Below are positions 1-64,000 of a DNA stretch of 64,000 nt, piece by piece. The first letter of the stretch is position 1. Each line of letters begins with the position of its first letter. This DNA is from Leifsonia poae (lineage in GTDB: Bacteria > Actinomycetota > Actinomycetes > Actinomycetales > Microbacteriaceae): NCBI RefSeq assembly GCF_027921845.1, contig NZ_BSEN01000015.1, positions 568,636-632,635 of the forward strand, written 5' to 3'. A model generated the notes under the pieces. It was not told where the DNA came from. It did no database searches and saw nothing but the letters and a program-made list of their open reading frames with translations. The position numbers and the translations under genes are program-made.

Positions 1-1
1 C

Positions 2-415
2 GACAGCGGTCACGGCAAGCACGTCGCCGACGCGGACGCCGCGGCCGAGGTCGCCCCCGCCGCCACCGACGCGCCGAAGAAGAGCCGCAGGAAGTCCTCG
101 AAGAAGGCAGCAGCGCCGTCGACCGACGACGCCGCGGAGGCTCAGGATGCGGCCGCGGCTTCCGACCGCCCCCTCCAGGCCGACGCATCCGAGGCTGCGG
201 TCACGCTGCTCGACATCCCCGTGGCCGTCGCGACCGCGCCGTCGCGTCGCGCCCCCTCCAAGGAGACTGAGCAGCTGCTCGACTCGGTGCTCGACGCGCT
301 CCCGCAGCCCAAGCAGCCCGGACAGGGACGCGGCCGGAGCCGGCGGGTCAGCACCGCGGCCATCGCAGGCGGCTCGGTGGCTCCCGAGATCACCAGGACC
401 GACTCCGCCGAGTAG
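2..415 (+). CDS. rne: Ribonuclease E/G family protein, C-terminal tail (partial)
   Basis: A frame open from the window edge to a TAG at 413-415 encodes about 137 residues of Ala-, Lys-, Ser- and Asp-rich, probably disordered sequence with a basic patch (KKSRRKSSKK). No catalytic domain is inside the window, so the call rests on position: in Actinobacteria the gene just upstream of rplU-rpmA-obg is the long RNase E/G, whose ends are low-complexity arms. RNase E/G starts mRNA decay and processes rRNA. The family assignment is inference; the existence of a coding C-terminus is well supported by codon bias. Confidence 0.6.
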   Translation, partial: DSGHGKHVADADAAAEVAPAATDAPKKSRRKSSKKAAAPSTDDAAEAQDAAAASDRPLQADASEAAVTLLDIPVAVATAPSRRAPSKETEQLLDSVLDALPQPKQPGQGRGRSRRVSTAAIAGGSVAPEITRTDSAE

Positions 416-448
416 TCCTCGTCGGCACCACGCACTCGAGGCGCGGGA

Positions 449-724
449 TCAGTGCTTGCGCACGCGGTCCCGCGCCTTGATGCGGAGACCGCTGGCGCGC
501 AGCCGCACGACGAGCTCTTTGCCGCTGACCGGCTCCGCGCCGGCGGCGACGAGCTGATCGTAACGACGGTCGGGGACGTCGTAGTGGTCGAGGTCGAACG
601 CGCGTCGGCCGATGTCGTTGGCATCGGCGAAGGCGTGCAGCTCGGCGAGAGAGCTGTCGCTCACGAGATGCGACCACAACATGCCGTGGGCGGGCCATGC
701 CGGGGGATCGATCAGGACCGTCAT
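449..724 (-). CDS. DUF4031 domain protein
   Basis: A 91-residue protein beginning MTVLIDPPAWPAHG, with the motif FDLDHYDVP in the middle and a basic C-terminus, as in the small DUF4031 family common in Actinobacteria. No biochemical function is known to me. It is convergent with the RNase E/G tail and divergent from rplU. The start is supported by a TACAAT hexamer ending 6 nt before the ATG with no Shine-Dalgarno, implying a leaderless mRNA. Confidence 0.8.
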   Translation of the reverse strand: MTVLIDPPAWPAHGMLWSHLVSDSSLAELHAFADANDIGRRAFDLDHYDVPDRRYDQLVAAGAEPVSGKELVVRLRASGLRIKARDRVRKH

Positions 725-736
725 ACAATGATTGTA
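724..736 (-). promoter_or_regulatory. Putative leaderless -10 of the DUF4031 gene, inside an inverted repeat
   Basis: On the minus strand TACAAT (731-736) sits 6 nt before the ATG at 724, which would put transcription start on the start codon. The hexamer is one arm of a perfect inverted repeat TACAAT-g-ATTGTA on the plus strand (724-736). No -35 match was seen. Whether the symmetry is an operator or chance cannot be told from sequence. Confidence 0.5.
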
Positions 737-797
737 GGAAGCGGCGCCACCGAGGGGCCGCGCCCCGACGCCCCCACACCGATCCGCGTGACGCGAA

Positions 798-826
798 TTG
801 ACCGTGGAAGCGGCATCGGGTAAAGT
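798..826 (+). promoter_or_regulatory. rplU-rpmA promoter
   Basis: TTGACC (798-803), a 17-bp spacer and TAAAGT (821-826) form a near-consensus housekeeping-sigma promoter with optimal spacing. Transcription would start near 833, giving a leader of about 170 nt before rplU. Confidence 0.75.
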
Positions 827-832
827 TGACCG

Positions 833-1005
833 TTGGTGTGTGTCGGGCGTTGTCCGCTGACCACCATGGTTTTTCTGAGAGCCGGAACGTCGCGGAGCGA
901 CGGGCAGGACTCGCCAGTAACTTCCTGAAGATACAGAGATTAGGACCAGGTCCGCCGCTCGACTGAGCCGGGGGGAGCTGATCCCCAGAGAAAAGGTACG
1001 TAAAA
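833..1005 (+). promoter_or_regulatory. Long structured 5' leader of rplU
   Basis: About 170 nt separate the predicted start of transcription from the rplU GTG. Visible hairpins are CGTCGC/GCGACG (888-902) and GGGGA/TCCCC (972-986), the second lying just before the AAAAGG ribosome site. Ribosomal protein leaders are often autoregulatory; L21 leaders are known in other phyla. This one does not obviously match a known class, so regulation is inference. Confidence 0.35.
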
Positions 1006-1314
1006 GTGGTTTACGCAGTTGTGCGCGCCGGTGGCCGGCAGGAAAAGGTCGAGGTCGGCACCATCGTGACGATGGACCGTATCAAGGCCGACAAGGATGG
1101 CAACGTCGAGCTCGCTGCTGTGCTGCTTGTTGACGGTGACACGATCACCTCCGACGCGAAGTCGCTCGCCAAGGTGAAGGTCACCGCCGAGGTCCTCGGC
1201 GACCTCCGCGGCCCGAAGATCGTGATCCAGAAGTTCAAGAACAAGACCGGCTACAAGAAGCGTCAGGGGCACCGCCAGGAGCTCACGCGCGTCAAGGTCA
1301 CCGGCATCAAGTAG
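1006..1314 (+). CDS. rplU: 50S ribosomal protein L21
   Basis: A 102-residue protein starting [15 protein letters not shown], the conserved N-terminus of bL21, and ending with the typical basic segment [14 protein letters not shown] and TRVKVTGI. bL21 binds 23S rRNA in the large subunit. It starts at GTG 1006, preceded by AAAAGG, and is followed 31 nt later by rpmA, with which it forms the classic L21-L27 operon behind a strong promoter. Confidence 0.97.
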
Positions 1315-1345
1315 CCGACGAGCACAGGGCTGAGGAGAAGAAGCA

Positions 1346-1603
1346 ATGGCACACAAAAAGGGAGCGAGCTCCACTCGCAACGGTCGTGACTCGAACGCGC
1401 AGCGCCTCGGCGTGAAGCGCTTCGGCGGTCAGGTCGTCGGCGCGGGCGAGATCATCGTCCGTCAGCGCGGCACCCACTTCCACCCGGGCGTGAACGTCGG
1501 CCGTGGTGGCGACGACACCCTGTTCGCACTCGCGGCCGGTTCGGTCGAGTTCGGCAGCAAGGGCGGCCGCAAGGTCGTCAACATCGTGGCGGCCCAGGCG
1601 TAA
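1346..1603 (+). CDS. rpmA: 50S ribosomal protein L27
   Basis: An 85-residue bL27 with the conserved N-terminal [23 protein letters not shown], whose tail reaches the peptidyl-transferase centre. There is no N-terminal extension of the kind cleaved in Firmicutes. An AGGAG site (TGAGGAGAAG) precedes the ATG. A terminator follows 24 nt after the stop. Confidence 0.97.
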
Positions 1604-1626
1604 GCCTCCTCCACGAGCACACTTCC

Positions 1627-1661
1627 GGATGGGCGGGCTTCGGCCCGCCCATCCCCGTTTT
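1627..1661 (+). terminator. Intrinsic terminator after rpmA, upstream of obg
   Basis: A perfect 12-bp stem (GGATGGGCGGGC, 1627-1638, with 1643-1654) closed by a TTCG tetraloop is followed by CCGTTTTA. It lies only 20 nt before the obg start codon, so obg either depends on read-through or has an unrecognised promoter. Confidence 0.8.
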
Positions 1662-1680
1662 ACCCGATAGAAGGAGCACC

Positions 1681-3216
1681 ATGGCGACGTTCGTGGATCA
1701 CGTGACGTTGCATCTGCGCGCCGGAAACGGCGGCAACGGGTGCGTTTCCGTCAAGCGCGAGAAGTTCAAGCCGCTCGCCGGCCCCGACGGCGGCAACGGC
1801 GGTAACGGCGGCGACATCGTTCTCGTCTCCGACCCTCAGGTCACCACGCTGCTCGGCTATCACCGTCACCCGCACCGTTCCTCCGACAACGGCGGCTTCG
1901 GGATGGGCGACCACCGCAGCGGCTACGCCGGCGAAGAGCTCGAGCTCGCTGTCCCGGTCGGGACCGTCGTGAAGGACCCGGCGGGCAACGAGCTCATCGA
2001 CATGAACGAGCCGGGCATGCGCTACGTCGTCGCCCCCGGCGGCATCGGCGGCCTCGGCAACGCCGCCCTCGCCAACCCCAAGCGCAAGGCCCCTGGCTTC
2101 GCGCTGCTGGGGACCCCGGGCTTCGAGGGCGATGTGCTCCTCGAGCTCAAGACCGTCGCCGATATCGCCCTGGTCGGGTACCCCTCGGCCGGCAAGTCGA
2201 GCCTGATCGCCGCGCTGTCGGCGGCCAAGCCGAAGATCGCCGACTACCCCTTCACCACGCTGCACCCGAACCTCGGTGTCGTCCAGGCGGGCGACGTGCG
2301 CTACACGGTCGCCGACGTGCCCGGCCTCATCGAGGGCGCGAGCGAAGGCAAGGGGCTCGGACTCGAGTTCCTGCGCCACGTCGAACGCTGCAGCGCGCTG
2401 CTCCACGTTCTCGACTGCGCCACCCTGGAGCCCGGACGCGACCCCATCAGCGATCTCGACGTCATCCTGGGCGAGCTGGCCGCGTATCCGGTACCGGAGG
2501 GTCAGACGCCGCTGCTCGAGCGTCCTCAGTTGATCGCGCTCAACAAGATCGATGTCCCGGATGCGCACGAGCTCGCCGACTTCGTGCGCAGCGACCTCGA
2601 GGCCCGCGGCTACCGCGTGTTCGAGATCTCTGCCGTGAGCCATGAGGGACTGCGGCCCCTGTCCTTCGCCCTCGCGGAGCTGGTCGAAGCGGCACGGCGC
2701 GAGCAGGTGGCCGCGGAGGCCGCGCGCCCCCGCATCGTCATCCGGCCGCAGGCGGTGGACGACTCCAAGTTCGTCGTCAAGGTGGAGGGCGGCTCCGACG
2801 GCAACGTCTACCGCATCCTCGGCGCCAAGCCGGAGCGCTGGGTCGCCCAGACCGACTTCAACAACGACGAGGCCGTCGGCTTCCTCGCCGACCGGCTCGC
2901 CAAGCTCGGCGTCGAAGACCAGCTGTTCAAGGCCGGGGCCGTCGCGGGCTCGACCGTGGTCATCGGTCGCGACAACGGCGTGGTGTTCGACTGGGAGCCG
3001 ACGCTGACCTCGACGGCTGAACTGCTGACCTCGCCACGCGGTTCCGACCCCCGCCTCGACGCGCTCAACCGCCCGACCCGCAACCAGCGCCGCGAGGAGT
3101 ACTTCGAGCGCATGGACGCCAAGGCAGAGGCTCGCGCCGAACTCGTGCGGGAGCGCGAGGCCGGCCTCTGGGCGGACGACGACTACAACGACAACAAGGA
3201 GACCGACGGGGAATGA
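1681..3216 (+). CDS. obg: GTPase Obg/CgtA
   Basis: A 511-residue Obg GTPase, which binds the 50S subunit late in assembly and links growth to GTP level. The N-terminal Obg fold is glycine-rich ([21 protein letters not shown]); the G domain has Walker [10 protein letters not shown] near residues 166-174, DVPGLIEGA (G3) and NKID (G4). The C-terminal OCT domain is followed by an acidic tail. It starts at ATG 1681 behind AAGGAGCACC. The stop overlaps the proB start (ATGA), indicating coupled translation. Confidence 0.97.
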
Positions 3217-4013
3217 CGATCGACGACCGCAGCCAGGTCCCCGCAGCGCGACGTGTGGTCGTCAAGGTGGGATCGTCGTCCATCAGTGGAGACAATGCGG
3301 GCCAGATCGCTCCGCTCGTCGACGCCCTCGCCGAGGCTCACGGCCGTGACACCCAGGTGATCCTGGTGTCGTCGGGCGCGATCGCCACGGGCATCCCGTA
3401 CCTCGCGCTCGACGGGCGGCCGACCGACCTCGCCACGCAGCAGGCCGCCGCCGCGGTCGGGCAGAACGTGCTCATCTACCGTTATCAGGACAGCCTCGAC
3501 CGGTACGGGATCGTCGCCGGACAGGTGCTGCTGACGGCCGGCGACATGGAGAACCCGACCCACCGGAGCAATGCCAAGCGGGCCATGGAGCGCCTGCTCG
3601 ACCTGCGCATCCTGCCGATCGTGAACGAGAACGACACCGTCGCCACCCACGAGATCCGGTTCGGCGACAACGACCGGCTCGCCGCGCTGGTGGCGCTGCT
3701 CGTCGACGCCGACCTGCTGGTGCTGCTGTCCGACGTGGACGCGCTCTACACGAAGCCCCCGCAGGAGCCGGGAGCGGCGAAGATCGACGAGGTCGCGTAC
3801 GACGACGACCTCGCGGGCGTCGAGATCGGCTCCACGGGTCTCTCCGGCGTGGGGACCGGGGGAGCGCTGACCAAGGTGTCCGCCGCCAGGCAGGCCGCGG
3901 AGCAGGGCACCGCAGTCATCCTGACCGCGACCACGTTGGTCGCCGAGGCACTGCGCGGCGAGCGGGTCGGCACCTGGTTCGCCCCCGCTCAGGATGCGGC
4001 GCGCACCGCCTAA
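3213..4013 (+). CDS. proB: Glutamate 5-kinase, short form without PUA domain
   Basis: A 266-residue amino-acid kinase ([38 protein letters not shown]) phosphorylating glutamate in the first step of proline synthesis. E. coli ProB is about 100 residues longer because of a C-terminal RNA-binding-like PUA domain; this protein stops at the end of the kinase domain. Proline feedback sites lie in the kinase domain, so inhibition may be kept. It overlaps obg by 4 nt and is followed 9 nt later by proA. Confidence 0.95.
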
Positions 4014-4016
4014 ACT
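4011..4016 (+). promoter_or_regulatory. Putative leaderless -10 of proA overlapping the proB stop
   Basis: TAAACT starts on the TAA stop codon of proB and ends 6 nt before the proA ATG. No Shine-Dalgarno precedes proA, so proA may be made from its own leaderless message as well as by read-through from proB. No -35 was recognised. Confidence 0.45.
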
Positions 4017-4022
4017 TGAGCC

Positions 4023-5291
4023 ATGTCTCAGACCACGCTCGGCGCCGTTACGCTCGCCGACAAGCTCGCGGCGGCGAAGAACGCCTCGTTCGCCCTGGCC
4101 ACGGCGACCACCGACCAGAAGAACGCGGCGCTGCGGGCGATCGCGACCCGGCTGGGTGACGCGTCCGGCCGCATCCTCGAAGCGAATGAGCTCGACCTCG
4201 CCAATGGGCGCGAGAACGGCCTCTCCACTGGGCTGCTCGATCGGCTCACGCTGAGTGACGCACGGCTCGCCGGCCTCGCCGACGCCGTGCTGCAGATCGT
4301 CGCGCTCACCGACCCCGTCGGCGAGGCCGTGCGCGGGAGCGCGCTGCCGAACGGCATCAAGATCACCCAGGTGCGTGTGCCGTTCGGCGTGGTCGGCGCG
4401 ATCTACGAGGCCCGTCCCAACGTCACCGTCGACATCGCCGCCCTCGCGCTCAAGAGCGGCAACGCCGCCGTGCTCCGCGGCGGCAGCGCGGCGATCAACA
4501 CCAACCGTGTGCTCGTGGAGGTCATCCGCGAAGCGCTCGGAGAGACGGGACTGCCCGAGGAGTCGGTGCAGACCATCGACGAGTTCGGCCGCGTCGGCGC
4601 GACGGAGCTGATGAAGGCGCGCGGCTACATCGACGTGCTCATCCCGCGGGGGAGCGCGGAGCTGATCCGCACGGTGGTGACGGAGTCGACGGTCCCCGTG
4701 ATCGAGACGGGCGCCGGTGTGGTGCACATCGTGCTCGACGAGAGCGCCCGTGAGGACTGGGCAGCCGACATCGTGCGCAACGCCAAGGTCCAGCGGCCCA
4801 GTGTCTGCAACGCGGTCGAGACGCTGCTGGTGCACCGTTCGGCGGCCGAGCGCGTGCTGCCGTCGGTCGTCACCGCGCTCACGGAGGCCGGGGTCACCAT
4901 CCACGCCGACGAGCGCGCGAGCGCTTTCGCGCCCGGTGCCGTCCCGGTCACCGAGGAGGACTGGGCGACCGAGCACATGAGTCTCGACATCTCCGTGAAG
5001 GTCGTCGACTCGCTCGACGAGGCGATCGACCACATCCGTCGCTACTCGACCCAGCACACCGAGGCGATCATCACGAACGATCTGGCGAATGCCGAGCGGT
5101 TCCTCGCCGAGGTCGATTCGGCGGTCGTCATGGTGAATGCGTCGACACGGTTCACGGACGGCGGCGAGTTCGGCTTCGGGGCCGAGGTGGGGATCTCCAC
5201 GCAGAAGCTGCACGCCCGAGGTCCGATGGGGCTGCCCGAATTGACGAGCACGAAATGGATCGTCCGCGGGTCAGGACAGATCCGCGCCTGA
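4023..5291 (+). CDS. proA: Glutamate-5-semialdehyde dehydrogenase (gamma-glutamyl phosphate reductase)
   Basis: A 422-residue aldehyde-dehydrogenase-fold enzyme reducing gamma-glutamyl phosphate with NADPH in the second step of proline synthesis. Conserved segments include PFGVVGAIYEARPNVT, the catalytic-cysteine region QRPSVCNAVETLLVH, and FGFGAEVGISTQKLHARGPMGL near the end. Length is typical. It lies 9 nt after proB and begins 6 nt after TAAACT. Confidence 0.97.
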   Translation: MSQTTLGAVTLADKLAAAKNASFALATATTDQKNAALRAIATRLGDASGRILEANELDLANGRENGLSTGLLDRLTLSDARLAGLADAVLQIVALTDPVGEAVRGSALPNGIKITQVRVPFGVVGAIYEARPNVTVDIAALALKSGNAAVLRGGSAAINTNRVLVEVIREALGETGLPEESVQTIDEFGRVGATELMKARGYIDVLIPRGSAELIRTVVTESTVPVIETGAGVVHIVLDESAREDWAADIVRNAKVQRPSVCNAVETLLVHRSAAERVLPSVVTALTEAGVTIHADERASAFAPGAVPVTEEDWATEHMSLDISVKVVDSLDEAIDHIRRYSTQHTEAIITNDLANAERFLAEVDSAVVMVNASTRFTDGGEFGFGAEVGISTQKLHARGPMGLPELTSTKWIVRGSGQIRA

Positions 5292-5345
5292 CCGGCCACT
5301 AGACTGGTCGGCGGGCGTTCGCGCTGACGGAAAGGAATGAATTCG

Positions 5346-5582
5346 ATGTCACACCTGACGGCTCTGCTGGCCGCGACCGAAACTCACGTGGAGCTTCCGA
5401 TGCCGACGTGGGCATTCGGCGCGATCGCACTGGCGGTGTTCGCTGTGCTCGGATTCGTGATCTGGACCTACCGCGATGTCGCCAACCGGCACAGCCACAA
5501 GGCGGGCCCCGGTGCCGCAGAGCACGCGGCCGCTCCCGGCGCGACGCACCACGGAACCGGCCACCCCACTCAGGGCCACTGA
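5346..5582 (+). CDS. Small membrane protein with His-rich tail
   Basis: I do not recognise a named family. The 78-residue product has one transmembrane segment at about residues 20-40 ([18 protein letters not shown]), then [10 protein letters not shown] and a tail rich in His, Gly and Ala with nine histidines in all. The positive charges after the helix suggest a cytoplasmic tail. An upstream ATG at 5337 is possible, but AAAGGA (5331-5336) is ideally spaced only for ATG 5346. TAGACT (5300-5305) is a candidate -10. It is followed closely by nadD. Confidence 0.65.
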
Positions 5583-5595
5583 CCGCGCCGGTCGT

Positions 5596-6198
5596 ATGGA
5601 GCTCACGGAAAAGCGCCGGCCGCGTGTCGGTGTGATGGGCGGAACGTTCGATCCGATCCATCACGGCCACTTGGTGGCCGCCAGCGAGGTCGCGCAGTCC
5701 TTCGACCTCGACGAGGTCGTCTTCGTACCGACCGGACACCCTTGGCAGAAGGGCGACGTGTCGCCGGGGGAGCACCGCTACCTCATGACCGTCATCGCGA
5801 CGGCGTCGAATCCGCGGTTCACCGTGAGTCGCGTCGACATCGACCGCGAAGGTCCGACGTACACGATCGACACACTGCGCGATCTCCACGAGTCGCGCCC
5901 CGAGGCCGAGCTCTTCTTCATCACCGGTGCCGACGCCATCGCTCAGATCCTGAACTGGCGCGACGTCAACGAGCTCTGGAGCCTCGCGCATTTCGTTGCT
6001 GTGAGTCGTCCGGGACATGACTTGACTATTTCTGGATTGCCGACGCAAGACGTAAGCTTGTTGGAAGTTCCGGCCCTGGCTATCTCGTCAACCGACTGCC
6101 GGGACCGGGTGAGCAGGGGATTTCCCGTCTGGTATCTGGTACCGGACGGCGTTGTTCAGTACATCTCCAAACACCATCTGTATCGGAGTGTGGCATGA
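5596..6198 (+). CDS. nadD: Nicotinate-nucleotide adenylyltransferase
   Basis: A 200-residue nucleotidyltransferase converting nicotinate mononucleotide and ATP to deamido-NAD. It has the family motif [12 protein letters not shown] near the start, [10 protein letters not shown], and the C-terminal [10 protein letters not shown], a variant of the ISST.IR motif. The frame is open further upstream into the previous gene, but ATG 5596 gives the family length. Its stop overlaps the next start (ATGA), so the next gene is probably translationally coupled. Confidence 0.93.
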
Positions 6199-7619
6199 CT
6201 TTGTGGCAAGACCCGCCGCCACAGACACGGCGACAAGCGCGCGAGAACGAGCGTTCGCAGGCTGAGAAGGCCGCCGGTCAGGCGTCACGACGAGCCGGCA
6301 CGGCAGAGCCGACGCCCGCCGGCGAGATCCCGACGATGACGACGCCATACACGTTCACCGCCGGTCGCACCGACGACGACCAAGAACCGGAGAAGCCGGC
6401 CATCCCGGCGACGGCGTTCGCCGAGCCCGGGGTCACCGCTCCGTCCCGTCCGAACCTGCCGAGCTACGGATCGTCCTTCGACGCCCTGCTCTCGCCGGAG
6501 TCCGACTCCGACTCCTCGTCGGCGTCCGACGACTCCTCCGAGCCGGATGCCGGGCTGTACCGTCAGCCGCCCGTCGCTTCGGTGCAGGAACCGGTCACCA
6601 CTCCGGTGGCGCTGGTGCCCGACGCCGTGCGTCCCGCCGACGCCGCGTCGACGCCGTCGCCCGCGACGCCTGCGTCAGTGACGCAGGGCCCGGCGTCACC
6701 CGCCGCTCCCGTCGATCAGGAGCGCACCCTGACGCGTCGCGAGCTGCGGGCGATGCTGCAGGCTCAGGAGGCCAACCAGCAGGCCGGCCACATCGAGCCG
6801 ACCATCCCGGTCACGTTCACCCCGCCGGCCGCGGCCGACGAGACCGCAACCGCTGCGGCTGCTCCTGCTGCTTCGCCTGATTCAACGCCCGACACGTCCA
6901 CGCCCAGCGCGTGGCCCTTCGGATCGCTGACGCCGTCCTCCGCGACGCCTGCGGCGAGCCCCGCTGCAGGGGCTCCGTCGACGCCTGCCCCGCCGGTCTT
7001 CACTCCGCCGACGTTCGCGCCGGTGACGCCGGCCGAGCCGCCGGTCGCCGCACCTGCTGCGCCTGCCGCCGCGACGCCCGAGGCGCCCGCCGCTGTGCCC
7101 GAGGCGGTCGACCCGAGCGAGGAACGTCAGCCGTACACGCCGCCCGTCGGTCACTGGTCGACGGCCGCCGAGCTCGACGACAAGAACCAGCCGTTCGACC
7201 AGATCATCTCGCGCAATGTCGGCCAGTCCGGGTCCGCGACGACGACGAACGCGCTCATCCTGCCCGTCCTCCCCACGCCGGACGCCACCGGTCCGCTCAC
7301 CAGCACCGGCGAGATCCTCGTGACGGGCTCGATCGACCTGCCGCGCGGGCTCGGTGCAACGGGAGCGCATCCCAACCGCATCGACTCGTCCGACCTCGAC
7401 CGTCTGCTCGAGGGCGACGAGAACGAGTTCAACACGTCCGAGGTCGCGCCGATCCGCGCGTCGCGAGCCGTGAGCACGCACACCTCCACCCGCGGAGTGA
7501 TCACACCCCCGAAGAAGCGCGGCGGCCGACTGCCGGTCGTGCTGTCGATCACCGCAGCGGTGCTGGGTGTCGGTGTGATCGGTCTCCTCATCGCCGCCTA
7601 CGTCCTGAATGTGTTCTGA
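6195..7619 (+). CDS. Pro/Ala/Thr-rich protein with C-terminal membrane anchor
   Basis: No named family recognised. The first 440 or so of 474 residues are low-complexity Pro/Ala/Thr/Ser with a charged N-terminus ([15 protein letters not shown]) and the segment [18 protein letters not shown] near 180. A basic stretch ([10 protein letters not shown]) is followed by one C-terminal transmembrane helix ([26 protein letters not shown]). With no signal peptide this predicts a tail-anchored protein with a long cytoplasmic disordered domain. It overlaps nadD by 4 nt and precedes rsfS, a position that is a known slot for such proteins in this family of bacteria. Confidence 0.75.
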
Positions 7620-7671
7620 TCATCCGTACCCGTCAGAACGCCAGTATCCGAACCCTCCGGGAGTCCCACCT

Positions 7672-8043
7672 GTGACCGCATCCGAGCACGCCCGCGAGAT
7701 CCTTCAGATCGCCGCGAAGGCCGCCGATTCCAAATCGGGCGAAGATCTCGTCGCCCTCGATGTCTCCGGGCCGCTTCCGCTCACGGACGTGTTCCTCCTC
7801 GTGTCGGGGCGCGTCGAACGCAACGTCATCGCCATCGCAGGCGAGATCGAGGACCAGCTGAACGACGCGGGCGTCAAGACGCTCCGTCGCGAAGGCAAGG
7901 CCGAGGGCCGCTGGATCCTGCTCGACTTCGGCGACCTGGTCGTGCACGTCTTCCATGAGGAGGACCGGATGTACTACGCGCTCGAACGCCTCTGGAAGGA
8001 CTGCCCCGTCGTTCCCCTCGAGCTGCCCGTCCACGCCGACTAG
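7672..8043 (+). CDS. rsfS: Ribosomal silencing factor RsfS
   Basis: A 123-residue Iojap-family protein that binds L14 and blocks subunit joining when nutrients are scarce. Conserved segments are AADSKSGEDLVALDVSG, TDVFLLVSGRVERNV, GRWILLDFGDLVVHVFHEEDRMYYALERLW. The GTG at 7672 is preceded by GGGAG at good spacing; a longer upstream ATG would add unrelated residues. The neighbour nadD is its usual partner in bacteria. Confidence 0.94.
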   Translation: MTASEHAREILQIAAKAADSKSGEDLVALDVSGPLPLTDVFLLVSGRVERNVIAIAGEIEDQLNDAGVKTLRREGKAEGRWILLDFGDLVVHVFHEEDRMYYALERLWKDCPVVPLELPVHAD

Positions 8044-8192
8044 CAGGTCGACACGCGTTCGTCACCCGCCTTGCGCACATCTCGGGGGTTTCCCGGGCGC
8101 AACGGGGTGTTCTCTCATCCGCGGCTGATTCACTGAGTTCGATCCCGCCGGCGTGCGTCCGTTTCGCCGGCCCGACCGAAACGGAGCTGCCG

Positions 8193-8486
8193 ATGAAGTG
8201 TCCCACCGACAACGCCACCCTCGTCATGAGTGAACGCAGTGGCATCGAGATCGACTACTGTCCGGAATGCCGCGGAGTCTGGCTCGACCGCGGAGAGCTC
8301 GACAAGATCATCGATCGCTCGCAGGGCACCGCGCCTGCCGCCGCCCCGTCAGCACCCGGTTACCCACCGCAGCCCACCTACGCTCAGCCGACGCAGCACG
8401 AGTACCGGCAGCAGCCTGCGTCCGGGCAGCCCGCTTACCCGTACCGCAAGAAGAAGGAGAACTGGCTCAGCGAGCTGTTCGACTGA
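8193..8486 (+). CDS. TFIIB-type zinc-ribbon protein
   Basis: A 97-residue protein with an N-terminal zinc ribbon: CPTDNATL and CPECRGVWLDRGELDKII supply three of the usual four cysteines (CPxD at the first knuckle), matching the zf-TFIIB family. A Pro/Gln/Tyr-rich linker follows, and the end is KKKENWLSELFD, a basic patch then a short acidic-amphipathic motif that could be a docking peptide. Function unknown; nucleic-acid or protein binding is a guess. Start is ATG 8193 behind CGGAG. Confidence 0.8.
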   Translation: MKCPTDNATLVMSERSGIEIDYCPECRGVWLDRGELDKIIDRSQGTAPAAAPSAPGYPPQPTYAQPTQHEYRQQPASGQPAYPYRKKKENWLSELFD

Positions 8487-8584
8487 TCCGCGTGACGGCC
8501 GACTCGAGGCTCGCTCGTTTTTTTCTGTGCGCGTTCATGTAGTAGGCTGAACGAGTTGTTTCGGAGAGATCGGAAACAGCTTCT

Positions 8585-8660
8585 GGGTCTGTGGCGCAGC
8601 TGGTAGCGCACCTGCATGGCATGCAGGGGGTCAGGGGTTCGAGTCCCCTCAGATCCACCA
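8585..8660 (+). tRNA. tRNA-Ala (GGC anticodon)
   Basis: A complete 76-nt cloverleaf. The acceptor stem GGGTCTG pairs with CAGATCC (one G-T pair), the anticodon arm is CCTGC-ATGGCAT-GCAGG giving anticodon GGC for GCC alanine codons, the T arm has GGTTCGAGTCCC, and CCA is encoded at 8658-8660. A TAGGCT at 8543-8548 may be its -10 element. Confidence 0.95.
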
Positions 8661-8661
8661 A

Positions 8662-8703
8662 AGCCCCTGATGAACGCACAGTTCTCAGGGGCTCTTCTCT
8701 TTT
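8662..8703 (+). terminator. Intrinsic terminator after tRNA-Ala
   Basis: AGCCCCTGA (8662-8670) pairs with TCAGGGGCT (8685-8693); a second short helix GAAC/GTTC extends it inward across one bulged T. The tract CTTCTCTTTT follows. Confidence 0.85.
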
Positions 8704-8708
8704 GCGGC

Positions 8709-8936
8709 TCACCCGCCGACGCGCACGGTGTGCCCTTCAACGCTGACGATGTCGCCACGCTGCAGCTGCCGTCCGCGACGGCGATCGACCTCGCCGTTCA
8801 CCGTCACGTCGCCGTTTACGATGGCCTCTTTCACATCTCCGCCGGAGTCGAGGAGCCCTGCGAACTTCACGAACTGACCGAGGCGGATGGTCTCATCGCC
8901 AACGGGGACTTCGTCGATCGGAGTTTCGTTCGTCAT
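8709..8936 (-). CDS. RNA-binding S4 domain protein (YbcJ type)
   Basis: A 75-residue stand-alone S4 domain: IRLGQFVKFAGLLDSGGDVKEAI followed by the RNA-binding segment VTVNGEVDRRRGRQL and a C-terminal GDIVSVEGHTVRV. YbcJ-like proteins are thought to bind structured RNA; the partner is unknown. The tRNA-Ala terminator lies immediately beyond its stop. The ATG lies 6 nt after TAGCCT, consistent with a leaderless message. Confidence 0.88.
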   Translation of the reverse strand: MTNETPIDEVPVGDETIRLGQFVKFAGLLDSGGDVKEAIVNGDVTVNGEVDRRRGRQLQRGDIVSVEGHTVRVGG

Positions 8937-8942
8937 CCTGGA

Positions 8943-8948
8943 AGGCTA
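8943..8948 (-). promoter_or_regulatory. Putative leaderless -10 of the S4-domain gene
   Basis: Reading the minus strand, TAGCCT ends 6 nt before the ATG at 8936, with no Shine-Dalgarno in between. No -35 match was found. Confidence 0.45.
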
Positions 8949-9001
8949 ACCGACCATGTGCCGCCTGCGATCCGGTGGTACGACAAAGGTCGAGTGTATG
9001 A

Positions 9002-9026
9002 ACTTCTGTGGGCGCTTCGCAGAAGT
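9002..9026. repeat. Inverted repeat between the S4 gene and the LCP gene
   Basis: ACTTCTG (9002-9008) and CAGAAGT (9020-9026) are exact inverted arms with an 11-nt spacer, in the divergent region upstream of the LCP gene. It could be an operator or an RNA hairpin; there is no T-tract. Confidence 0.4.
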
Positions 9027-9095
9027 CGCATAGCCCGGGTGGAATAGGATTCGAGACGACCCAGCACACCCGCCCGACCCAGGGGGATCCACGAG

Positions 9096-10415
9096 ATGAC
9101 CGACGCGCCGCGCCACCACGAGCGTGACCAGCGCACGTCCGCTGTGCGCCACGGCCGCCTGCCTCAGCGTCGCGCCATCGGAGCGATCGCGAAGATCCTC
9201 GTCGCGATCGTCGCGGTCGTCGCGGTGAGTGCCGGGTCGGTCGCCGCATACGCCTTCTGGGATGTGACCCGTTCGATCAAGAAGGGCGTCGAGCTCGTCG
9301 CCCTGCCCGGGCACACCGCCCAGCAATCCATCCCGAGCGTCGGCGCGATCAGCGGCGGCGTGAATCTGCTCCTCGCCGGCACGGACACGCGCAGCAACCA
9401 GGGCGGCATCTACGATCTGCAGCAGGAGCAGGACGCCAGCACCGGAGCGGGCAACAACGACGTGACGATGCTGCTGCACATCGCGCAGGACCACAAGAGC
9501 GCGATGGTGATCAGCTTCCCGCGCGATCTGATGGTCCCGATCCCGGACTGTCCCGACCCGAACGGCAACGGGACGATCAGTGGCTCCGACCTCGACATGT
9601 TCAACACGGCGCTGTCGCGCGGCGGGCTGGCGTGCGTCGTGCTGACCGTCGAGAAGCTGACCGGTGCGCAGATCCCCTTCGCAGCTGCCGTCGACTTCAA
9701 CGGCGTGAGCGCCATGTCGAACGCGATCGGCGGGGTGACCGTGTGTCTCGCGACGCCCGTGACCGACGAGTACACCAATCCGCCGCTCGACCTTCCCGCC
9801 GGGGAGAACACGCTCGTCGGCGACCAGGCGCTCTCCTTCCTCCGCTCGCGCCACGGTGTCGGCGACGGCAGCGACCTGGGCCGCATCAGCAACCAGCAGG
9901 TGTTCCTCTCCGCGCTGGCTCGCAAGGTGGTCAGCGGCGGCGTGCTGTCGAATCCCGTGCAGCTCTACGGGCTTGCGAAGGCGGCGGTGAAGAACATCAC
10001 GCCGTCCCAGTCGCTCGCGAATCCGACGACGCTGGTGCAGATCGGACTCGCGATGAAGGAGACAGGCCTCGGCAACATGGTGTTCATGCAATACCCCGTC
10101 TACTCCGATCCGGACAACGCCAATCGCGTGGTCGTGAATCAGGACGCCGCGGACACGCTGAACAACGCCCTGGTGAAAGACCTCCCCGTTCAGCTGACGG
10201 GCACGACGGGCCGAGCGGCGGAGACCGCGCCGGCGCCGACGCTGAGCCCGGCGCCGACGACCACCCCGGCGCCCACCGCACCCTCGGCGCCGACCTCGCC
10301 CGCGACGCCCGCACCGGCGGTCACTCCGACTCCCGGCCAGACCTCTGTCCCGCTTCCTGCCGACATCACCGGCCAGACGGCGGCGCAGCAGACCTGCACC
10401 AAGGGCAACAACTAG
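9096..10415 (+). CDS. LCP (LytR-CpsA-Psr) family glycopolymer ligase
   Basis: A 439-residue LCP protein, the group of membrane phosphotransferases that attach teichoic acid- or polysaccharide-type polymers to peptidoglycan. It has a short basic cytoplasmic N-terminus, one membrane helix at about 27-52, the LCP core with NLLLAGTDTRSNQGG, NDVTMLLHIAQDHKSAMVISFPRDLMVPIP (catalytic arginine region) and DQALSFLRSRHGVGDGSDLGRISNQQ, then a C-terminal Pro/Ala/Thr-rich wall-spanning tail ending in TCTKGNN. Catalysis would be outside the membrane. Confidence 0.92.
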   Translation: MTDAPRHHERDQRTSAVRHGRLPQRRAIGAIAKILVAIVAVVAVSAGSVAAYAFWDVTRSIKKGVELVALPGHTAQQSIPSVGAISGGVNLLLAGTDTRSNQGGIYDLQQEQDASTGAGNNDVTMLLHIAQDHKSAMVISFPRDLMVPIPDCPDPNGNGTISGSDLDMFNTALSRGGLACVVLTVEKLTGAQIPFAAAVDFNGVSAMSNAIGGVTVCLATPVTDEYTNPPLDLPAGENTLVGDQALSFLRSRHGVGDGSDLGRISNQQVFLSALARKVVSGGVLSNPVQLYGLAKAAVKNITPSQSLANPTTLVQIGLAMKETGLGNMVFMQYPVYSDPDNANRVVVNQDAADTLNNALVKDLPVQLTGTTGRAAETAPAPTLSPAPTTTPAPTAPSAPTSPATPAPAVTPTPGQTSVPLPADITGQTAAQQTCTKGNN

Positions 10416-10454
10416 CCGGAGCGCGGCGCGAGTCCGGCGTGAGTCCGGCGCGAG

Positions 10455-10661
10455 CTACGGCGATGGCGGCGTCACCAGGAAGTGCCAGCCGAGCCACCAC
10501 CAGAAGAGCAGGATGGTGAGCCGCGCAGCGCGATCCGCCATGACGACGTCGAGAAGGCTGCCGAACGGGGCCAGCCGTGAGCCGTCCCGCCGCGATTGGA
10601 GGACGAGTGCCGCCATCAGGATGCCGCACACGATGAAACCCGCGATCGTCACGATCCTCAT
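10455..10661 (-). CDS. Small two-helix membrane protein
   Basis: A 68-residue protein with a hydrophobic N-terminus (IVTIAGFIVCGILMAALVLQS) and a second helix (LTILLFWWWLGWHFLV). It resembles the short DUF6186-type proteins of Microbacteriaceae, from memory only. Function unknown. Its ATG overlaps the stop of the upstream membrane gene (ATGA), so the two are one transcription unit. Confidence 0.7.
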   Translation of the reverse strand: MRIVTIAGFIVCGILMAALVLQSRRDGSRLAPFGSLLDVVMADRAARLTILLFWWWLGWHFLVTPPSP

Positions 10662-11329
10662 CGACGTCGTCCTCTCCGGATGAGCGCGTAGCCGCCGACC
10701 AGCCAGAGCGCGACCAGCGCGGTCCGACCGAACGGGTCGGCCAGGAGGGGGTCGACCAGGTCAGAGAGCGCCGGGAACTGCGTCGAGCCGCCGGGGGAGT
10801 TGCGTCCGAGGAGGAAGGCCGTGATCTCCCACGCGCAGCCGGCCGCGATGATCACGGACCAGACGATCGCCGCGCGTTTGATCCGTGCCGGTTCCGCACT
10901 CGCCGTCGTCGACGAGGGCGCGGACGAGGGCGCGGACGAGGGCGGGGAGCTCGGCGGGGCCGCCCACGCGATCGGCAGCAGCACGAGCCCGAGGCCGACG
11001 ACGATCGCGGTGTCGGCGCCTCCGTAGAGCGGCGAGACGGCGAGGACCGCGACGAGGGTGGCGATCAGCGCGCCCGCGACCGCTATCGGCCGCCCGCGCG
11101 CGGTGCGATCCGCTCGTGCGCTCAGCGGCACACGGAGCCAGCCGAGCGACTCGAGGGTCACCAGGATGGCGACGCCGAAGAAGATCCAGGCGTCGACGGG
11201 CGCGCCTCGCAACACGTGGAAGGCGCCGGTGAACAGCAGCACCGCGACCCAGCAGGCGCGCGTGGTGGCGGCGATCCGGGCTGCACGGCGGCCGGGTCGA
11301 TCAGCGAGCGTGTGCTGCTCATCCGACAT
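10658..11329 (-). CDS. Multi-pass membrane protein of unknown function
   Basis: A 223-residue protein with about six hydrophobic segments (for example ACWVAVLLFTGAFHVLRG, AWIFFGVAILVTLESLGWL, VAGALIATLVAVLAVSPLYGG, TALVALWLVGGYALIRRG) and a Ser/Pro/Ala repeat near the middle (SSPPSSAPSSAPSS). No family recognised. The start MSDEQHT at 11329 is preferred to a longer ATG at 11353, but neither has a clear ribosome site. It is coupled to the following small membrane gene. Confidence 0.65.
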   Translation of the reverse strand: MSDEQHTLADRPGRRAARIAATTRACWVAVLLFTGAFHVLRGAPVDAWIFFGVAILVTLESLGWLRVPLSARADRTARGRPIAVAGALIATLVAVLAVSPLYGGADTAIVVGLGLVLLPIAWAAPPSSPPSSAPSSAPSSTTASAEPARIKRAAIVWSVIIAAGCAWEITAFLLGRNSPGGSTQFPALSDLVDPLLADPFGRTALVALWLVGGYALIRRGRRR

Positions 11330-11410
11330 GGCGCACAACAGGCTACTCCCCATCGCGGCTGGGAGCGCCCTGTAGTTGCCTTTCCGATCGCCTCCCCGTT
11401 AACTGAGAGC

Positions 11411-12799
11411 ATGACGACCCTGAGCATGACCTCGGTACAGCGTCGGGTGCTGATCATCGCGATCCTCGCGAGCTTCGTGGCGTTCCTCGACGGCGCGGTG
11501 ATCAATGTGGCCCTTCCTGCGATCTCCAAAGACCTCGGCGGCGGGCTCCCGCTTCAGCAATGGGTGGTCGATGCGTACCTCGTGACCCTCGGGTCGCTCA
11601 TCCTGATCGCCGGTTCGCTCTCGGATGTCTTCGGACGCAAGCGCATCCTGTATGTCGGGCTGATCGGCTTCGGCATCACATCGCTGCTGTGCGCGTTCGC
11701 CCCGACCGGCGTGTTCCTCGTGGTCGCACGTGCTCTGCAGGGCGTCGCCGGGGCGCTCCTGGTGCCCAGTTCGCTGGCGATCATCATCTCGACCTTTGAG
11801 GGAGCCGCCCAAGCGAAGGCGATCGGCCGGTGGACGGCGTGGACGGGCGTCGCGATGATCGCCGGGCCGGTGATCGGCGGGATCTTCGTCGACACGCTGT
11901 CGTGGCGGTGGGTGTTCGTGATCAACGTCATCCCGATCGCGATCACCCTCGTGCTGATGTTCACGCTGAAGCAGGACGATCACGGGATGGGCGGCCGTAT
12001 CGACGTGCTGGGCGCCGTCCTCGGGTCCGTCGGACTCGCCGGCACGGTCTACGCCCTGATCGAGCAGGGCCCGTACGGCTGGAGCAGCCCGCGGGTGTTC
12101 ATCCCGCTGATCATCGGGCTGCTGATGCTGGCCGGCTTCTTCTTCTGGGAGACGCGTGCGAAGCAGCCCATGCTGCCGCTCGGCCTGTTCCGGGTGCACA
12201 ACTTCTGGGTGGGCAACATCTCCACGGCACTCGTCTACGGTGCGCTGGCGTTCGGACCGCTCGTCGTGACCCTGTTCCTGCAGCAGGTCGCCGGATTCTC
12301 CGCGACGGCGGCCGGCTTCGTCTTCATCCCGTCGACGCTGTGCATGCTGCTCCTCTCCGGCTTCTTCGGAGGGCTTGCCGGAAAGTACGGCCCGCGTCTG
12401 TTCATGGCTGTCGGGCCGATCATCGCGTCGAGCGGTTTCCTCTGGCTGCTGATGATGGACTCGCACGTGAACTACTGGACCAATCTGCTGCCTGCGGTGC
12501 TGCTGTTCGGCGTCGGACTGTCGATGACGGTCGCCCCGCTCACCTCGGCGATCCTCGGCTCGATCCACCCGCAGCAGGCAGGCATCGGTTCCGCCGTGAA
12601 CAATGCGATCTCGCGCATCGCCGGGCTCATCGTGGTGGCGATGGCGGGACTGATCGTGGGCGAGCAACTCGACAGGGCCGGGTTCGACAGAGCGCTCCTC
12701 TGCACGGCGTTCCTGATGCTGCTCGGCGGGATCGTCTCGGCGATCGGCATCCGCAACCACGAGCCGGCGGCCGACCCGATTCAGACGGCGACGGACTGA
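11411..12799 (+). CDS. MFS transporter, DHA2 (drug:H+ antiporter, 14-TM) family
   Basis: A 462-residue major facilitator with the DHA2 signatures FLDGAVINVALPAI in TM1, WVVDAYLVTLGSLILIAGSLSDVFGRKRIL (motif A) and GVAMIAGPVIGGIFVDTLSWRWVFVINV (motif C region, typical of antiporters). It probably exports drugs or metabolites; the substrate cannot be inferred. The frame extends far upstream, but similarity starts at VQRRVLIIAILASFVAFLDG. TTAACT ends 6 nt before ATG 11411 and TTGCCT lies 17 bp further up, a plausible leaderless promoter. It overlaps the convergent prenyltransferase gene by 19 bp. Confidence 0.9.
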   Translation: MTTLSMTSVQRRVLIIAILASFVAFLDGAVINVALPAISKDLGGGLPLQQWVVDAYLVTLGSLILIAGSLSDVFGRKRILYVGLIGFGITSLLCAFAPTGVFLVVARALQGVAGALLVPSSLAIIISTFEGAAQAKAIGRWTAWTGVAMIAGPVIGGIFVDTLSWRWVFVINVIPIAITLVLMFTLKQDDHGMGGRIDVLGAVLGSVGLAGTVYALIEQGPYGWSSPRVFIPLIIGLLMLAGFFFWETRAKQPMLPLGLFRVHNFWVGNISTALVYGALAFGPLVVTLFLQQVAGFSATAAGFVFIPSTLCMLLLSGFFGGLAGKYGPRLFMAVGPIIASSGFLWLLMMDSHVNYWTNLLPAVLLFGVGLSMTVAPLTSAILGSIHPQQAGIGSAVNNAISRIAGLIVVAMAGLIVGEQLDRAGFDRALLCTAFLMLLGGIVSAIGIRNHEPAADPIQTATD

Positions 12800-13614
12800 C
12801 CCGCCAGCGCGAGCATCACGACATCGACGATGGCGCACGTCATGATGAGCTGCATCAGGCGCCGCGTCGGATCTCCACGCAGCAGGAGCACGACGCCGGT
12901 GATCGCGACCGCGAGTCCGATCGCGAAGCCGACGAGGAGGAGCGGTCGCGGCGGCCATCCGGGCCCGAGGGTGATCGTGACCGTCGCGGCGGCGAGACAG
13001 GCGAACGCGAGCAGCCCGCTCGGCACCGCCCCGAGGCGGTGCGGCATGCCCCGGATGCCCGTGCTGTCGTCGTCCGCGAGGTCGGGGAGCACGTTGGTGA
13101 TGTGGGCGGCGACGCCGAGCAGGGCTCCGGCGGCGAGCACCCAGGGGGCCGGGAAGCGCGGCGGAAGGCCGCCGAGGGTCGCGATCGCCGGCAGCAGGGC
13201 GAAACTGACCGCGAACGGAACGAACGAGAACACGGTCGCCTTGAGTCCGAGGTTGTAGGCCCAACCGCCGCCGATCGCGACCGCGTGTGCGATCGCGGCG
13301 AGCGGCCCGAGCAGCAGCGTGAGGGCGATGGCGGCGACCAGAGCGATGAACGCGGCAGCGCGCACCGTGCCGACGCCGATGGCCCCGCGAGCAGCCGGTT
13401 TGTCCGCGCGGTTCACGGAGGCGTCCCGCGCGGCATCGAGCCAGTCGTTCGACCAGCCGATCGAGAGCTGGCCGAGCAGGATGCAGACGGCCAGCAGGGC
13501 GAGGCGGCCGGGGGAGTATCCGAGGCCGATTCCGAGCACCACCGCGATCACGGTGACGACGGCGGTCGGCCCGGGGTGGCTGGCCAGCAGCAGCGCCGTC
13601 ACCTTGTTCGCCAT
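12781..13614 (-). CDS. UbiA family prenyltransferase
   Basis: A 277-residue integral-membrane prenyltransferase with the metal-binding motif NDWLDAARD and the second aspartate motif DLADDDSTGIRGMP. Such enzymes attach polyprenyl chains to aromatic acceptors (MenA, UbiA) or make related lipids; which one is not decided here, and no men or ubi genes are adjacent. The start may be ATG 13614 (MANKV, 7 nt after TACCAT) or ATG 13623 (MSIMANKV). It is divergent from the LacI regulator and overlaps the MFS gene tail-to-tail. Confidence 0.85.
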   Translation of the reverse strand: MANKVTALLLASHPGPTAVVTVIAVVLGIGLGYSPGRLALLAVCILLGQLSIGWSNDWLDAARDASVNRADKPAARGAIGVGTVRAAAFIALVAAIALTLLLGPLAAIAHAVAIGGGWAYNLGLKATVFSFVPFAVSFALLPAIATLGGLPPRFPAPWVLAAGALLGVAAHITNVLPDLADDDSTGIRGMPHRLGAVPSGLLAFACLAAATVTITLGPGWPPRPLLLVGFAIGLAVAITGVVLLLRGDPTRRLMQLIMTCAIVDVVMLALAGQSVAV

Positions 13615-13692
13615 GATCGACATGGTATGTGGTGTGCCGGCATCCGGTCTGCAGCGCCGCGTTGGCATCTGAGGCCGGCTGGTGTAAAAGAC

Positions 13693-13723
13693 TTGCGTCC
13701 GGTTGCAAGGAATTGCGTAAACT
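13693..13723 (+). promoter_or_regulatory. lacI-type gene promoter with three 10-bp-phased TTGC boxes
   Basis: TTGCGT (13693), TTGCAA (13703) and TTGCGT (13713) recur with an exact 10-bp period, so all three would face the same side of the helix. The third overlaps TAAACT (13718-13723), a -10 ending 6 nt before the regulator's ATG at 13730; the first could serve as a weak -35 (19-bp spacer). The matching inverted array before the GH13 gene suggests these are the binding sites of this LacI protein and that it is autoregulated. Confidence 0.6.
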
Positions 13724-13729
13724 ATGCGC

Positions 13730-14740
13730 ATGTCGAAACGTCTCGCAGAGGTGGCCCGCAAGGTCGGAGTGAGCGAAGCAACGGTCAGCCGCGTGCTCAA
13801 TGAGAAACCCGGCGTCTCGGAGGCGACCAGACAGGCGGTGCTCACCGCTCTCGACGTGCTCGGCTACGAGCGTCCCAGCAAGCTGCGGGGCGAGCGCGCC
13901 CGGCTGGTCGGCCTGGTGCTGCCCGAACTGCAGAACCCGATCTTCCCGGCGTTCGCCGAGGTGATCGGGGGAGCGCTCGCCCAGAACGGCTACACGCCGG
14001 TGCTCTGCACCCAGACCGCCGGGGGCATCTCCGAGGCGGACTACGTCGAACTGCTCCTGCAACAGCAGGTCTCGGGCGTGGTGTTCGTCGGCGGCGCGTA
14101 TGCCCAGCAGGATGCATCGCACGACCACTACTCGCGGCTCACCGACCTCAATCTGCCGACGGTTCTCGTGAACGCGCCGGTCGACGAACTCGATTTCGCG
14201 ACCGTCTCCTGTGACGACACCGTCGCCACCGCTCAGGCGCTGAACCACCTGCGTTCCCTGGGCCACGAGCGGATCGGCCTCCTCCTCGGCCCCCGCGACC
14301 ACGTGCCCTCCCAGCGCAAGCTCGCCGCGGCCAAGCGCATCGTGGAGAGCTGGGGCGCCCCCTTCGACGAGGAGCTCGTGGTGCACTCCCTGTACTCCCT
14401 CGAGGCCGGCCAGGCGGCCGCGACCCGTCTGCTGAACGCCGGGGTCACGGCGATCGTGTGCGCGAGCGATCCCATGGCGCTCGGCGCGATCCGGGCGGTG
14501 CGGAGGGCCGGCATGAGCGTGCCCCAGGACATCTCCATCGTCGGGTACGACGACTCGGCCCTGATGAACTGCACCGAGCCGCCGCTGACGACCGTGCGGC
14601 AGCCGATCGAGCCGATGGGCCGCACGGTGATCGAGCTGCTGCTGCGTCAGATCTCGAGCGATTCCGCCATCTCCGACGAGCTCTTCTTCGAGCCAGAGCT
14701 CGTCGTCCGGGGCTCGACCGGACCGGCGCGCGTGTCGTAA
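13730..14740 (+). CDS. LacI family transcriptional repressor
   Basis: A 336-residue regulator with an N-terminal helix-turn-helix and hinge helix (LAEVARKVGVSEATVSRVLNEKPGVSEATRQAVLTALDVLGYERP) and a periplasmic-binding-protein-like effector domain (GLVLPELQNPIFPAFAEVI, RIGLLLGPRDHVPSQRK, DISIVGYDDSALM, PPLTTVRQP). It stands directly upstream of an alpha-glucoside enzyme and ABC importer, so its effector is probably a malto- or isomalto-oligosaccharide or derivative. ATG 13730, 6 nt after TAAACT, is preferred to ATG 13724. Confidence 0.93.
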   Translation: MSKRLAEVARKVGVSEATVSRVLNEKPGVSEATRQAVLTALDVLGYERPSKLRGERARLVGLVLPELQNPIFPAFAEVIGGALAQNGYTPVLCTQTAGGISEADYVELLLQQQVSGVVFVGGAYAQQDASHDHYSRLTDLNLPTVLVNAPVDELDFATVSCDDTVATAQALNHLRSLGHERIGLLLGPRDHVPSQRKLAAAKRIVESWGAPFDEELVVHSLYSLEAGQAAATRLLNAGVTAIVCASDPMALGAIRAVRRAGMSVPQDISIVGYDDSALMNCTEPPLTTVRQPIEPMGRTVIELLLRQISSDSAISDELFFEPELVVRGSTGPARVS

Positions 14741-14747
14741 CTGTTAT

Positions 14748-14823
14748 GCAATTCAGCGCAAATGTGCGCAAACGAATTACTCATTGTTGAGTTCTTGCGT
14801 TAATCTGTCGCCATAGCTACATT
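14748..14823 (+). promoter_or_regulatory. Promoter and operator array of the GH13/ABC sugar operon
   Basis: Three GCAA boxes at 14748, 14758 and 14768 are spaced exactly 10 bp apart, in inverted orientation relative to those before the repressor gene. Downstream, TTGCGT (14795-14800), a 17-bp spacer and TACATT (14818-14823) make a good promoter whose -35 is itself a TTGCGT box. The layout suits repression by the upstream LacI protein. The leader to the GH13 start would be about 127 nt. Confidence 0.6.
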
Positions 14824-14956
14824 TGGGTCGACGACGATGGCGCCGATGGTTTGGTGCCGCCGCGCGCCGACGACCGAACCGTCGACCCGAACGCAAGGCT
14901 GAGCGAGAACGACCGCGGAGCTACGAGCAGGGTCGCCCGACTGAAGGGCTCCTTCC

Positions 14957-16690
14957 GTGGATCTCCCCGTGCTCGCCGCCCAGCCGAAAGCGGGCGACTC
15001 CGCCCCCGACGCCCAGGCCGCTCCGGACCAGGCGAACACGCCGTCGCAGCTCACGCCGTCGCAGAGCGACCCGCTGTGGTGGCGCAGCGCGGTCATCTAC
15101 CAGATCTACATCCGCAGCTTCGCCGACGGCAACGGCGACGGGATCGGCGACATCGCCGGAGTACGGCAGCACCTCGGCTACCTGCGCGAACTCGGCGTCG
15201 ACGCGATCTGGTTCACCCCGTGGTACGAGTCCCCGCTGGCCGACGGCGGCTACGACGTCGCCGACTACCGCACGATCAACCCGGCGTTCGGCGACCTGAC
15301 CGAAGCGGAAGCGCTCATCCAGGAGGCTCTCGCCCTGGGCATCCGGACGATCATCGACGTCGTCCCGAACCACATCTCCGATCAGCACCCCTGGTTCCAA
15401 GCGGCCCTCGCGGCCGGGCCGGGGTCGCCGGAGCGCGAGCGCTTCTGGTTCCGTCCCGGACGCGGGGAGCACGGCGACGAGATGCCGACCAACTGGGTCT
15501 CCAACTTCTCGGGCGAGACCTGGACGCGCACCACGAATCCTGACGGCACGCCCGGCGAGTGGTACCTGCATCTGTTCACCCCGCAGCAGCCCGACCTCAA
15601 TTGGAACCATCCGGATGTGCGGGCCGAGCACGAGGCCATCCTGAAGTTCTGGTTCGACCGCGGCGTCGCCGGCGTGCGCATCGACTCGGCCGCCCTGCTC
15701 ATCAAGGACCCCGAGCTCCCGGAGGTGCCGGAGGACCCGGCGCCCGGCGAGCATCCCAACGAGGACCGCGACGAGCTCCACGAGGTGTACCGGGGCTGGC
15801 GCGCGATCGCCGACTCGTACCCGGGGACCCGCGTGCTCGTCGGCGAGATCTGGCTGCCCGACATCGAGCGCTTCGCGATGTACCTGCGCGCCGATGAGCT
15901 GCACACCGCTTTCAACTTCGATTTCCTCGCACGGCCGTGGGATGCGCGGGAACTGCGCACCTCGATCGACGCGACCCTGGCGGCTCACGCCCCGGTCGGC
16001 GCCCCGAGCACCTGGGTGCTCTCGAATCACGACGTGACCCGCCCGGTCACGCGCTACGGCCGGGAGGACTCGTCGTTCGCCTTCGCGAAGAAGCGGGTCG
16101 GCACGCCGACGGATCTGGGCGTCGGCCTGCGACGCGCCCGTGCCGCGGCTCTCCTCACCGCGGCCCTCCCCGGATCCCTGTACATCTACCAGGGCGACGA
16201 GCTCGGCCTGCCCGAGGTCGAGGACCTGCCGGCCGACCGGCTCGAAGACCCGATGCACTTCCGCTCCGGCGGCGTCGACCCCGGTCGCGACGGCTGCCGG
16301 GTGCCGCTGCCGTGGCGCGGCGTCGAGCCGCCGTTCGGGTTCAGCCCGCGTGGCTCCGCCGAGGAGCCCTGGCTGCCCCAGCCGCGCACCTGGTCGCGCT
16401 TCACCGTGGAGGCGGAGCAGAGCGACGCGACGTCGATGCTCTGGCTCTACCGGCAGGCGCTGCGCATCCGGCGCTCGGAGGCGGACCTCGGCGATGGGCC
16501 GCTCGAGTGGCGCGACGGCGAAGAGGGAACGCTCGTCTTCGCACGCGGCTCCCGCTTCCTCAGCGTCACCAATCTCTCCCACCAGGCGGTGGCTCTTCCC
16601 GAGCACGTCGCCATCCTGCTCAGCAGCAGCCCGCTCGACCACGGACTGCTGCCCCCGGACTCCACGGCGTGGCTACGAACACAGCACTAG
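14957..16690 (+). CDS. GH13 alpha-glucosidase (oligo-1,6-glucosidase / alpha-amylase family)
   Basis: A 577-residue cytoplasmic glycoside hydrolase. After a roughly 38-residue variable N-terminus comes the TIM barrel: VIYQIYIRSFADGNGDGIGD, DVVPNH at 134-139, the nucleophile in GVRIDSAAL (Asp243), the acid/base in LVGEIW (Glu297) and the third carboxylate in SNHD (Asp359). The YQIYIRSFADGNGDGIGD signature is that of alpha-glucosidases acting on maltose, isomaltose or sucrose-like sugars rather than of secreted amylases; there is no signal peptide. GTG 14957 has GAAGGG 8 nt upstream. Sugars imported by the ABC system behind it would be its substrates. Confidence 0.92.
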   Translation: MDLPVLAAQPKAGDSAPDAQAAPDQANTPSQLTPSQSDPLWWRSAVIYQIYIRSFADGNGDGIGDIAGVRQHLGYLRELGVDAIWFTPWYESPLADGGYDVADYRTINPAFGDLTEAEALIQEALALGIRTIIDVVPNHISDQHPWFQAALAAGPGSPERERFWFRPGRGEHGDEMPTNWVSNFSGETWTRTTNPDGTPGEWYLHLFTPQQPDLNWNHPDVRAEHEAILKFWFDRGVAGVRIDSAALLIKDPELPEVPEDPAPGEHPNEDRDELHEVYRGWRAIADSYPGTRVLVGEIWLPDIERFAMYLRADELHTAFNFDFLARPWDARELRTSIDATLAAHAPVGAPSTWVLSNHDVTRPVTRYGREDSSFAFAKKRVGTPTDLGVGLRRARAAALLTAALPGSLYIYQGDELGLPEVEDLPADRLEDPMHFRSGGVDPGRDGCRVPLPWRGVEPPFGFSPRGSAEEPWLPQPRTWSRFTVEAEQSDATSMLWLYRQALRIRRSEADLGDGPLEWRDGEEGTLVFARGSRFLSVTNLSHQAVALPEHVAILLSSSPLDHGLLPPDSTAWLRTQH

Positions 16691-16768
16691 CCGCCGGAGG
16701 TCACGCGTGGTCCTGCCTCACGTGACACAGCACGACCCGCACCTCACCACCATCGAAAGGAACCGACA

Positions 16769-18148
16769 ATGAGGTCACCAAGAACGGTTGCTGCAGTCGC
16801 AGCGATCACGATCGCCGGTGTCGGCCTGCTCGCCGGATGCTCCAGCTCCGGCAGCGGCTCGGACAGCAGCGACGGCAAGGTGAGCATCACCGTAGCCAGC
16901 CTGATCCCCGGAAGCGACAAGGCCGCGTTCAAGGCATTCGACGACCGCGTCAAGGAGTTCGAGAAGGCGAACCCGAACATCTCCGTCAAGTCGGAGGAGT
17001 ACCAGTGGACGGGCCCGACCTTCGCGACGCAGCTCGCGGGCGGCACCCTGCCCGACGTGTTCAACGTGCCGTTCACCGACTCGCAGTCGCTGCTGCAGGC
17101 CGGCCAGCTCGCCGACATCACGGCCGAGGTCAAGGCGCTGTCGTACGCCGGCAAGTTCAACGAGAACGTGCTCGCTGTCGCCAAGTCCGGCGACAAGATC
17201 TACGGCATCCCGTACGGCCCGTACGCCATGGGTCTCTCGTACAACCGCGAGATCTTCACCAAGGCCGGTCTCGATCCGGACAAGCCGCCGACCACGTGGG
17301 ACGAAGTGCGCGCCGACGCCAAGACGATCTCGGAGAAGGTTCCGGGTGTCGCGGGCTACATGCAGATGACCAAGGGCAACACCGGTGGCTGGGAGCTCAC
17401 GACCACGGTGTACGCACGCGGTGGCCGGATGGAGACCACCGACGGCGGCAAGACGAAGGTCACGACCAATAACCCGGTCACCAAGGAGGCTCTGCAGTTC
17501 CTGCACGACGTGCGCTGGGAGGACAACGCCGCCGGAAGCAACTTCCTGCTCGACTGGAGCGGCATCAACCAGGCGTTCGGCGCCGGCCAGGTCGCGATGT
17601 ACCCGAGCGGCTCGGATGTGCTTACCGCTCTCGTGCAGCAGAACAACGTGGACCCGAAGAACTACGGTCTGACGGCGCTCCCGCTGTCCGACTCGTCGGA
17701 TGCCGGTGTTCTGGTCGGCGGCAACGTCGCGGCGGTCAGCCCGAAGTCGACGGCGGCCCAGCGGACGGCGGCGGTCAAGTGGATCGACTTCTACTACATG
17801 CAGAAGCTGCTCGACAAGACGCAGGCCATCGCCGACGCCAAGGTGCTCGCCAAGTCGAACCAGCCGGTCGGCGTCCCCACGCTCCCGGTCTTCGACAAGG
17901 CCACCTACGACCAGACGCTGTCCTGGATCAAGCCGGAGGTGAACATCCCGCTCGAGAACGTCGCGCCGTTCACCGACAAGATCTTCGACGCGAACCTCGT
18001 GCCCGAGCCGAACAAGCACACGCAGGAGCTCTACGGTGCCCTCGACTCGGTGGTGCAGGCGGTGCTGACGCAGAAGAACGCCAACGTCGATCAGCTGCTG
18101 ACGACGGTCGACACGAACATCCAGAAGCTCGTCGACGCCGACAAGTAG
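16769..18148 (+). CDS. ABC transporter sugar-binding lipoprotein
   Basis: A 459-residue extracytoplasmic solute-binding protein of the carbohydrate (MalE-like, cluster B) type. It has a signal peptide with lipobox LLAGC (Cys about residue 25), followed by a Ser/Gly linker and segments such as LPDVFNVPFTDSQSLLQAGQLADI, GIPYGPYAMGLSYNREIFTKAGL and FGAGQVAMYPSGS typical of the family. It is anchored outside the membrane and delivers sugar to the two permeases that follow. A GAAAGGA site precedes the ATG. Confidence 0.95.
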   Translation: MRSPRTVAAVAAITIAGVGLLAGCSSSGSGSDSSDGKVSITVASLIPGSDKAAFKAFDDRVKEFEKANPNISVKSEEYQWTGPTFATQLAGGTLPDVFNVPFTDSQSLLQAGQLADITAEVKALSYAGKFNENVLAVAKSGDKIYGIPYGPYAMGLSYNREIFTKAGLDPDKPPTTWDEVRADAKTISEKVPGVAGYMQMTKGNTGGWELTTTVYARGGRMETTDGGKTKVTTNNPVTKEALQFLHDVRWEDNAAGSNFLLDWSGINQAFGAGQVAMYPSGSDVLTALVQQNNVDPKNYGLTALPLSDSSDAGVLVGGNVAAVSPKSTAAQRTAAVKWIDFYYMQKLLDKTQAIADAKVLAKSNQPVGVPTLPVFDKATYDQTLSWIKPEVNIPLENVAPFTDKIFDANLVPEPNKHTQELYGALDSVVQAVLTQKNANVDQLLTTVDTNIQKLVDADK

Positions 18149-18186
18149 TGAACACCCGGTGACGGTGGCCGACCACCGCACCACCC

Positions 18187-18217
18187 GGCTGGCGGGGCGT
18201 CACGCGCCCCGCCGGCC
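18187..18217 (+). promoter_or_regulatory. Strong RNA hairpin between binding protein and permeases
   Basis: GGCTGGCGGGGCG (18187-18199) pairs with 18205-18217 around a TCACG loop, with G-T as the only weak pairs. There is no T-tract, so it is more likely an mRNA-stabilising or attenuating hairpin than a full terminator. Such hairpins after a binding-protein gene usually raise its expression over the permeases. Confidence 0.6.
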
Positions 18218-18274
18218 GTCGGCCGTATGCGGCCCTACGCACTCGCACCACCCGAAGAGAAAGCACAGCAGCCC

Positions 18275-19216
18275 ATGACAGCGATCGACCGGCCGAGAAC
18301 GACCTCGCGCAGAGTCGTCAGACGCACACCGTTGACCTGGCTCCGTGGGGGAGGACTCAGCAATCTCGTCTTCCTCCTGCCGATGCTGGTCATCTTCGGT
18401 GTCTTCTCCTGGTGGCCCATCGTGCGCGCCGTCGTGATGAGTTTCCAGCACACCAACCTGATCGCGCCGCCGACGTTCGTCGGCTGGGACAACTTCGTGC
18501 AGGTCGTCAACGACCCCCTGTTCTGGACCTCGGTGGGGAACACCGGATGGTTCGCCCTCCTGGCCCTGATCCTCGGCTATCCGATCCCGCTGATCGCGGC
18601 GGTGCTGATGAGCGAGCTCAAGCGGGCGAAGGGGCTCTACAGCGCGCTCGCGTACCTCCCGGTCGTCGTCCCGCCCGTCGTCGCCGTGCTCCTCTGGAAG
18701 TTCTTCTACGACGCGAGCCCGACCGGCGTCTTCAACACGGTCCTCGGCTGGGTGGGCATCCCGCCTCAGCCCTGGATCCAGGATGCGACGCAGGCGATGC
18801 CGTCGCTCGTCGTCGAGGCCACCTGGGCGGCGGCCGGCGGCACCATCATCATCTACCTGGCCGCCATCACCGGTGTCGCGCCGGAGCTCTACGACGCGGC
18901 CGAGGTCGACGGCGCGAACATCTGGCAGAAGATCTGGCATGTGACGATGCCGCAGCTGCGGGGCATCCTGCTGATCACCCTCATTCTCCAGATCATCGGG
19001 ACCGCGCAGGTGTTCCTCGAGCCGTTCCTCTTCACCGGCGGCGGCCCGGTCAATGCGACCGTCACGGTGCTGCTGCTGATCTACCGCTACGCATTCGAGA
19101 ACAGCCTCGGCGGCGACTACGGAGCGGCGACCGCGCTGAGCCTGATGCTCGCGGCGTTCCTCGCCATCCTCTCCCTCGTGTACTTCCGCCTCACCAAGTC
19201 CTGGAGCCAGAATTGA
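18275..19216 (+). CDS. ABC sugar transporter permease (MalF/UgpA type)
   Basis: A 313-residue inner-membrane permease with six main membrane helices and the ATPase-docking EAA-type loop YDAAEVDGANIWQKIWHVTMPQL. Family hallmarks include LVFLLPMLVIFGVFSWWPIVRAVVMSF and AYLPVVVPPVVAVLLWKFFYD. ATG 18275 gives the normal length; the frame is open upstream into the hairpin region. It overlaps the next permease by 4 nt. Confidence 0.94.
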   Translation: MTAIDRPRTTSRRVVRRTPLTWLRGGGLSNLVFLLPMLVIFGVFSWWPIVRAVVMSFQHTNLIAPPTFVGWDNFVQVVNDPLFWTSVGNTGWFALLALILGYPIPLIAAVLMSELKRAKGLYSALAYLPVVVPPVVAVLLWKFFYDASPTGVFNTVLGWVGIPPQPWIQDATQAMPSLVVEATWAAAGGTIIIYLAAITGVAPELYDAAEVDGANIWQKIWHVTMPQLRGILLITLILQIIGTAQVFLEPFLFTGGGPVNATVTVLLLIYRYAFENSLGGDYGAATALSLMLAAFLAILSLVYFRLTKSWSQN

Positions 19217-20226
19217 CCACGTCCACTGATTTCACGCCCGAGGTCATGAACGTCATGACCGACGAGCTCGAGGACTCCGGCCTCACTCCGCAGGACCCGC
19301 GCGGACGCCGCCGTCGTCGCAAGACGCGGGCGAAGGCGAGCGCCGACACGAGCGACCGCGGCATCCTCTCGCCGTCGGACTGGCACCGGCCGGGCATCCG
19401 GTGGGGGACCAGGATCACGCACGTCGTGCTGCTGCTGGTGCTGATCGTCGTCGGCCTCGGCCCGCTGCTCTGGCTGGCGAAGTCGGCGATCACGCCGACG
19501 CAGGACACCCTGCGCACGCCGATGGCGCTGTTCCCGAACGGCGTCGACTGGGCGAACCTGTCGACTGCGTGGTCGACGGTGCACATCGACGTGCAGTTCA
19601 TGAACACCATCTGGGTGGCCCTCGGTTCATGGATCATGCAGATCGTCGTGGCGACCACCGCCGGCTACGCCCTCAGCGTGCTGCGCCCCAAGTACGGCAA
19701 GGTGATCTACGGACTCGTGCTCGGCACCCTGTTCGTGCCCTCCGTCGTGCTGCTGGTACCGCTCTACCTCACGATCCTCAACCCGCCGCTGCTCGGCACC
19801 TCGCTGATCAACACGTTCTGGGCGGTCTGGCTGCCCGCCGGAGCGAGCGCGTTCAACGTGGTGCTGATCAAGCGCTTCTTCGACAACCTGCCGCGCGAGG
19901 TGTTCGAGGCGGCGCGCACCGACGGAGCCGGGCCTTTCCGGCTGTTCTGGTCGATCGTGCTGCCGATGTCGAAGCCGATCCTCGGCGTCGTCTCCGTGTT
20001 CGCGATCATCGCCGCCTGGAAGGACTACCTGTGGCCGCTGCTCGTGCTGCGGGACCCGGCGATCCAGCCCCTGTCGGTGCGGCTGCCGACCCTGCAGGCG
20101 GCGATCCAGCTCGACGTCTACCTGGCCGCTCTGGCGATCTCGACGCTCATCCCGATCGTGCTGTTCCTGATCTTCCAGGGGCTGTTCCTGCGCAGCGCCG
20201 GCCTGGGAGGAGCGGTCAAGGGCTGA
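19213..20226 (+). CDS. ABC sugar transporter permease (MalG/UgpE type)
   Basis: A 337-residue second permease with EAA loop FEAARTDGAGPFRLFWSIVLPMSKP and the usual LFVPSVVLLVPLYLTI segment. It has an unusually long charged N-terminus containing RGRRRRRKTRAKAS before the first helix. The likely start is TTG 19213, overlapping the previous stop (TTGA) with GGAG 6 nt upstream; ATG 19246 or 19255 are alternatives. No ATP-binding gene follows, so a shared ATPase elsewhere must energise the importer. Confidence 0.93.
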   Translation: MTTSTDFTPEVMNVMTDELEDSGLTPQDPRGRRRRRKTRAKASADTSDRGILSPSDWHRPGIRWGTRITHVVLLLVLIVVGLGPLLWLAKSAITPTQDTLRTPMALFPNGVDWANLSTAWSTVHIDVQFMNTIWVALGSWIMQIVVATTAGYALSVLRPKYGKVIYGLVLGTLFVPSVVLLVPLYLTILNPPLLGTSLINTFWAVWLPAGASAFNVVLIKRFFDNLPREVFEAARTDGAGPFRLFWSIVLPMSKPILGVVSVFAIIAAWKDYLWPLLVLRDPAIQPLSVRLPTLQAAIQLDVYLAALAISTLIPIVLFLIFQGLFLRSAGLGGAVKG

Positions 20227-20258
20227 CCCGACCGGCGTCCCGGCGCGCGCCCGGCGAT

Positions 20259-20264
20259 TACCAT
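20259..20264 (+). promoter_or_regulatory. Putative leaderless -10 of the GH3 gene
   Basis: TACCAT ends 6 nt before ATG 20271. The intervening CGAAGG could instead act as a weak ribosome site on a longer transcript. It implies the GH3 gene is not only expressed with the sugar importer. Confidence 0.4.
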
Positions 20265-20270
20265 CGAAGG

Positions 20271-21479
20271 ATGATGCGGCAGCCGGGAACGCGGGTTCGA
20301 ACGCGCGCGACGACGATCGTCGCGATCGCCGCGGCCGTGCTCGTCGCGGTGTCCGGATGCGCGGCGGGGGCCGGGCGCTCAGCCGGGCCGACGTCGGCCT
20401 CCGCCACCGCGACGGCCACCCCGACACCGACGCCGACCGTCGACCCGGTCACCGCCTTCGCCCAGGAGCGCCTGCGCACCATGACGCTGCGGCAGAAGGT
20501 GGCGAGCCTCCTGATGCTCCATCAGCCCGGACTCGACGGTGCCGCGCTGCGCAGCTTCGTCGCCCGCTACGGCGTCGGCGGGATGATCCTGATGGGCGAC
20601 AACATCCCACCCACACCGGCGGCGTTGAAGGCACTCACGACCGCCATGGTCCCGGATGCGGCGCTGCCGCCCCTGATCGCCACCGACGAGGAGGGCGGCG
20701 ATGTCACCCGGCTGCCGTGGGACACCGGTCCGGGAGCCGACACCCTCAAGTCGGCACCGGTCGCGGCGACCCAGGCGGCCTTCGCCCGGCGCGCGACGCT
20801 GTTGCGCCAGACCGGGATCACCGTGAACTTCGGAACGGTCGCCGACGTCACGGCCGACCCGTCGTCCTTCATCTTCGACCGGGTCCTGGGTACGACGCCG
20901 CCTGACGCGGCGGCCCGGGTGAGCGCCTCCGTCGGCGCCGAGCACGGGGCGGTGCTCTCGACCCTCAAGCACTTCCCCGGACACGGGGAGACCGACGCCG
21001 ATTCCCACCTGACCGTGCCGACCACTCCGATCACGCAGGCGCAGTGGCAGGGCCGGGATGCGCCGTCGTTCGTCGCCGGGATCTCCACCGGCGCCGAGCT
21101 CGTGATGTTCGGGCATCTCGTCTACAGCGCCGTCGATGCCGCGCCCGCCTCGCTCTCGCCGACCTGGCACCGCATCCTGCGCGACCAGCTGGGGTACTCG
21201 GGTGTGACGATCACCGATGACATGCGGATGCTGCAGGACACCGGATTGCCGGCGTATCAGGATTCTGCCGAGAACGCGGTGCGCGCCCTGGCCGCCGGCA
21301 ACACCATGCTCCTCTTCGTGCTCCCGGCCGATCCGGCCGCACAGAGGATGGATCCGGACGCTCTGATCGACGCGATCGTCGCCGCGGTCGGCAGCGGCCG
21401 TATCTCCGCGGCCCAGATCGATTCCGATGCGTTGAAACTCCTCGAACTCCGGCGTTCGCTGGTGGCTCCCGTCCGGTGA
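20271..21479 (+). CDS. GH3 family beta-N-acetylhexosaminidase, lipoprotein
   Basis: A 402-residue glycoside hydrolase family 3 protein of the NagZ kind, which removes GlcNAc from muropeptides. A signal peptide ends in VSGC (lipid-modified Cys about 30) and a Ser/Thr/Pro linker follows, so it acts outside the membrane, unlike cytoplasmic E. coli NagZ. The hallmark KHFPGHGETDADSH is at 233-246 and the nucleophile region ITDDMRM near 314-320. Its link to the neighbouring glucoside operon is positional only; peptidoglycan or chitin fragments are more likely substrates. Confidence 0.9.
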   Translation: MMRQPGTRVRTRATTIVAIAAAVLVAVSGCAAGAGRSAGPTSASATATATPTPTPTVDPVTAFAQERLRTMTLRQKVASLLMLHQPGLDGAALRSFVARYGVGGMILMGDNIPPTPAALKALTTAMVPDAALPPLIATDEEGGDVTRLPWDTGPGADTLKSAPVAATQAAFARRATLLRQTGITVNFGTVADVTADPSSFIFDRVLGTTPPDAAARVSASVGAEHGAVLSTLKHFPGHGETDADSHLTVPTTPITQAQWQGRDAPSFVAGISTGAELVMFGHLVYSAVDAAPASLSPTWHRILRDQLGYSGVTITDDMRMLQDTGLPAYQDSAENAVRALAAGNTMLLFVLPADPAAQRMDPDALIDAIVAAVGSGRISAAQIDSDALKLLELRRSLVAPVR

Positions 21480-21549
21480 ATCGGTGACGCGTCAACTTTT
21501 TTCGGATCTCCGGAATAGATCGATGGTCTATGCGCTTGCATGTACCTGT

Positions 21550-21568
21550 GAGGCGGGTGGACCGCCTC
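21550..21568 (+). promoter_or_regulatory. Hairpin in the yceI 5' leader
   Basis: GAGGCGG (21550-21556) pairs with CCGCCTC (21562-21568) with a 5-nt loop, about 28 nt before the yceI ATG and clear of its GAGGAG ribosome site. Role unknown; it may protect the mRNA end. Confidence 0.35.
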
Positions 21569-21596
21569 GACCATTTGACTCTCGAGGAGCACACGA

Positions 21597-22154
21597 ATGA
21601 CCACGACGATCGACATCCCCGGTTACAAGGCAGGCACCTGGACCATCGACCCCTCGCACAGCGAGGTCGGCTTCAGCATCCGCCACCTGATGATCAGCAA
21701 GGTGAAGGGCGTGTTCGAGAACTTCGACGCCACCTTCGTCACGGCGGAGAACCCGCTCGACTCGAAGGTCACCGCCAAGGCCGAGGTCGCCTCGGTGAAC
21801 ACCAAGGACAAGAACCGCGACGCGCACCTGCGCACCGGTGACTTCTTCCTCGCCGAGGAGCACCCGCACATCGAGTTCGTCTCCACCGGCGCACGCGTCG
21901 ACGGCGGCGACTTCCTCGTCGACGGCGACCTCACGATCAAGGGCGTGACCAAGCCGGTCACGTTCGAGTTCGACTTCGGCGGCTTCGGGCAGGACCCGTA
22001 CGGCAACTACAAGGCCGGCGCGACCGCGAAGACCAAGATCAACCGCGAGGACTTCGGCCTCACCTACAACGCCGCCCTCGAGACCGGTGGCATGCTGCTG
22101 GGCGACGAGGTCACCATCACGCTCGAGCTGCAGGCCGTTCTCAACCAGGCCTGA
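21597..22154 (+). CDS. YceI family protein
   Basis: A 185-residue lipocalin-like beta-barrel protein binding a long isoprenoid or lipid. Signature segments are GTWTIDPSHSEVGFSIRHLMISKVKGVFENFDA, KNRDAHLRTGDFFLAEEHPHIEF, GDLTIKGVTKPVTFEF and INREDFGLTYN. There is no signal peptide, so it is cytoplasmic. GAGGAG precedes the ATG and an intrinsic terminator follows, so it is a single-gene unit. Confidence 0.95.
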   Translation: MTTTIDIPGYKAGTWTIDPSHSEVGFSIRHLMISKVKGVFENFDATFVTAENPLDSKVTAKAEVASVNTKDKNRDAHLRTGDFFLAEEHPHIEFVSTGARVDGGDFLVDGDLTIKGVTKPVTFEFDFGGFGQDPYGNYKAGATAKTKINREDFGLTYNAALETGGMLLGDEVTITLELQAVLNQA

Positions 22155-22208
22155 TCGGGCGGGCACGATCGGCGCTCGCGCCGATCGCCTGACGTGTCAT
22201 GAGGAAAG

Positions 22209-22235
22209 GGGCTCCGCTTCGGCGGGGCCCTTTTT
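22209..22235 (+). terminator. Intrinsic terminator after the YceI gene
   Basis: GGGCTCCGC (22209-22217) pairs with GCGGGGCCC (22222-22230) across a TTCG loop and is followed by five T residues. Confidence 0.9.
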
Positions 22236-22255
22236 CGCGTCGCCCAGTTTCCCCG

Positions 22256-23305
22256 TCAGGAGCTGTCGCCGGTGATCTCGTCGTGGATGCGCCGCAGGTC
22301 TTCCACCAGGGAGCCGATCAGCACCCAGTGCCGTGGGTCCGGCGTCGAGATCACCAGGGGCGCGGTGAGCACGGGGATGCCGGCCGTCTCCGTCGACGGC
22401 TCGTCGACCGGCGCATCCGGATCGCGGGCGAGAAGGCGCAGGTCGTGCGCCGAGCGGCGCAGCTCCTCGGCGATCGCCTCCAGGGTCGGCTCGCCGGCCA
22501 GGCTGTCGTCGTAGTGGTCATGGAACGCGCGCGTCATGCCGAGTGCTCGGGTGATCAACGGCCGGAAGCGCGTGAAGAGCTCGTCGTCGTGCTCCAGCAC
22601 GCGTCGGTGCTTGGTCTGGCGCGGATTCAGCGTCAGGCTCTCCCTGCCCTGGGTGAGGGCATTGTCGGCCTTGGTCTCCATCGGGCGCAGCAGCCGTGCC
22701 TGGAGCAGCAGCTCGTTGAGCTGCTGCGGCGTCTGCCTGCGGCCGAGCGCGTCGGCGAGACGGTCGAGCGTCGCGGCGATCTCGTTGCCCAGCCGGTGCA
22801 CCGAGGTGTGGGCGGGAGCGAGGAGCACCGGAGGCACGATCGTGATGTTGACGACGACGCCGATGGCCGCGCCGATCACCGTCTCGATGACCCGGGCGAA
22901 CGCGTAGTCGGGCGTCGAAGCGCCGACGGCGAGCACCAGCATCGCCGTGATCGGCACCTGGTTGGCCGTTCCCGGGGTGAGCTTGAGCGCCCAGGAGACG
23001 AACAGCGACACGACGACGGCGACGAGCACGATCCAGGCGTTCGTGCCGAAGGCGAGGCCGATCGCGTACGCCACCAGCACGCCGACGATCACGCCGAGGC
23101 TGCGTTCGATCGCGCGGCCGACGGACTGGTTCACACTGGGCTGCACGACGAGCAGGGCCGCGATCGTCGCGAAGATCGGCAGTTCGTTCGGGAGGAAGAG
23201 GCCGGCGATCACCCACGCCAAGACCATCGCGATCGCGGTCTTCGTGACCTGCAGCAGGGGGACCCGTGACGCCGCTCTGATGCTTGCAGGGAGTCGCAGT
23301 GCCAC
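22256..23305 (-). CDS. FUSC family aromatic-acid/efflux-type membrane protein
   Basis: A 349-residue protein with six hydrophobic segments in the first 170 residues (TAIAMVLAWVIAGLFLP, FATIAALLVVQPSVNQSV, AWIVLVAVVVSLFVSWALKL, RVIETVIGAAIGVVVNITIVPP) and an alpha-helical cytoplasmic C-terminal half, the architecture of fusaric-acid-resistance-like FUSC proteins. The substrate is unknown. It begins at GTG 23305; GGAGG is too close to be a normal ribosome site, while TAACCT ends 6 nt before the GTG. Confidence 0.88.
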   Translation of the reverse strand: MALRLPASIRAASRVPLLQVTKTAIAMVLAWVIAGLFLPNELPIFATIAALLVVQPSVNQSVGRAIERSLGVIVGVLVAYAIGLAFGTNAWIVLVAVVVSLFVSWALKLTPGTANQVPITAMLVLAVGASTPDYAFARVIETVIGAAIGVVVNITIVPPVLLAPAHTSVHRLGNEIAATLDRLADALGRRQTPQQLNELLLQARLLRPMETKADNALTQGRESLTLNPRQTKHRRVLEHDDELFTRFRPLITRALGMTRAFHDHYDDSLAGEPTLEAIAEELRRSAHDLRLLARDPDAPVDEPSTETAGIPVLTAPLVISTPDPRHWVLIGSLVEDLRRIHDEITGDSS

Positions 23306-23311
23306 CCCTCC

Positions 23312-23317
23312 AGGTTA
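23312..23317 (-). promoter_or_regulatory. Putative leaderless -10 of the FUSC gene
   Basis: TAACCT on the minus strand ends 6 nt before GTG 23305; the upstream winged-helix gene ends at 23315, so the hexamer overlaps its stop region. Confidence 0.4.
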
Positions 23318-24436
23318 GCGGGGCGCGCCGACGGCCACGTCGACTCCGAGGAAACGTGCGTAGTCGCGCGCTCCTCGTTCGACGCCGGATTCCTCGACAC
23401 GGGTCAGGCGATCGAACGGCTGCGGATGCACGGTCACGCGTTTCGCGGTCGGGGTTCGCTTCCAGATGCCGACGATGCGGCCACGGGAGACGATCACGGG
23501 CGCGAAGACGCCGTTGCCTCCCGGGACGACGATCGAGGCATGGGCGGGATCGAGCACGGGGTCGCGGGTCTGATAGCCGAGGAGGTACTCGTCGAACGCG
23601 GGGACGAGCTTCACCGACGACGCTGTGGTTCGTGCGGGTGCGGCGGGCATGCCGGCGAGCTCGGATGTGAGCCAGTACTCCGTTCCGTCGACCTCGACGG
23701 AGGTGAGGCGCTCGCCCGCCACGGCGAGGGCCGTCTTCGCTCCGGCGACGGTTCCCTTGGTCCACCAGACGAAGTCCTTGATCGTCGCAGGGCCGTGCCC
23801 GGCCAGATAGCGCACCAGGAACTCGGACAGGGCCTCGTCCGGTTCGAGGTGGCGCGGCTCCGGGACCCACTCGTCGAGGAGCACGAGCGCCTGCTGGGAC
23901 CGGTGCGTCGGCCCCCAGCACAACAGGCCCGTCTGCGCGAGGTAGTAGATGAGGTGATAGCCGCGCTGGCCGGCCGTCGCGATCCCGTTCGCCTCCCAGA
24001 GCTCCATCAGCTCGGCGCGCCCGATGCTGCGACCGCCGCTGAGCGCTTCGGTGACGAGGTCGCGTGCCCGGCCGAAGTCGGCATCTTCGAGCTCGAGCTG
24101 CCGGTGCCGCAGCGTGAGGCCGCTGATCATGCGCTGGGTGGTGACGCCCAGCATCCAGCCCAGATCGGCCGGCGGCACGAAGTGCAGGGTGCCGCGCATC
24201 GGCCACGACCGGATGACCGTGCCGGCGTCGAGCGCTGCCGTCACATCACCGATGGTGATGCCGGGAGCGCGGACGCCGAGCGCCCAGCATGCCGCGCCGA
24301 AGTCCTGCGCCTGCACGGCGAGAAGATGCTGCACGACGGCTGCCGCGTCGACCGGGCTCGCGTCGTCGACGTCATGCGGGCTCAGACCCTGCGCGATCAG
24401 ACGGAGTCGGAGCAGGTCGGCGATGCTGGCGGGCAT
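23315..24436 (-). CDS. Winged-helix DNA-binding protein (AlkZ/YcaQ-like DNA glycosylase family)
   Basis: A 373-residue member of the HTH_42 family, repeated winged-helix proteins that include the crosslink-removing glycosylase AlkZ. Diagnostic segments are LAVQAQDFGAACWALG, with a Gln-x-Gln motif like that used in catalysis by AlkZ, and VIRSWPMRGTLHFVPPADLGWML. DNA repair activity is therefore plausible but unproven, since many members are uncharacterised. The ATG lies 6 nt after CATACT, a weak leaderless -10. FUSC follows on the same strand. Confidence 0.85.
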   Translation of the reverse strand: MPASIADLLRLRLIAQGLSPHDVDDASPVDAAAVVQHLLAVQAQDFGAACWALGVRAPGITIGDVTAALDAGTVIRSWPMRGTLHFVPPADLGWMLGVTTQRMISGLTLRHRQLELEDADFGRARDLVTEALSGGRSIGRAELMELWEANGIATAGQRGYHLIYYLAQTGLLCWGPTHRSQQALVLLDEWVPEPRHLEPDEALSEFLVRYLAGHGPATIKDFVWWTKGTVAGAKTALAVAGERLTSVEVDGTEYWLTSELAGMPAAPARTTASSVKLVPAFDEYLLGYQTRDPVLDPAHASIVVPGGNGVFAPVIVSRGRIVGIWKRTPTAKRVTVHPQPFDRLTRVEESGVERGARDYARFLGVDVAVGAPR

Positions 24437-24470
24437 GCGCCCAGTATGGCGGAGACCGCCGACGGTCCGG

Positions 24471-25538
24471 CTAGGGGAGCATCCCGGCGTCGGTCAGCTG
24501 TTCGCTGAGGCCGGCGCCGTCGGGCGCGTAGACCCACGGCGCGCCGCTGATCTCGCTGTGCTTCTCGGCCTTGGAGCGTCCACCGGCCAGTACCGCCTCA
24601 CCATTGGAGAGCTGGCGGATGGCGACCGCGGCGACGCTGTCAGGGTGCTCACGGGTGAAGTCGGCGTAGAGCTGCTCGTCGTGCTGACCGTCGTCGCCCA
24701 CGAGCAGCCACTTGAGTCCGGGGAACTCCTCGGCCAGTCGCACGAGGCTGGAGCGCTTGTGGTCGCGTCCACTGCGGAACCAGCGGTCGTGCGTCGGCCC
24801 CCAGTCGGTCAGCAGCAGGGGACCTGCCGGGAACAGATTGCGCGACAGGAAGCGCGTGAGTGTCGGGGCGACGTTCCAGGCTCCGGTCGAGAGGTACACC
24901 ACGGGAGTGCCGGGATGCGTGGCGGCGAGGCGCTCCAGCAGCACGGCCATCCCGGGGGTGGGGACGCGCGCGTGCTCGTCGAGCACAAAGGTGTTCCAGG
25001 CAGCCAGCAGCGGGCGGGGGAGCGCGGTGACCATCACGGTGTCGTCGACATCGGAGACGATGCCGAACGTCGCCGACGGATCGATGATGAGCACGGGGGA
25101 CTCGAATGTGCGCGACGAGCCTTCTGTCGACATCCGCACCGTGTGCCAGCCGGGGGAGAGCTGCACCGGGATGACCGTGTCGAACACGCCGCCGCGGTCG
25201 GGCATCACCGTATGGGTGTCGCCCTCGATCTCGATCGTGACCGGCACGTCGGCGACGGGGACGCTCGTGAACGACCGCCAGCCCCGGATGCTCTCCTCGC
25301 GCTTGCGGTGCAGCCGCTCGGCGCGACTGCCCGGCTTCGGGTCCTTCGCCAGCACCACCCGGCCCAGGATGCGCGCCCACGTCGGCGCACCATAGCCGGT
25401 GTACGGCACGACGGTGGGCAGGTAGCCCCGCTTGCGTGCACGTCGCGCGCGGAAGGCATGGAAGGCGTCCTCGACGCGCGCAGCACGATGCATGATGGGC
25501 TCGACGCTGCCGGCGCGTCGGTCAGAGGACTGAGGCAT
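24471..25538 (-). CDS. App1-type phosphatidate phosphatase (DUF2183)
   Basis: About 355 residues with the HAD-like catalytic motif VSDVDDTVMVTALPRP and the downstream PVVYLSTGAWNVAPTL, PLLLTDWGP and LKWLLVGDDGQHDEQLY segments of the App1 catalytic domain. Yeast App1 dephosphorylates phosphatidate; bacterial members are mostly uncharacterised. A basic N-terminal region (RARRARKRG) may touch membranes. The start is uncertain: ATG 25538 (MPQSSD) is chosen, with 25556 and 25493 possible. It is divergent from a TetR gene. Confidence 0.85.
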   Translation of the reverse strand: MPQSSDRRAGSVEPIMHRAARVEDAFHAFRARRARKRGYLPTVVPYTGYGAPTWARILGRVVLAKDPKPGSRAERLHRKREESIRGWRSFTSVPVADVPVTIEIEGDTHTVMPDRGGVFDTVIPVQLSPGWHTVRMSTEGSSRTFESPVLIIDPSATFGIVSDVDDTVMVTALPRPLLAAWNTFVLDEHARVPTPGMAVLLERLAATHPGTPVVYLSTGAWNVAPTLTRFLSRNLFPAGPLLLTDWGPTHDRWFRSGRDHKRSSLVRLAEEFPGLKWLLVGDDGQHDEQLYADFTREHPDSVAAVAIRQLSNGEAVLAGGRSKAEKHSEISGAPWVYAPDGAGLSEQLTDAGMLP

Positions 25539-25581
25539 ATGTGACCAGTTTCTCATGTTCCATGAGCACGTTTGCGCGCAG

Positions 25582-25597
25582 CCCCCAGATCTGGGGG
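25582..25597. repeat. 16-bp perfect palindrome in the app1-tetR divergent region
   Basis: CCCCCAGATCTGGGGG reads identically on both strands and lies 44 nt upstream of the App1 start and about 150 nt upstream of the TetR start. Position and symmetry suit an operator for a dimeric regulator such as the adjacent TetR protein; a cruciform or RNA-hairpin role is also possible. Confidence 0.5.
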
Positions 25598-25744
25598 ACA
25601 GAATGACGGCGCGTCGTTGACAATTCGGAGGCGGAAATGAGGTTTCCACGAATATGATCCGAATATCGCAGAGCTGATGCTTCTGCGGGGCTGGGGACCC
25701 GGACCAACGTATTGTTGACCTGCAGGAAAGAAGGAGTTGCCCTC

Positions 25745-26404
25745 GTGCCCATCAATGACCTCGTAGCCGGTCAGAACCAGACAGGTGCGCCGCTCGTCCG
25801 CACGGAGCCGATCCAGGAGCGCAGTGCCGCCCGCATCGACGCGCTGCTCGACGCCGCGGCCGAAGTCGTCGACGAGATCGGTTTCGACCGACTCACGACG
25901 GCCATGGTCGCCGAACGCGCCGGCGCGTCGATCGGTACCGTGTACCGCTACTTCCCGGATCGCATCGTGCTGCTCCAGGCGCTGCGCGACCGGGCGGTGC
26001 AGCGCTATCGGGGCGCCGTCGTCGACGCGATCCGCGACGCCGAGCCCGAGCACTGGTGGAACGCGGTCGAATGCGCGATCGACGCTTTCGTGCTGATGTT
26101 CCGCACCGAGCCCGGTTTCCGCATCATCCGGTTCACCGACGCCGAGCGCTCGGGATTGCCCGGCGAGACCGTCGACGATGATGACGACTTCTTCGCCCAC
26201 CGCTTCGCCGAGATCCTGTCCGACGAGTTCGGTCTGCCGGCCGGAGACGAGCTGAAGTTCCGGCTCGAGATCGTCGTCGAGATCTCGGACTCGCTGATCA
26301 ACCGCGCGTTCCTCGTCGATCCGGATGGCGACGAGCGGTTCATCGCCGAGGCGCGCGTCGTGGCCCGCGAGTACCTCGCGAAGCGCTACGGCGACGGCGA
26401 GTAG
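25745..26404 (+). CDS. TetR family transcriptional regulator
   Basis: A 219-residue regulator with N-terminal helix-turn-helix ALLDAAAEVVDEIGFDRLTTAMVAERAGASIGTVYRYFPDR and a divergent ligand domain with an acidic run (ETVDDDDDFF). GTG 25745 has AAGGAG 8 nt upstream; a longer ATG is less likely. The obvious candidate target is its own divergent region with the App1 gene, which holds a perfect palindrome. Confidence 0.92.
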   Translation: MPINDLVAGQNQTGAPLVRTEPIQERSAARIDALLDAAAEVVDEIGFDRLTTAMVAERAGASIGTVYRYFPDRIVLLQALRDRAVQRYRGAVVDAIRDAEPEHWWNAVECAIDAFVLMFRTEPGFRIIRFTDAERSGLPGETVDDDDDFFAHRFAEILSDEFGLPAGDELKFRLEIVVEISDSLINRAFLVDPDGDERFIAEARVVAREYLAKRYGDGE

Positions 26405-26893
26405 CGCGTCACCGCTGCGGTCGCGGTCTGCGCCCGCTGAAGGCTCGGCACGAGTCAGGCTCGCCCGCTGACGTGATCGGCACAGGCTGACCGGCCACGT
26501 GCGTACTCCGAGCGCCTGCCAATGCGCACGCGCCCGGTGCTCGGCGTGCGCTGGTGGCCGGCTCCGTGTAACGGCGTAAGAGCGTGCGCGCTCCGCCGGA
26601 TCCGGCAGTCGATCCCGACCGAGCCGAGGACGGCGGCACCTGGTGCGCTCACACGCCGCTCCAGCCTGGGATCGGGCTGGGAATGTCGGTGGGCGATGGC
26701 ATGTTGGCATCCGATACGGCCCGCACGACGAACACAGTAGACACTCCTGCCGACAGCGAAAGGGGCAACGGATGGCCTGCACCCGCGTTGCCACAAATCG
26801 TCTCAATGCTTTGCCAAACCCCCGGAATGGTGTTTGGGTGGAAGGACAGGCCTGTGTTGATCCGATGCACACTTCGAGGAATGAGCCGCACAC
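26405..26893. other. Non-coding stretch before the osmoprotectant ABC operon
   Basis: About 490 nt without a convincing gene: the open frames here have poor codon bias and no ribosome sites. Visible elements are a 12-bp palindrome GCCGGATCCGGC (26595-26606) and inverted arms CCAAAC (26814-26819) and GTTTGG (26832-26837) about 60 nt before the ABC gene. No clear promoter was recognised, yet the osmoprotectant operon must start here. Confidence 0.5.
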
Positions 26894-27775
26894 ATGATCG
26901 AGTTCCGCTCGGTAACGAAGCAGTTTCCCGACGGCACCGTTGCGGTCAAAGACTTCTCGCTGGTCATCCCCTCCCGCACCATCACGGTGCTCGTCGGTTC
27001 GTCCGGTAGCGGCAAGACGACCATCCTGCGCATGATCAACCGGATGGTCGACCCGACCAGTGGATCCGTCGAGATCGACGGCGAAGACGTCATGACGCTC
27101 AAGCCGGTCCCGCTGCGGCGCAGCATCGGTTACGTGATGCAGAACTCCGGGCTGCTGCCGCACCGCAAGGTCGTGGACAACATCGCGACCGTTCCGCTGC
27201 TGCGCGGCGTGAAGAAGAAGGACGCCAGGGAGCGCGCGCTGGAGCTGATGGACGACGTCGGTCTCGAGCGGTCGCTCGCCGACAAGTACCCGAGCCAGCT
27301 CTCCGGCGGGCAGCAGCAGCGCGTCGGAGTGGCCCGCGGCCTCGCGGTCGACCCGAACATCCTGCTCATGGACGAGCCGTTCGGCGCCGTCGACCCGATC
27401 GTCCGCGACGAGCTCCAGAACGAGCTCCTCCGGCTGCAGCGCGACCTCGACAAGACGGTGGTGTTCGTGACGCACGACATCGACGAGGCTTTTCGCCTCG
27501 GAGAGCAGGTCGTGATCTTCCGCAAGGGCGGGATCGTCGCGCAGAAGGGCACGCCGTCCGAGATCCTGGCGAATCCCGCCGACGACTTCGTCGCCTCGTT
27601 CGTCGGGGCCGACCGCGGCAAGCGCGCGCTGCACATCGAGAAGACCCCGGCCGGCGACGTGCTGGTCGACAGTGAAGGGCGACCGGCCGGAGTGCTCTCC
27701 GGCGCGCCCGCTGAGGCAAAGGCTGCGACCGTCTCGGTCGTGGGTGCTCCGGCGCAGGGTGAGGAAGCGTCGTGA
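26894..27775 (+). CDS. Osmoprotectant (glycine betaine/choline) ABC transporter ATPase
   Basis: A 293-residue ABC ATPase of the ProV/OpuCA group: Walker A GSSGSGKTT at 35-43, Q-loop YVMQNSGLLPH, signature LSGGQQQR, Walker B ILLMDEPFGAVDP, H-loop VTHD. After the ATPase comes a short C-terminal extension (about 60 residues) rather than the tandem CBS domains that sense ionic strength in many relatives, so gating by CBS is probably absent. It is first of four genes and overlaps the next permease by 4 nt. Confidence 0.93.
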   Translation: MIEFRSVTKQFPDGTVAVKDFSLVIPSRTITVLVGSSGSGKTTILRMINRMVDPTSGSVEIDGEDVMTLKPVPLRRSIGYVMQNSGLLPHRKVVDNIATVPLLRGVKKKDARERALELMDDVGLERSLADKYPSQLSGGQQQRVGVARGLAVDPNILLMDEPFGAVDPIVRDELQNELLRLQRDLDKTVVFVTHDIDEAFRLGEQVVIFRKGGIVAQKGTPSEILANPADDFVASFVGADRGKRALHIEKTPAGDVLVDSEGRPAGVLSGAPAEAKAATVSVVGAPAQGEEAS

Positions 27776-28461
27776 GCTGGCTGTGGTCGAACTTCGGCCT
27801 GGTCTGGGACCTCACGGTCGCTCACGTCATCCTGAGCGTCCTTCCGATCCTCATCGGGTTCGTCGTCTCCATCCCGATCGGCTGGGTCGCGAACCGCTAT
27901 CACGCGAGCCGGGGAACGGTGCTGACGGTGTGCGGCATCCTGTACGCCATCCCGTCGTTGCCGCTGTTCGTGTCCATGCCCGCGTTGATCGGAACGCAGA
28001 TCCTCAATCCGATCAACGTGATCATCGCGCTCAGCATCTACGCGCTCGCCCTCATGGTGCGCAGCACGGCCGACGCACTCGCCTCCGTCTCCGGCGACGT
28101 TCTCCAGTCGGCGACGGCGGTCGGGTTCTCGACTTGGAAGCGGTTCTGGACGGTCGAGCTCCCGCTCTCCGGACCTGTGCTCCTGGCCGGCCTCCGCGTG
28201 GTGTCGGTGAGCACGGTCAGTCTCGTGAGCATCGGTTCCCTGATCGGCGTGAGCAGCCTCGGAAACCTGTTCACCGACGGCATTCAGCGCAACTTCCCCG
28301 ACGAAGTGATCATCGGCATCGTGGCGATCATGATCATCGCGCTCGTGTTCGACACGATCCTGGTGCTTTTCGGGCGGCTGCTGATGCCCTGGACGCTCGT
28401 CGACCGCCGCAGCAAGCGGGCATCGCGACGCGCGGCACTGACGGCGGTGACTGAAGCATGA
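27772..28461 (+). CDS. Osmoprotectant ABC transporter permease (OpuCB type)
   Basis: A 229-residue permease with about six helices and conserved segments LPILIGFVVSIPIGWVANRY, TVCGILYAIPSLPLFVSMP and the coupling region GDVLQSATAVGFSTWKRFWTVELPL. It starts with GTG overlapping the ATPase stop and ends overlapping the second permease (ATGA), so stoichiometric co-translation is expected. Confidence 0.93.
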   Translation: MSWLWSNFGLVWDLTVAHVILSVLPILIGFVVSIPIGWVANRYHASRGTVLTVCGILYAIPSLPLFVSMPALIGTQILNPINVIIALSIYALALMVRSTADALASVSGDVLQSATAVGFSTWKRFWTVELPLSGPVLLAGLRVVSVSTVSLVSIGSLIGVSSLGNLFTDGIQRNFPDEVIIGIVAIMIIALVFDTILVLFGRLLMPWTLVDRRSKRASRRAALTAVTEA

Positions 28462-29222
28462 CCGACATCCTCTCGGCGTTCGCCTGGCTCTTCGACCCCG
28501 TCAACTGGTCGGGGGAGGACGGCATCCCGAACCGCCTCGCACAGCACATCGGGTACTCGGCGCTCACCCTCGTCATCGCGGCGATCATCGCCATCCCGAT
28601 CGGACTCGCGATCGGGCACACGCGGCGCTTCCGCGGCCTCGCGGTCGGCCTCTCGGGCGCTCTGCGCGCCATCCCGACGCTGGGCCTGGTCGTGCTGCTG
28701 GCGCTCTCCCTCTCGAGCGTCAGCCTGACGATCATCCCCGCACTCATCGCGTTGACGATCCTCGCCATCCCGCCGGTGCTCGCCGGCGCCTACGCCGGTG
28801 TCGAATCGGTCGATCCGCGCACCGTCGACGCCGCCCGCGCGATGGGCATGACGGAGTTCCAGATCCTGCGCAAGGTCGAGCTGCCGCTCGGGCTGCCGCT
28901 GCTGATCGGCGGACTCCGGTCGGCCGCACTGCAGGTGATCGCGACGTGGACCGTCGCGGCGATCCTGTCGGTCGGAGGGCTCGGACGATACCTGTTCGAC
29001 GGCCTCCCGGTGCGCCGCTACGACGAGATGCTCGGCGGCTCGATCCTCGTGGTCGCGCTCGCTCTCGTCGTCGACGGGCTCTTCGCCCTGACGCAACGAC
29101 TCGTCGTCCCGCGCGGCGTCACCGCCGGCAAGGTCGCCGACGTGCGCACCAGAGACACCGGACGCTCTGTCGGAACGGCCCGCGTGTCCTCGGATCCGGC
29201 CGTCAGCCCGGAGGCCCCCTGA
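28458..29222 (+). CDS. Osmoprotectant ABC transporter permease (OpuCD type)
   Basis: A 254-residue second permease of the betaine/choline importer, with HIGYSALTLVIAAIIAIPIGLAIGH, GALRAIPTLGLVVLLAL, IPPVLAGAYAGVESVDPRTVDAARAMGMTE and LFALTQRLVVPRG, standard for the family. It pairs with the preceding permease as a heterodimer and is followed by the binding-protein gene after 59 nt. Confidence 0.93.
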   Translation: MTDILSAFAWLFDPVNWSGEDGIPNRLAQHIGYSALTLVIAAIIAIPIGLAIGHTRRFRGLAVGLSGALRAIPTLGLVVLLALSLSSVSLTIIPALIALTILAIPPVLAGAYAGVESVDPRTVDAARAMGMTEFQILRKVELPLGLPLLIGGLRSAALQVIATWTVAAILSVGGLGRYLFDGLPVRRYDEMLGGSILVVALALVVDGLFALTQRLVVPRGVTAGKVADVRTRDTGRSVGTARVSSDPAVSPEAP

Positions 29223-29281
29223 ACGTTCCCGACCCACCCAGCACCACTGACACCACTGCACCCACGAAAGAGAGAAATCAC

Positions 29282-30208
29282 ATGTTCGCACACAAGAGAG
29301 GCCGCATCGCGGCCGGCGTGATCGCGGCGGGAGCCCTGCTGGCTCTCAGCGCGTGCTCGTCCGGCGGCGGCGCGCTGAGCGGCGACACCGCCTCGTCCGC
29401 GCCCGACACCATCACGGTCGGCTCGGCCGCGTTCCCCGAGAACGAGATCCTGATGCAGATCTACGCACAGGCGCTCGAGTCCAAGGGCGTGAAGGTCACC
29501 ACCAAGCCGAACATCGGCCAGCGCGACGTCTACCTCGCCGCGCTCAAGGACGGCTCGATCGACCTGGTCCCCGAGTACAGCGGCAACCTGCTGCAGTACT
29601 ACTCGAAGGACAGCACGGCGACCTCCAGCGACGACGTCTTCGCCGCGCTGAACGACGCCCTTCCCAGCGGGTTCGAGGTCCTCGATCAGTCGCAGGCCCA
29701 GGACGCCGACTCGTACAACGTCACCAAGGAGTTCTCGGACAAGTACGGCGTCACCAGCCTGGCCGATCTGTCCAAGGTGACGATCCCGCTGGTCGTCGGC
29801 GCGAACCCCGAGTTCGCCACGCGTCCGTACGGCATCCCGGGACTCAAGAGCGCGTACGGCGTGACCGCGACGCTCAAGAAGATCAGCGACAGCGGTGGCC
29901 CGCTGACCGTCGCCGCCCTGAAGAACGGCGACGTCCAGCTCGCGGACATCTACACGACCACGCCCGCGATCAAGGAAAACAACTTCGTGACCCTCAAGGA
30001 CCCGAAGAGCCTGATCGCCGCGCAGAACGTGGTGCCGCTGATCAACAGCAAGAAGGCCTCGAACACTGTCAAGGACGTCCTGAACCAGGTCTCCAAGGCG
30101 CTGACCACCGAGGACCTCATCACGCTGAACAGCGAGAACCAGGGCGCGTCGAAGACACAGCCCGACGCGCTCGCCAAGGAGTGGCTGGCGAGCCACCCGA
30201 TCAAGTAG
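29282..30208 (+). CDS. Osmoprotectant-binding lipoprotein (OpuCC/ProX type)
   Basis: A 308-residue extracellular binding protein with signal peptide and lipobox LSAC (Cys about 25), then ITVGSAAFPENEILMQIYAQALESKGVKV, LKDGSIDLVPEYSGNLLQYY and DVQLADIYTTTPAI, typical of quaternary-amine-binding proteins. It captures glycine betaine, choline or carnitine for import under osmotic stress; which one cannot be told. AAAGAGAGA precedes the ATG. It overlaps the convergent DedA gene by 8 bp. Confidence 0.93.
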   Translation: MFAHKRGRIAAGVIAAGALLALSACSSGGGALSGDTASSAPDTITVGSAAFPENEILMQIYAQALESKGVKVTTKPNIGQRDVYLAALKDGSIDLVPEYSGNLLQYYSKDSTATSSDDVFAALNDALPSGFEVLDQSQAQDADSYNVTKEFSDKYGVTSLADLSKVTIPLVVGANPEFATRPYGIPGLKSAYGVTATLKKISDSGGPLTVAALKNGDVQLADIYTTTPAIKENNFVTLKDPKSLIAAQNVVPLINSKKASNTVKDVLNQVSKALTTEDLITLNSENQGASKTQPDALAKEWLASHPIK

Positions 30209-30893
30209 GCGGGGCTTCGGTCTCAGGTGCGTGCGGCGGCTCGGGTGACCGGGCCGCCGCATCCATGTGCCGGGCCTCCCGCTTCTGAAGCACCTTCTTC
30301 ACCACGATCGCCAGAAGGATGAAGAGGGCGATGACCGCGACGAAGACGTAGCCGGCCCAGTGCAGTTCGCGCGAGAGCTCGCGGTAGCTTCCCGCGGCCG
30401 CCGAACCGACGGAGACGTACGCGAACGCCCAGATCACGCACGCCGGAATCGTCCAACGCATGAAGGTGCGGTACCGCATCGGGCTCATTCCGACCGTCAG
30501 CGGGATCAGCGAGTGCAGCACGGGCAGAAAGCGCGACAGGAACACCGCGATGCCGCCTCGCTTCGCGAGGTACGCCTCCGCGCGGTCCCAGTTGTTCTGG
30601 CCGATGCGACGACCCAGGCCGCTCGCCCGGATCTTGGGGCCGAAGAACCGGCCGAGCGCGAAGCCGATGCTCTCCCCGCAGAGCGCGCCGACGATGACGA
30701 CGATCACGAGGGCGATGTACTCGACCGGATTGCCGACCGCCGTGCTCGCGACGAGCACGATCGTATCGCCGGGCACGACGAGCCCCACGAGGATCGACGT
30801 CTCGAGCAGCATCCCGAGGCCGGCGATGGCCGTGCGCAGAACGGGATCCACGCTCTGCACCAGGTCGAGGATCCAGGTGAGCGCGTCGTTCAC
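30201..30893 (-). CDS. DedA/SNARE-associated family membrane protein
   Basis: A 230-residue membrane protein with the family motif FLSRFLPVLHSLIPLTVGMSPMRYRTF, plus VVPGDTIVLVAS and GALCGESIGFALGRFFG. DedA proteins act as undecaprenyl-phosphate or phospholipid flippases, or in proton-motive-force upkeep. GTG 30893 overlaps the stop of the upstream TetR gene (GTGA), which both fixes the start and puts the gene in that regulator's operon. Confidence 0.92.
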   Translation of the reverse strand: MNDALTWILDLVQSVDPVLRTAIAGLGMLLETSILVGLVVPGDTIVLVASTAVGNPVEYIALVIVVIVGALCGESIGFALGRFFGPKIRASGLGRRIGQNNWDRAEAYLAKRGGIAVFLSRFLPVLHSLIPLTVGMSPMRYRTFMRWTIPACVIWAFAYVSVGSAAAGSYRELSRELHWAGYVFVAVIALFILLAIVVKKVLQKREARHMDAAARSPEPPHAPETEAPPT

Positions 30894-31483
30894 CGGCGGT
30901 CCCCGGTGCGCTGAACGAGGTCCCAGAAGGCGGAGAGGGCGTCGGCCATGTCGGCCTCGCTGTCCAGCATCCACTGCACCTGCATGCCGTCGGCGACCGC
31001 GATGCCGAGCCTGGCGACCTGCAGCGCATCCAGTGCGGGATCGATCCGTCCGGCCTGCTGTTCTGCGCGCACGTGCTTCTCGAGCTGACCGATGAACGTG
31101 CGATAGCGCTCGACGAAGTAGTCGTGGCCCGGGTGATCGTCGTCGGCGGCTTCCGCCGAGATCGTGGCGTAGAGCTGCACGAGGCCGGGGACCTCGGCAT
31201 TGTGCCGCACGGCACCCACCAGGGCGCCGAACGCGTCGAAGTCGCCGGCATCCGGATCGGTACCCGTCACATCCACCTCGTCGCGCTTGCGCAGCACCTC
31301 GGCGAAGAGTTCCTCCTTGGAGGAGAAGTGATGCAACAGTCCCGCCTGGCTGAGCCCGACGGACTCGGCGATCTCGCGCAGAGATGCGCGGCGATACCCC
31401 TTCTGGGCGAACACCTCCAGCGCGGTCGTGAGGATCTCCTCCCGTTTGGCGATCCCCTTGGCGTACGACCCCTTCTTCGGCAT
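30890..31483 (-). CDS. TetR family transcriptional regulator
   Basis: A 197-residue regulator with basic N-terminus and helix-turn-helix ILTTALEVFAQKGYRRASLREIAESVGLSQAGLLHHFSSKEELF. The ligand domain is not diagnostic. It is co-transcribed with, and probably controls, the DedA gene that overlaps its stop. TAGCAT ends 7 nt before the ATG, suggesting a leaderless message. Confidence 0.92.
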   Translation of the reverse strand: MPKKGSYAKGIAKREEILTTALEVFAQKGYRRASLREIAESVGLSQAGLLHHFSSKEELFAEVLRKRDEVDVTGTDPDAGDFDAFGALVGAVRHNAEVPGLVQLYATISAEAADDDHPGHDYFVERYRTFIGQLEKHVRAEQQAGRIDPALDALQVARLGIAVADGMQVQWMLDSEADMADALSAFWDLVQRTGDRR

Positions 31484-31549
31484 GGTGGAAATGCTACTGT
31501 GCGCGGGCTGGGCGTCGCCTCACACCCCGCTGGCCGGCGCCCGGATCGC

Positions 31550-32494
31550 TCAGCTCGTCAGCACCAGGATGGGCGGCACGAGCACGAGCGCGGCGCAGAT
31601 GACGACCACGAAGGCGCGCGCGGCCGGGCTGATCGGCGCCGGCGGGTCGAGAAGTCGCGCCTCGCGGGACACGAGCGCCGTGCGTCGCTCGGCCGGTGTG
31701 CGACTGTCTTTCGGGGCGCCGAGGACGGCGCCGGCGCTTCCCGTCGCGTCGACGAGCTCGATCGCCTCCGCCAGCACCGTGTCTCCTGACACACGTCGTG
31801 CCTGGTCGTCCGCCAGCATCTCGACGAGCAGAGCGACGGCATCCTGCGCGCGGGTCGCGATCGGGAACCACGGGAGAGCCCGCTTCCACGACCGGAACGC
31901 GTCGAGCAGCAGGTGGTGCTTCTGTCTCAGATGCGCACGCTCGTGCGCGATGACGGCCTCCAGCTGCTCGGGAGTGAGCAGTTCGATCATCCCCTCGGAG
32001 AGCACGGTGATGCTGCGTGCTCCCGGAAGGCAGTAGGCGGCAGGGGCGGGATGGTCGATCACCCGCGTCGACGGCGTGTCGGGAAGCGGGGAGCTCAGCA
32101 GGCCGAGGAGCTCCCGGTGTCGATGCCGCTGGCGGCGGCTGCGCACCGATGTGAGCGCGAGATTGAGGATCAGGTGCACGGCGAGCAGCACGGCCGCGCT
32201 CAGCGCGAAGGTGTTCAGCAGGGATGCCTGCGGCGGGAGAGGGCCGCTGAGGATCGAACCGAAGGCGCTGGCGATCCGGCTCCAGAGGTCGTCGCCGAAC
32301 GGCTGGAGGCCGAAGAGCAGCAGAGAGCCGATCATCGAGATGCCACCGGCGAGGGCGATCGACTGCCAGAGGGCGAGTGCCAGCACGGGAGCCCTGGCGG
32401 GCCAGGATGCACGCGCCAGCAGCGCGGGGACCGGCCAGGCCAGCGCGACGGCGAGCACGCCGAGCGCGAGCGCGATGTCGTTGACGGGCGTCAC
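31550..32494 (-). CDS. M56 (BlaR1/MecR1-like) membrane metalloprotease
   Basis: A 314-residue peptidase with four or five membrane helices and the zinc motif HERAH (184-188) with a likely third ligand in EMLADD (Glu225). Unlike BlaR1 it lacks the extracellular penicillin-binding sensor, as do most actinobacterial M56 proteins. In this family the protease cleaves or inactivates the BlaI-type repressor encoded next to it. GTG start; it follows the BlaI gene by 6 nt, so the two form an operon divergent from cydABDC. Confidence 0.9.
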   Translation of the reverse strand: MTPVNDIALALGVLAVALAWPVPALLARASWPARAPVLALALWQSIALAGGISMIGSLLLFGLQPFGDDLWSRIASAFGSILSGPLPPQASLLNTFALSAAVLLAVHLILNLALTSVRSRRQRHRHRELLGLLSSPLPDTPSTRVIDHPAPAAYCLPGARSITVLSEGMIELLTPEQLEAVIAHERAHLRQKHHLLLDAFRSWKRALPWFPIATRAQDAVALLVEMLADDQARRVSGDTVLAEAIELVDATGSAGAVLGAPKDSRTPAERRTALVSREARLLDPPAPISPAARAFVVVICAALVLVPPILVLTS

Positions 32495-32500
32495 CGGACG

Positions 32501-32869
32501 CTACTGCGAGCGCGTGGAGAGGAGGCGCCGGAGGGTCTCGGCTTCGGACTCGTCGACGGAGCCGACGAAGTGGGCGAGGGCCGCCGTGCGGTCGGACGAG
32601 CTCTCGAGGACCTCGTGCATGAGATCGGCGACATGGCTCGCGCGGGAGAGCGCGGCGAAGTAGAGGTGCGGACGGGTACCGCGGTCGCGCTCGACGAAGC
32701 CCTTGGTCTCGAGACGGGACAGCACGGTGAGCACCGTCGTGAGCGCCGGTCCCTTGCCGTCACCCCGGGATGAAGCTAGCTTGTCGCGTAGTTCGTTGGC
32801 GGAGACAGGGGTGCCGCTGTTCCACAGAGTATCCATCACTGCTCGTTCGAGTTCTCCGAGATTCGCCAC
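32501..32869 (-). CDS. BlaI/MecI family transcriptional repressor
   Basis: A 122-residue winged-helix repressor (LGELERAVMDTLWNSGTPVSANELRDKL; PALTTVLTVLSRLETKGFVERDRGTRPHLYFAALSRASHVADLM). Family members bind TACA-type dyads as dimers and are inactivated by proteolysis within the C-terminal helices. Two TTCTACAC dyads stand in the divergent region with cydA, one overlapping its own promoter. In Mycobacterium a BlaI protein is known to control respiratory genes, which supports control of cytochrome bd here. GTG 32869 lies 6 nt after TACCCT. Confidence 0.94.
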   Translation of the reverse strand: MANLGELERAVMDTLWNSGTPVSANELRDKLASSRGDGKGPALTTVLTVLSRLETKGFVERDRGTRPHLYFAALSRASHVADLMHEVLESSSDRTAALAHFVGSVDESEAETLRRLLSTRSQ

Positions 32870-32875
32870 GGTTCT

Positions 32876-32881
32876 AGGGTA
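32876..32881 (-). promoter_or_regulatory. Putative leaderless -10 of blaI
   Basis: TACCCT on the minus strand ends 6 nt before GTG 32869. With a 17-bp spacer the -35 region would be 32899-32904, touching operator 1 (32902-32918), so bound BlaI should block its own promoter. Confidence 0.5.
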
Positions 32882-32889
32882 GCGCGGCC

Positions 32890-32919
32890 TTGCTGAGAAT
32901 GTTCTACACTGAGTAGAAA
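32890..32919 (+). promoter_or_regulatory. Putative cydABDC promoter
   Basis: TTGCTG (32890-32895), an 18-bp spacer and TAGAAA (32914-32919). The -10 lies inside operator 1 and the predicted transcription start near 32926 lies inside operator 2, the usual geometry for direct repression. Confidence 0.5.
32902..32918. promoter_or_regulatory. BlaI-type operator 1
   Basis: TTCTACACTGAGTAGAA is a 17-bp imperfect dyad (TTCTAC/GTAGAA outer arms) with the TCTACA core expected of BlaI/MecI sites. It overlaps both the cydA -10 and the blaI -35 region. Confidence 0.75.
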
Positions 32920-32923
32920 TGTG

Positions 32924-32940
32924 TTCTACACGGTGTAGAA
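32924..32940. promoter_or_regulatory. BlaI-type operator 2
   Basis: TTCTACACGGTGTAGAA is a perfect 8-bp-arm dyad around a central G. Its start is 22 bp after that of operator 1, about two helical turns, so two dimers could bind the same face cooperatively. Confidence 0.8.
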
Positions 32941-32964
32941 ACCATGGGGATTGGTGGAGTTGCT

Positions 32965-34377
32965 GTGAACGAATGGTTAGATCCGCTGCTGCTCTCGCGG
33001 TGGCAGTTCGGATTGACGACGATCTACCACTTTCTGTTCGTCCCGATCACGATCGGGGTCGTGACCGTCGTCGCCATCTTCCAGACGGCGTGGTACCGCA
33101 CGGGCAAGGTGCACTATCTGCAGCTCACCCACTTCTTCGGCAAGATCTTCCTGATCAACTTCGCCATGGGCGTCGTCACCGGCATCGTGCAGGAGTTCCA
33201 GTTCGGCATGAACTGGTCCAACTACTCGCGCTTCGTCGGCGACGTCTTCGGCGCCCCGCTCGCCCTCGAGGGTCTGCTCGCCTTCTTCCTGGAGGCGACC
33301 TTCATCGGCCTGTGGATCTTCGGCTGGGACAAACTCCCACGAGGGCTCCATCTCGCCACCATCTGGCTCACCGCGGCCGGCAGCATCCTCTCGGCGTACT
33401 TCATCATCGCCGCGAACGCATTCATGCAGAACCCTGTCGGCTACACGCTCAACGAGGGGCGGGGCCGTGCCGAGCTGACCGACATCTGGGCCGTGCTCAC
33501 GAACAAGGTGGCACTGGCCGCGTTCCCGCACACGATCTTCGCGTGCTTCATGGTGTCGGCGGGACTGATCATCTCGGTGGCCGCGTGGCATCTCGCGCGT
33601 AAGCAGAACATCGAGACGATGCGTCCGGCGCTCAAGTTCGGCCTGTGGACGATGGTCGGCGCCGGTGCGCTCACCGTGCTGAGCGGCGACCAGCTCGGAC
33701 TCGCCATGGTGCAGACCCAGCCGATGAAGATGGCCGCGGCAGAGGCTCTCTACAAGACATCAACCGGCGCCGATGCATCGTTCTCGATCTTCACGCTGGG
33801 CACGCCGGACGGAGTGCACGAACTGTTCTCCATCCGCATCCCGTACCTGCTGTCGTTCCTGTCGACGCACACGCTCGACGGCACGGTCGAAGGCATCAAC
33901 GACCTCCAGGCGCACTACGTGCAGATCTATGGCCCCGGTGACTACACGCCCATCATCTGGGTCACCTACTGGGCGTTCCGCTGGATGATCGGACTCGGCG
34001 CGCTCCACGTGCTCATCGCCGTCGTCGGTCTGTGGATCACCAGGAAGGGCCGCATGCCGCAGCGGGTCTGGGTGTGGAAGGTCGCGATCTGGGCGTTCCC
34101 GCTCTCACTGCTGGCGATGACCGTCGGCTGGATCTTCACCGAGATGGGCAGACAACCGTGGATCGTCTTCAGCCTCATGAAGACGGCCGACGGCGTCTCG
34201 CCGAACGTCACCGGGCTCACCGTGCTCATCTCGCTCGTGGCGTTCACGGCGATCTACGGAGTGCTCGCGGTGGTCGAGTTCCTGCTCATCAAACGTGCGG
34301 CCCAGAAGGGCCCGGCCCCCGTCGAGGATCACCTCGACGAAGAGGGAAAACACGTCCCGGTCGCGACGGTCTACTAG
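32965..34377 (+). CDS. cydA: Cytochrome bd oxidase subunit I
   Basis: A 470-residue quinol oxidase subunit carrying hemes b558, b595 and d. Visible marks are the N-terminal LLSRWQFGLTTIYHFLFVPITIG, with a heme-ligand His, GIVQEFQFGMNWSNYSRFVGDVFGAPLALEGLLAFFLE, and the invariant GRQPWIVF. GTG 32965 has GGAG 5 nt upstream and gives the family N-terminus; ATG 32944 would add seven residues. It is first gene of cydABDC. The enzyme gives high-affinity, low-proton-pumping respiration under low oxygen, nitric oxide or stress. Confidence 0.96.
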   Translation: MNEWLDPLLLSRWQFGLTTIYHFLFVPITIGVVTVVAIFQTAWYRTGKVHYLQLTHFFGKIFLINFAMGVVTGIVQEFQFGMNWSNYSRFVGDVFGAPLALEGLLAFFLEATFIGLWIFGWDKLPRGLHLATIWLTAAGSILSAYFIIAANAFMQNPVGYTLNEGRGRAELTDIWAVLTNKVALAAFPHTIFACFMVSAGLIISVAAWHLARKQNIETMRPALKFGLWTMVGAGALTVLSGDQLGLAMVQTQPMKMAAAEALYKTSTGADASFSIFTLGTPDGVHELFSIRIPYLLSFLSTHTLDGTVEGINDLQAHYVQIYGPGDYTPIIWVTYWAFRWMIGLGALHVLIAVVGLWITRKGRMPQRVWVWKVAIWAFPLSLLAMTVGWIFTEMGRQPWIVFSLMKTADGVSPNVTGLTVLISLVAFTAIYGVLAVVEFLLIKRAAQKGPAPVEDHLDEEGKHVPVATVY

Positions 34378-34386
34378 GAGACACTG

Positions 34387-35409
34387 ATGGATCTGGCAAT
34401 TCTCTGGTTCGGCATCGTCGCCTTCTTCTTCGTCGGCTACTTCGTGCTCGACGGCTTCGACTTCGGCGTGGGGATGGCGTTGCCGTTCCTGGGCAAGGAC
34501 GACGTCGACCGTCGCGTGATGATCAACACCATCGGCCCGGTCTGGGACCTCAACGAGACCTGGGTGATCGTCGGCGGCGCTGCGCTGTTCGCGGCCTTCC
34601 CCGAGTGGTACGCGACGCTGTTCAGCGGCTTCTATCTGGCCCTGCTCCTCATCCTGCTGGCGCTCATCGCCCGCGGCGTCTCGTTCGAGTACCGTCACCA
34701 GCGCCCCGACTCGCGCTGGAAGAAGTGGTTCGACGGCATGATCATCGTCGGGTCGGCTCTGCCCGCGTTCCTGTGGGGCTGCGCCTTCGCCAACATCGTG
34801 CAGGGCGTCGCCCTCGATGCCCAGCACAACTACACGGGGACGCTCTTCGACCTGCTCAACCCGTACGGGCTGCTCGGCGGCCTGACGACACTGCTGCTGT
34901 TCTTCACCCACGGGGTCGTGTTCATCTCGCTCAAGACGGACGGTCCCATCCGTGAGCGGGCCCGCCGGCTCGCCGTGAGGTCGGGCGCGATCGCGATCGT
35001 CGTCGCGGCGGCGTTCCTGCTCTGGACCGGCATCGCGCACTTCTCGGTCGTATTCCTGATCCTCGCCGCGCTGGCGGCGGTCGCCCTGATCTCGTCGTGG
35101 GTCGCCAACCTGCGCGGTGCGGAGGGATGGTCGTTCACGTTCATGGCGCTCACCATCGGCCTCGCCGTGGTGTCGCTGTTCGCAGCACTGTTCCCGAACG
35201 TGATGCCCTCCTCGCCGAACCCGGAGAACAGCCTGACGATCGCCAATGCGTCGAGCACCGATACGACGCTCACCGTGATGACCTGGGTCGCCGCGATCTT
35301 CCTGCCACTGATCCTGCTCTACCAGGGGTTCACCTACTGGATCTTCCGCAAGCGCGTGACCCGTGCCCAGATCCCGGAAGAAGCTCCGGTCACCGCGAAC
35401 GCCGCCTGA
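34387..35409 (+). CDS. cydB: Cytochrome bd oxidase subunit II
   Basis: A 340-residue membrane subunit without heme that stabilises CydA. Characteristic segments are FFFVGYFVLDGFDFGVGMALPFLG, INTIGPVWDLNETWVIVGGAALFAAFPEWYATLFSGFYL and RGVSFEYRHQ. AGGAGA precedes the ATG. It lies 9 nt after cydA and 2 nt before the cydD start. Confidence 0.96.
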   Translation: MDLAILWFGIVAFFFVGYFVLDGFDFGVGMALPFLGKDDVDRRVMINTIGPVWDLNETWVIVGGAALFAAFPEWYATLFSGFYLALLLILLALIARGVSFEYRHQRPDSRWKKWFDGMIIVGSALPAFLWGCAFANIVQGVALDAQHNYTGTLFDLLNPYGLLGGLTTLLLFFTHGVVFISLKTDGPIRERARRLAVRSGAIAIVVAAAFLLWTGIAHFSVVFLILAALAAVALISSWVANLRGAEGWSFTFMALTIGLAVVSLFAALFPNVMPSSPNPENSLTIANASSTDTTLTVMTWVAAIFLPLILLYQGFTYWIFRKRVTRAQIPEEAPVTANAA

Positions 35410-35411
35410 CC

Positions 35412-37049
35412 GTGCGTCCTCTCGATCCCCGTCTGCTCCGCTACGCCGCGGCGGCGCGCACCATGCTCGCCGCCGGAGGTGCGCTCGCGCTCCTGCGCAC
35501 GGCAAGCATCATCGCGTTCGCCTGGCTCGTCACTCAGGTGGTCGTGCGCGCGATCGCCGGGGACGACATCGCGGCGATCAGTGGGCTGCTCGGCGCGCTG
35601 GTGCTCGTGATCCTCGTGCGGGGTCTGGTGATCTGGTTGTCCGACGCGGCGGCGGCGCGCGGTGGGGCCGCCGTCATCGGCCAGTTGCGTCAGGCCTTGA
35701 CCGGCGCCATCGGCCGGCTCGGACCGAGCTGGCTCTCGACGCGCAGCGGCACGCAGGTGACGCTCACGATCGGCCGCGGGCTCGATGCTCTCGAGGGATA
35801 CTTCACGGCCTACGTGCCGCAGCTCATCCTGACCGCCGTTGCGACCCCGCTGCTGGTCGGGATGATCTTCTGGAGCGACCCGACGAGCGGCATCATCGTG
35901 CTCATCACGCTGCCGCTCATCCCGATCTTCATGATGCTCATCGGCTGGGCGACCCAGGCGGCGCAGCAGAAGCAGTGGGCGGCCCTGTCGACACTGTCGC
36001 GGGGCTTCCTCGACGTTGTCGACGGGCTGTCGACGCTCAAGCTCTTCGGGCGGCAGCACCGGCAGACGGCCCGGATCCGCGCGGTCAGCGACGAGTACCG
36101 GGTGCACACCATGAAGGTGCTGCGAATGTCCTTCCTCTCGGGGTTCGTGCTCGAACTCGCAGCGAGCCTTTCGGTGGCGCTCGTCGCGGTAGCGATCGGG
36201 CTCCGGCTGCTGAACGGTCAGCTCGATCTGTCGGTCGGGCTGTTCGTGCTGCTGCTCGCGCCGGAGGCCTTCCTCCCGCTCCGCAACGTCGGCGCGGCGT
36301 ACCACGCGGCGACGGAGGGCATCGAGGCCGCACAGGGCGCCTTCGAGATCCTCGACGCCGACCGCGCGTCGGTGCCTCAGGCGGCCCCGCCGGCGGCTCA
36401 ACAGGATCTCACCCGCGCATCACTGACGTTCGACGACGTGACGATTGCGTACGACGGTCGGCCGATCGTCGCCGGATTCAGCGCCGAGGCTCGGGCGGGC
36501 GCGCTCAGTGTGCTGAGCGCGCCGAGCGGGTCCGGGAAGTCGAGCCTGATCGGGGCTGCCCTCGGGTTCACTCCCGCCTCGGGCCGGATAGCGGTGGGAG
36601 CGGAGCACGACGACCTCGTCCGGCGCTCTCTCATCGCGTGGTCGGGGCAGAATCCCGGACTGATCGCCGGCACGATCGCCGCGAACGTCACCCTCGGTGC
36701 CCCCGCTCCGGATGCCGACCTGGTCGCCGCGTCGCTGCGGGAGGCGGCGGCGCCGGAGCTCGAGCCGTCGACACTGCTCGGCCCCGGCGGGAGGGGTCTC
36801 TCGGGCGGACAGGCGCAGCGTGTCGCGGTCGCGCGGGCGCTGTACCGGATGCGCGCCGAGCGCTGCCCGGTGCTGATCCTCGATGAGCCCACATCCGCGC
36901 TCGACGACGCGACGGAGGCCGCGCTGATCGTGAATCTCCGGCGTGTGGCCGCTGAAGGCCGCACCGTGGTGGTCGTCAGCCACCGTGCCCCCGTCGTCGA
37001 GGCCGCCGACCACGTGATACCGCTGGAGGTGCTGACCAGTGTCCGCTGA
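35412..37049 (+). CDS. cydD: Thiol reductant ABC exporter subunit CydD
   Basis: A 545-residue half-transporter: six membrane helices then an ATPase with Walker A APSGSGKSS, signature LSGGQAQR and Walker B VLILDEP. CydDC exports cysteine or glutathione and is required to assemble cytochrome bd. The region AYVPQLILTAVATPLLVGMIFWSDPTSGIIVLITLPLIPIFMMLIG matches CydD. Start GTG 35412 is placed by family length. It overlaps cydC by 11 nt. Confidence 0.93.
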   Translation: MRPLDPRLLRYAAAARTMLAAGGALALLRTASIIAFAWLVTQVVVRAIAGDDIAAISGLLGALVLVILVRGLVIWLSDAAAARGGAAVIGQLRQALTGAIGRLGPSWLSTRSGTQVTLTIGRGLDALEGYFTAYVPQLILTAVATPLLVGMIFWSDPTSGIIVLITLPLIPIFMMLIGWATQAAQQKQWAALSTLSRGFLDVVDGLSTLKLFGRQHRQTARIRAVSDEYRVHTMKVLRMSFLSGFVLELAASLSVALVAVAIGLRLLNGQLDLSVGLFVLLLAPEAFLPLRNVGAAYHAATEGIEAAQGAFEILDADRASVPQAAPPAAQQDLTRASLTFDDVTIAYDGRPIVAGFSAEARAGALSVLSAPSGSGKSSLIGAALGFTPASGRIAVGAEHDDLVRRSLIAWSGQNPGLIAGTIAANVTLGAPAPDADLVAASLREAAAPELEPSTLLGPGGRGLSGGQAQRVAVARALYRMRAERCPVLILDEPTSALDDATEAALIVNLRRVAAEGRTVVVVSHRAPVVEAADHVIPLEVLTSVR

Positions 37050-38718
37050 ATCCGCTCCGACCCGGCGCATCCTCCGGCTTGCGCTTCCCCCCGCCCGCCG
37101 GTTGTGGGTCGGCATCGCGTTCGGCGTGCTGAGCGCCGGCAGCGCTGTCGCCCTGCTGGCCGTCTCGGCGTGGCTGATCACCCGGGCGTCCGAGCAGCCC
37201 GCACTGATCTACATCTCGATGGCGGTCGTCGGCGTTCGGGCGTTCGCGCTCGGCCGGGCCTTCTTCCGCTATCTCGAGCGGCTCTCGGGTCACGATGCGG
37301 CCTTCCGGCAGTTGGCGACCATCCGCTCCGAACTGTTCGGGAGGCTGGTGCCCCTCGCGCCCGACGGCCTCGGCGACACCCGACGTGGTGACCTGCTGAC
37401 CCGGGTAGCGGATGATGTCGACGAACTGCAGAATCACTCGCTCCGCGTCGTGCAGCCGCTCGTCACCGCCGGGATCATCGCCGCCGTGAGCGTCGTCGGC
37501 GTTACCCTGCTTCTTCCCGAGGCCGGACTCGCCCTCCTCGTCTCGCTCGTTCTCGCCTTCCTCCTGGGCACACTGATCAACCGCTGGGCATCCGGCGCGG
37601 CCGAGCGCACCATCGCCCCGCTCCGGGCAGCACTCAACGACAGCGTCAGCGACCTGGTCGGAAACCTGGATGTGCTCACGGCCTACGGCGCCCTGGACAG
37701 CGCACAGCAGCGGGTCGGCGCCGCGAGTCGCACGCTCACCGACGCCATCCGGTCCCGCGCCTCGGGGTCCGCGTTGACCAGCGCCGTCGTGTCCGTTCTC
37801 GCGGGCGCGGCGACCGCTGCTGCGTTGGCGGCGGGGGTTCCCGCTCTCGGCGCCCACCGGCTCGACGGGCCGACGCTCGCGGTGATCGCGCTGCTGCCGC
37901 TCGCCGTGTTCGAGGTGTTCGGAACGGTGCCCCTGGCACTCGGTGCGCGACGCCAGGTGATCGCCAGCGCACGGCGGCTCGCCGCCACGACGCCCGACCA
38001 GCCGCCGGCAGGGGTGCCGGTCGACCGGCCCGACGCCGTGGCGCTCGACCGTCACGTGGGTCCCGTCATCGAGTTGCGGGGGATGAGCGCGCGATGGCCA
38101 GGAACGGCGGAACCGGTGCTGGACGACGTGTCGATCCGTCTGCACCCCGGCGAGCGCGTCGTGTTGACCGGCCCGACGGGTGCGGGGAAGACGGCCCTTG
38201 CCCATGTGCTCACCCGCTTCATCGACTACGAGGGCTCGTACACGATCGACGGCGTAGAGGCGAGGGATGCTCGGCAGGATGATGTGCGAACGATCATCGG
38301 GCTCTGCGAGCAGCGACCGTATCTGTTCGATTCCGACCTCCGTCAGAACCTGCTGTTCGCCAAGGACACTGCGACCGACGATGAGCTGTTCGCTGTGCTC
38401 GAACGAGTGGGCCTGAGCGACTGGGCCGTCGAGCGCGGTGGACTGGGGGCGCCGGTGGGGGAGCGCGGTGCGCTCGTGTCCGGAGGACAGGCACAGCGGA
38501 TCGCCGTCGCGCGGGCGATCCTGGCCGACTTCCCCGTGCTGATCGTCGATGAACCGGCGGCGAACGTGGATGCCCGCATCGCCGACCGGGTCGTTCGCGA
38601 CATCCTGACGACGGCCGCGGAGGACGGGCGTACGGTGCTGCTCATCTCCCACACCGCTGTGCCGGATGACCTGATCACGCGTCGGGTCCGCCTCGAGCGC
38701 GGTCGCGTGCTCGCGTAA
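37039..38718 (+). CDS. cydC: Thiol reductant ABC exporter subunit CydC
   Basis: A 559-residue partner half-transporter with the CydC-like membrane start AVSAWLITRASEQPALIYISMAVVGVRAFALGRAFFRYLERLSGHDA and an ATPase having Walker A GPTGAGKTA, signature VSGGQAQR and Walker B VLIVDEPAANVD. It starts with GTG inside cydD. Having all four cyd genes in one run means oxidase and assembly factor are co-expressed from one regulated promoter. It is convergent with pabC. Confidence 0.93.
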   Translation: MSAESAPTRRILRLALPPARRLWVGIAFGVLSAGSAVALLAVSAWLITRASEQPALIYISMAVVGVRAFALGRAFFRYLERLSGHDAAFRQLATIRSELFGRLVPLAPDGLGDTRRGDLLTRVADDVDELQNHSLRVVQPLVTAGIIAAVSVVGVTLLLPEAGLALLVSLVLAFLLGTLINRWASGAAERTIAPLRAALNDSVSDLVGNLDVLTAYGALDSAQQRVGAASRTLTDAIRSRASGSALTSAVVSVLAGAATAAALAAGVPALGAHRLDGPTLAVIALLPLAVFEVFGTVPLALGARRQVIASARRLAATTPDQPPAGVPVDRPDAVALDRHVGPVIELRGMSARWPGTAEPVLDDVSIRLHPGERVVLTGPTGAGKTALAHVLTRFIDYEGSYTIDGVEARDARQDDVRTIIGLCEQRPYLFDSDLRQNLLFAKDTATDDELFAVLERVGLSDWAVERGGLGAPVGERGALVSGGQAQRIAVARAILADFPVLIVDEPAANVDARIADRVVRDILTTAAEDGRTVLLISHTAVPDDLITRRVRLERGRVLA

Positions 38719-38728
38719 GGCCCGGGCG

Positions 38729-39511
38729 TCAGAACGGACGGGCCAGAGCGGTCAGGCGTGCCCGCCATGCGGCGGTGCGCGCCGGATCCTGGGCGAGCGC
38801 CGGTCCGTCGACCCACGAAGTGACGGCGCGGATGCCGTGCAGCGCATTGACCGCCCAGAGCGTCGCGCCCTCCAACTCGGCCGGGGCGACGGCTTCCTCG
38901 TCCACCGGCACACGGAGGGCCGCGGCCACCCCGCGAACCGTCCTCGCCGCGACGCTGTCGACGCGCGGCAGCACCAGCGGCGGCGTGAAGAGAGTGTCGC
39001 CGCGCCACCAGAGCAGGGCGGTCGTCGCTCCGTCGCTGACCCGGCCGTCGTCGAGGATGACCGCCTCCTGCGCGCCGGCCCGCTGGGCCTCCTGGCGCAG
39101 GCGGCTCAGCGCCGCGAGATCCGGTCCCTTGAGATGCGGGACGCGACGCGGGTCGTCCGCAGCCGTTGCGACGACGACCGACTCGGTCAAGTCGGGCGCG
39201 GTACGCAGCCGGAATCGCAGCAGGGGAGCATCCCGGCTCGTCACGAGCTCGAAGCGCGGAAACCAGCGGCCGTCGCGGGGGATCGCGTCCAACCCGGCTT
39301 GCCAGAACTCGTCGAGCGCAGAGCGGTCGGAGAAACCTCGTTCGATGGCCGTCTCGGCGAACCGCTCCCGATGCAGCGCCAGAGCCAGGGCCCTGCCATC
39401 GGAGACCAGGAACGAGTCCGCCGCCTCGAGTGCGGTCTCACCGACCTCGCAGTGATCGACGATGACGAGGTCGCCACCGCGCCAGTCCCACAGGGTCGTG
39501 CTCGCAGCCAT
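38729..39511 (-). CDS. pabC: Aminodeoxychorismate lyase-like class IV aminotransferase
   Basis: A 260-residue fold-type IV PLP enzyme. The Schiff-base lysine is likely in PHLKGPDLAALSRLRQEAQRAGAQEAVILDDGRVSDGATT, which matches the lyase/branched-chain aminotransferase pattern. Next to and divergent from pabB, it most likely releases pyruvate from aminodeoxychorismate to give p-aminobenzoate for folate. A D-amino-acid or branched-chain aminotransferase is possible but not favoured by context. Confidence 0.82.
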   Translation of the reverse strand: MAASTTLWDWRGGDLVIVDHCEVGETALEAADSFLVSDGRALALALHRERFAETAIERGFSDRSALDEFWQAGLDAIPRDGRWFPRFELVTSRDAPLLRFRLRTAPDLTESVVVATAADDPRRVPHLKGPDLAALSRLRQEAQRAGAQEAVILDDGRVSDGATTALLWWRGDTLFTPPLVLPRVDSVAARTVRGVAAALRVPVDEEAVAPAELEGATLWAVNALHGIRAVTSWVDGPALAQDPARTAAWRARLTALARPF

Positions 39512-39516
39512 TCGCC

Positions 39517-39523
39517 TAGGCTA
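39517..39523. promoter_or_regulatory. Overlapping divergent -10 elements of pabC and pabB
   Basis: TAGGCT (39517-39522, plus) ends 6 nt before GTG 39529 of pabB; TAGCCT (39518-39523, read on minus) ends 6 nt before ATG 39511 of pabC. The two hexamers share five base pairs within the palindrome GCCTAGGC (39514-39521). Neither gene has a Shine-Dalgarno, so both appear leaderless and mutually exclusive at any instant. Confidence 0.55.
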
Positions 39524-39528
39524 ATGCA

Positions 39529-40974
39529 GTGGTTCCCCGACTCCGCAGTTACCCGGTCGACGGCTGGGCGGATCCCGCCGACGCCTTCGTCGCCCTCTTC
39601 GCCGACGCCGCGAACGCTGTCTGGCTCGACGCCGGCCCGGATGCCGACAGCGGTCGCAGCTACCTCGGTGCGGGCATGCGCGTCGCGACCTCCAGCGTTG
39701 CGGCAGGCGAGGTCGTCGTGGACGGGCCCTCGGGTCTCCGACGTCGTCCGGGGTCGATGCTCGACTTCCTCTCCGACGACCTGACGGAGCGCGGCCGCAG
39801 TGAGCCCCGCACCACCGAGCCATCGTTCGCGCTCGGCTGGGTCGGCTGGCTCGGGTACGAGAGCGGAGCGGCTGCGAGCGGCGTCCCGATCGCGACGACG
39901 ACCGGCCCTGATGCCGCGATGCTGTTCGTCGACCGTGCGATCGCGTTCGATCACGGCACCCGCACCATCGAGTTGCTGGCCGTCGACGACGCCGAGAGCG
40001 GGGAGTCGGAGGAGGCCTGGGTGGTGCGCGTGCGCCGCGCGATCGGGAGGGCAGCGGGGGCCGCCGCTCAGTACGCTGCCGCGCATCCGGTCGGACCGCC
40101 GCACCCGGCCGTCTGGCGGTACGGCGACGCCGAGTACCTGCGGCTGATCGCCGAGTGTCAGGACGCCATCAGGCGCGGCGATGCCTACCAGCTGTGCCTC
40201 ACCAACCAGGCCGTCGCCGAGACGACGATCGACGACGTCGCCCTGCACCTGCGCCTGCGCGCGGCGAGCCCCGCGCACCACGGCGGACTGCTCCGCATCG
40301 CAGGCGTGTCCCTCGTGAGCTCGTCTCCGGAGCAGTTCCTCGCCGTGCGATCCGACGGCCTCGTGCGCACGAAGCCCATCAAAGGCACGCGCCCCCGCGG
40401 CGCCACGGTCGCACGCGACGTCGAATTACGCGCAGAACTCGAGGCGAGCGAGAAGGAGCGCGCCGAGAACGTGATGATCGTCGACCTGATGCGCAACGAC
40501 CTCGGACGCGTGTGCGAGGTCGGCTCCGTGGAGGTGCGGCACCTGCTCGCCGTCGAGAGCTACGCGCAGGTCCATCAGCTGGTCAGCACCGTCGAGGGCC
40601 GACTTCGCACCGGGTTCGGGGCGGTCGACGCGATCGCGGCGTGCTTCCCGGCCGGCTCGATGACAGGAGCTCCGAAACTCAGCGCGATGCGCATCCTGCA
40701 CGAGCTCGAGCAGGGCGAGCGCGGCATCTACGCCGGATGCTTCGGGTATGTCGGTCTCGACGGCGCGGCGGACCTCGCGATGGTCATCCGGAGCATCACC
40801 GTGCGCCCCGGTCTCGTGACCATCGGCGCCGGCGGAGGCATCACCGCGCTGTCGGTGCCGGAGGAGGAACTCGACGAGGTGGCGATCAAGGCGCGCGCCC
40901 TGCTCGCCGCGGCCGGGCTCATCGCAGCCGGTCCGACGGCGTCAGGGAACGGATCGGGCCTCCCGAACGTTTAG
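39529..40974 (+). CDS. pabB: Aminodeoxychorismate synthase component I
   Basis: A 481-residue chorismate-utilising enzyme. The motif [11 protein letters not shown] contains the PIKGT lysine that separates PabB from anthranilate synthase (PIAGT); other conserved parts are [48 protein letters not shown] and [18 protein letters not shown]. It adds ammonia to chorismate for folate synthesis. No glutaminase (PabA) domain is fused. GTG 39529 lies 6 nt after TAGGCT. Confidence 0.92.
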
Positions 40975-41059
40975 TAGTCTGGATGCTTGGGCACGCAGCA
41001 GCCCTCTGCTTTCCGCCGTCTCCCAGGCGAGGCGGCAAGAACCGACGAATGAGAGTCAC

Positions 41060-43648
<2,589 letters not shown>

Positions 43649-43700
43649 CGCCCGGTAGCGTTCGGTATCCGGGGCGCGTCGTATGACGCGAACTCAGCCC

Positions 43701-43731
43701 ACGGCGGTCCTCCACAGCGGAGGGCCGTCGT
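43701..43731 (+). terminator. Intrinsic terminator after leuS
   Basis: ACGGCGGTCCTCC (43701-43713) pairs along its whole length with 43719-43731 (two G-T pairs) around ACAGC, followed by the weak T-tract TCGCTTTCC. Confidence 0.7.
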
Positions 43732-43781
43732 TCGCTTTCCACCGGTGAGCCGCCGGGCGCCCGGCGCGCGACCCGGCTTCG

Positions 43782-43787
43782 TACCGT
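43782..43787 (+). promoter_or_regulatory. Putative leaderless -10 of comEA
   Basis: TACCGT ends 6 nt before ATG 43794. The intervening GGAGGG is too close for a normal ribosome site but could contribute on a longer transcript. Confidence 0.4.
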
Positions 43788-43793
43788 GGAGGG

Positions 43794-44594
43794 ATGGGGG
43801 AGCGAAGTGCCGGGCGGCATCGTGGTGGTCAGGCGTCGGGCCTGGCGGATGCGGTGGACCCAGACGAGGTGCTGGGCTCGAACGAGGCGGTGAGCCCAGG
43901 CGGTACGTCCGGCGTGGATGCGGCTGCCCAGGGTCATGAATCATCACTGGCCGACCTCGCTCCTGCGCCACGCTCCACGCGGGTGCGGATCGGGATCGGT
44001 GCCGCGGTCGTGCTCGTGATCGCGGCACTCGTCGTGACGGTGATCGTGACAGCGATCGGACAGCAGGGGACAGTCGCGGAACTCGCCGCGGCAGCGCCGG
44101 CCGAATCGACGGCTCCGTCCGGTTCGGCGCCGAGCGCTTCCGCCGGCGCGGTGGGCGGCGCGGAGTTGCTGGTGCACGTGCTCGGGGCCGTGAAGAAGCC
44201 CGGGCTCGTCTCGTTGGCGGCCGGGTCCCGGGTGGTCGACGCGGTCGCCGCGGCCGGCGGACTCAGCGCCGATGCCGACGTGTCCGGCATCAATCTCGCG
44301 CGGCCGGTGTCCGACGGCGAACAGCTCGCGGTGCCGCGAGCCGGGGAGGTCCCGGCTGCTGCCCCGACGACCGCGCCCGGAGGCAGCGTCGCGGCATCCG
44401 GCGCCCTCGTCAACATCAACACGGCATCGGAGGCCGAGCTCGCCACCCTGCCGAGGATCGGACCGGCGCTCGCTCAGCGGATCACCGATTGGCGCTCGGC
44501 GAACGGACGCTTCACGGCTCCCGGCGACCTCGTGAAGGTGACCGGGATCGGCGAGAAGCTGTTCGACGGGCTGAAGGACCGGATCACGGTATGA
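43794..44594 (+). CDS. comEA: ComEA-type DNA-binding competence protein
   Basis: A 266-residue protein with a cytoplasmic N-terminus, one membrane helix (IGIGAAVVLVIAALVVTVIVTAI), a Ser/Ala linker, an SLBB domain (LLVHVLGAVKKPGLVSLAAGSRVVDAVAAAGG) and C-terminal paired helix-hairpin-helix motifs (VNINTASEAELATLPRIGPALAQRITDWRS; LVKVTGIGEKLFDGLKDRITV). It would bind incoming double-stranded DNA outside the membrane and hand it to ComEC. Overlaps comEC by 4 nt. Confidence 0.93.
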   Translation: MGERSAGRHRGGQASGLADAVDPDEVLGSNEAVSPGGTSGVDAAAQGHESSLADLAPAPRSTRVRIGIGAAVVLVIAALVVTVIVTAIGQQGTVAELAAAAPAESTAPSGSAPSASAGAVGGAELLVHVLGAVKKPGLVSLAAGSRVVDAVAAAGGLSADADVSGINLARPVSDGEQLAVPRAGEVPAAAPTTAPGGSVAASGALVNINTASEAELATLPRIGPALAQRITDWRSANGRFTAPGDLVKVTGIGEKLFDGLKDRITV

Positions 44595-47335
44595 CGGTGG
44601 ATCTGCGGCTCGCGGTCCCTGCCGTCACGATGTGGGGCACGGCGGCGATGGTGGTCGGTGCGCCCCAGACGGCGCCCGTTGCCGCGGCTGTCACGTGGAC
44701 GCTCGTGGGCGTGGGCACGGCGATCACCGTCTGGGCGCGCCTACGGGTCGCGGCAGGCGGCCGCGCGAACCGGGATGGTGCCGTGCGTACGGGGCGCGGC
44801 GTGACGGTGATCTGGACCGCCGGCGTGCTCTCCCTCGTGGCTGCTGCGCTCGTGCTGAGCGTCATCGCGCGTGAACAACCTCGGCGCGCTCCCGAGCCGC
44901 TGGTCGACGCGGCCGCCGGGTCGGCCGCGGTCACCCTGGAGGTGCGCGCCGACCGCACACCGCAACGGATCTCGGGCGGCTTCGACGGGCGACCCCGGTG
45001 GATGTGGAAGGGCACGGCGTCGTCCGTGACGGCGCGCGGCGAGCGGTACGCCGTCGAGTCTCCCGTGACAGTGATCGGGTCGATGGACGCGGGCGACGCG
45101 CGGACGATCGTGTTCGGCTCCGTGTCGCGGGTGGAGGGCAGCGTACGCGCGAACGACCCCGGCGATACGACCGCCTTCCTGGTGAGCGCGCGTTCACCGC
45201 CCGTCGTGCTCGCCGACGCGGCGCCCTGGCTTCGTTGGACCGACGTGCTCCGGAACGGCTTCTCGGCTGCCGCGGCGGCGACGCCGGGCGACGGCGGTTC
45301 CCTTCTTCCCGGACTGGCGATCGGTGACGTCTCCGCCGTCGGCCTCGAGCTGGACGAGGCGATGAAGGTCAGTGCGCTGAGTCACCTGACCGCGGTGTCC
45401 GGGGCCAACTGTGCGCTGGTGACGGGCATCGTGTTCCTGCTCTGCGCAGCGGCAGGCCTCGGACGCGGCACTCGGGTCCTCATATCCCTCGCGATGCTGC
45501 TGGCGTTCGTCGTGCTGGTGACGCCCGGAGCGAGTGTCGTTCGCGCGGCGACCATGGCGGTGATCGTTCTGGTCGCGCTCGCACGCGGTCGCCCGGCACA
45601 GGGAGTGCCGGTGCTCGCCCTTGCGGTGATCGTGCTGCTCGCGCACGACCCGTGGCTCGCCCGCGACTACGGCTTCGCGCTCTCCGCGTTGGCGACCGCG
45701 GGCCTCCTGGTGCTCGCCGGTCCGCTGGCGCGCGTGCTCGCGCGCTGGATGCCGCGCAGTCTCGCAGCCGTCGTCTCCATTCCGCTCGCGGCGCAGCTCG
45801 CCTGTCAGCCGGTGCTCATCCTGCTCACGCCCACGTTGCCGCTGTACGGCGTCGCCGCCAATCTGCTGGCCGAACCCGCGGCGCCCATCGGCACCCTTGT
45901 CGGCCTCGTCTCCTGCCTGGTGCTCCCTGTCGCGCCGGTGCTCGGCCAAGCCCTGGTCTGGGTCGCGTGGCTGCCGTCGGCGTGGATCGCGGCGGTCGCA
46001 CAGACGACCGCGTCCCTTCCGGGCAGCAGTCTGCCCTGGGTGGACGGTCCACTCGGGGTGGTTCTCTGCGCAGGCGCGCTGGCGGCCGTGGCCATCCTGG
46101 CTCTCGGACGGCGGTCCGGTCGGCCATCCCACGGAGTGGTGGGGGCGCAGCCCGACGAGGGAGCCGGTCGTCGCCGCACGCGGGGGATCGCGATGTCTGT
46201 GGCGTCCGCGGTGCTGATCGGCGGAATCGGTGTCTACGCGGGAGCGCTCGGCGGCGCCACGCTCGGGAGCGCCCTCGCGACGCCCGACGACTGGCAGATC
46301 GCGGTGTGCGACGTCGGCCAGGGTGACGCGCTGCTCCTTCGCGACGACGGCCGCACAGCGATGATCGACGTCGGGCGCACCGCCGGCCCCACCGCGGCGT
46401 GCCTCGATCGGCTCGGTGTGGAGCAGCTCGACCTTCTCGTGCTCACGCACTACGACGCCGACCACATCGGCGGCCTCGAGTCCGTCATCGGCCGCGCAAC
46501 GGCGGCGGTGGTCGGCGCGACGTCGGACGCCGCGGACGACACTACCGTCGGCCGGCTGGAGTCCACAGGGACGACCGTCTCGCGCGGAGAGGCCGGTATG
46601 CACGGCACGCTCGGGGGTCTGAGCTGGCGCGTGGTGTGGCCGCCGGCAGCATCTGCTGCGCCCCCGCCCACAGGGAACGCGGGCAGCGTTGTGATCACGG
46701 CCGAGGGACACGGTCTGACGTCGCTGTTTCTGGGCGACCTGGGGGAGCGCGAGCAGGATGAACTGCTCGCGTCGGGCACGGTCGGCGCCGTCGACGTCGT
46801 GAAGGTCGCCCATCACGGATCCGCCGATCAGAGCGCTGCCATGTACGCCGAGCTCGGAGCGGCGCTCGGCCTCCTATCCGTCGGGGCGGCGAACGGGTAC
46901 GGGCACCCCACGGCGCGCGCGTTCGAGATCCTCGGAGCGGCCGGCACGTCCTGGGCGCGCACCGATCGTCAGGGTCTCGTCCTCGTCTCGCCCGGGTCGG
47001 CCGAGGGAGCGGTGTCGCTTTGGACGGAGCGCTCCGACGCCTCCGGCGCGCGGATCGATGACAGTGGGCCCCCGTATGCTGGAGGGGAACGAGGAGGAAC
47101 GTGGCGGCACGAGGCAGCAGCAGGTCGAACGCGAGCGCGGGGCGTACGGCGGCCGCCATCCCGCAGCTCTCCTGGAACCAGGTTCGGCCCGCACCGATCG
47201 TCCTCGTCTCCGGCCCCGAGGGCTTTCTCGCGGATCGTTCGATCCGTGCGCTGCGCGACGCGCTCAAGGCGGAGGACCCGAGCCTCGAAGTCAGCGATCT
47301 CGCCGCCAACGACTACGCCCCCGGCGAGCTCCTGA
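44591..47335 (+). CDS. comEC: ComEC/Rec2 DNA-uptake channel, C-terminus runs into holA
   Basis: A 914-codon frame. It has N-terminal membrane helices, an OB-like region, the Competence domain (SHLTAVSGANCALVTGIVFLL), further helices, and a C-terminal metallo-beta-lactamase domain with ICDVGQGDALLL-like VCDVGQGDALLLRDDG, THYDADHIGG and VAHHGSADQSAAMYAEL. Family similarity ends near GTSWARTDRQGLVLV (about 47,000). No stop occurs until 47335, so the frame overlaps holA (start 47101) by 235 nt, adding about 80 residues of basic, non-family sequence. Confidence 0.9.
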   Translation: MTVDLRLAVPAVTMWGTAAMVVGAPQTAPVAAAVTWTLVGVGTAITVWARLRVAAGGRANRDGAVRTGRGVTVIWTAGVLSLVAAALVLSVIAREQPRRAPEPLVDAAAGSAAVTLEVRADRTPQRISGGFDGRPRWMWKGTASSVTARGERYAVESPVTVIGSMDAGDARTIVFGSVSRVEGSVRANDPGDTTAFLVSARSPPVVLADAAPWLRWTDVLRNGFSAAAAATPGDGGSLLPGLAIGDVSAVGLELDEAMKVSALSHLTAVSGANCALVTGIVFLLCAAAGLGRGTRVLISLAMLLAFVVLVTPGASVVRAATMAVIVLVALARGRPAQGVPVLALAVIVLLAHDPWLARDYGFALSALATAGLLVLAGPLARVLARWMPRSLAAVVSIPLAAQLACQPVLILLTPTLPLYGVAANLLAEPAAPIGTLVGLVSCLVLPVAPVLGQALVWVAWLPSAWIAAVAQTTASLPGSSLPWVDGPLGVVLCAGALAAVAILALGRRSGRPSHGVVGAQPDEGAGRRRTRGIAMSVASAVLIGGIGVYAGALGGATLGSALATPDDWQIAVCDVGQGDALLLRDDGRTAMIDVGRTAGPTAACLDRLGVEQLDLLVLTHYDADHIGGLESVIGRATAAVVGATSDAADDTTVGRLESTGTTVSRGEAGMHGTLGGLSWRVVWPPAASAAPPPTGNAGSVVITAEGHGLTSLFLGDLGEREQDELLASGTVGAVDVVKVAHHGSADQSAAMYAELGAALGLLSVGAANGYGHPTARAFEILGAAGTSWARTDRQGLVLVSPGSAEGAVSLWTERSDASGARIDDSGPPYAGGERGGTWRHEAAAGRTRARGVRRPPSRSSPGTRFGPHRSSSSPAPRAFSRIVRSVRCATRSRRRTRASKSAISPPTTTPPASS

Positions 47336-48138
47336 CCCTCGCCAGCCCGTCGCTGTTCGGCGAGCCGCGGCTGATCCGGGTCGAATCGGTCGAGAAATGC
47401 AGCGACGTCTTCCTCGCCGAGATGCTCGACTACCTCGCCGCTCCGGCCGACGGCACCGTCGTGGTGCTCCGCCATGGTGGCGGGGTGCGCGGCAAGAAGC
47501 TGCTCGACGCGATCCGAGCGGGAACGGGCGGCGGCATCGAGGTCGTCTGCACGGAACTCAAGAAGGACTCCGACAAGTACGACTTCGCGCAGGCGGAGTT
47601 CCGGGCGGCGGGAAAGAAGATCAGCCCCGGCGCGCTCCGCGCCGTCACCTCCGCCTTCGCCGATGACCTCGCCGAACTCGCCGGCGCCTGCCAGCAGCTC
47701 ATCTCCGATACGGCGGCCGAGATCACGGAGGCGACGGTCGACAAGTACTACGGCGGCCGGATGGAGACCAACGCGTTCCAGGTCGCCGACGCCGCGATCG
47801 CAGGCCGGCACGGCGAGGCGCTCATCACCATGCGGCACGCCTTATCATCCGGTGCCGACCCGGTGCCGATGGTCGCGGCGTTCGCCAGCAAGATCCGCAC
47901 GATGGCGAAGATCTCCGGTGCACGCGGCGGATCCGGGCAGCTGGCCCAGCAGTTCGGGCTCGCTCCCTGGCAGGTCGACCGCGCCCGCCGCGACCTCTCC
48001 GGCTGGACGGAGGACGGCCTCGGCCGCTGCATCGAGGTCCTGGCCGAGACCGACGCGAACGTGAAGGGCGGCGGCCGGGACCCGGTGTTCGCGCTCGAAC
48101 GGATGATCCGCATCGTGAGTTCACGCGGCCGCGACTGA
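47101..48138 (+). CDS. holA: DNA polymerase III delta subunit
   Basis: A 345-residue clamp-loader subunit that opens the beta clamp. Diagnostic stretches are APIVLVSGPEGFLADRSIRALRDAL, SLFGEPRLIRVESVEKCSD, and AVTSAFADDLAELAGACQQL with the C-terminal LAPWQVDRARRDLSGW. GTG 47101 is preceded by GAGGAGGA. Its first 235 nt overlap the tail of the comEC frame. Synteny comEA-comEC-holA-rpsT is standard for Actinobacteria. Confidence 0.94.
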   Translation: MAARGSSRSNASAGRTAAAIPQLSWNQVRPAPIVLVSGPEGFLADRSIRALRDALKAEDPSLEVSDLAANDYAPGELLTLASPSLFGEPRLIRVESVEKCSDVFLAEMLDYLAAPADGTVVVLRHGGGVRGKKLLDAIRAGTGGGIEVVCTELKKDSDKYDFAQAEFRAAGKKISPGALRAVTSAFADDLAELAGACQQLISDTAAEITEATVDKYYGGRMETNAFQVADAAIAGRHGEALITMRHALSSGADPVPMVAAFASKIRTMAKISGARGGSGQLAQQFGLAPWQVDRARRDLSGWTEDGLGRCIEVLAETDANVKGGGRDPVFALERMIRIVSSRGRD

Positions 48139-48202
48139 GCCCCAGCACGAGCACGGAACCAGCGCGAGAAGCTGCCCCGACCGCGACAACGCGAGTGAAA
48201 CG

Positions 48203-48237
48203 CGAAGAGCCCCCGTCGCCATGACGGGGGCTCTTCG
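48203..48237. terminator. Bidirectional terminator between holA and rpsT
   Basis: A perfect 15-bp stem (CGAAGAGCCCCCGTC, 48203-48217, with 48223-48237) and a GCCAT loop sit between two convergent genes and can serve both. T-tracts are weak on either side. Confidence 0.8.
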
Positions 48238-48270
48238 ACTCACGGGATCAGGCCCGTGGACGTGTGGTGC

Positions 48271-48531
48271 TTAGAGGCTCGCAACCTGCTTGGCGATCGC
48301 CGACTTGCGGTTCGCGGCCTGGTTCTTGTGGATGACGCCCTTGCTGGCGGCCTTGTCGAGCTTCTTGCTGGCGACGGTGAGAGCTGCGGTCGCCTTGTCC
48401 TTGTCTCCGGCGACGACGGCCTCGCGGGCTGCGCGAATGGCGGTCTTGACCTCGCTCTTCACGGCCTTGTTGCGCTCCTGCGCCTTCTTGTTCGTGCCGA
48501 TGCGCTTGATCTGCGACTTGATGTTTGCCAC
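48271..48531 (-). CDS. rpsT: 30S ribosomal protein S20
   Basis: An 86-residue bS20: [35 protein letters not shown] with [24 protein letters not shown], matching the helical rRNA-binding protein. It begins at GTG 48531 behind GAAAG. It is monocistronic, with a strong promoter and a leader of about 100 nt. Confidence 0.97.
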
Positions 48532-48635
48532 GTGTGGTTACTTTCGTTCGTAGTGAGTTTCGGATGAGCCGCTCAGCGAGAGAGGGCGCCTTGCGGCAAT
48601 CGTGCGGACGGAACCCACACGCAAGCCAACAAACA

Positions 48636-48664
48636 ACTTTACCAGTGCGGGCCCGTCTGACCAA
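48636..48664 (-). promoter_or_regulatory. rpsT promoter
   Basis: On the minus strand TTGGTC (48664-48659), a 17-bp spacer and TAAAGT (48641-48636), the same -10 as the rplU promoter. Start of transcription would be near 48630. Confidence 0.7.
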
Positions 48665-48745
48665 ACGCATCGACCCCGCGCGCCGCGCCGAACCGACAGG
48701 CTGCCTGGCGCGCGGGCCGACGAGCCCGCCCGGCCTCCGTGTGCG

Positions 48746-49636
48746 TCAGGCGGTCGCGGTCTGCTTCACCGCGTACGAACCGGATGTGATCTCCTCGACC
48801 AGCGTCGGGCCGTTCGGCTCCCAGCCCAGGTCGATGCGCGCCTTCGTGCCACGTGCCTGCTGATCGAGCAGCAGGGCGTCGGCCAGGCCGGCGCCGAGCC
48901 GGTCGCGCGATTCCCCGACGGTCTCCGGCTGAACACCGCCGGCGATGTCCGCCGCCGAGGCCGCGGCCTCGCCGAGCTCGCGCACGGTCGGGTTCGTCCC
49001 GCTCGCGCCGAGGTAGACCGACCCGCCGTCGCCGTTCTCGAAGGCCAGCACGTACAGGGCGGCGAGGTCGTCCACGTGCACGGTCGCCCAGTGCTGCGAG
49101 CCGTCACCGATGAGGCGGAGGGTCGGAGCGACCCCGTCTCCGCGCGGGGCGTCGACGATCTCGTTCGCGAGACCCCTGCCGTAGCCGTAGACGATCGACG
49201 GGACGACGACGGCCGTGCGGATGCCGCGAGCCGCCAGCACGCGCGCCTCGTTCGCACCGCGCCAGGAGGTCAGGGCCGGGGGTGCCGACGGCGAGTCCTC
49301 GGTGATGTCGCCGTTCGAGCCGTAGGTCCAGATGCCGCCGGTGTGCACGAACGCCTTGCCGGTGCCCTCCAGCGCGCTGAGAACAGCGCCGATGAAGACC
49401 GGGTCGACATCCTTCGACGATGCCAGGTGGATCACTCCGTCGCTCTCGCGCGCCGCGCGCTCGACGAGCTCCACGTCCGTCGCGTCCCCGATCAGGGCGG
49501 TCGCGCCCGCGGCCTCGACCGCGGCGGCCTTCGTCTCGTCGCGCACCAGAGCGACGACGCTGTGGCCTTCGTCGATGAGGCGGGGGAGGACGGATGATCC
49601 GATGAAGCCGGTCGCGCCGGTGAGGAGGATGCTCAT
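48746..49636 (-). CDS. NAD(P)-dependent epimerase/dehydratase family protein
   Basis: A 296-residue short-chain dehydrogenase of the extended type with the nucleotide motif LLTGATGFIGSSV at the N-terminus, GDATD, VIHLASSK, GGIWTYGS and VPSIVYGYGRG. The catalytic Tyr-x3-Lys is not obvious in its usual place, so the reaction is uncertain; atypical SDRs of this kind act on sugars or bind NADP only. ATG 49636 (MSILL) fits the fold best; ATG 49648 would add MHAS. Confidence 0.87.
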   Translation of the reverse strand: MSILLTGATGFIGSSVLPRLIDEGHSVVALVRDETKAAAVEAAGATALIGDATDVELVERAARESDGVIHLASSKDVDPVFIGAVLSALEGTGKAFVHTGGIWTYGSNGDITEDSPSAPPALTSWRGANEARVLAARGIRTAVVVPSIVYGYGRGLANEIVDAPRGDGVAPTLRLIGDGSQHWATVHVDDLAALYVLAFENGDGGSVYLGASGTNPTVRELGEAAASAADIAGGVQPETVGESRDRLGAGLADALLLDQQARGTKARIDLGWEPNGPTLVEEITSGSYAVKQTATA

Positions 49637-49638
49637 GC

Positions 49639-49648
49639 TTGCGTGCAA
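49639..49648. promoter_or_regulatory. Dyad TTGCGTGCAA in the epimerase-amidohydrolase divergent region
   Basis: TTGC-GT-GCAA is a short dyad made of the same TTGC/GCAA boxes as those around the LacI regulator at 13.7 and 14.7 kb. It lies just before the epimerase ATG. A short site like this could be chance. Confidence 0.25.
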
Positions 49649-49710
49649 CGCGACGGCGACGCATCCATTCCCGCACCGTGCCGCCGATGCCCGGGCGTAG
49701 GCTCGAAATC

Positions 49711-50937
49711 ATGAAGAATCCCGCATCCATCGCCATCGTCAACGCCTACCTCGTCCCCGTCGCCGGGGACCCGATCGAGAACGGCACCGTGCTCGTCGAG
49801 AACGGCCGGATCACGGCGGTCGGCGCCGATGTCACGGTTCCGGACGGCGTCGAGACCGTCGATGCGAGCGGCAAGTGGGTTCTTCCCGGCTTCATCGAGT
49901 CGCACGGCCACGTCGGCATCCACGAAGAGGCCAACGGTCCCGCCGGTGACGACACGAACGAGATGACGGTGCCGAACACGGCCGCCGTGCGCGCGATCGA
50001 CGCGATCAACATCGACGACGAGGGCTTCCGCGACGCGCTCTCCGGCGGCGTCACCTCGATCGTCGTCAAGCCGGGATCCGGCAACCCGATCGGCGGGCAG
50101 ACCGTCGCGATCAAGTCGTGGGGCGGGCGCACGATCGACGAGCAGGTCATCCGCGAGGCCGTCAGCGTCAAGTCGGCCCTCGGTGAGAACCCGAAGCGCG
50201 TCTACGGGGCGAAGAACGTCACCCCCAGCACGCGGCTGGGCGTCGCGATGATCATCCGCCAGGCGTTCGTCGAGGCCCAGAACTACCGCGCCCAGCGCGA
50301 CGAGGCGGAGAAGGACGGCAAGTCGTTCGCGCGCGACCTCGGCAAGGAGACGCTGGTGCGCGTGCTCGACGGCGAGCTCGCCTGGGACCAGCACACCCAC
50401 CGTCACGACGACATCGCGACGGCCATCCGGCTCGCCGACGAGTTCGGCTACCGTCTCGTCATCAACCACGGCACCGAGGGGCACAAGCTCGCCGACGTGC
50501 TCGCCGAGCGCGACATCCCGGTCATCTTCGGGCCGATGTTCACGTCGCGGTCGAAGGTCGAGCTCAAGGATCGCGCGATCGCGAATCTCGGCAAGCTGGC
50601 CGCCGCGGGCGTGCGGGTGGCGATCACCACCGACCACCCCGTCGTGCCGATCAACTTCCTCGTGCACCAGGCGTCCCTCGCGGTCAAGGAGGGGCTGCCC
50701 CGCGACACCGCGATCGAAGCGCTGACGGTCAACCCCGCCTCCTTCCTGAAGCTGGACGAGCGCGTCGGCTCGCTGACGCCGGGACTGGACGGCGACATCG
50801 TCGTGTGGTCGGGCGACCCGCTCGACGTGAACTCTCGTGCCGAGCGCGTCTTCATCGAGGGCGCAGAGGTGTACCGCTGGGAGGGCGACCACGGCGTCGT
50901 CGTCGAGCGCTCCGAGCGGTTCGACACGGCCGTCTGA
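49711..50937 (+). CDS. Amidohydrolase (imidazolonepropionase-like)
   Basis: A 408-residue metal-dependent hydrolase with a composite beta-sandwich/TIM barrel. The first metal ligands are in LPGFIESHGHVGIHEE (HxH), and others likely in WDQHTHRHDD, LVINHGTEGHKL and ITTDHPVVP, with the closing VGSLTPGLDGDIVVWSGDPLD. Substrate unknown; cyclic amides or dipeptides are typical. The ATG at 49711 is 7 nt after TAGGCT; an earlier in-frame ATG (49639) is unlikely. Confidence 0.9.
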   Translation: MKNPASIAIVNAYLVPVAGDPIENGTVLVENGRITAVGADVTVPDGVETVDASGKWVLPGFIESHGHVGIHEEANGPAGDDTNEMTVPNTAAVRAIDAINIDDEGFRDALSGGVTSIVVKPGSGNPIGGQTVAIKSWGGRTIDEQVIREAVSVKSALGENPKRVYGAKNVTPSTRLGVAMIIRQAFVEAQNYRAQRDEAEKDGKSFARDLGKETLVRVLDGELAWDQHTHRHDDIATAIRLADEFGYRLVINHGTEGHKLADVLAERDIPVIFGPMFTSRSKVELKDRAIANLGKLAAAGVRVAITTDHPVVPINFLVHQASLAVKEGLPRDTAIEALTVNPASFLKLDERVGSLTPGLDGDIVVWSGDPLDVNSRAERVFIEGAEVYRWEGDHGVVVERSERFDTAV

Positions 50938-51051
50938 CCCGTCGGCGGGTGCCGTCCGATCCGTCGACGGCGCCCGCTCGCCCGGCAGCCGATGCCGCCG
51001 CCGACGCCCGAATAGGGAAGCAGGCTCGGCTCGTGGGAGAATCGACCCACA

Positions 51052-52905
51052 ATGTCACCACGAGCTCTGAAGGCCCTCGAGCCCGCCGCGACCGATCCGG
51101 CGTTCATCCGCAATTTCTGCATCATCGCCCACATCGACCACGGCAAGTCCACCCTGGCCGACCGGATGCTGCAGATCACCGGCGTCGTCGCCGAGCGCGA
51201 CATGCGCGCGCAGTACCTGGACCGCATGGACATCGAGCGTGAGCGCGGCATCACGATCAAGAGCCAGGCCGTGCGCATGCCGTGGGCCGACGACTCCGGC
51301 CAGTCCTTCACGCTCAACATGATCGACACCCCAGGGCACGTCGACTTCACCTACGAGGTGTCGCGATCGCTGGCGGCGTGCGAGGGCGCGATCCTCCTCG
51401 TCGATGCTGCGCAGGGCATCGAGGCCCAGACCCTGGCCAACCTGTATCTCGCGCTCGAGAACGATCTCACGATCATCCCGGTGCTGAACAAGATCGATCT
51501 GCCGGCGGCCGACCCCGACAAGTACGCCGCCGAGCTGGCGAGCCTCATCGGCGGCCGTCCCGAAGACGTCCTCCGCGTCTCCGGGAAGACCGGCATGGGC
51601 GTGGATGCCCTGCTCGATCGTGTCGTCGAACTCATCCCGCAGCCGGTCGGCAAGAAGGATGCGCCGGCTCGCGCGATGATCTTCGACTCGGTCTACGACA
51701 GCTACCGCGGTGTCGTCACGTACGTCCGGATGATCGACGGCAAGCTCTCGCCGCGCGAGCGCATCCAGATGATGTCGACGAAGGCGACGCACGAGATCCT
51801 CGAGATCGGCGTGAGCTCCCCGGAGCCGACCCCGTCGAAGGGCCTCGGCGTCGGCGAGGTCGGATACCTCATCACGGGTGTGAAAGACGTGCGCCAGTCG
51901 AAGGTCGGTGACACGATCACGACCGCGTCGAAGCCGGCGACGGAGGCCCTCCCGGGCTACACGGAGCCCAAGCCGATGGTGTTCTCGGGTCTCTACCCGA
52001 TCGATGGCAGCGACTATCCCGAACTGCGCGAGGCGCTCGACAAGCTCAAGCTGTCGGATGCCGCGCTCGTGTACGAGCCGGAGACCTCGGTCGCCCTCGG
52101 ATTCGGCTTCCGCTGCGGCTTCCTCGGACTCCTCCACCTCGAGATCGTCACCGAGCGCCTCGAACGGGAGTTCGGTCTCGACCTGATCACGACGGCCCCC
52201 AGCGTGATCTACGAGGTCACCACCGAGGACAAGAAGACCATCACGGTCACCAATCCGAGCGAGTTCCCCGGCGGCAAGATCGCCAAGGTCGAGGAGCCGA
52301 TGGTGAAGGCCGCCATCCTCGCCCCCAAGGACTACGTTGGCGTCATCATGGAGCTGTGCCAGAGCCGCCGCGGCGCGCTCATGGGCATGGAGTACCTCGG
52401 CGAGGACCGCGTGGAGATCCGCTACACCATGCCGCTCGGCGAGATCGTGTTCGACTTCTTCGACCAGCTCAAGAGCCGCACCGCCGGTTACGCGTCGCTC
52501 GACTACGAGCCCGCCGGCGAGCAGGAGGCCGATCTGGTGAAGGTCGACATCCTGCTGCAGGGCGAGCAGGTCGACGCGTTCAGCGCGATCGTGCACCGCG
52601 ACAAGGCCTACGCCTACGGCGTGCTGATGACCGGGCGGCTGCGCGAGCTCATCCCGCGCCAGCAGTTCGAGGTGCCGATCCAGGCCGCCATCGGCGCGCG
52701 GATCATCGCCCGCGAGAGCATCCGGGCCATGCGCAAGGACGTGCTCGCGAAGTGCTACGGCGGTGACATCACCCGCAAGCGCAAGCTCCTCGAGAAGCAG
52801 AAGGAGGGCAAGAAGCGCATGAAGATGGTGGGCCGGGTCGAGGTACCGCAGGAAGCCTTCATCGCCGCGCTCTCGGGCGACGTCGAGAAGAAGGACAAGA
52901 AGTAG
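51052..52905 (+). CDS. lepA: Elongation factor 4 (LepA)
   Basis: A 617-residue translational GTPase: G1 [10 protein letters not shown]2 [12 protein letters not shown]3 DTPGHVDF, G4 NKIDLP, then EF-G-like domains and the LepA-specific C-terminal domain with [29 protein letters not shown]. It acts on stalled or initiating ribosomes. It is first of a run with the DUF1990 gene and hemW; lepA-hemW proximity is conserved in Actinobacteria. Confidence 0.97.
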
Positions 52906-52912
52906 GCACGCC

Positions 52913-53560
52913 ATGCGACGCTCAACGTTCACCGATCAGCCCGTGACGTACGGCGCGGTGGGCGGCACGCAGGCTCCCGACCTGCTGTACTACCCGCCGA
53001 AGGGCTACCGCCCCCTTGAGCGCCAGGCGCGGCTCGGCAGCGGCGAGGAGCGCTTCGCCGCGGCGGTCACCTCCCTCATGACGTGGGGCGTGCAACGGGG
53101 GAGCGGGATCAAGGTCACCGACGCCCACGAGGGAACCGGCGTGCAGTACGAAGGGGTGATCTTCAACCCGGACGGCTCGCCCGCCAAGCTCCAGGAGCAC
53201 CGTCAGGCCGAGGCTGTGTTCGCGGATGACGGGTCGCCGTACATCGCCAACGGCATGACCGCCGTGCTCAAGATCCCCTTCGGTCCCATTCACGTCTCGG
53301 CGCCGATGCGCGTCGTCTACGTGATCGATGAACCCAACCGGGCCGGCTTCGCCTACGGAACCCTGCACGGGCATCCGGAGAGCGGCGAAGAGGCGTTCAT
53401 CGTCGAGCAGCGCGACGATGGGTCCGTCTGGTTCGTGCTGCGTGCGTTCTCGCGGCCGGCGAACGGCTTCTACCGTGCGTTCGGGCCCATCCTGCGACTG
53501 GTGCAGCGTCACTACACGGCGAAGTACCTGCGCGCCCTCCTTCCCGTTCGGTCGGTCTGA
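52913..53560 (+). CDS. DUF1990 family protein
   Basis: A 215-residue protein starting RRSTFTDQPVTYGAVGGTQ, with RLGSGEERFAAAVTSLMTWGVQRGSGI, PFGPIHVSAPMRVVYVIDEP, FAYGTLHGHPESGEEAFIVEQRDDG and VWFVLRAFSRP, the hallmarks of DUF1990. The fold may be START/ligand-binding-like, but function is unknown. It lies 7 nt after lepA and 2 nt before hemW, so all three are co-transcribed. Confidence 0.9.
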   Translation: MRRSTFTDQPVTYGAVGGTQAPDLLYYPPKGYRPLERQARLGSGEERFAAAVTSLMTWGVQRGSGIKVTDAHEGTGVQYEGVIFNPDGSPAKLQEHRQAEAVFADDGSPYIANGMTAVLKIPFGPIHVSAPMRVVYVIDEPNRAGFAYGTLHGHPESGEEAFIVEQRDDGSVWFVLRAFSRPANGFYRAFGPILRLVQRHYTAKYLRALLPVRSV

Positions 53561-53562
53561 CC

Positions 53563-54792
53563 GTGCCGAGTGCTCTTCCGCTGGGCGATCCGGCGCCCGC
53601 TGACGGCCTGTTGCCCGCGTCGACCGCCGAGCGGGCCGCCGAACGCAACTTCGGCGTCTATCTGCACGTGCCGTTCTGCCGGGTGCGCTGCGGCTACTGC
53701 GACTTCAACACGTACACGGCGACCGAGCTCCGCGGAGTCGCGCAGAGCGACTACGCCGCGCATGCGATCAGCGAGGTCGCGTTCGCGGCCGGGGTGCTCG
53801 AGGCGACCGGCATCGCATCGCGTGCGGCGTCCACCGTCTTCTTCGGGGGCGGCACGCCGACGATGCTGCCGGCGACCGACCTGACGGCCATGCTCGCCTC
53901 CGTGCGCGACGCGTGGGGCCTCGCCGAGGGCGCCGAGGTGACGACCGAGGCCAATCCCGACTCCGTCGATGCCGCGTATCTCGAGCAGCTCGCGGCCGCC
54001 GGTTTCACGCGGGTCTCCTTCGGGATGCAGTCGGCTGTGCCTCATGTGCTCGCCACCCTCGAGCGCACCCACGACCCCGAGCGCGTTCCGCTCGTCGTCG
54101 AGTGGGCGCGTGCCGCCGGGCTCCAGGTGAGCCTCGACCTCATCTACGGCACGCCGGGGGAGTCGCTCGACGACTGGTCGCGGTCGCTCGAGAGCGCGAT
54201 CGCCTGCCGTCCCGACCATCTGTCGGCCTACTCGCTGATCGTGGAGCCGGGCACCAAGCTCGCGCGCCAGATCAAATCGGGCGGCGTCGCGGAACCCGAC
54301 GAGGACCTGCAGGCCGACATGTACGAACTGGCGGATGCTCGGCTCGCCGCCGCGGGCTACGGCTGGTACGAGGTCAGCAACTGGGCGACGGACGACGCCC
54401 ACCGGTCTCGCCACAACCTCGCCTACTGGCAGGGACACGACTGGTGGGGCATCGGCCCTGGCGCGCACAGCCACGTCGGCGGCGTGCGCTGGTGGAACGT
54501 GAAGCATCCTGCGGCGTACGCCGGCCGGGTGCTCGCGGGCGAGTCGCCGGCCGCGGGCCGCGAGACGCTGGATGCCGAGACGCAGCGCGTCGAGCGCGTG
54601 CTGCTGCTGACGCGCATCCGGGACGGACTCTCGACCACCGAGCTCGACCAGCACGGCCGCACGGCCGTGGCCGGCCTGATCGCCGACGGCCTCGTGGACG
54701 CGAAAGCCGCCCTGCGCGGCGTCGTGGAACTGACACTGCGAGGGCGGCTGCTGGCCGATGCCGTTGTGCGGCGCCTGCTGGCCGACGACTGA
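53563..54792 (+). CDS. hemW: Heme chaperone HemW (radical SAM)
   Basis: A 409-residue radical SAM protein. The cluster motif CRVRCGYCDFNTY has CxxxCxxC, and HVPF before it and GGGTPTMLP, TEANPDS, VSFGMQS and DLIYGTPGES after it match HemW rather than true coproporphyrinogen dehydrogenase HemN. It inserts heme into respiratory proteins. GTG start 53563, 2 nt after the preceding stop. Confidence 0.93.
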   Translation: MPSALPLGDPAPADGLLPASTAERAAERNFGVYLHVPFCRVRCGYCDFNTYTATELRGVAQSDYAAHAISEVAFAAGVLEATGIASRAASTVFFGGGTPTMLPATDLTAMLASVRDAWGLAEGAEVTTEANPDSVDAAYLEQLAAAGFTRVSFGMQSAVPHVLATLERTHDPERVPLVVEWARAAGLQVSLDLIYGTPGESLDDWSRSLESAIACRPDHLSAYSLIVEPGTKLARQIKSGGVAEPDEDLQADMYELADARLAAAGYGWYEVSNWATDDAHRSRHNLAYWQGHDWWGIGPGAHSHVGGVRWWNVKHPAAYAGRVLAGESPAAGRETLDAETQRVERVLLLTRIRDGLSTTELDQHGRTAVAGLIADGLVDAKAALRGVVELTLRGRLLADAVVRRLLADD

Positions 54793-54835
54793 CCGGCAGA
54801 GCGGGCCGCGGCCGGCGGACCGGGCGCTTTCGCGA

Positions 54836-55216
54836 CTAGCTGACGAACTTGATGGCGAGCGGGTAGGTGTAGAACTCGCCCTGGTTCGCCTTGACCGCCG
54901 CGATGATGCTGAAGACGATGTTGATCACCCAGGCGGCCGCCAGGATGAGGAAGCCGATGAACACGATCGTCAGCAGCCAGCCGACGATGTAGGCGATGAA
55001 GATCGTGATCTGGAAGTTGAGTGCGGTCGCGGTGTGCGCCCGCACGAACGGTCCCTTGTCTTTCAGCACGAGGTAGCCGATCAGCGCCGGGATCCAGTTG
55101 AACAGGATGCCGCCGATGTGGACGAGCGTCGACCAGAGCTTCTCGTCGGACGGACTGAGCTGCTGCGGGGTGCCGCCATACGGCGCTCCGGGAGGGGGCG
55201 GGGGCGTTGCGGACAT
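54836..55216 (-). CDS. DUF4870 membrane protein
   Basis: A 126-residue protein: a Pro-rich cytoplasmic N-terminus (PPPPPGAPYGGTPQQLSPSDE), then three hydrophobic segments (LVHIGGILFNWIPALIGYLVL, NFQITIFIAYIVGWLLTIVFIGFLIL, AWVINIVFSIIAAVKANQG) and the ending YPLAIKFV, as in DUF4870 (Tic20-like) proteins. Function unknown. ATG 55216 follows AAGGAG. A paralogue lies immediately upstream. Confidence 0.88.
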   Translation of the reverse strand: MSATPPPPPGAPYGGTPQQLSPSDEKLWSTLVHIGGILFNWIPALIGYLVLKDKGPFVRAHTATALNFQITIFIAYIVGWLLTIVFIGFLILAAAWVINIVFSIIAAVKANQGEFYTYPLAIKFVS

Positions 55217-55300
55217 CTTCACTCCTTGGGTGCGCCCGGACTGCGGGCGGTCGGGACCACTGTCGCCATCAACTCTAGGGCGATCGGGCCGAAACTGAGA

Positions 55301-55334
55301 AGAAGCCGGGAGGGCTGTCACCCTCCCGGCTTCT
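55301..55334 (-). terminator. Terminator between the two DUF4870 genes
   Basis: A perfect 14-bp stem (AGAAGCCGGGAGGG, 55301-55314, with 55321-55334) with a 6-nt loop lies after the stop of the upstream DUF4870 gene, read on the minus strand and followed by TCTCAGTTT. It shows the two paralogues are separately expressed. Confidence 0.8.
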
Positions 55335-55364
55335 GCGCGTGCCCGTCGCTGAGGCGGCGCCGAC

Positions 55365-55940
55365 CTACTTGATGAACCGGAAGTTCACCGGATACCGGTA
55401 CGTACCGCCGCCGTTGACCTTGACGAAACCGAGGATCGAGAACACCAGGTTCACGACGTAGAGCACCCACGGGATCAGCAGCCCGAAGAGCAGCCAGCCG
55501 ATGCCCGTGAACGACAGGATGGCGCCGACGATCTGGGAGGCGATCCAGACGATGATCCAGGTGATCTGCCAGTTGAGCGCTTCCTTCGCCTCCTGGTTGG
55601 TCAGCCGGCCGCGGTCTTTGAAGACCAGGAAGATGATCAACGACGGCAGGATCCAGAGGATGCCGCCGAGGTGCGCGAAGGAGGCCCACTGCTTGTCCTG
55701 GGCCGGGTCGAGCGGGGCGGCCGGTGCGCCGTACGGCTGCTGCGGCGGAACGCCGCCGTACGGCTGCTGCGGCTGCTGCGGCTGCTGGGGCGGAACCGAT
55801 CCGTAGGGCTGCTGCCGCGGAACCGATCCGTAAGGCTGCTGGGGAGGAGGCGGCGGTACGGCGCCGGTGGGGGGAACCGGCTGCTGCGGCGGAACCCCGC
55901 CCGCGGCCGGATCGCTCGGGGGTTGAGTCGGGTCGTTCAT
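55365..55940 (-). CDS. DUF4870 membrane protein with PYGSVPPQQ repeats
   Basis: A 191-residue paralogue of the downstream gene. The N-terminal 75 residues are tandem Pro/Gln/Tyr/Gly repeats (PQQPYGSVPRQQPYGSVPPQ), followed by three hydrophobic segments and the ending YRYPVNFRFI. The repeat arm is likely disordered and cytoplasmic and could form multivalent contacts. GAAAGG precedes the ATG. Function unknown. Confidence 0.88.
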   Translation of the reverse strand: MNDPTQPPSDPAAGGVPPQQPVPPTGAVPPPPPQQPYGSVPRQQPYGSVPPQQPQQPQQPYGGVPPQQPYGAPAAPLDPAQDKQWASFAHLGGILWILPSLIIFLVFKDRGRLTNQEAKEALNWQITWIIVWIASQIVGAILSFTGIGWLLFGLLIPWVLYVVNLVFSILGFVKVNGGGTYRYPVNFRFIK

Positions 55941-56091
55941 GATCGGTGCCTTTCGTTCGAGCTCGTTCGGATCGAACCGTCGGCCGGCCGGGCCTGCCGA
56001 TCAGTGCGCGCCACGCTGTTGTGGGAGCGCATGCATACGGTACTGCTGTGAATCTCAGGCGTGCAATGAATGTGTCTGCGTGTCGGCACGA

Positions 56092-56123
56092 TATGATTAG
56101 CACTCAAGAGAAGTGAGTGCTAA
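56092..56123 (+). promoter_or_regulatory. CIRCE operator and -10 of the hrcA-dnaJ operon
   Basis: TTAGCACTC (56097-56105), nine bases, GAGTGCTAA (56115-56123) is a perfect CIRCE element, the binding site of HrcA. TATGAT (56092-56097) is the likely -10, overlapping it by one base. Repression by the adjacent HrcA and induction by heat are expected. Confidence 0.95.
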
Positions 56124-56147
56124 CAGTTCGGACAGGAGGCGAGTCGT

Positions 56148-57167
56148 ATGGTGTCCGAGCGCAGCCTCGAGGTTTTGCGTGTGATCGTGCAGGACTACGT
56201 CGCGTCTCGTGAACCGGTCGGCTCCAAGAGCATCGTGGAGCGGCACGCCTTCGGAGTCTCCGCCGCGACCATCCGCAACGACATGGCGGCGCTCGAAGAA
56301 GAAGAGCTGATCGTCGCGCCCCACACCTCATCCGGCCGGGTGCCGACGGACAAGGGCTACCGGCTGTTCGTCGACCATCTCGCCGAGATGCGTCCGCTCA
56401 GTCCCGCGCAGCGGCAGGCGATCGAGGTGTTCCTCGGGCAGTCCGTCGACCTCGACGACGTGCTCGCGCGCACCGTGCGCCTGCTCTCGCAGCTCACCAA
56501 CCAGGTCGCGCTGGTGCAGTATCCGTCGGTCGCGCGCTCGCGCATCCGGCACATCGAGCTCGTCATGCTGGCGCCGCGACGGCTGCTCAGCGTGTTGATC
56601 ACGGATTCCGGCGCGGTCGAGCAACGCGTCATCGAACTCGGGTCCGACCTGAGCGATGAAGACGTCGCGGAGATCCGGGGCGCCATCAACGGCGCGTCGG
56701 CCGGGCTGTCGCTGAACGACGCCGCGCACCGGCTCAACGATCTGCCGGAGGCGCTCACCGAGCGCACCCGCGGCCTCGTCGCGCCCGTGGCGAGCGCACT
56801 GATCGACCAGATCGCCGCCAACCGCCAGGAGAAGCTGGTCATGGCCGGCGCTGCGAACCTCGTGCGCACCGAGCACGATTTCACCGGCAGCATCTTCCCG
56901 GTGCTGGAGGCGATCGAGGAGCAGGTCGTGCTGCTACGTCTGTTCGGCGAGATGGCCACCGATCAGCACGGCGTCGCCGTCAGCATCGGTCGCGAGAACG
57001 CCGCCTTCGGCCTGGCCGAGACCAGCGTGCTCTCCAGCGGTTACACCTCTTCCGGATCCGACATCGCCCGGCTGGGTGTGCTCGGACCGCTCCGCATGGA
57101 CTACTCCAACAACATGGCGGCCGTTCGCGCGGTCGCCCGATACCTCTCCCGCCTGCTGGGCGAATAA
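56148..57167 (+). CDS. hrcA: Heat-inducible transcription repressor HrcA
   Basis: A 339-residue repressor with the winged-helix start SERSLEVLRVIVQDYVASREPVGSKSIVERHAFGVSAATIRNDMAALEEEELI and the HrcA core including HTSSGRVPTDKGYRLFVDHL and IGRENA. It binds CIRCE and needs GroEL to fold. GGAGG precedes ATG 56148. The perfect CIRCE upstream shows autoregulation; groEL or dnaK are not in the window. Confidence 0.96.
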   Translation: MVSERSLEVLRVIVQDYVASREPVGSKSIVERHAFGVSAATIRNDMAALEEEELIVAPHTSSGRVPTDKGYRLFVDHLAEMRPLSPAQRQAIEVFLGQSVDLDDVLARTVRLLSQLTNQVALVQYPSVARSRIRHIELVMLAPRRLLSVLITDSGAVEQRVIELGSDLSDEDVAEIRGAINGASAGLSLNDAAHRLNDLPEALTERTRGLVAPVASALIDQIAANRQEKLVMAGAANLVRTEHDFTGSIFPVLEAIEEQVVLLRLFGEMATDQHGVAVSIGRENAAFGLAETSVLSSGYTSSGSDIARLGVLGPLRMDYSNNMAAVRAVARYLSRLLGE

Positions 57168-57194
57168 GCACCGAACGAGAAGGAAAAGCCGTAC

Positions 57195-58304
57195 GTGGCC
57201 GACCATTACGAAGTCCTGGGCGTTGAGCGCAACGCCACCCCCGACGAGATCAAGAAGGCGTACCGCCGCCTCGCGAGGGAACTCCACCCCGACGTCAACC
57301 CCAGCCCGGAGGCATCCGAGCGATTCAAGCAGGTCACGCACGCGTACGACGTGCTGAGCGACCCGCAGCAGCGCCAGCAGTACGACCTCGGCCCGCAGCC
57401 CGGCTTCGGTGGCGGAGGCGGCGCGGACTTCGGCGGCTTCGGCGACATCTTCGAGACCTTCTTCGGCGGCGGCGGAACGTCGCGCGGCCCCAAGTCGCGC
57501 CGGGAACGCGGTCAGGATGCGCTCCTGCGCGTCGAGGTCGACCTCGACGAGGTCATCTTCGGCACCCACCGCGACCTCGAGGTCGACACGGCGATCGTCT
57601 GCGAGACCTGCAACGGGTCCTGCTGCCAGCCGGGCACGGCGCCGGTCACCTGCGACATCTGCCACGGCACCGGCAGCATCCAGCGCTCGGTCCGTTCGCT
57701 CCTCGGCAACGTCATGACCTCGAGCCCCTGCGGCACCTGCCGCGGGTACGGCACCGTCATCGCCACGCCGTGCGTCACCTGCCAGGGACAGGGACGCGTG
57801 CGCGCCCGCCGTACCGTGCCGGTGGACATCCCCGCCGGCGTCGACACCGGCCTGCGTCTGCAGATGCCGGGCAGCGGCGAGGCCGGTCCCGCCGGTGGCC
57901 CCAACGGAGACCTCTACCTCGAGATCAAGGTCAAGCACCACGACGTCTTCAGCCGTGACGGAGACGACCTGCTCTGCACCCTCGAGGTCGCGATGACGGA
58001 TGCGATCCTCGGCACCACCGCGACGGTCAAGGCCCTCGACGGCGACATCAGCATGGACCTCAAGGCCGGCGTGCAGAGCGCGGACATCATCACGATCAAG
58101 GACCGCGGCATCACGCATCTGCGCGGCAGCGGGCGAGGCGACCTGCGGGTCGGCATCCAGGTGGTCACGCCGGTGAAGCTCGACCACAAGGAACGCGAAC
58201 TCATCAAGCAGTTCGCCGCGGCCCACAAGCACACCGAGCCGACCCTGGCGCGATTCCAGCAGGGTCTCTTCGCGAAGCTGCGCGACCGGTTCCTCAACGT
58301 CTGA
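57195..58304 (+). CDS. dnaJ: Chaperone protein DnaJ
   Basis: A 369-residue type I J-protein: J domain with HPD at 31-33, a Gly/Phe segment ([25 protein letters not shown]), four zinc motifs ([32 protein letters not shown]) and the substrate-binding C-terminus. The first zinc motif ends in Cys rather than Gly. It stimulates DnaK. GTG 57195 follows AAGGAAAAG, 27 nt after hrcA, so it is under CIRCE control. This is the hrcA-linked DnaJ (often DnaJ2 of two). Confidence 0.95.
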
Positions 58305-58322
58305 TCCGGGGTCTGGTCCGTC

Positions 58323-59063
58323 ATGAGCGCGCTGTACTTCCGTGAAGACCTGGAGTCGGTCGACGAGGGCGCCCGGCTCTCGCTGACCGGGCCGGAGGCC
58401 AAGCACGCGGCGACGGTGAACCGCACGCGTCCCGGCCAGTCGGTGATGATCGGCAACGGCCGCGGACTGATCGCGACCGGGGAGGTCCTGGTGGCAACGT
58501 CCACCGAGCTGACGATCGAGGTCGAAACGGTTCAGCACGTCGCATCCCCGTCGCCGGTGGTGACGCTGGTTCAGGCCCTCGCCAAGGGCGACCGCGACGA
58601 GCTGGCGATCCAGGCGTCGACGGAGCTGGGTGTCGATCGGGTGGTTCCCTGGGCCGCCGCGCGTTCGGTGTCGCGCTGGGAGGGCGCCAAGATCGCGAAG
58701 AGCCGCGACCGCTGGGCGACGATCGTGCGGGAGGCGGCGAAGCAGTCCATCCGGGCGTGGGTGCCGTCGGTCGGCGAGCTGTCGTCGACGAAGGCGGTGG
58801 CCGAGTTGAGTGGATCGTCGCGCGTTCTGGTGCTCGAGCCGGATGCGACGACGCGGCTGAGCGACATCGTCGTCGAGACGGGTCCGGATGCGCGCCCGCT
58901 CGTGCTCGTGGTGGGGCCGGAGGGCGGGATCGCGCCGGAGGAACTCGGGCTGCTGACCGCTGCGGGAGCGGAGCTGGTGCGGCTGGGGACGACGGTGCTT
59001 CGCACGTCGACGGCCGGACCCGCTGCGTTGGCTGTGCTGAACGGTGCGCTCGGGCGTTGGTGA
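58323..59063 (+). CDS. rsmE: 16S rRNA (uracil-1498-N3)-methyltransferase
   Basis: A 246-residue SPOUT methyltransferase: N-terminal PUA-like domain (LTGPEAKHAATVNRTRPGQSVMIGNGRG) and knotted C-terminal domain with VQALAKGDRDELAIQASTELGVDRVVPW, VVGPEGGIAPEELGLL and LRTSTAGPAALAVLNGAL. It methylates U1498 of 16S rRNA. It follows dnaJ by 18 nt, the usual arrangement. Confidence 0.94.
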   Translation: MSALYFREDLESVDEGARLSLTGPEAKHAATVNRTRPGQSVMIGNGRGLIATGEVLVATSTELTIEVETVQHVASPSPVVTLVQALAKGDRDELAIQASTELGVDRVVPWAAARSVSRWEGAKIAKSRDRWATIVREAAKQSIRAWVPSVGELSSTKAVAELSGSSRVLVLEPDATTRLSDIVVETGPDARPLVLVVGPEGGIAPEELGLLTAAGAELVRLGTTVLRTSTAGPAALAVLNGALGRW

Positions 59064-59089
59064 GTTCAGCCGGGTCTCGCGGACTCTCC

Positions 59090-59124
59090 TCCACAGGTCC
59101 TTAGTTCCCAAAGTTGTCCACAGG
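59090..59124. repeat. Paired TCCACAGG repeats, one within a DnaA-box-like TTGTCCACA
   Basis: TCCACAGG occurs at 59090-59097 and 59117-59124, 27 bp apart; the second is part of TTGTCCACA (59114-59122), the actinobacterial DnaA-box sequence. They lie between rsmE and the HNH gene. A single box is weak evidence for DnaA binding. Confidence 0.35.
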
Positions 59125-59189
59125 TAATTGCCTGATCAGAGGGTCATTCTGGCGGTTAGAATGTCAGTGGTCGCTGATTGACTGGTTTC

Positions 59190-60563
59190 ATGACCAACCG
59201 CCACGCCGATCGGATGCGCGAGTTCCTTGCGCCCTTCGCCACGCCGAATCGGTTCGCCCGCGACGAGCTTCTCGGGGCCCTCACTGAGCTCGGCGAGCTC
59301 CAGGCCGCACTCGACGCGGTGAAGCTGCGGGTGGTGGGCGAAGTGGTTGCGCGTTCGATTCTTCCCTGCGACGCGAACCCGGTGTCGCGCGCCGGTCATG
59401 CATCCATTGCATCGCTGCTGGCGGAGCGGTGGCGCATCTCGCTTTCTGCCGCACGCACCATGCACGTGGTGGGCGAAGCGATCGCTCCGCGGCGGTCGCT
59501 CGTGGGTGAGAGTCTCCCGTCCCGGTTCCCGGTGGTCGCCGCTGCCCTCGGCGCAGACGATGCCGGCGGCGCGATCCTCAGCCTCGACGAGGCCGCCGTC
59601 ATCGTGCGCGAGCTGACGAAGGCGGAAGCGAACTGCAGCGTGGACGAACGCTCTCTGGGTGAGAGCCTGCTGGTCGAGCGCGCCCGCGATCTGGGCATGG
59701 CCGACCTGCGGTGCGTGGCCGTTCACGTGCGGGATCGTCTCGATCAAGACGGCATCCGCCCACGGGAGGAGCGACAACGGCAGCGACGGTCGCTCGCGAT
59801 CAGCACCACGTCCGACGGGATGACGCATGTCGACTGGTACCTCGATCCGGAGTCGGCAGGCCATGTGGTTTCGGCGATCGACGCGGTCGTCGGGCATGGG
59901 ATGCGGTCGGTTGGATTCAGGGATACCGACGAGGGTTCGAGCGATTGTGCCGAGGCAGAGTCGATCGAGGAGTTGCCCGACTCGCGAACCATCGCACAGC
60001 GTCGATCCGACGCCGGAACAGAGGTGTTCCGGCATTTCGCCGCCTGCGAGCAACGCGTGAGCCTGGGCGGTGCGCCCGTGACGATGGTCGTGCGCGTCGG
60101 CCTCGATGCATTGCGCGCCGGCATCGGCACAGCGGAGATCGACGCGGTATCGTCTCCGATCAGCGCGTCGACCGCACGGCGGATGGCACTGGACGCCCGA
60201 GTGATCCCTGTCGTACTCGGTGGCGCGAGCGAGGTGCTCGACCTCGGCCGAAGCAGGCGGCTGTTCTCGAAGGCCCAGCGGCTGGCTCTCGCCGAGCGCG
60301 ACGACGGCTGCGCGTGGCCCGGATGCCCGCATCCACCGACCTATACCGAGGCGCACCACATCCGCTGGTGGGAGGCGCATGCGGGACCGACCGATCTCCG
60401 CAACGGCGTGCTGCTGTGCTCGAGTCATCATCACCGCGTCCACCAGGACGACTGGGACATCGTGGTGCGCGACGCGGTGCCGCACTTCGTCCCGCCCCGG
60501 CACCTCGACGCGACCCGAAGGCCGCGAGCCGGTGGCCGGGTCCGGCTCAGACCCACGGGATGA
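59190..60563 (+). CDS. DUF222 and HNH-endonuclease domain protein
   Basis: A 457-residue protein with an N-terminal DUF222 region (LGALTELGELQAALDAVKLRVVGEVVARS; HASIASLLAERWRISLSAARTMHVVGEAI) and a C-terminal HNH nuclease (DDGCAWPGCPHPPTYTEAHHIRWWEAHAGPTDLRNGVLLCSSHHHRVHQDDWDI) with the CxxC and HH/H metal-site residues intact. These are multi-copy families in Actinobacteria of unknown purpose, suspected as mobile or repair nucleases. ATG 59190 is preferred over TTG 59178. TAGAAT (59157-59162) may be the -10. Confidence 0.9.
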   Translation: MTNRHADRMREFLAPFATPNRFARDELLGALTELGELQAALDAVKLRVVGEVVARSILPCDANPVSRAGHASIASLLAERWRISLSAARTMHVVGEAIAPRRSLVGESLPSRFPVVAAALGADDAGGAILSLDEAAVIVRELTKAEANCSVDERSLGESLLVERARDLGMADLRCVAVHVRDRLDQDGIRPREERQRQRRSLAISTTSDGMTHVDWYLDPESAGHVVSAIDAVVGHGMRSVGFRDTDEGSSDCAEAESIEELPDSRTIAQRRSDAGTEVFRHFAACEQRVSLGGAPVTMVVRVGLDALRAGIGTAEIDAVSSPISASTARRMALDARVIPVVLGGASEVLDLGRSRRLFSKAQRLALAERDDGCAWPGCPHPPTYTEAHHIRWWEAHAGPTDLRNGVLLCSSHHHRVHQDDWDIVVRDAVPHFVPPRHLDATRRPRAGGRVRLRPTG

Positions 60564-60700
60564 CCGCGTTCGATCGGGCGACGCCCGCCACCACGCGACC
60601 GACGGCGCCGTTCCGCCGATCGCGAACGGTGCCCGCCATCGCCTGTGCCCATTGCCCCGATCGACCCCCAATGACGGAGCCGAACTCTAAGATGGAGAGT

Positions 60701-61054
60701 ATGGAAACCGACCAGCGCTCGATCTTCTCGCGCATCATCGCCGGAGAGATCCCGGCCGACATCGTCTACGACGACGATCGGGTCATCGCGTTCCGCGACA
60801 TCGCGCCGAAGGCGCCGGTGCACGTGCTCGTGGTGCCGAAGACCGAGGAGTACAGCGATGTGGCCGAGTTGGCCGCGGGCGATCCGGCTCTGCTGGCGCA
60901 CGTGGTCGACGTTGCTCAGAAGCTCGCGACGGAGCTCTCCGACGGCGATTTCCGACTGATCTTCAACACCGGGGCGGGAGCGGGACAGACCGTGTTCCAC
61001 GTCCACGCACACATTCTGAGCGGGGAGCTCGAGGAAGGAAGCCTTGCCGATTAG
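60701..61054 (+). CDS. HIT family nucleotide hydrolase
   Basis: A 117-residue histidine-triad protein: IFSRIIAGEIPADIVYDDDRVIAFRDIAPKAPVHVLVVPK and catalytic HVHAH at 100-104. It hydrolyses AMP-linked compounds such as adenosine phosphoramidate. ATG 60701 is 7 nt after TAAGAT; ATG 60692 would add three residues. It overlaps the phoH start by 11 nt. Confidence 0.93.
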   Translation: METDQRSIFSRIIAGEIPADIVYDDDRVIAFRDIAPKAPVHVLVVPKTEEYSDVAELAAGDPALLAHVVDVAQKLATELSDGDFRLIFNTGAGAGQTVFHVHAHILSGELEEGSLAD

Positions 61055-62174
61055 CGAACCGACGCCGCAGCGCAACGGACAGCACGACAGCACGAGCCAG
61101 AGCAGCGCGAATCGCCCGACCGAGGGCCAGGCGGAAGCGCGGTTCGAGGTCGACGGGGTGGCGATGGTGCGGCTGCTCGGCCCACAGGACCGCCTGCTGA
61201 CCACGCTCGAACACCAGTACCCGCTGGTGAACGTGCACGTCCGCAGCAACGAGATCTCGCTGGTCGGCGACCCGGCCCAGGTGGACGCCGCGCGGCGCCT
61301 CATCGAGGAGCTGCTGCAGATGGTCCGCAACGGCCACGAACTCAGCCCGGCCGAGGTCACGAGCTCTGCGAAGATGCTCGACACCGACCTCAACCTCAGC
61401 CCGTCCGATGTGCTGAGCCAGGCCATCCTGACGGCTCGGGGCAAGAGCATCCGGCCCAAGACGCTCGGCCAGAAGCAGTACGTCGACGCGATCGACCACA
61501 ACACGATCGTGTTCGGCATCGGCCCGGCGGGAACCGGCAAGACGTACCTGGCGATGGCCAAGGCGGTGCAGGCCCTGCAGCGCAAGGAGGTCAACCGCAT
61601 CATCCTCACGCGTCCGGCCGTCGAGGCGGGGGAGCGGCTGGGCTACCTGCCCGGAACGCTCACCGACAAGATCGACCCGTACCTGCGCCCGCTCTACGAC
61701 GCGCTCAACGAGATGATGGACCCGGAGATCGTTCCGAAGCTTCTGGCAGCGGGCACGATCGAGGTGGCCCCGCTGGCCTACATGCGCGGCCGCACGCTGA
61801 ACGATTCGTTCATCGTGCTCGACGAGGCGCAGAACACGACGCCGGAGCAGATGAAGATGTTCCTCACGCGACTCGGGTTCGGCTCCCGCATGGTGGTCAC
61901 CGGTGACATCACGCAGGTGGACCTTCCGACGGCCGCGAGCGGCCTGCGGCTGGTGACGCGCGTGCTCAAAGACATCGACGACATCTACTTCGCGCGACTG
62001 ACGAGCGACGATGTCGTGCGCCACACGCTCGTCGGCCGCATCGTCGACGCGTACACGGAGTACGACGCCCAGAAGCAGGCCCTGCACTACGAGCGCGAGC
62101 AGGCGGCGGAGTTCGCCAACCGCGCTGAGCGCCGTTCGGCGATCCCGCGCGATCGCACGCCGAAGAGACGATAG
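61044..62174 (+). CDS. phoH: PhoH family ATPase
   Basis: A 376-residue PhoH-type P-loop ATPase: N-terminal KH-like region (LTTLEHQYPLVNVHVRSNEISLVGDPAQVDAARRLI), then GIGPAGTGKTYLAMAKAV (Walker A about 160-168), RIILTRPAVEAGERLGYLPGTLTDKIDPYLRP and FIVLDEAQNTT (Walker B). It is linked with YbeY to RNA/ribosome metabolism. TTG 61044 has AAGGAAG upstream and overlaps the HIT gene. Confidence 0.93.
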   Translation: MPISEPTPQRNGQHDSTSQSSANRPTEGQAEARFEVDGVAMVRLLGPQDRLLTTLEHQYPLVNVHVRSNEISLVGDPAQVDAARRLIEELLQMVRNGHELSPAEVTSSAKMLDTDLNLSPSDVLSQAILTARGKSIRPKTLGQKQYVDAIDHNTIVFGIGPAGTGKTYLAMAKAVQALQRKEVNRIILTRPAVEAGERLGYLPGTLTDKIDPYLRPLYDALNEMMDPEIVPKLLAAGTIEVAPLAYMRGRTLNDSFIVLDEAQNTTPEQMKMFLTRLGFGSRMVVTGDITQVDLPTAASGLRLVTRVLKDIDDIYFARLTSDDVVRHTLVGRIVDAYTEYDAQKQALHYEREQAAEFANRAERRSAIPRDRTPKRR

Positions 62175-62198
62175 AAAGACGAACAGGGACCGCCAGCG

Positions 62199-62660
62199 AT
62201 GAGCATCGAAGTCAACAACGAGTCGACGATCCCGGTGGACGAGGCAGCGTTGCAGCGCCTCGCCACCTACGCCTTCGACATCATGCACGTGCACCCGGAC
62301 GCGGAACTCGCGATCGTGCTCGTCGACGAAGCGGCGATGGAGCAGCTGCACGTGCAGTGGATGGACGAGCCGGGGCCGACAGACGTGCTCAGCTTCCCGA
62401 TGGACGAGTTGCGTCCCGGCACCGAGGACGAACCGTCGCCGGCAGGTCTGCTCGGCGATGTGGTGCTCTGCCCGCAGGTCGCTCAGGCGCAGGCGGAAAC
62501 GGCCGGTCACAGCCTGATGGAGGAGCTACTGCTGCTCACGACGCACGGGATCCTCCACCTCCTCGGTTTCGATCACGCCGAACCCGCCGAGGAACGCGAG
62601 ATGTTCGGCATCCAGCGCGACATCCTGATCGGGTTCTCGCGCTACGACCGACAGCGCTAG
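62199..62660 (+). CDS. ybeY: Endoribonuclease YbeY
   Basis: A 153-residue zinc-dependent endoribonuclease involved in 16S rRNA 3' maturation and ribosome quality control. The zinc motif [11 protein letters not shown] has His116, His120 and His126; [12 protein letters not shown] is the other conserved segment. It lies 24 nt after phoH in the standard order phoH-ybeY-CBS protein-era. Confidence 0.95.
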
Positions 62661-62668
62661 AGGCGCGG

Positions 62669-63967
62669 ATGCTCACCACCCTCTTCTTCGTCATCGCCTT
62701 CGTGCTCGTCGCGTTCGGCGGCCTGATGGCGGCGGTCGACGCGGCGATCTCGGTGCAGTCGCGCGGCGACATCGCCGAACTCGCGGAGACGTCGCGGTCG
62801 AAGAAGTCCCTGCTGGCCATAGCGGCCGACCCGGGCGCGCACATCAACGCGATCAACTTCATCCGCATCACGGCGGAGACGACGGCCGCCGTGCTCGTCA
62901 CGCTCGCCTTCGAGATGATCTTCGAACAGTGGTGGATCTCACTGATCCTGTCCGCGCTGATCATGACGGGTGTCTCGTTCGTGCTGGTCGGGGCGAGCCC
63001 GCGCAGCGTCGGCCGGGCGAACTCGACGCTGCTGCTGCGGCTGACGGCGCCGCTCATCCGGTTCGTGCGCGTGCTCCTCGGGCCGATCGCCGACGGTCTG
63101 GTCGCCCTCGGAAACCGGGTGACGCCGTCGCGCGCCCGGTCGGCCCCGGTGGCGAGCGAGGAGCAACTGCTCAGCATCGTGGACGAGGCGACCGAGTTCG
63201 ACGTTCTCGAGGAGGACGACCGGGAGCTCATCCACTCGATCTTCGAGTTCAACGACACGGTGGTGCGTGAGGTGATGATCCCGCGCACCGACATGATCAC
63301 CATCGATCGCGGCGCCGGGCTCGGCACGGCGATGGGCCTGTTCCTCAGCAAGGGCGTGTCCCGGATGCCCGTGATCGACGGCGACCCCGACGACGTCGTC
63401 GGCGTGCTGTACCTGAGGGATGTGGCGAAGCTCAGCTTCGAGAGCCCGCTCGGCGCCGACCAGGTGACGATGGGCGACCTGGCTCGGCCGGCCCTGTTCG
63501 TGCCCGAGTCGAAGAAGGCCGATCAGCTGCTGCGGCAGATGCAACTGGAATCGAACCACCTGGCGATGGTCGTGGACGAGTACGGCGGTATCGCCGGCCT
63601 GGTCACGCTCGAGGACCTCATCGAGGAACTGGTCGGCGACATCTCCGACGAATACGACCACGAGGTCGAGCTCGTGCAGCAGGTCGGGCCCGGCCGCTAC
63701 CGGGTCGGCACCCGCCTGCCGATCGACGAGCTCGGCGAACTGTTCGGACTCGAGATCGAGGACGACGACGTCGACAGCGTCGGCGGCCTGGTCTCCAAGG
63801 CGCTCGGCCGCCTCCCCGAGGTCGGATCGACGGCGACGGCGTACGGGCTGCGCTTCACCGTCGATCGCACCGAAGGCCGCCGCAAACATGTCAGCACCGT
63901 GCTCGTCGAGCGCGACACCGCCCTGATCGCGACGCCGGACGCGTCGCTGGAGGAGAAGCACTCGTGA
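62669..63967 (+). CDS. CNNM/CorC-type CBS-domain membrane protein (hemolysin-like)
   Basis: A 432-residue protein: an N-terminal membrane domain (DUF21-like, [24 protein letters not shown] and two further helices), paired CBS domains ([74 protein letters not shown]) and the C-terminal CorC/HlyC domain ([13 protein letters not shown]). The family is tied to Mg/Co efflux; the hemolysin label is historical. It overlaps era by 4 nt. Confidence 0.93.
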
Positions 63968-64000
63968 ACGATTTCCATGCGGGATTCGTCTCGTTCGTCG
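63964..64000 (+). CDS. era: GTPase Era, N-terminal fragment (partial)
   Basis: GTG 63964 overlaps the previous stop and the first residues read [12 protein letters not shown], matching the start of Era (xGFVSFVGRPNVGKST). The rest lies outside the window. Era binds 16S rRNA during small-subunit assembly; gene order supports the call. Confidence 0.8.
   Translation, partial: MNDFHAGFVSFV

Follow-up and report, generated by a model that had tools for sequence, protein, structure and literature searches.

In staphylococci, BlaI and BlaR1 form a pair of repressor and membrane protease with dyads located between divergent promoters, an arrangement also found at the locus presented here, where the putative target is cytochrome bd (cyd) instead of a beta-lactamase. 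The dyads of both staphylococcal BlaI and CopY follow the consensus TACA-N2-TGTA. Mycobacterial BlaI, which is linked to ATP synthase, is among the closest known systems. In Synechocystis, PetR/PetP governs the choice between electron-transfer proteins; its signal is copper and PetR both represses and activates.

Passages of PMC5473688 describe that staphylococcal BlaR1 detects beta-lactams via an extracellular domain, and that the mycobacterial partner protease is without an outside sensor domain. With reference to Sala 2009, the discussion of the same paper names the cytochrome bd promoter as a further binding site of mycobacterial BlaI (PMC5473688). In the Leifsonia poae protease, no outside sensor domain was seen either. 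We treat this secondary claim as uncertain. The reason is that the 2009 study reportedly found five BlaI-bound loci, with cyd not among them. Among the matches listed for the open-paper literature, no report of a BlaI-protease-cyd module was found.

The locus and its gene products

We analysed a stretch of 64,000 nucleotides from Leifsonia poae (the window). Here, blaI (32501..32869, minus strand, GTG start) encodes a winged-helix repressor of 122 aa and is followed after 6 bp by the gene of a BlaR1-like membrane zinc protease of 314 aa (31550..32494, minus strand). On the plus strand, beyond an intergenic gap of 95 bp, lies cydABDC: cydA (32965..34377; PF01654, E 9.9e-161) and cydB (34387..35409; PF02322, E 1.1e-108, TIGR00203 above cut-off) encode cytochrome bd subunits I and II, while cydD (35418..37049, start approximate; TIGR02857, 551.8 bits, cut-off 435) and cydC (37039..38718; TIGR02868, 551.4 bits, cut-off 329.05) encode the subunits of an ABC exporter. 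That is, all four products match their profiles, as expected from the gene assignment of the preliminary description. The start of cydA is most likely GTG 32965 and not ATG 32944, because the former is preceded by GGTGGAG and aligns with the GTG starts in Leifsonia.

The assignment of BlaI also holds, given its match to PF03965 (E 3.3e-22, 79.5 bits, cut-off 22.6), which is the only one in the Leifsonia poae genome at E 0.001. With the profile of the CopY/TcrY copper repressors (TIGR02698), it scores 26.7 bits and thus stays below the cut-off of 121.95. A sequence search of the PDB (E 0.1) returned 2g9w as sole match, which we take to be Rv1846c of M. tuberculosis; the BlaI of the mycobacterial BlaI/BlaR pair (Rv1846c/Rv1845c) is thus sequence kin of the one studied here. 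Residue F101 is invariant among 26 aligned BlaI proteins and presumably occupies the position of the staphylococcal cleavage site. This conservation hints at cleavage by the partner protease, but is suggestive only.

For the protease, described beforehand as an M56 protein with a HERAH site and no penicillin-binding domain, the latter two features are found while the profile is another one, i.e., the Pfam search yields Peptidase_M48 (E 3.1e-11, 43.9 bits, cut-off 20.3) and no M56 match at E 0.001. We thus use "M56" as a likeness only; the protein encoded beside blaI is, as for BlaR1/M56, a membrane protein with an HExxH motif. Its zinc site HERAH covers residues 184-188 and is accompanied by E225, with H184, E185, H188 and E225 being invariant among 31 aligned proteins. 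Hydropathy places about three transmembrane helices N-terminal of the protease part and one after it. According to Pfam and hydropathy, a C-terminal penicillin-binding sensor domain is absent and the C-terminal end is one transmembrane stretch. W43 and Q44 are invariant in 71 aligned cyd-linked proteins (those below 300 aa were excluded), but were dropped as sensor residues, since proteases not linked to cyd carry them too (W43 in 13/17, Q44 in 6/17).

The missing domain bears on the idea that the pair is a beta-lactam sensor with cyd control as a side branch. BlaI family membership fits such a sensor, and so does the induction of blaR-blaI and cydAB of M. tuberculosis by amoxicillin/clavulanate that is described in part of PMC5473688. 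Given a protease without a penicillin-binding domain, we nevertheless grant it only a small chance. The pair rather probably governs respiration and not antibiotic resistance, because it adjoins the genes of the backup oxidase in many soil actinobacteria and shares a common conserved motif with them.

Dyads in the gap and their conservation

By pattern scan and from a motif kept in relatives, two putative BlaI operators were located in the gap, i.e., TTCTACACTGAGTAGAA at 32902..32918 and TTCTACACGGTGTAGAA at 32924..32940 (no strand assigned), the latter ending 24 bp before the GTG of cydA. Both follow the motif TTCTAC-N5-GTAGAA. The twin 17-bp dyads that the preliminary description saw filling the gap, 22 bp apart from start to start, are thus present and far above chance: allowing up to 3 mismatches on both strands, TTCTACACNGNGTAGAA has 6 matches in the window (0.13 expected), of which 4 are the two gap dyads, and with up to 1 mismatch TTCTAC-N5-GTAGAA has 3 (0.00 expected), the third being at position 17789 with 1 mismatch. 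For 2 mismatches, the whole genome holds 84 matches, which is below the 142 of the reversed control; therefore, only near-exact sites are meaningful. The suggested overlap of the dyads with the cydA -10, the blaI -35 and the cydA transcription start is unconfirmed, as a sigma-70 promoter scan of 32700-33100 found none.

All comparisons cover one actinobacterial order. Within the family, we examined 60 BlaI loci plus the window from among the more numerous BlaI matches of the sample. A divergent cydA is present at 45/46 loci with a BlaI of at least 49% identity, compared to 2/15 below this value, which bears out the co-occurrence of blaI and cyd in Microbacteriaceae. CTAC-N5-GTAG occurs in 44/45 of the family gaps (0.001 per shuffled gap) and its N4 variant in none of the 45. 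The named loci, i.e., the best 80 of 569, give the same picture, with a divergent cydA within 700 bp in 78/80 and a protease homologue downstream of blaI in all 80. At each of these 80, one to three dyads match with at most 1 mismatch (shuffled gaps: 0.0006 each); their 12 core letters are nearly fixed while the centre is free. Most gaps contain two or three sites, most often spaced by 22-25 bp, i.e., about two helical turns. The named loci overlap with the sampled genomes (e.g., L228 and G002) and are not independent of them; the genome sets of 120 and 159 were sampled evenly from larger groups. Both the family loci and the named loci speak against the refuting condition of the preliminary description, under which relatives that share the gene order would lack the dyads.

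These data also speak to whether the dyads are bound by a protein other than BlaI, which would then have its targets elsewhere. The TAC-to-GTA spacing of N5 is one base longer than the N4 in the dyads of staphylococcal BlaI and CopY, which would suit a different protein. On the other hand, the exact dyad occurs in 43/46 genomes with the cyd-linked BlaI class but only in 9/74 others (hand tally), it stays at blaI where cydA is absent, and the half-sites vary with the BlaI class. Another binding factor thus has the slimmest chance of the alternatives considered.

Separated genes, exceptions and off-locus sites

In the order, blaI is linked to cyd in 57/69 BlaI-bearing genomes from 8 families and in two layouts (43, a further 7, and 7 of another layout). 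The latter is that of family f17, where cydA-cydB-cydD-cydC-blaI share one strand in 7/7 loci; a protease match is found at six of them, once on the other strand. Excluding the one locus that ends at its contig end (L207), TACTAC/GTAGTA half-sites precede cydA in 6/6 tested cases (0.21 of shuffles) and blaI in 0/6. Further separations occur one genome at a time. In G066, cydA has a DedA gene as its divergent neighbour, and BlaI is encoded on a different contig; two exact sites and a third with 1 mismatch are present at this cydA. In L297, where blaI and cydA are 3.8 kb apart, there are two exact dyads at cydA and one at blaI.

If the dyads served BlaI autoregulation only, cydA would be a bystander held beside blaI by descent. 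Two genomes (L215, L216), which have no CydA match and yet keep one dyad at blaI, agree with this, and divergent pairs may persist passively. However, cydA keeps its sites in all three kinds of separation, while the blaI behind the operon has none. Furthermore, 58/80 of the named gaps (best 80 of 569) hold three sites, the last ending at a median of 33 bp before cydA, and other neighbours turn over: at the 45 family loci, TetR is near in 1/45 and DedA in 13/45, compared to 44/45 for cydB. Autoregulation as the sole role hence has a slight chance. Since the sites stay at cydA when blaI has moved away, the link of the dyads to cyd is firmer than first claimed.

The association is not uniform. 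In families f8, f13, f14 and f15 and one genus of the window's family, the sites differ and CTAC-N5-GTAG is present in 9/21 gaps; two of eight gaps of f6/f7, both from f7, are without the motif. One genome (G045) shows degenerate dyads only. In another (G089), a BlaI of 54% identity is without a linked cydA and neither gene has a dyad, the best match at blaI having 4 mismatches. Among 19 genomes in which BlaI is not linked to cyd, the cydA promoter has a site within 1 mismatch in 4 and within 2 in 7, and none within 2 in the other 12.

Within the 46 genomes of the cyd-linked class, 86 of the 120 exact dyads (hand tally) are in the blaI gap. The remaining 34 barely exceed the 26 obtained with the reversed pattern; we therefore do not trust single off-locus hits. 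Several other off-locus sites are inside genes or between convergent genes. Recurrent hits make pta, flavohaemoglobin, COX2 and atpB weak candidates for further targets. For pta, a site with at most 1 mismatch is present in 4/30 promoters, two of these being the ones that first pointed to pta, and 0/30 have one within 2 for the reversed control; the pta of the window's own genome has no near-exact site upstream. The gene directly before pta carries a dyad in two Leifsonia genomes and is in one of them a DUF1254/DUF1214 gene (Pfam). Flavohaemoglobin dyads occur in three genomes (G001, G058, G118), the last two sharing a genus; a globin search over 30 genomes overlooked the known genes of G001 and G118 and thus gives no frequency. 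COX2 dyads come from two genomes of one genus and the atpB dyad from one genome.

Proposed regulation and relation to known systems

We read the locus, with a probability of roughly 0.83, as a dedicated cytochrome bd module, based on the observed genes, dyads, dyad conservation and co-linkage. A BlaI dimer would bind the TTCTAC-N5-GTAGAA dyads of the gap and repress both cydABDC and its own blaI-protease operon. The BlaR1-like protease would be activated by a signal that probably arises in the membrane or respiratory chain, and may then cut or inactivate BlaI. With BlaI lost, the backup oxidase would be made. The module had been suggested beforehand as a repressor system of cyd; dyad conservation and the retention of sites at cydA now support this.

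A wider and doubtful extension, which we offer as tentative, concerns the Actinomycetes. Their ancestral BlaI and membrane protease might sense the failure of the main, copper-containing branch of respiration and then turn on cytochrome bd, which is free of copper. ATP synthase, flavohaemoglobin, phosphotransacetylase and COX2 would be additions of particular lineages, and beta-lactamase control would have arisen later.

For cytochrome bd in at least 8 families of one actinobacterial order, the locus offers a candidate operator that is sharply defined, together with a candidate regulator. To which stimulus a BlaR1-like protease responds when it has no sensor domain becomes testable in harmless soil bacteria. 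Concerning M. tuberculosis, the passages of PMC5473688 do not describe blaI/blaR as a pair beside cyd, and cydAB is under other regulation, i.e., by SenX3-RegX3, in passages of PMC5874750. Synechocystis PetR/PetP likewise combines a BlaI-family factor with a BlaR1-family protease, but targets photosynthetic carriers and not an oxidase. Alongside mycobacterial BlaI and cyanobacterial PetR/PetP, the module would thus be a further BlaI/BlaR1-like pair that is tied to respiration.

Dyads in the blaI-cydA gap of the window

The preliminary description placed two dyads at 32902-32918 and 32924-32940, between blaI (32501-32869, minus strand) and cydA (32965-34377, plus strand), and both are present in the sequence. 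Their chance origin is excluded, i.e., 0.13 matches of the dyad pattern are expected in the window at up to 3 mismatches and 0.00 of TTCTAC-N5-GTAGAA at up to 1 mismatch. Genome-wide, at up to 2 mismatches, the dyad has fewer matches (84) than the reversed pattern (142). The Leifsonia poae genome holds five exact dyads, two of them in this gap; among the other three (L003, L005 and L006 on contigs C3, C12 and C14), two precede genes without a Pfam match and the third has no clear gene.

Profile matches uphold the identities of BlaI (PF03965, the single match in the whole genome) and of cydA, cydB, cydD and cydC. The presumed M56 protein (31550-32494, minus strand, 6 bp after blaI) is indeed a HERAH membrane protease, but its Pfam match is Peptidase_M48. 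None of the promoter elements proposed earlier (-10, -35, start) was found by a sigma-70 scan. BlaI would repress both sides of the 95-bp divergent gap, which fits the spacing of the dyads by about two helical turns.

Beside these genes, we observe a DedA-family gene at 30201-30974, two genes past the protease; DedA lies near blaI in 13/45 family loci. A second CydA match of the genome (G000:C6:346123-347430) is outside the window, away from the sole BlaI match.

Conservation in the family and the order

In an even draw of 120 Microbacteriaceae genomes, BlaI is matched in 74 and CydA in 95. We fetched 60 blaI regions and added the window. BlaI identity is at least 49% in 46 of these loci, and cydA is divergent in 45 of the 46. 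The gap motif is TTCTAC-N5-GTAGAA with a free centre. The conservation check suggested with the preliminary description gives CTAC-N5-GTAG in 44/45 family gaps, compared with 0.001 per gap after shuffling, and the N4 form in 0/45. The exact 12-letter dyad is found in 52/120 genomes, i.e., in 43/46 with this BlaI class and in 9/74 others (split tallied by hand). Exceptions are G089 (BlaI identity 54%), without linked cydA or a dyad at either gene, and G045. In the latter (L082), the dyads by cydA are degenerate and the cydA match lies in two pieces within one 651-aa frame.

The same check was applied to the best 80 of 569 loci from a scan with the BlaI alignment, a set therefore biased to close kin (mainly Leifsonia, Arthrobacter, Pseudarthrobacter, Paenarthrobacter, Sinomonas, Agromyces and Cryobacterium). 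All of these best 80 (80/80) have the protease and one or more dyads with no more than 1 mismatch, and a divergent cydA lies within 700 bp of blaI in 78/80; in L297 cydA is farther away, and no cydA is present over the 6 kb covered for L300. Their gaps hold one (4), two (18) or three dyads (58), successive sites being most often 24-25 bp apart, and 12 letters are nearly fixed over the 214 sites. In the 58 three-site gaps, a median of 33 bp separates the last dyad's end from cydA.

Across the order (159 genomes, even draw, BlaI called by profile at E 1e-12), BlaI is found in 69 genomes and CydA in at least 148. Divergent blaI-cydA pairs occur in 50/69 BlaI genomes from seven families (43 by coordinates among the CydA matches listed, 7 beyond these). 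In an eighth family (f17; 7/69), cydA, cydB, cydD, cydC and then blaI follow on one strand. BlaI is unlinked to cyd in the other 12/69, two of which have no CydA among the matches listed. In f8, f13, f14 and f15, and in a single genus within the window's family, both BlaI class and sites differ: TACTAC and TACGAC half-sites are present in 21/21 such gaps (shuffled gaps 0.20 and 0.31), and CTAC-N5-GTAG in 9/21. For f6 and f7, the latter is found in 6/8 gaps. The label "cyd-linked" requires 6 changes on the BlaI tree vs. 24.0 in shuffles; this tree is built from few columns, and many of its forks are weak.

Loci with separated blaI and cydA

The dyads might serve BlaI autoregulation only, with cydA a bystander, and one dyad is kept at blaI in two genomes without CydA among the matches listed. 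Yet in f17 neither TACTAC/GTAGTA half-sites nor CTAC-N5-GTAG is found upstream of blaI in 6/6 genomes, which makes this already very improbable explanation slightly less likely. There, the half-sites lie upstream of cydA in 6/6 tested (CTAC-N5-GTAG in 3/6). In G066, with BlaI on another contig, three sites (two exact) are found at cydA, to which a DedA gene is now adjacent and divergent. L297 (Arthrobacter sp. AL12) shows two exact dyads at cydA and one at blaI, 3.8 kb apart. Given these separated loci, cydA itself is a predicted target. Counter-evidence comes from 19 genomes with BlaI unlinked to cyd, where the cydA promoter carries a site within 1 mismatch in 4 and within 2 in 7. Four genomes without BlaI show no such site even within 3 mismatches.

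Candidate signal, wider targets and known systems

The zinc site of the protease is intact, with about three transmembrane stretches preceding it and one following, and Pfam, hydropathy and conservation revealed no sensor domain. The signal therefore probably originates in the membrane or close to it. A bold guess is that the signal might be linked to copper, since PetP acts with copper (PMC7896320) and a sigC mutant of Mtb grown in copper-poor medium raises cyd and rv1303-rv1305 (PMC7924339); the authors of the latter take this cyd induction as reductive stress.

Exact off-locus dyads (34) are barely above the reversed control (26), such that only recurrent sites count. These are found for pta, flavohaemoglobin, COX2 and a DUF1254-type gene before pta, i.e., the candidate targets lean to respiration and fermentation.

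Among the papers listed in our search of the open literature, outside which most subscription papers lie, none treats a cyd-linked BlaI/protease pair, and none has the M56 family together with cytochrome bd. According to a second-hand and uncertain statement in the discussion of PMC5473688, which cites Sala 2009, the cytochrome bd promoter is bound by BlaI of mycobacteria. The link of this BlaI to ATP synthase, as given in PMC12565901 and PMC5874750, is comparable to the lean to respiration and fermentation found here. One exact dyad (L142, G007:C1:849771; a single case) sits 158 bp upstream of a gene for an ECF sigma factor, which echoes mycobacterial BlaI and sigC.
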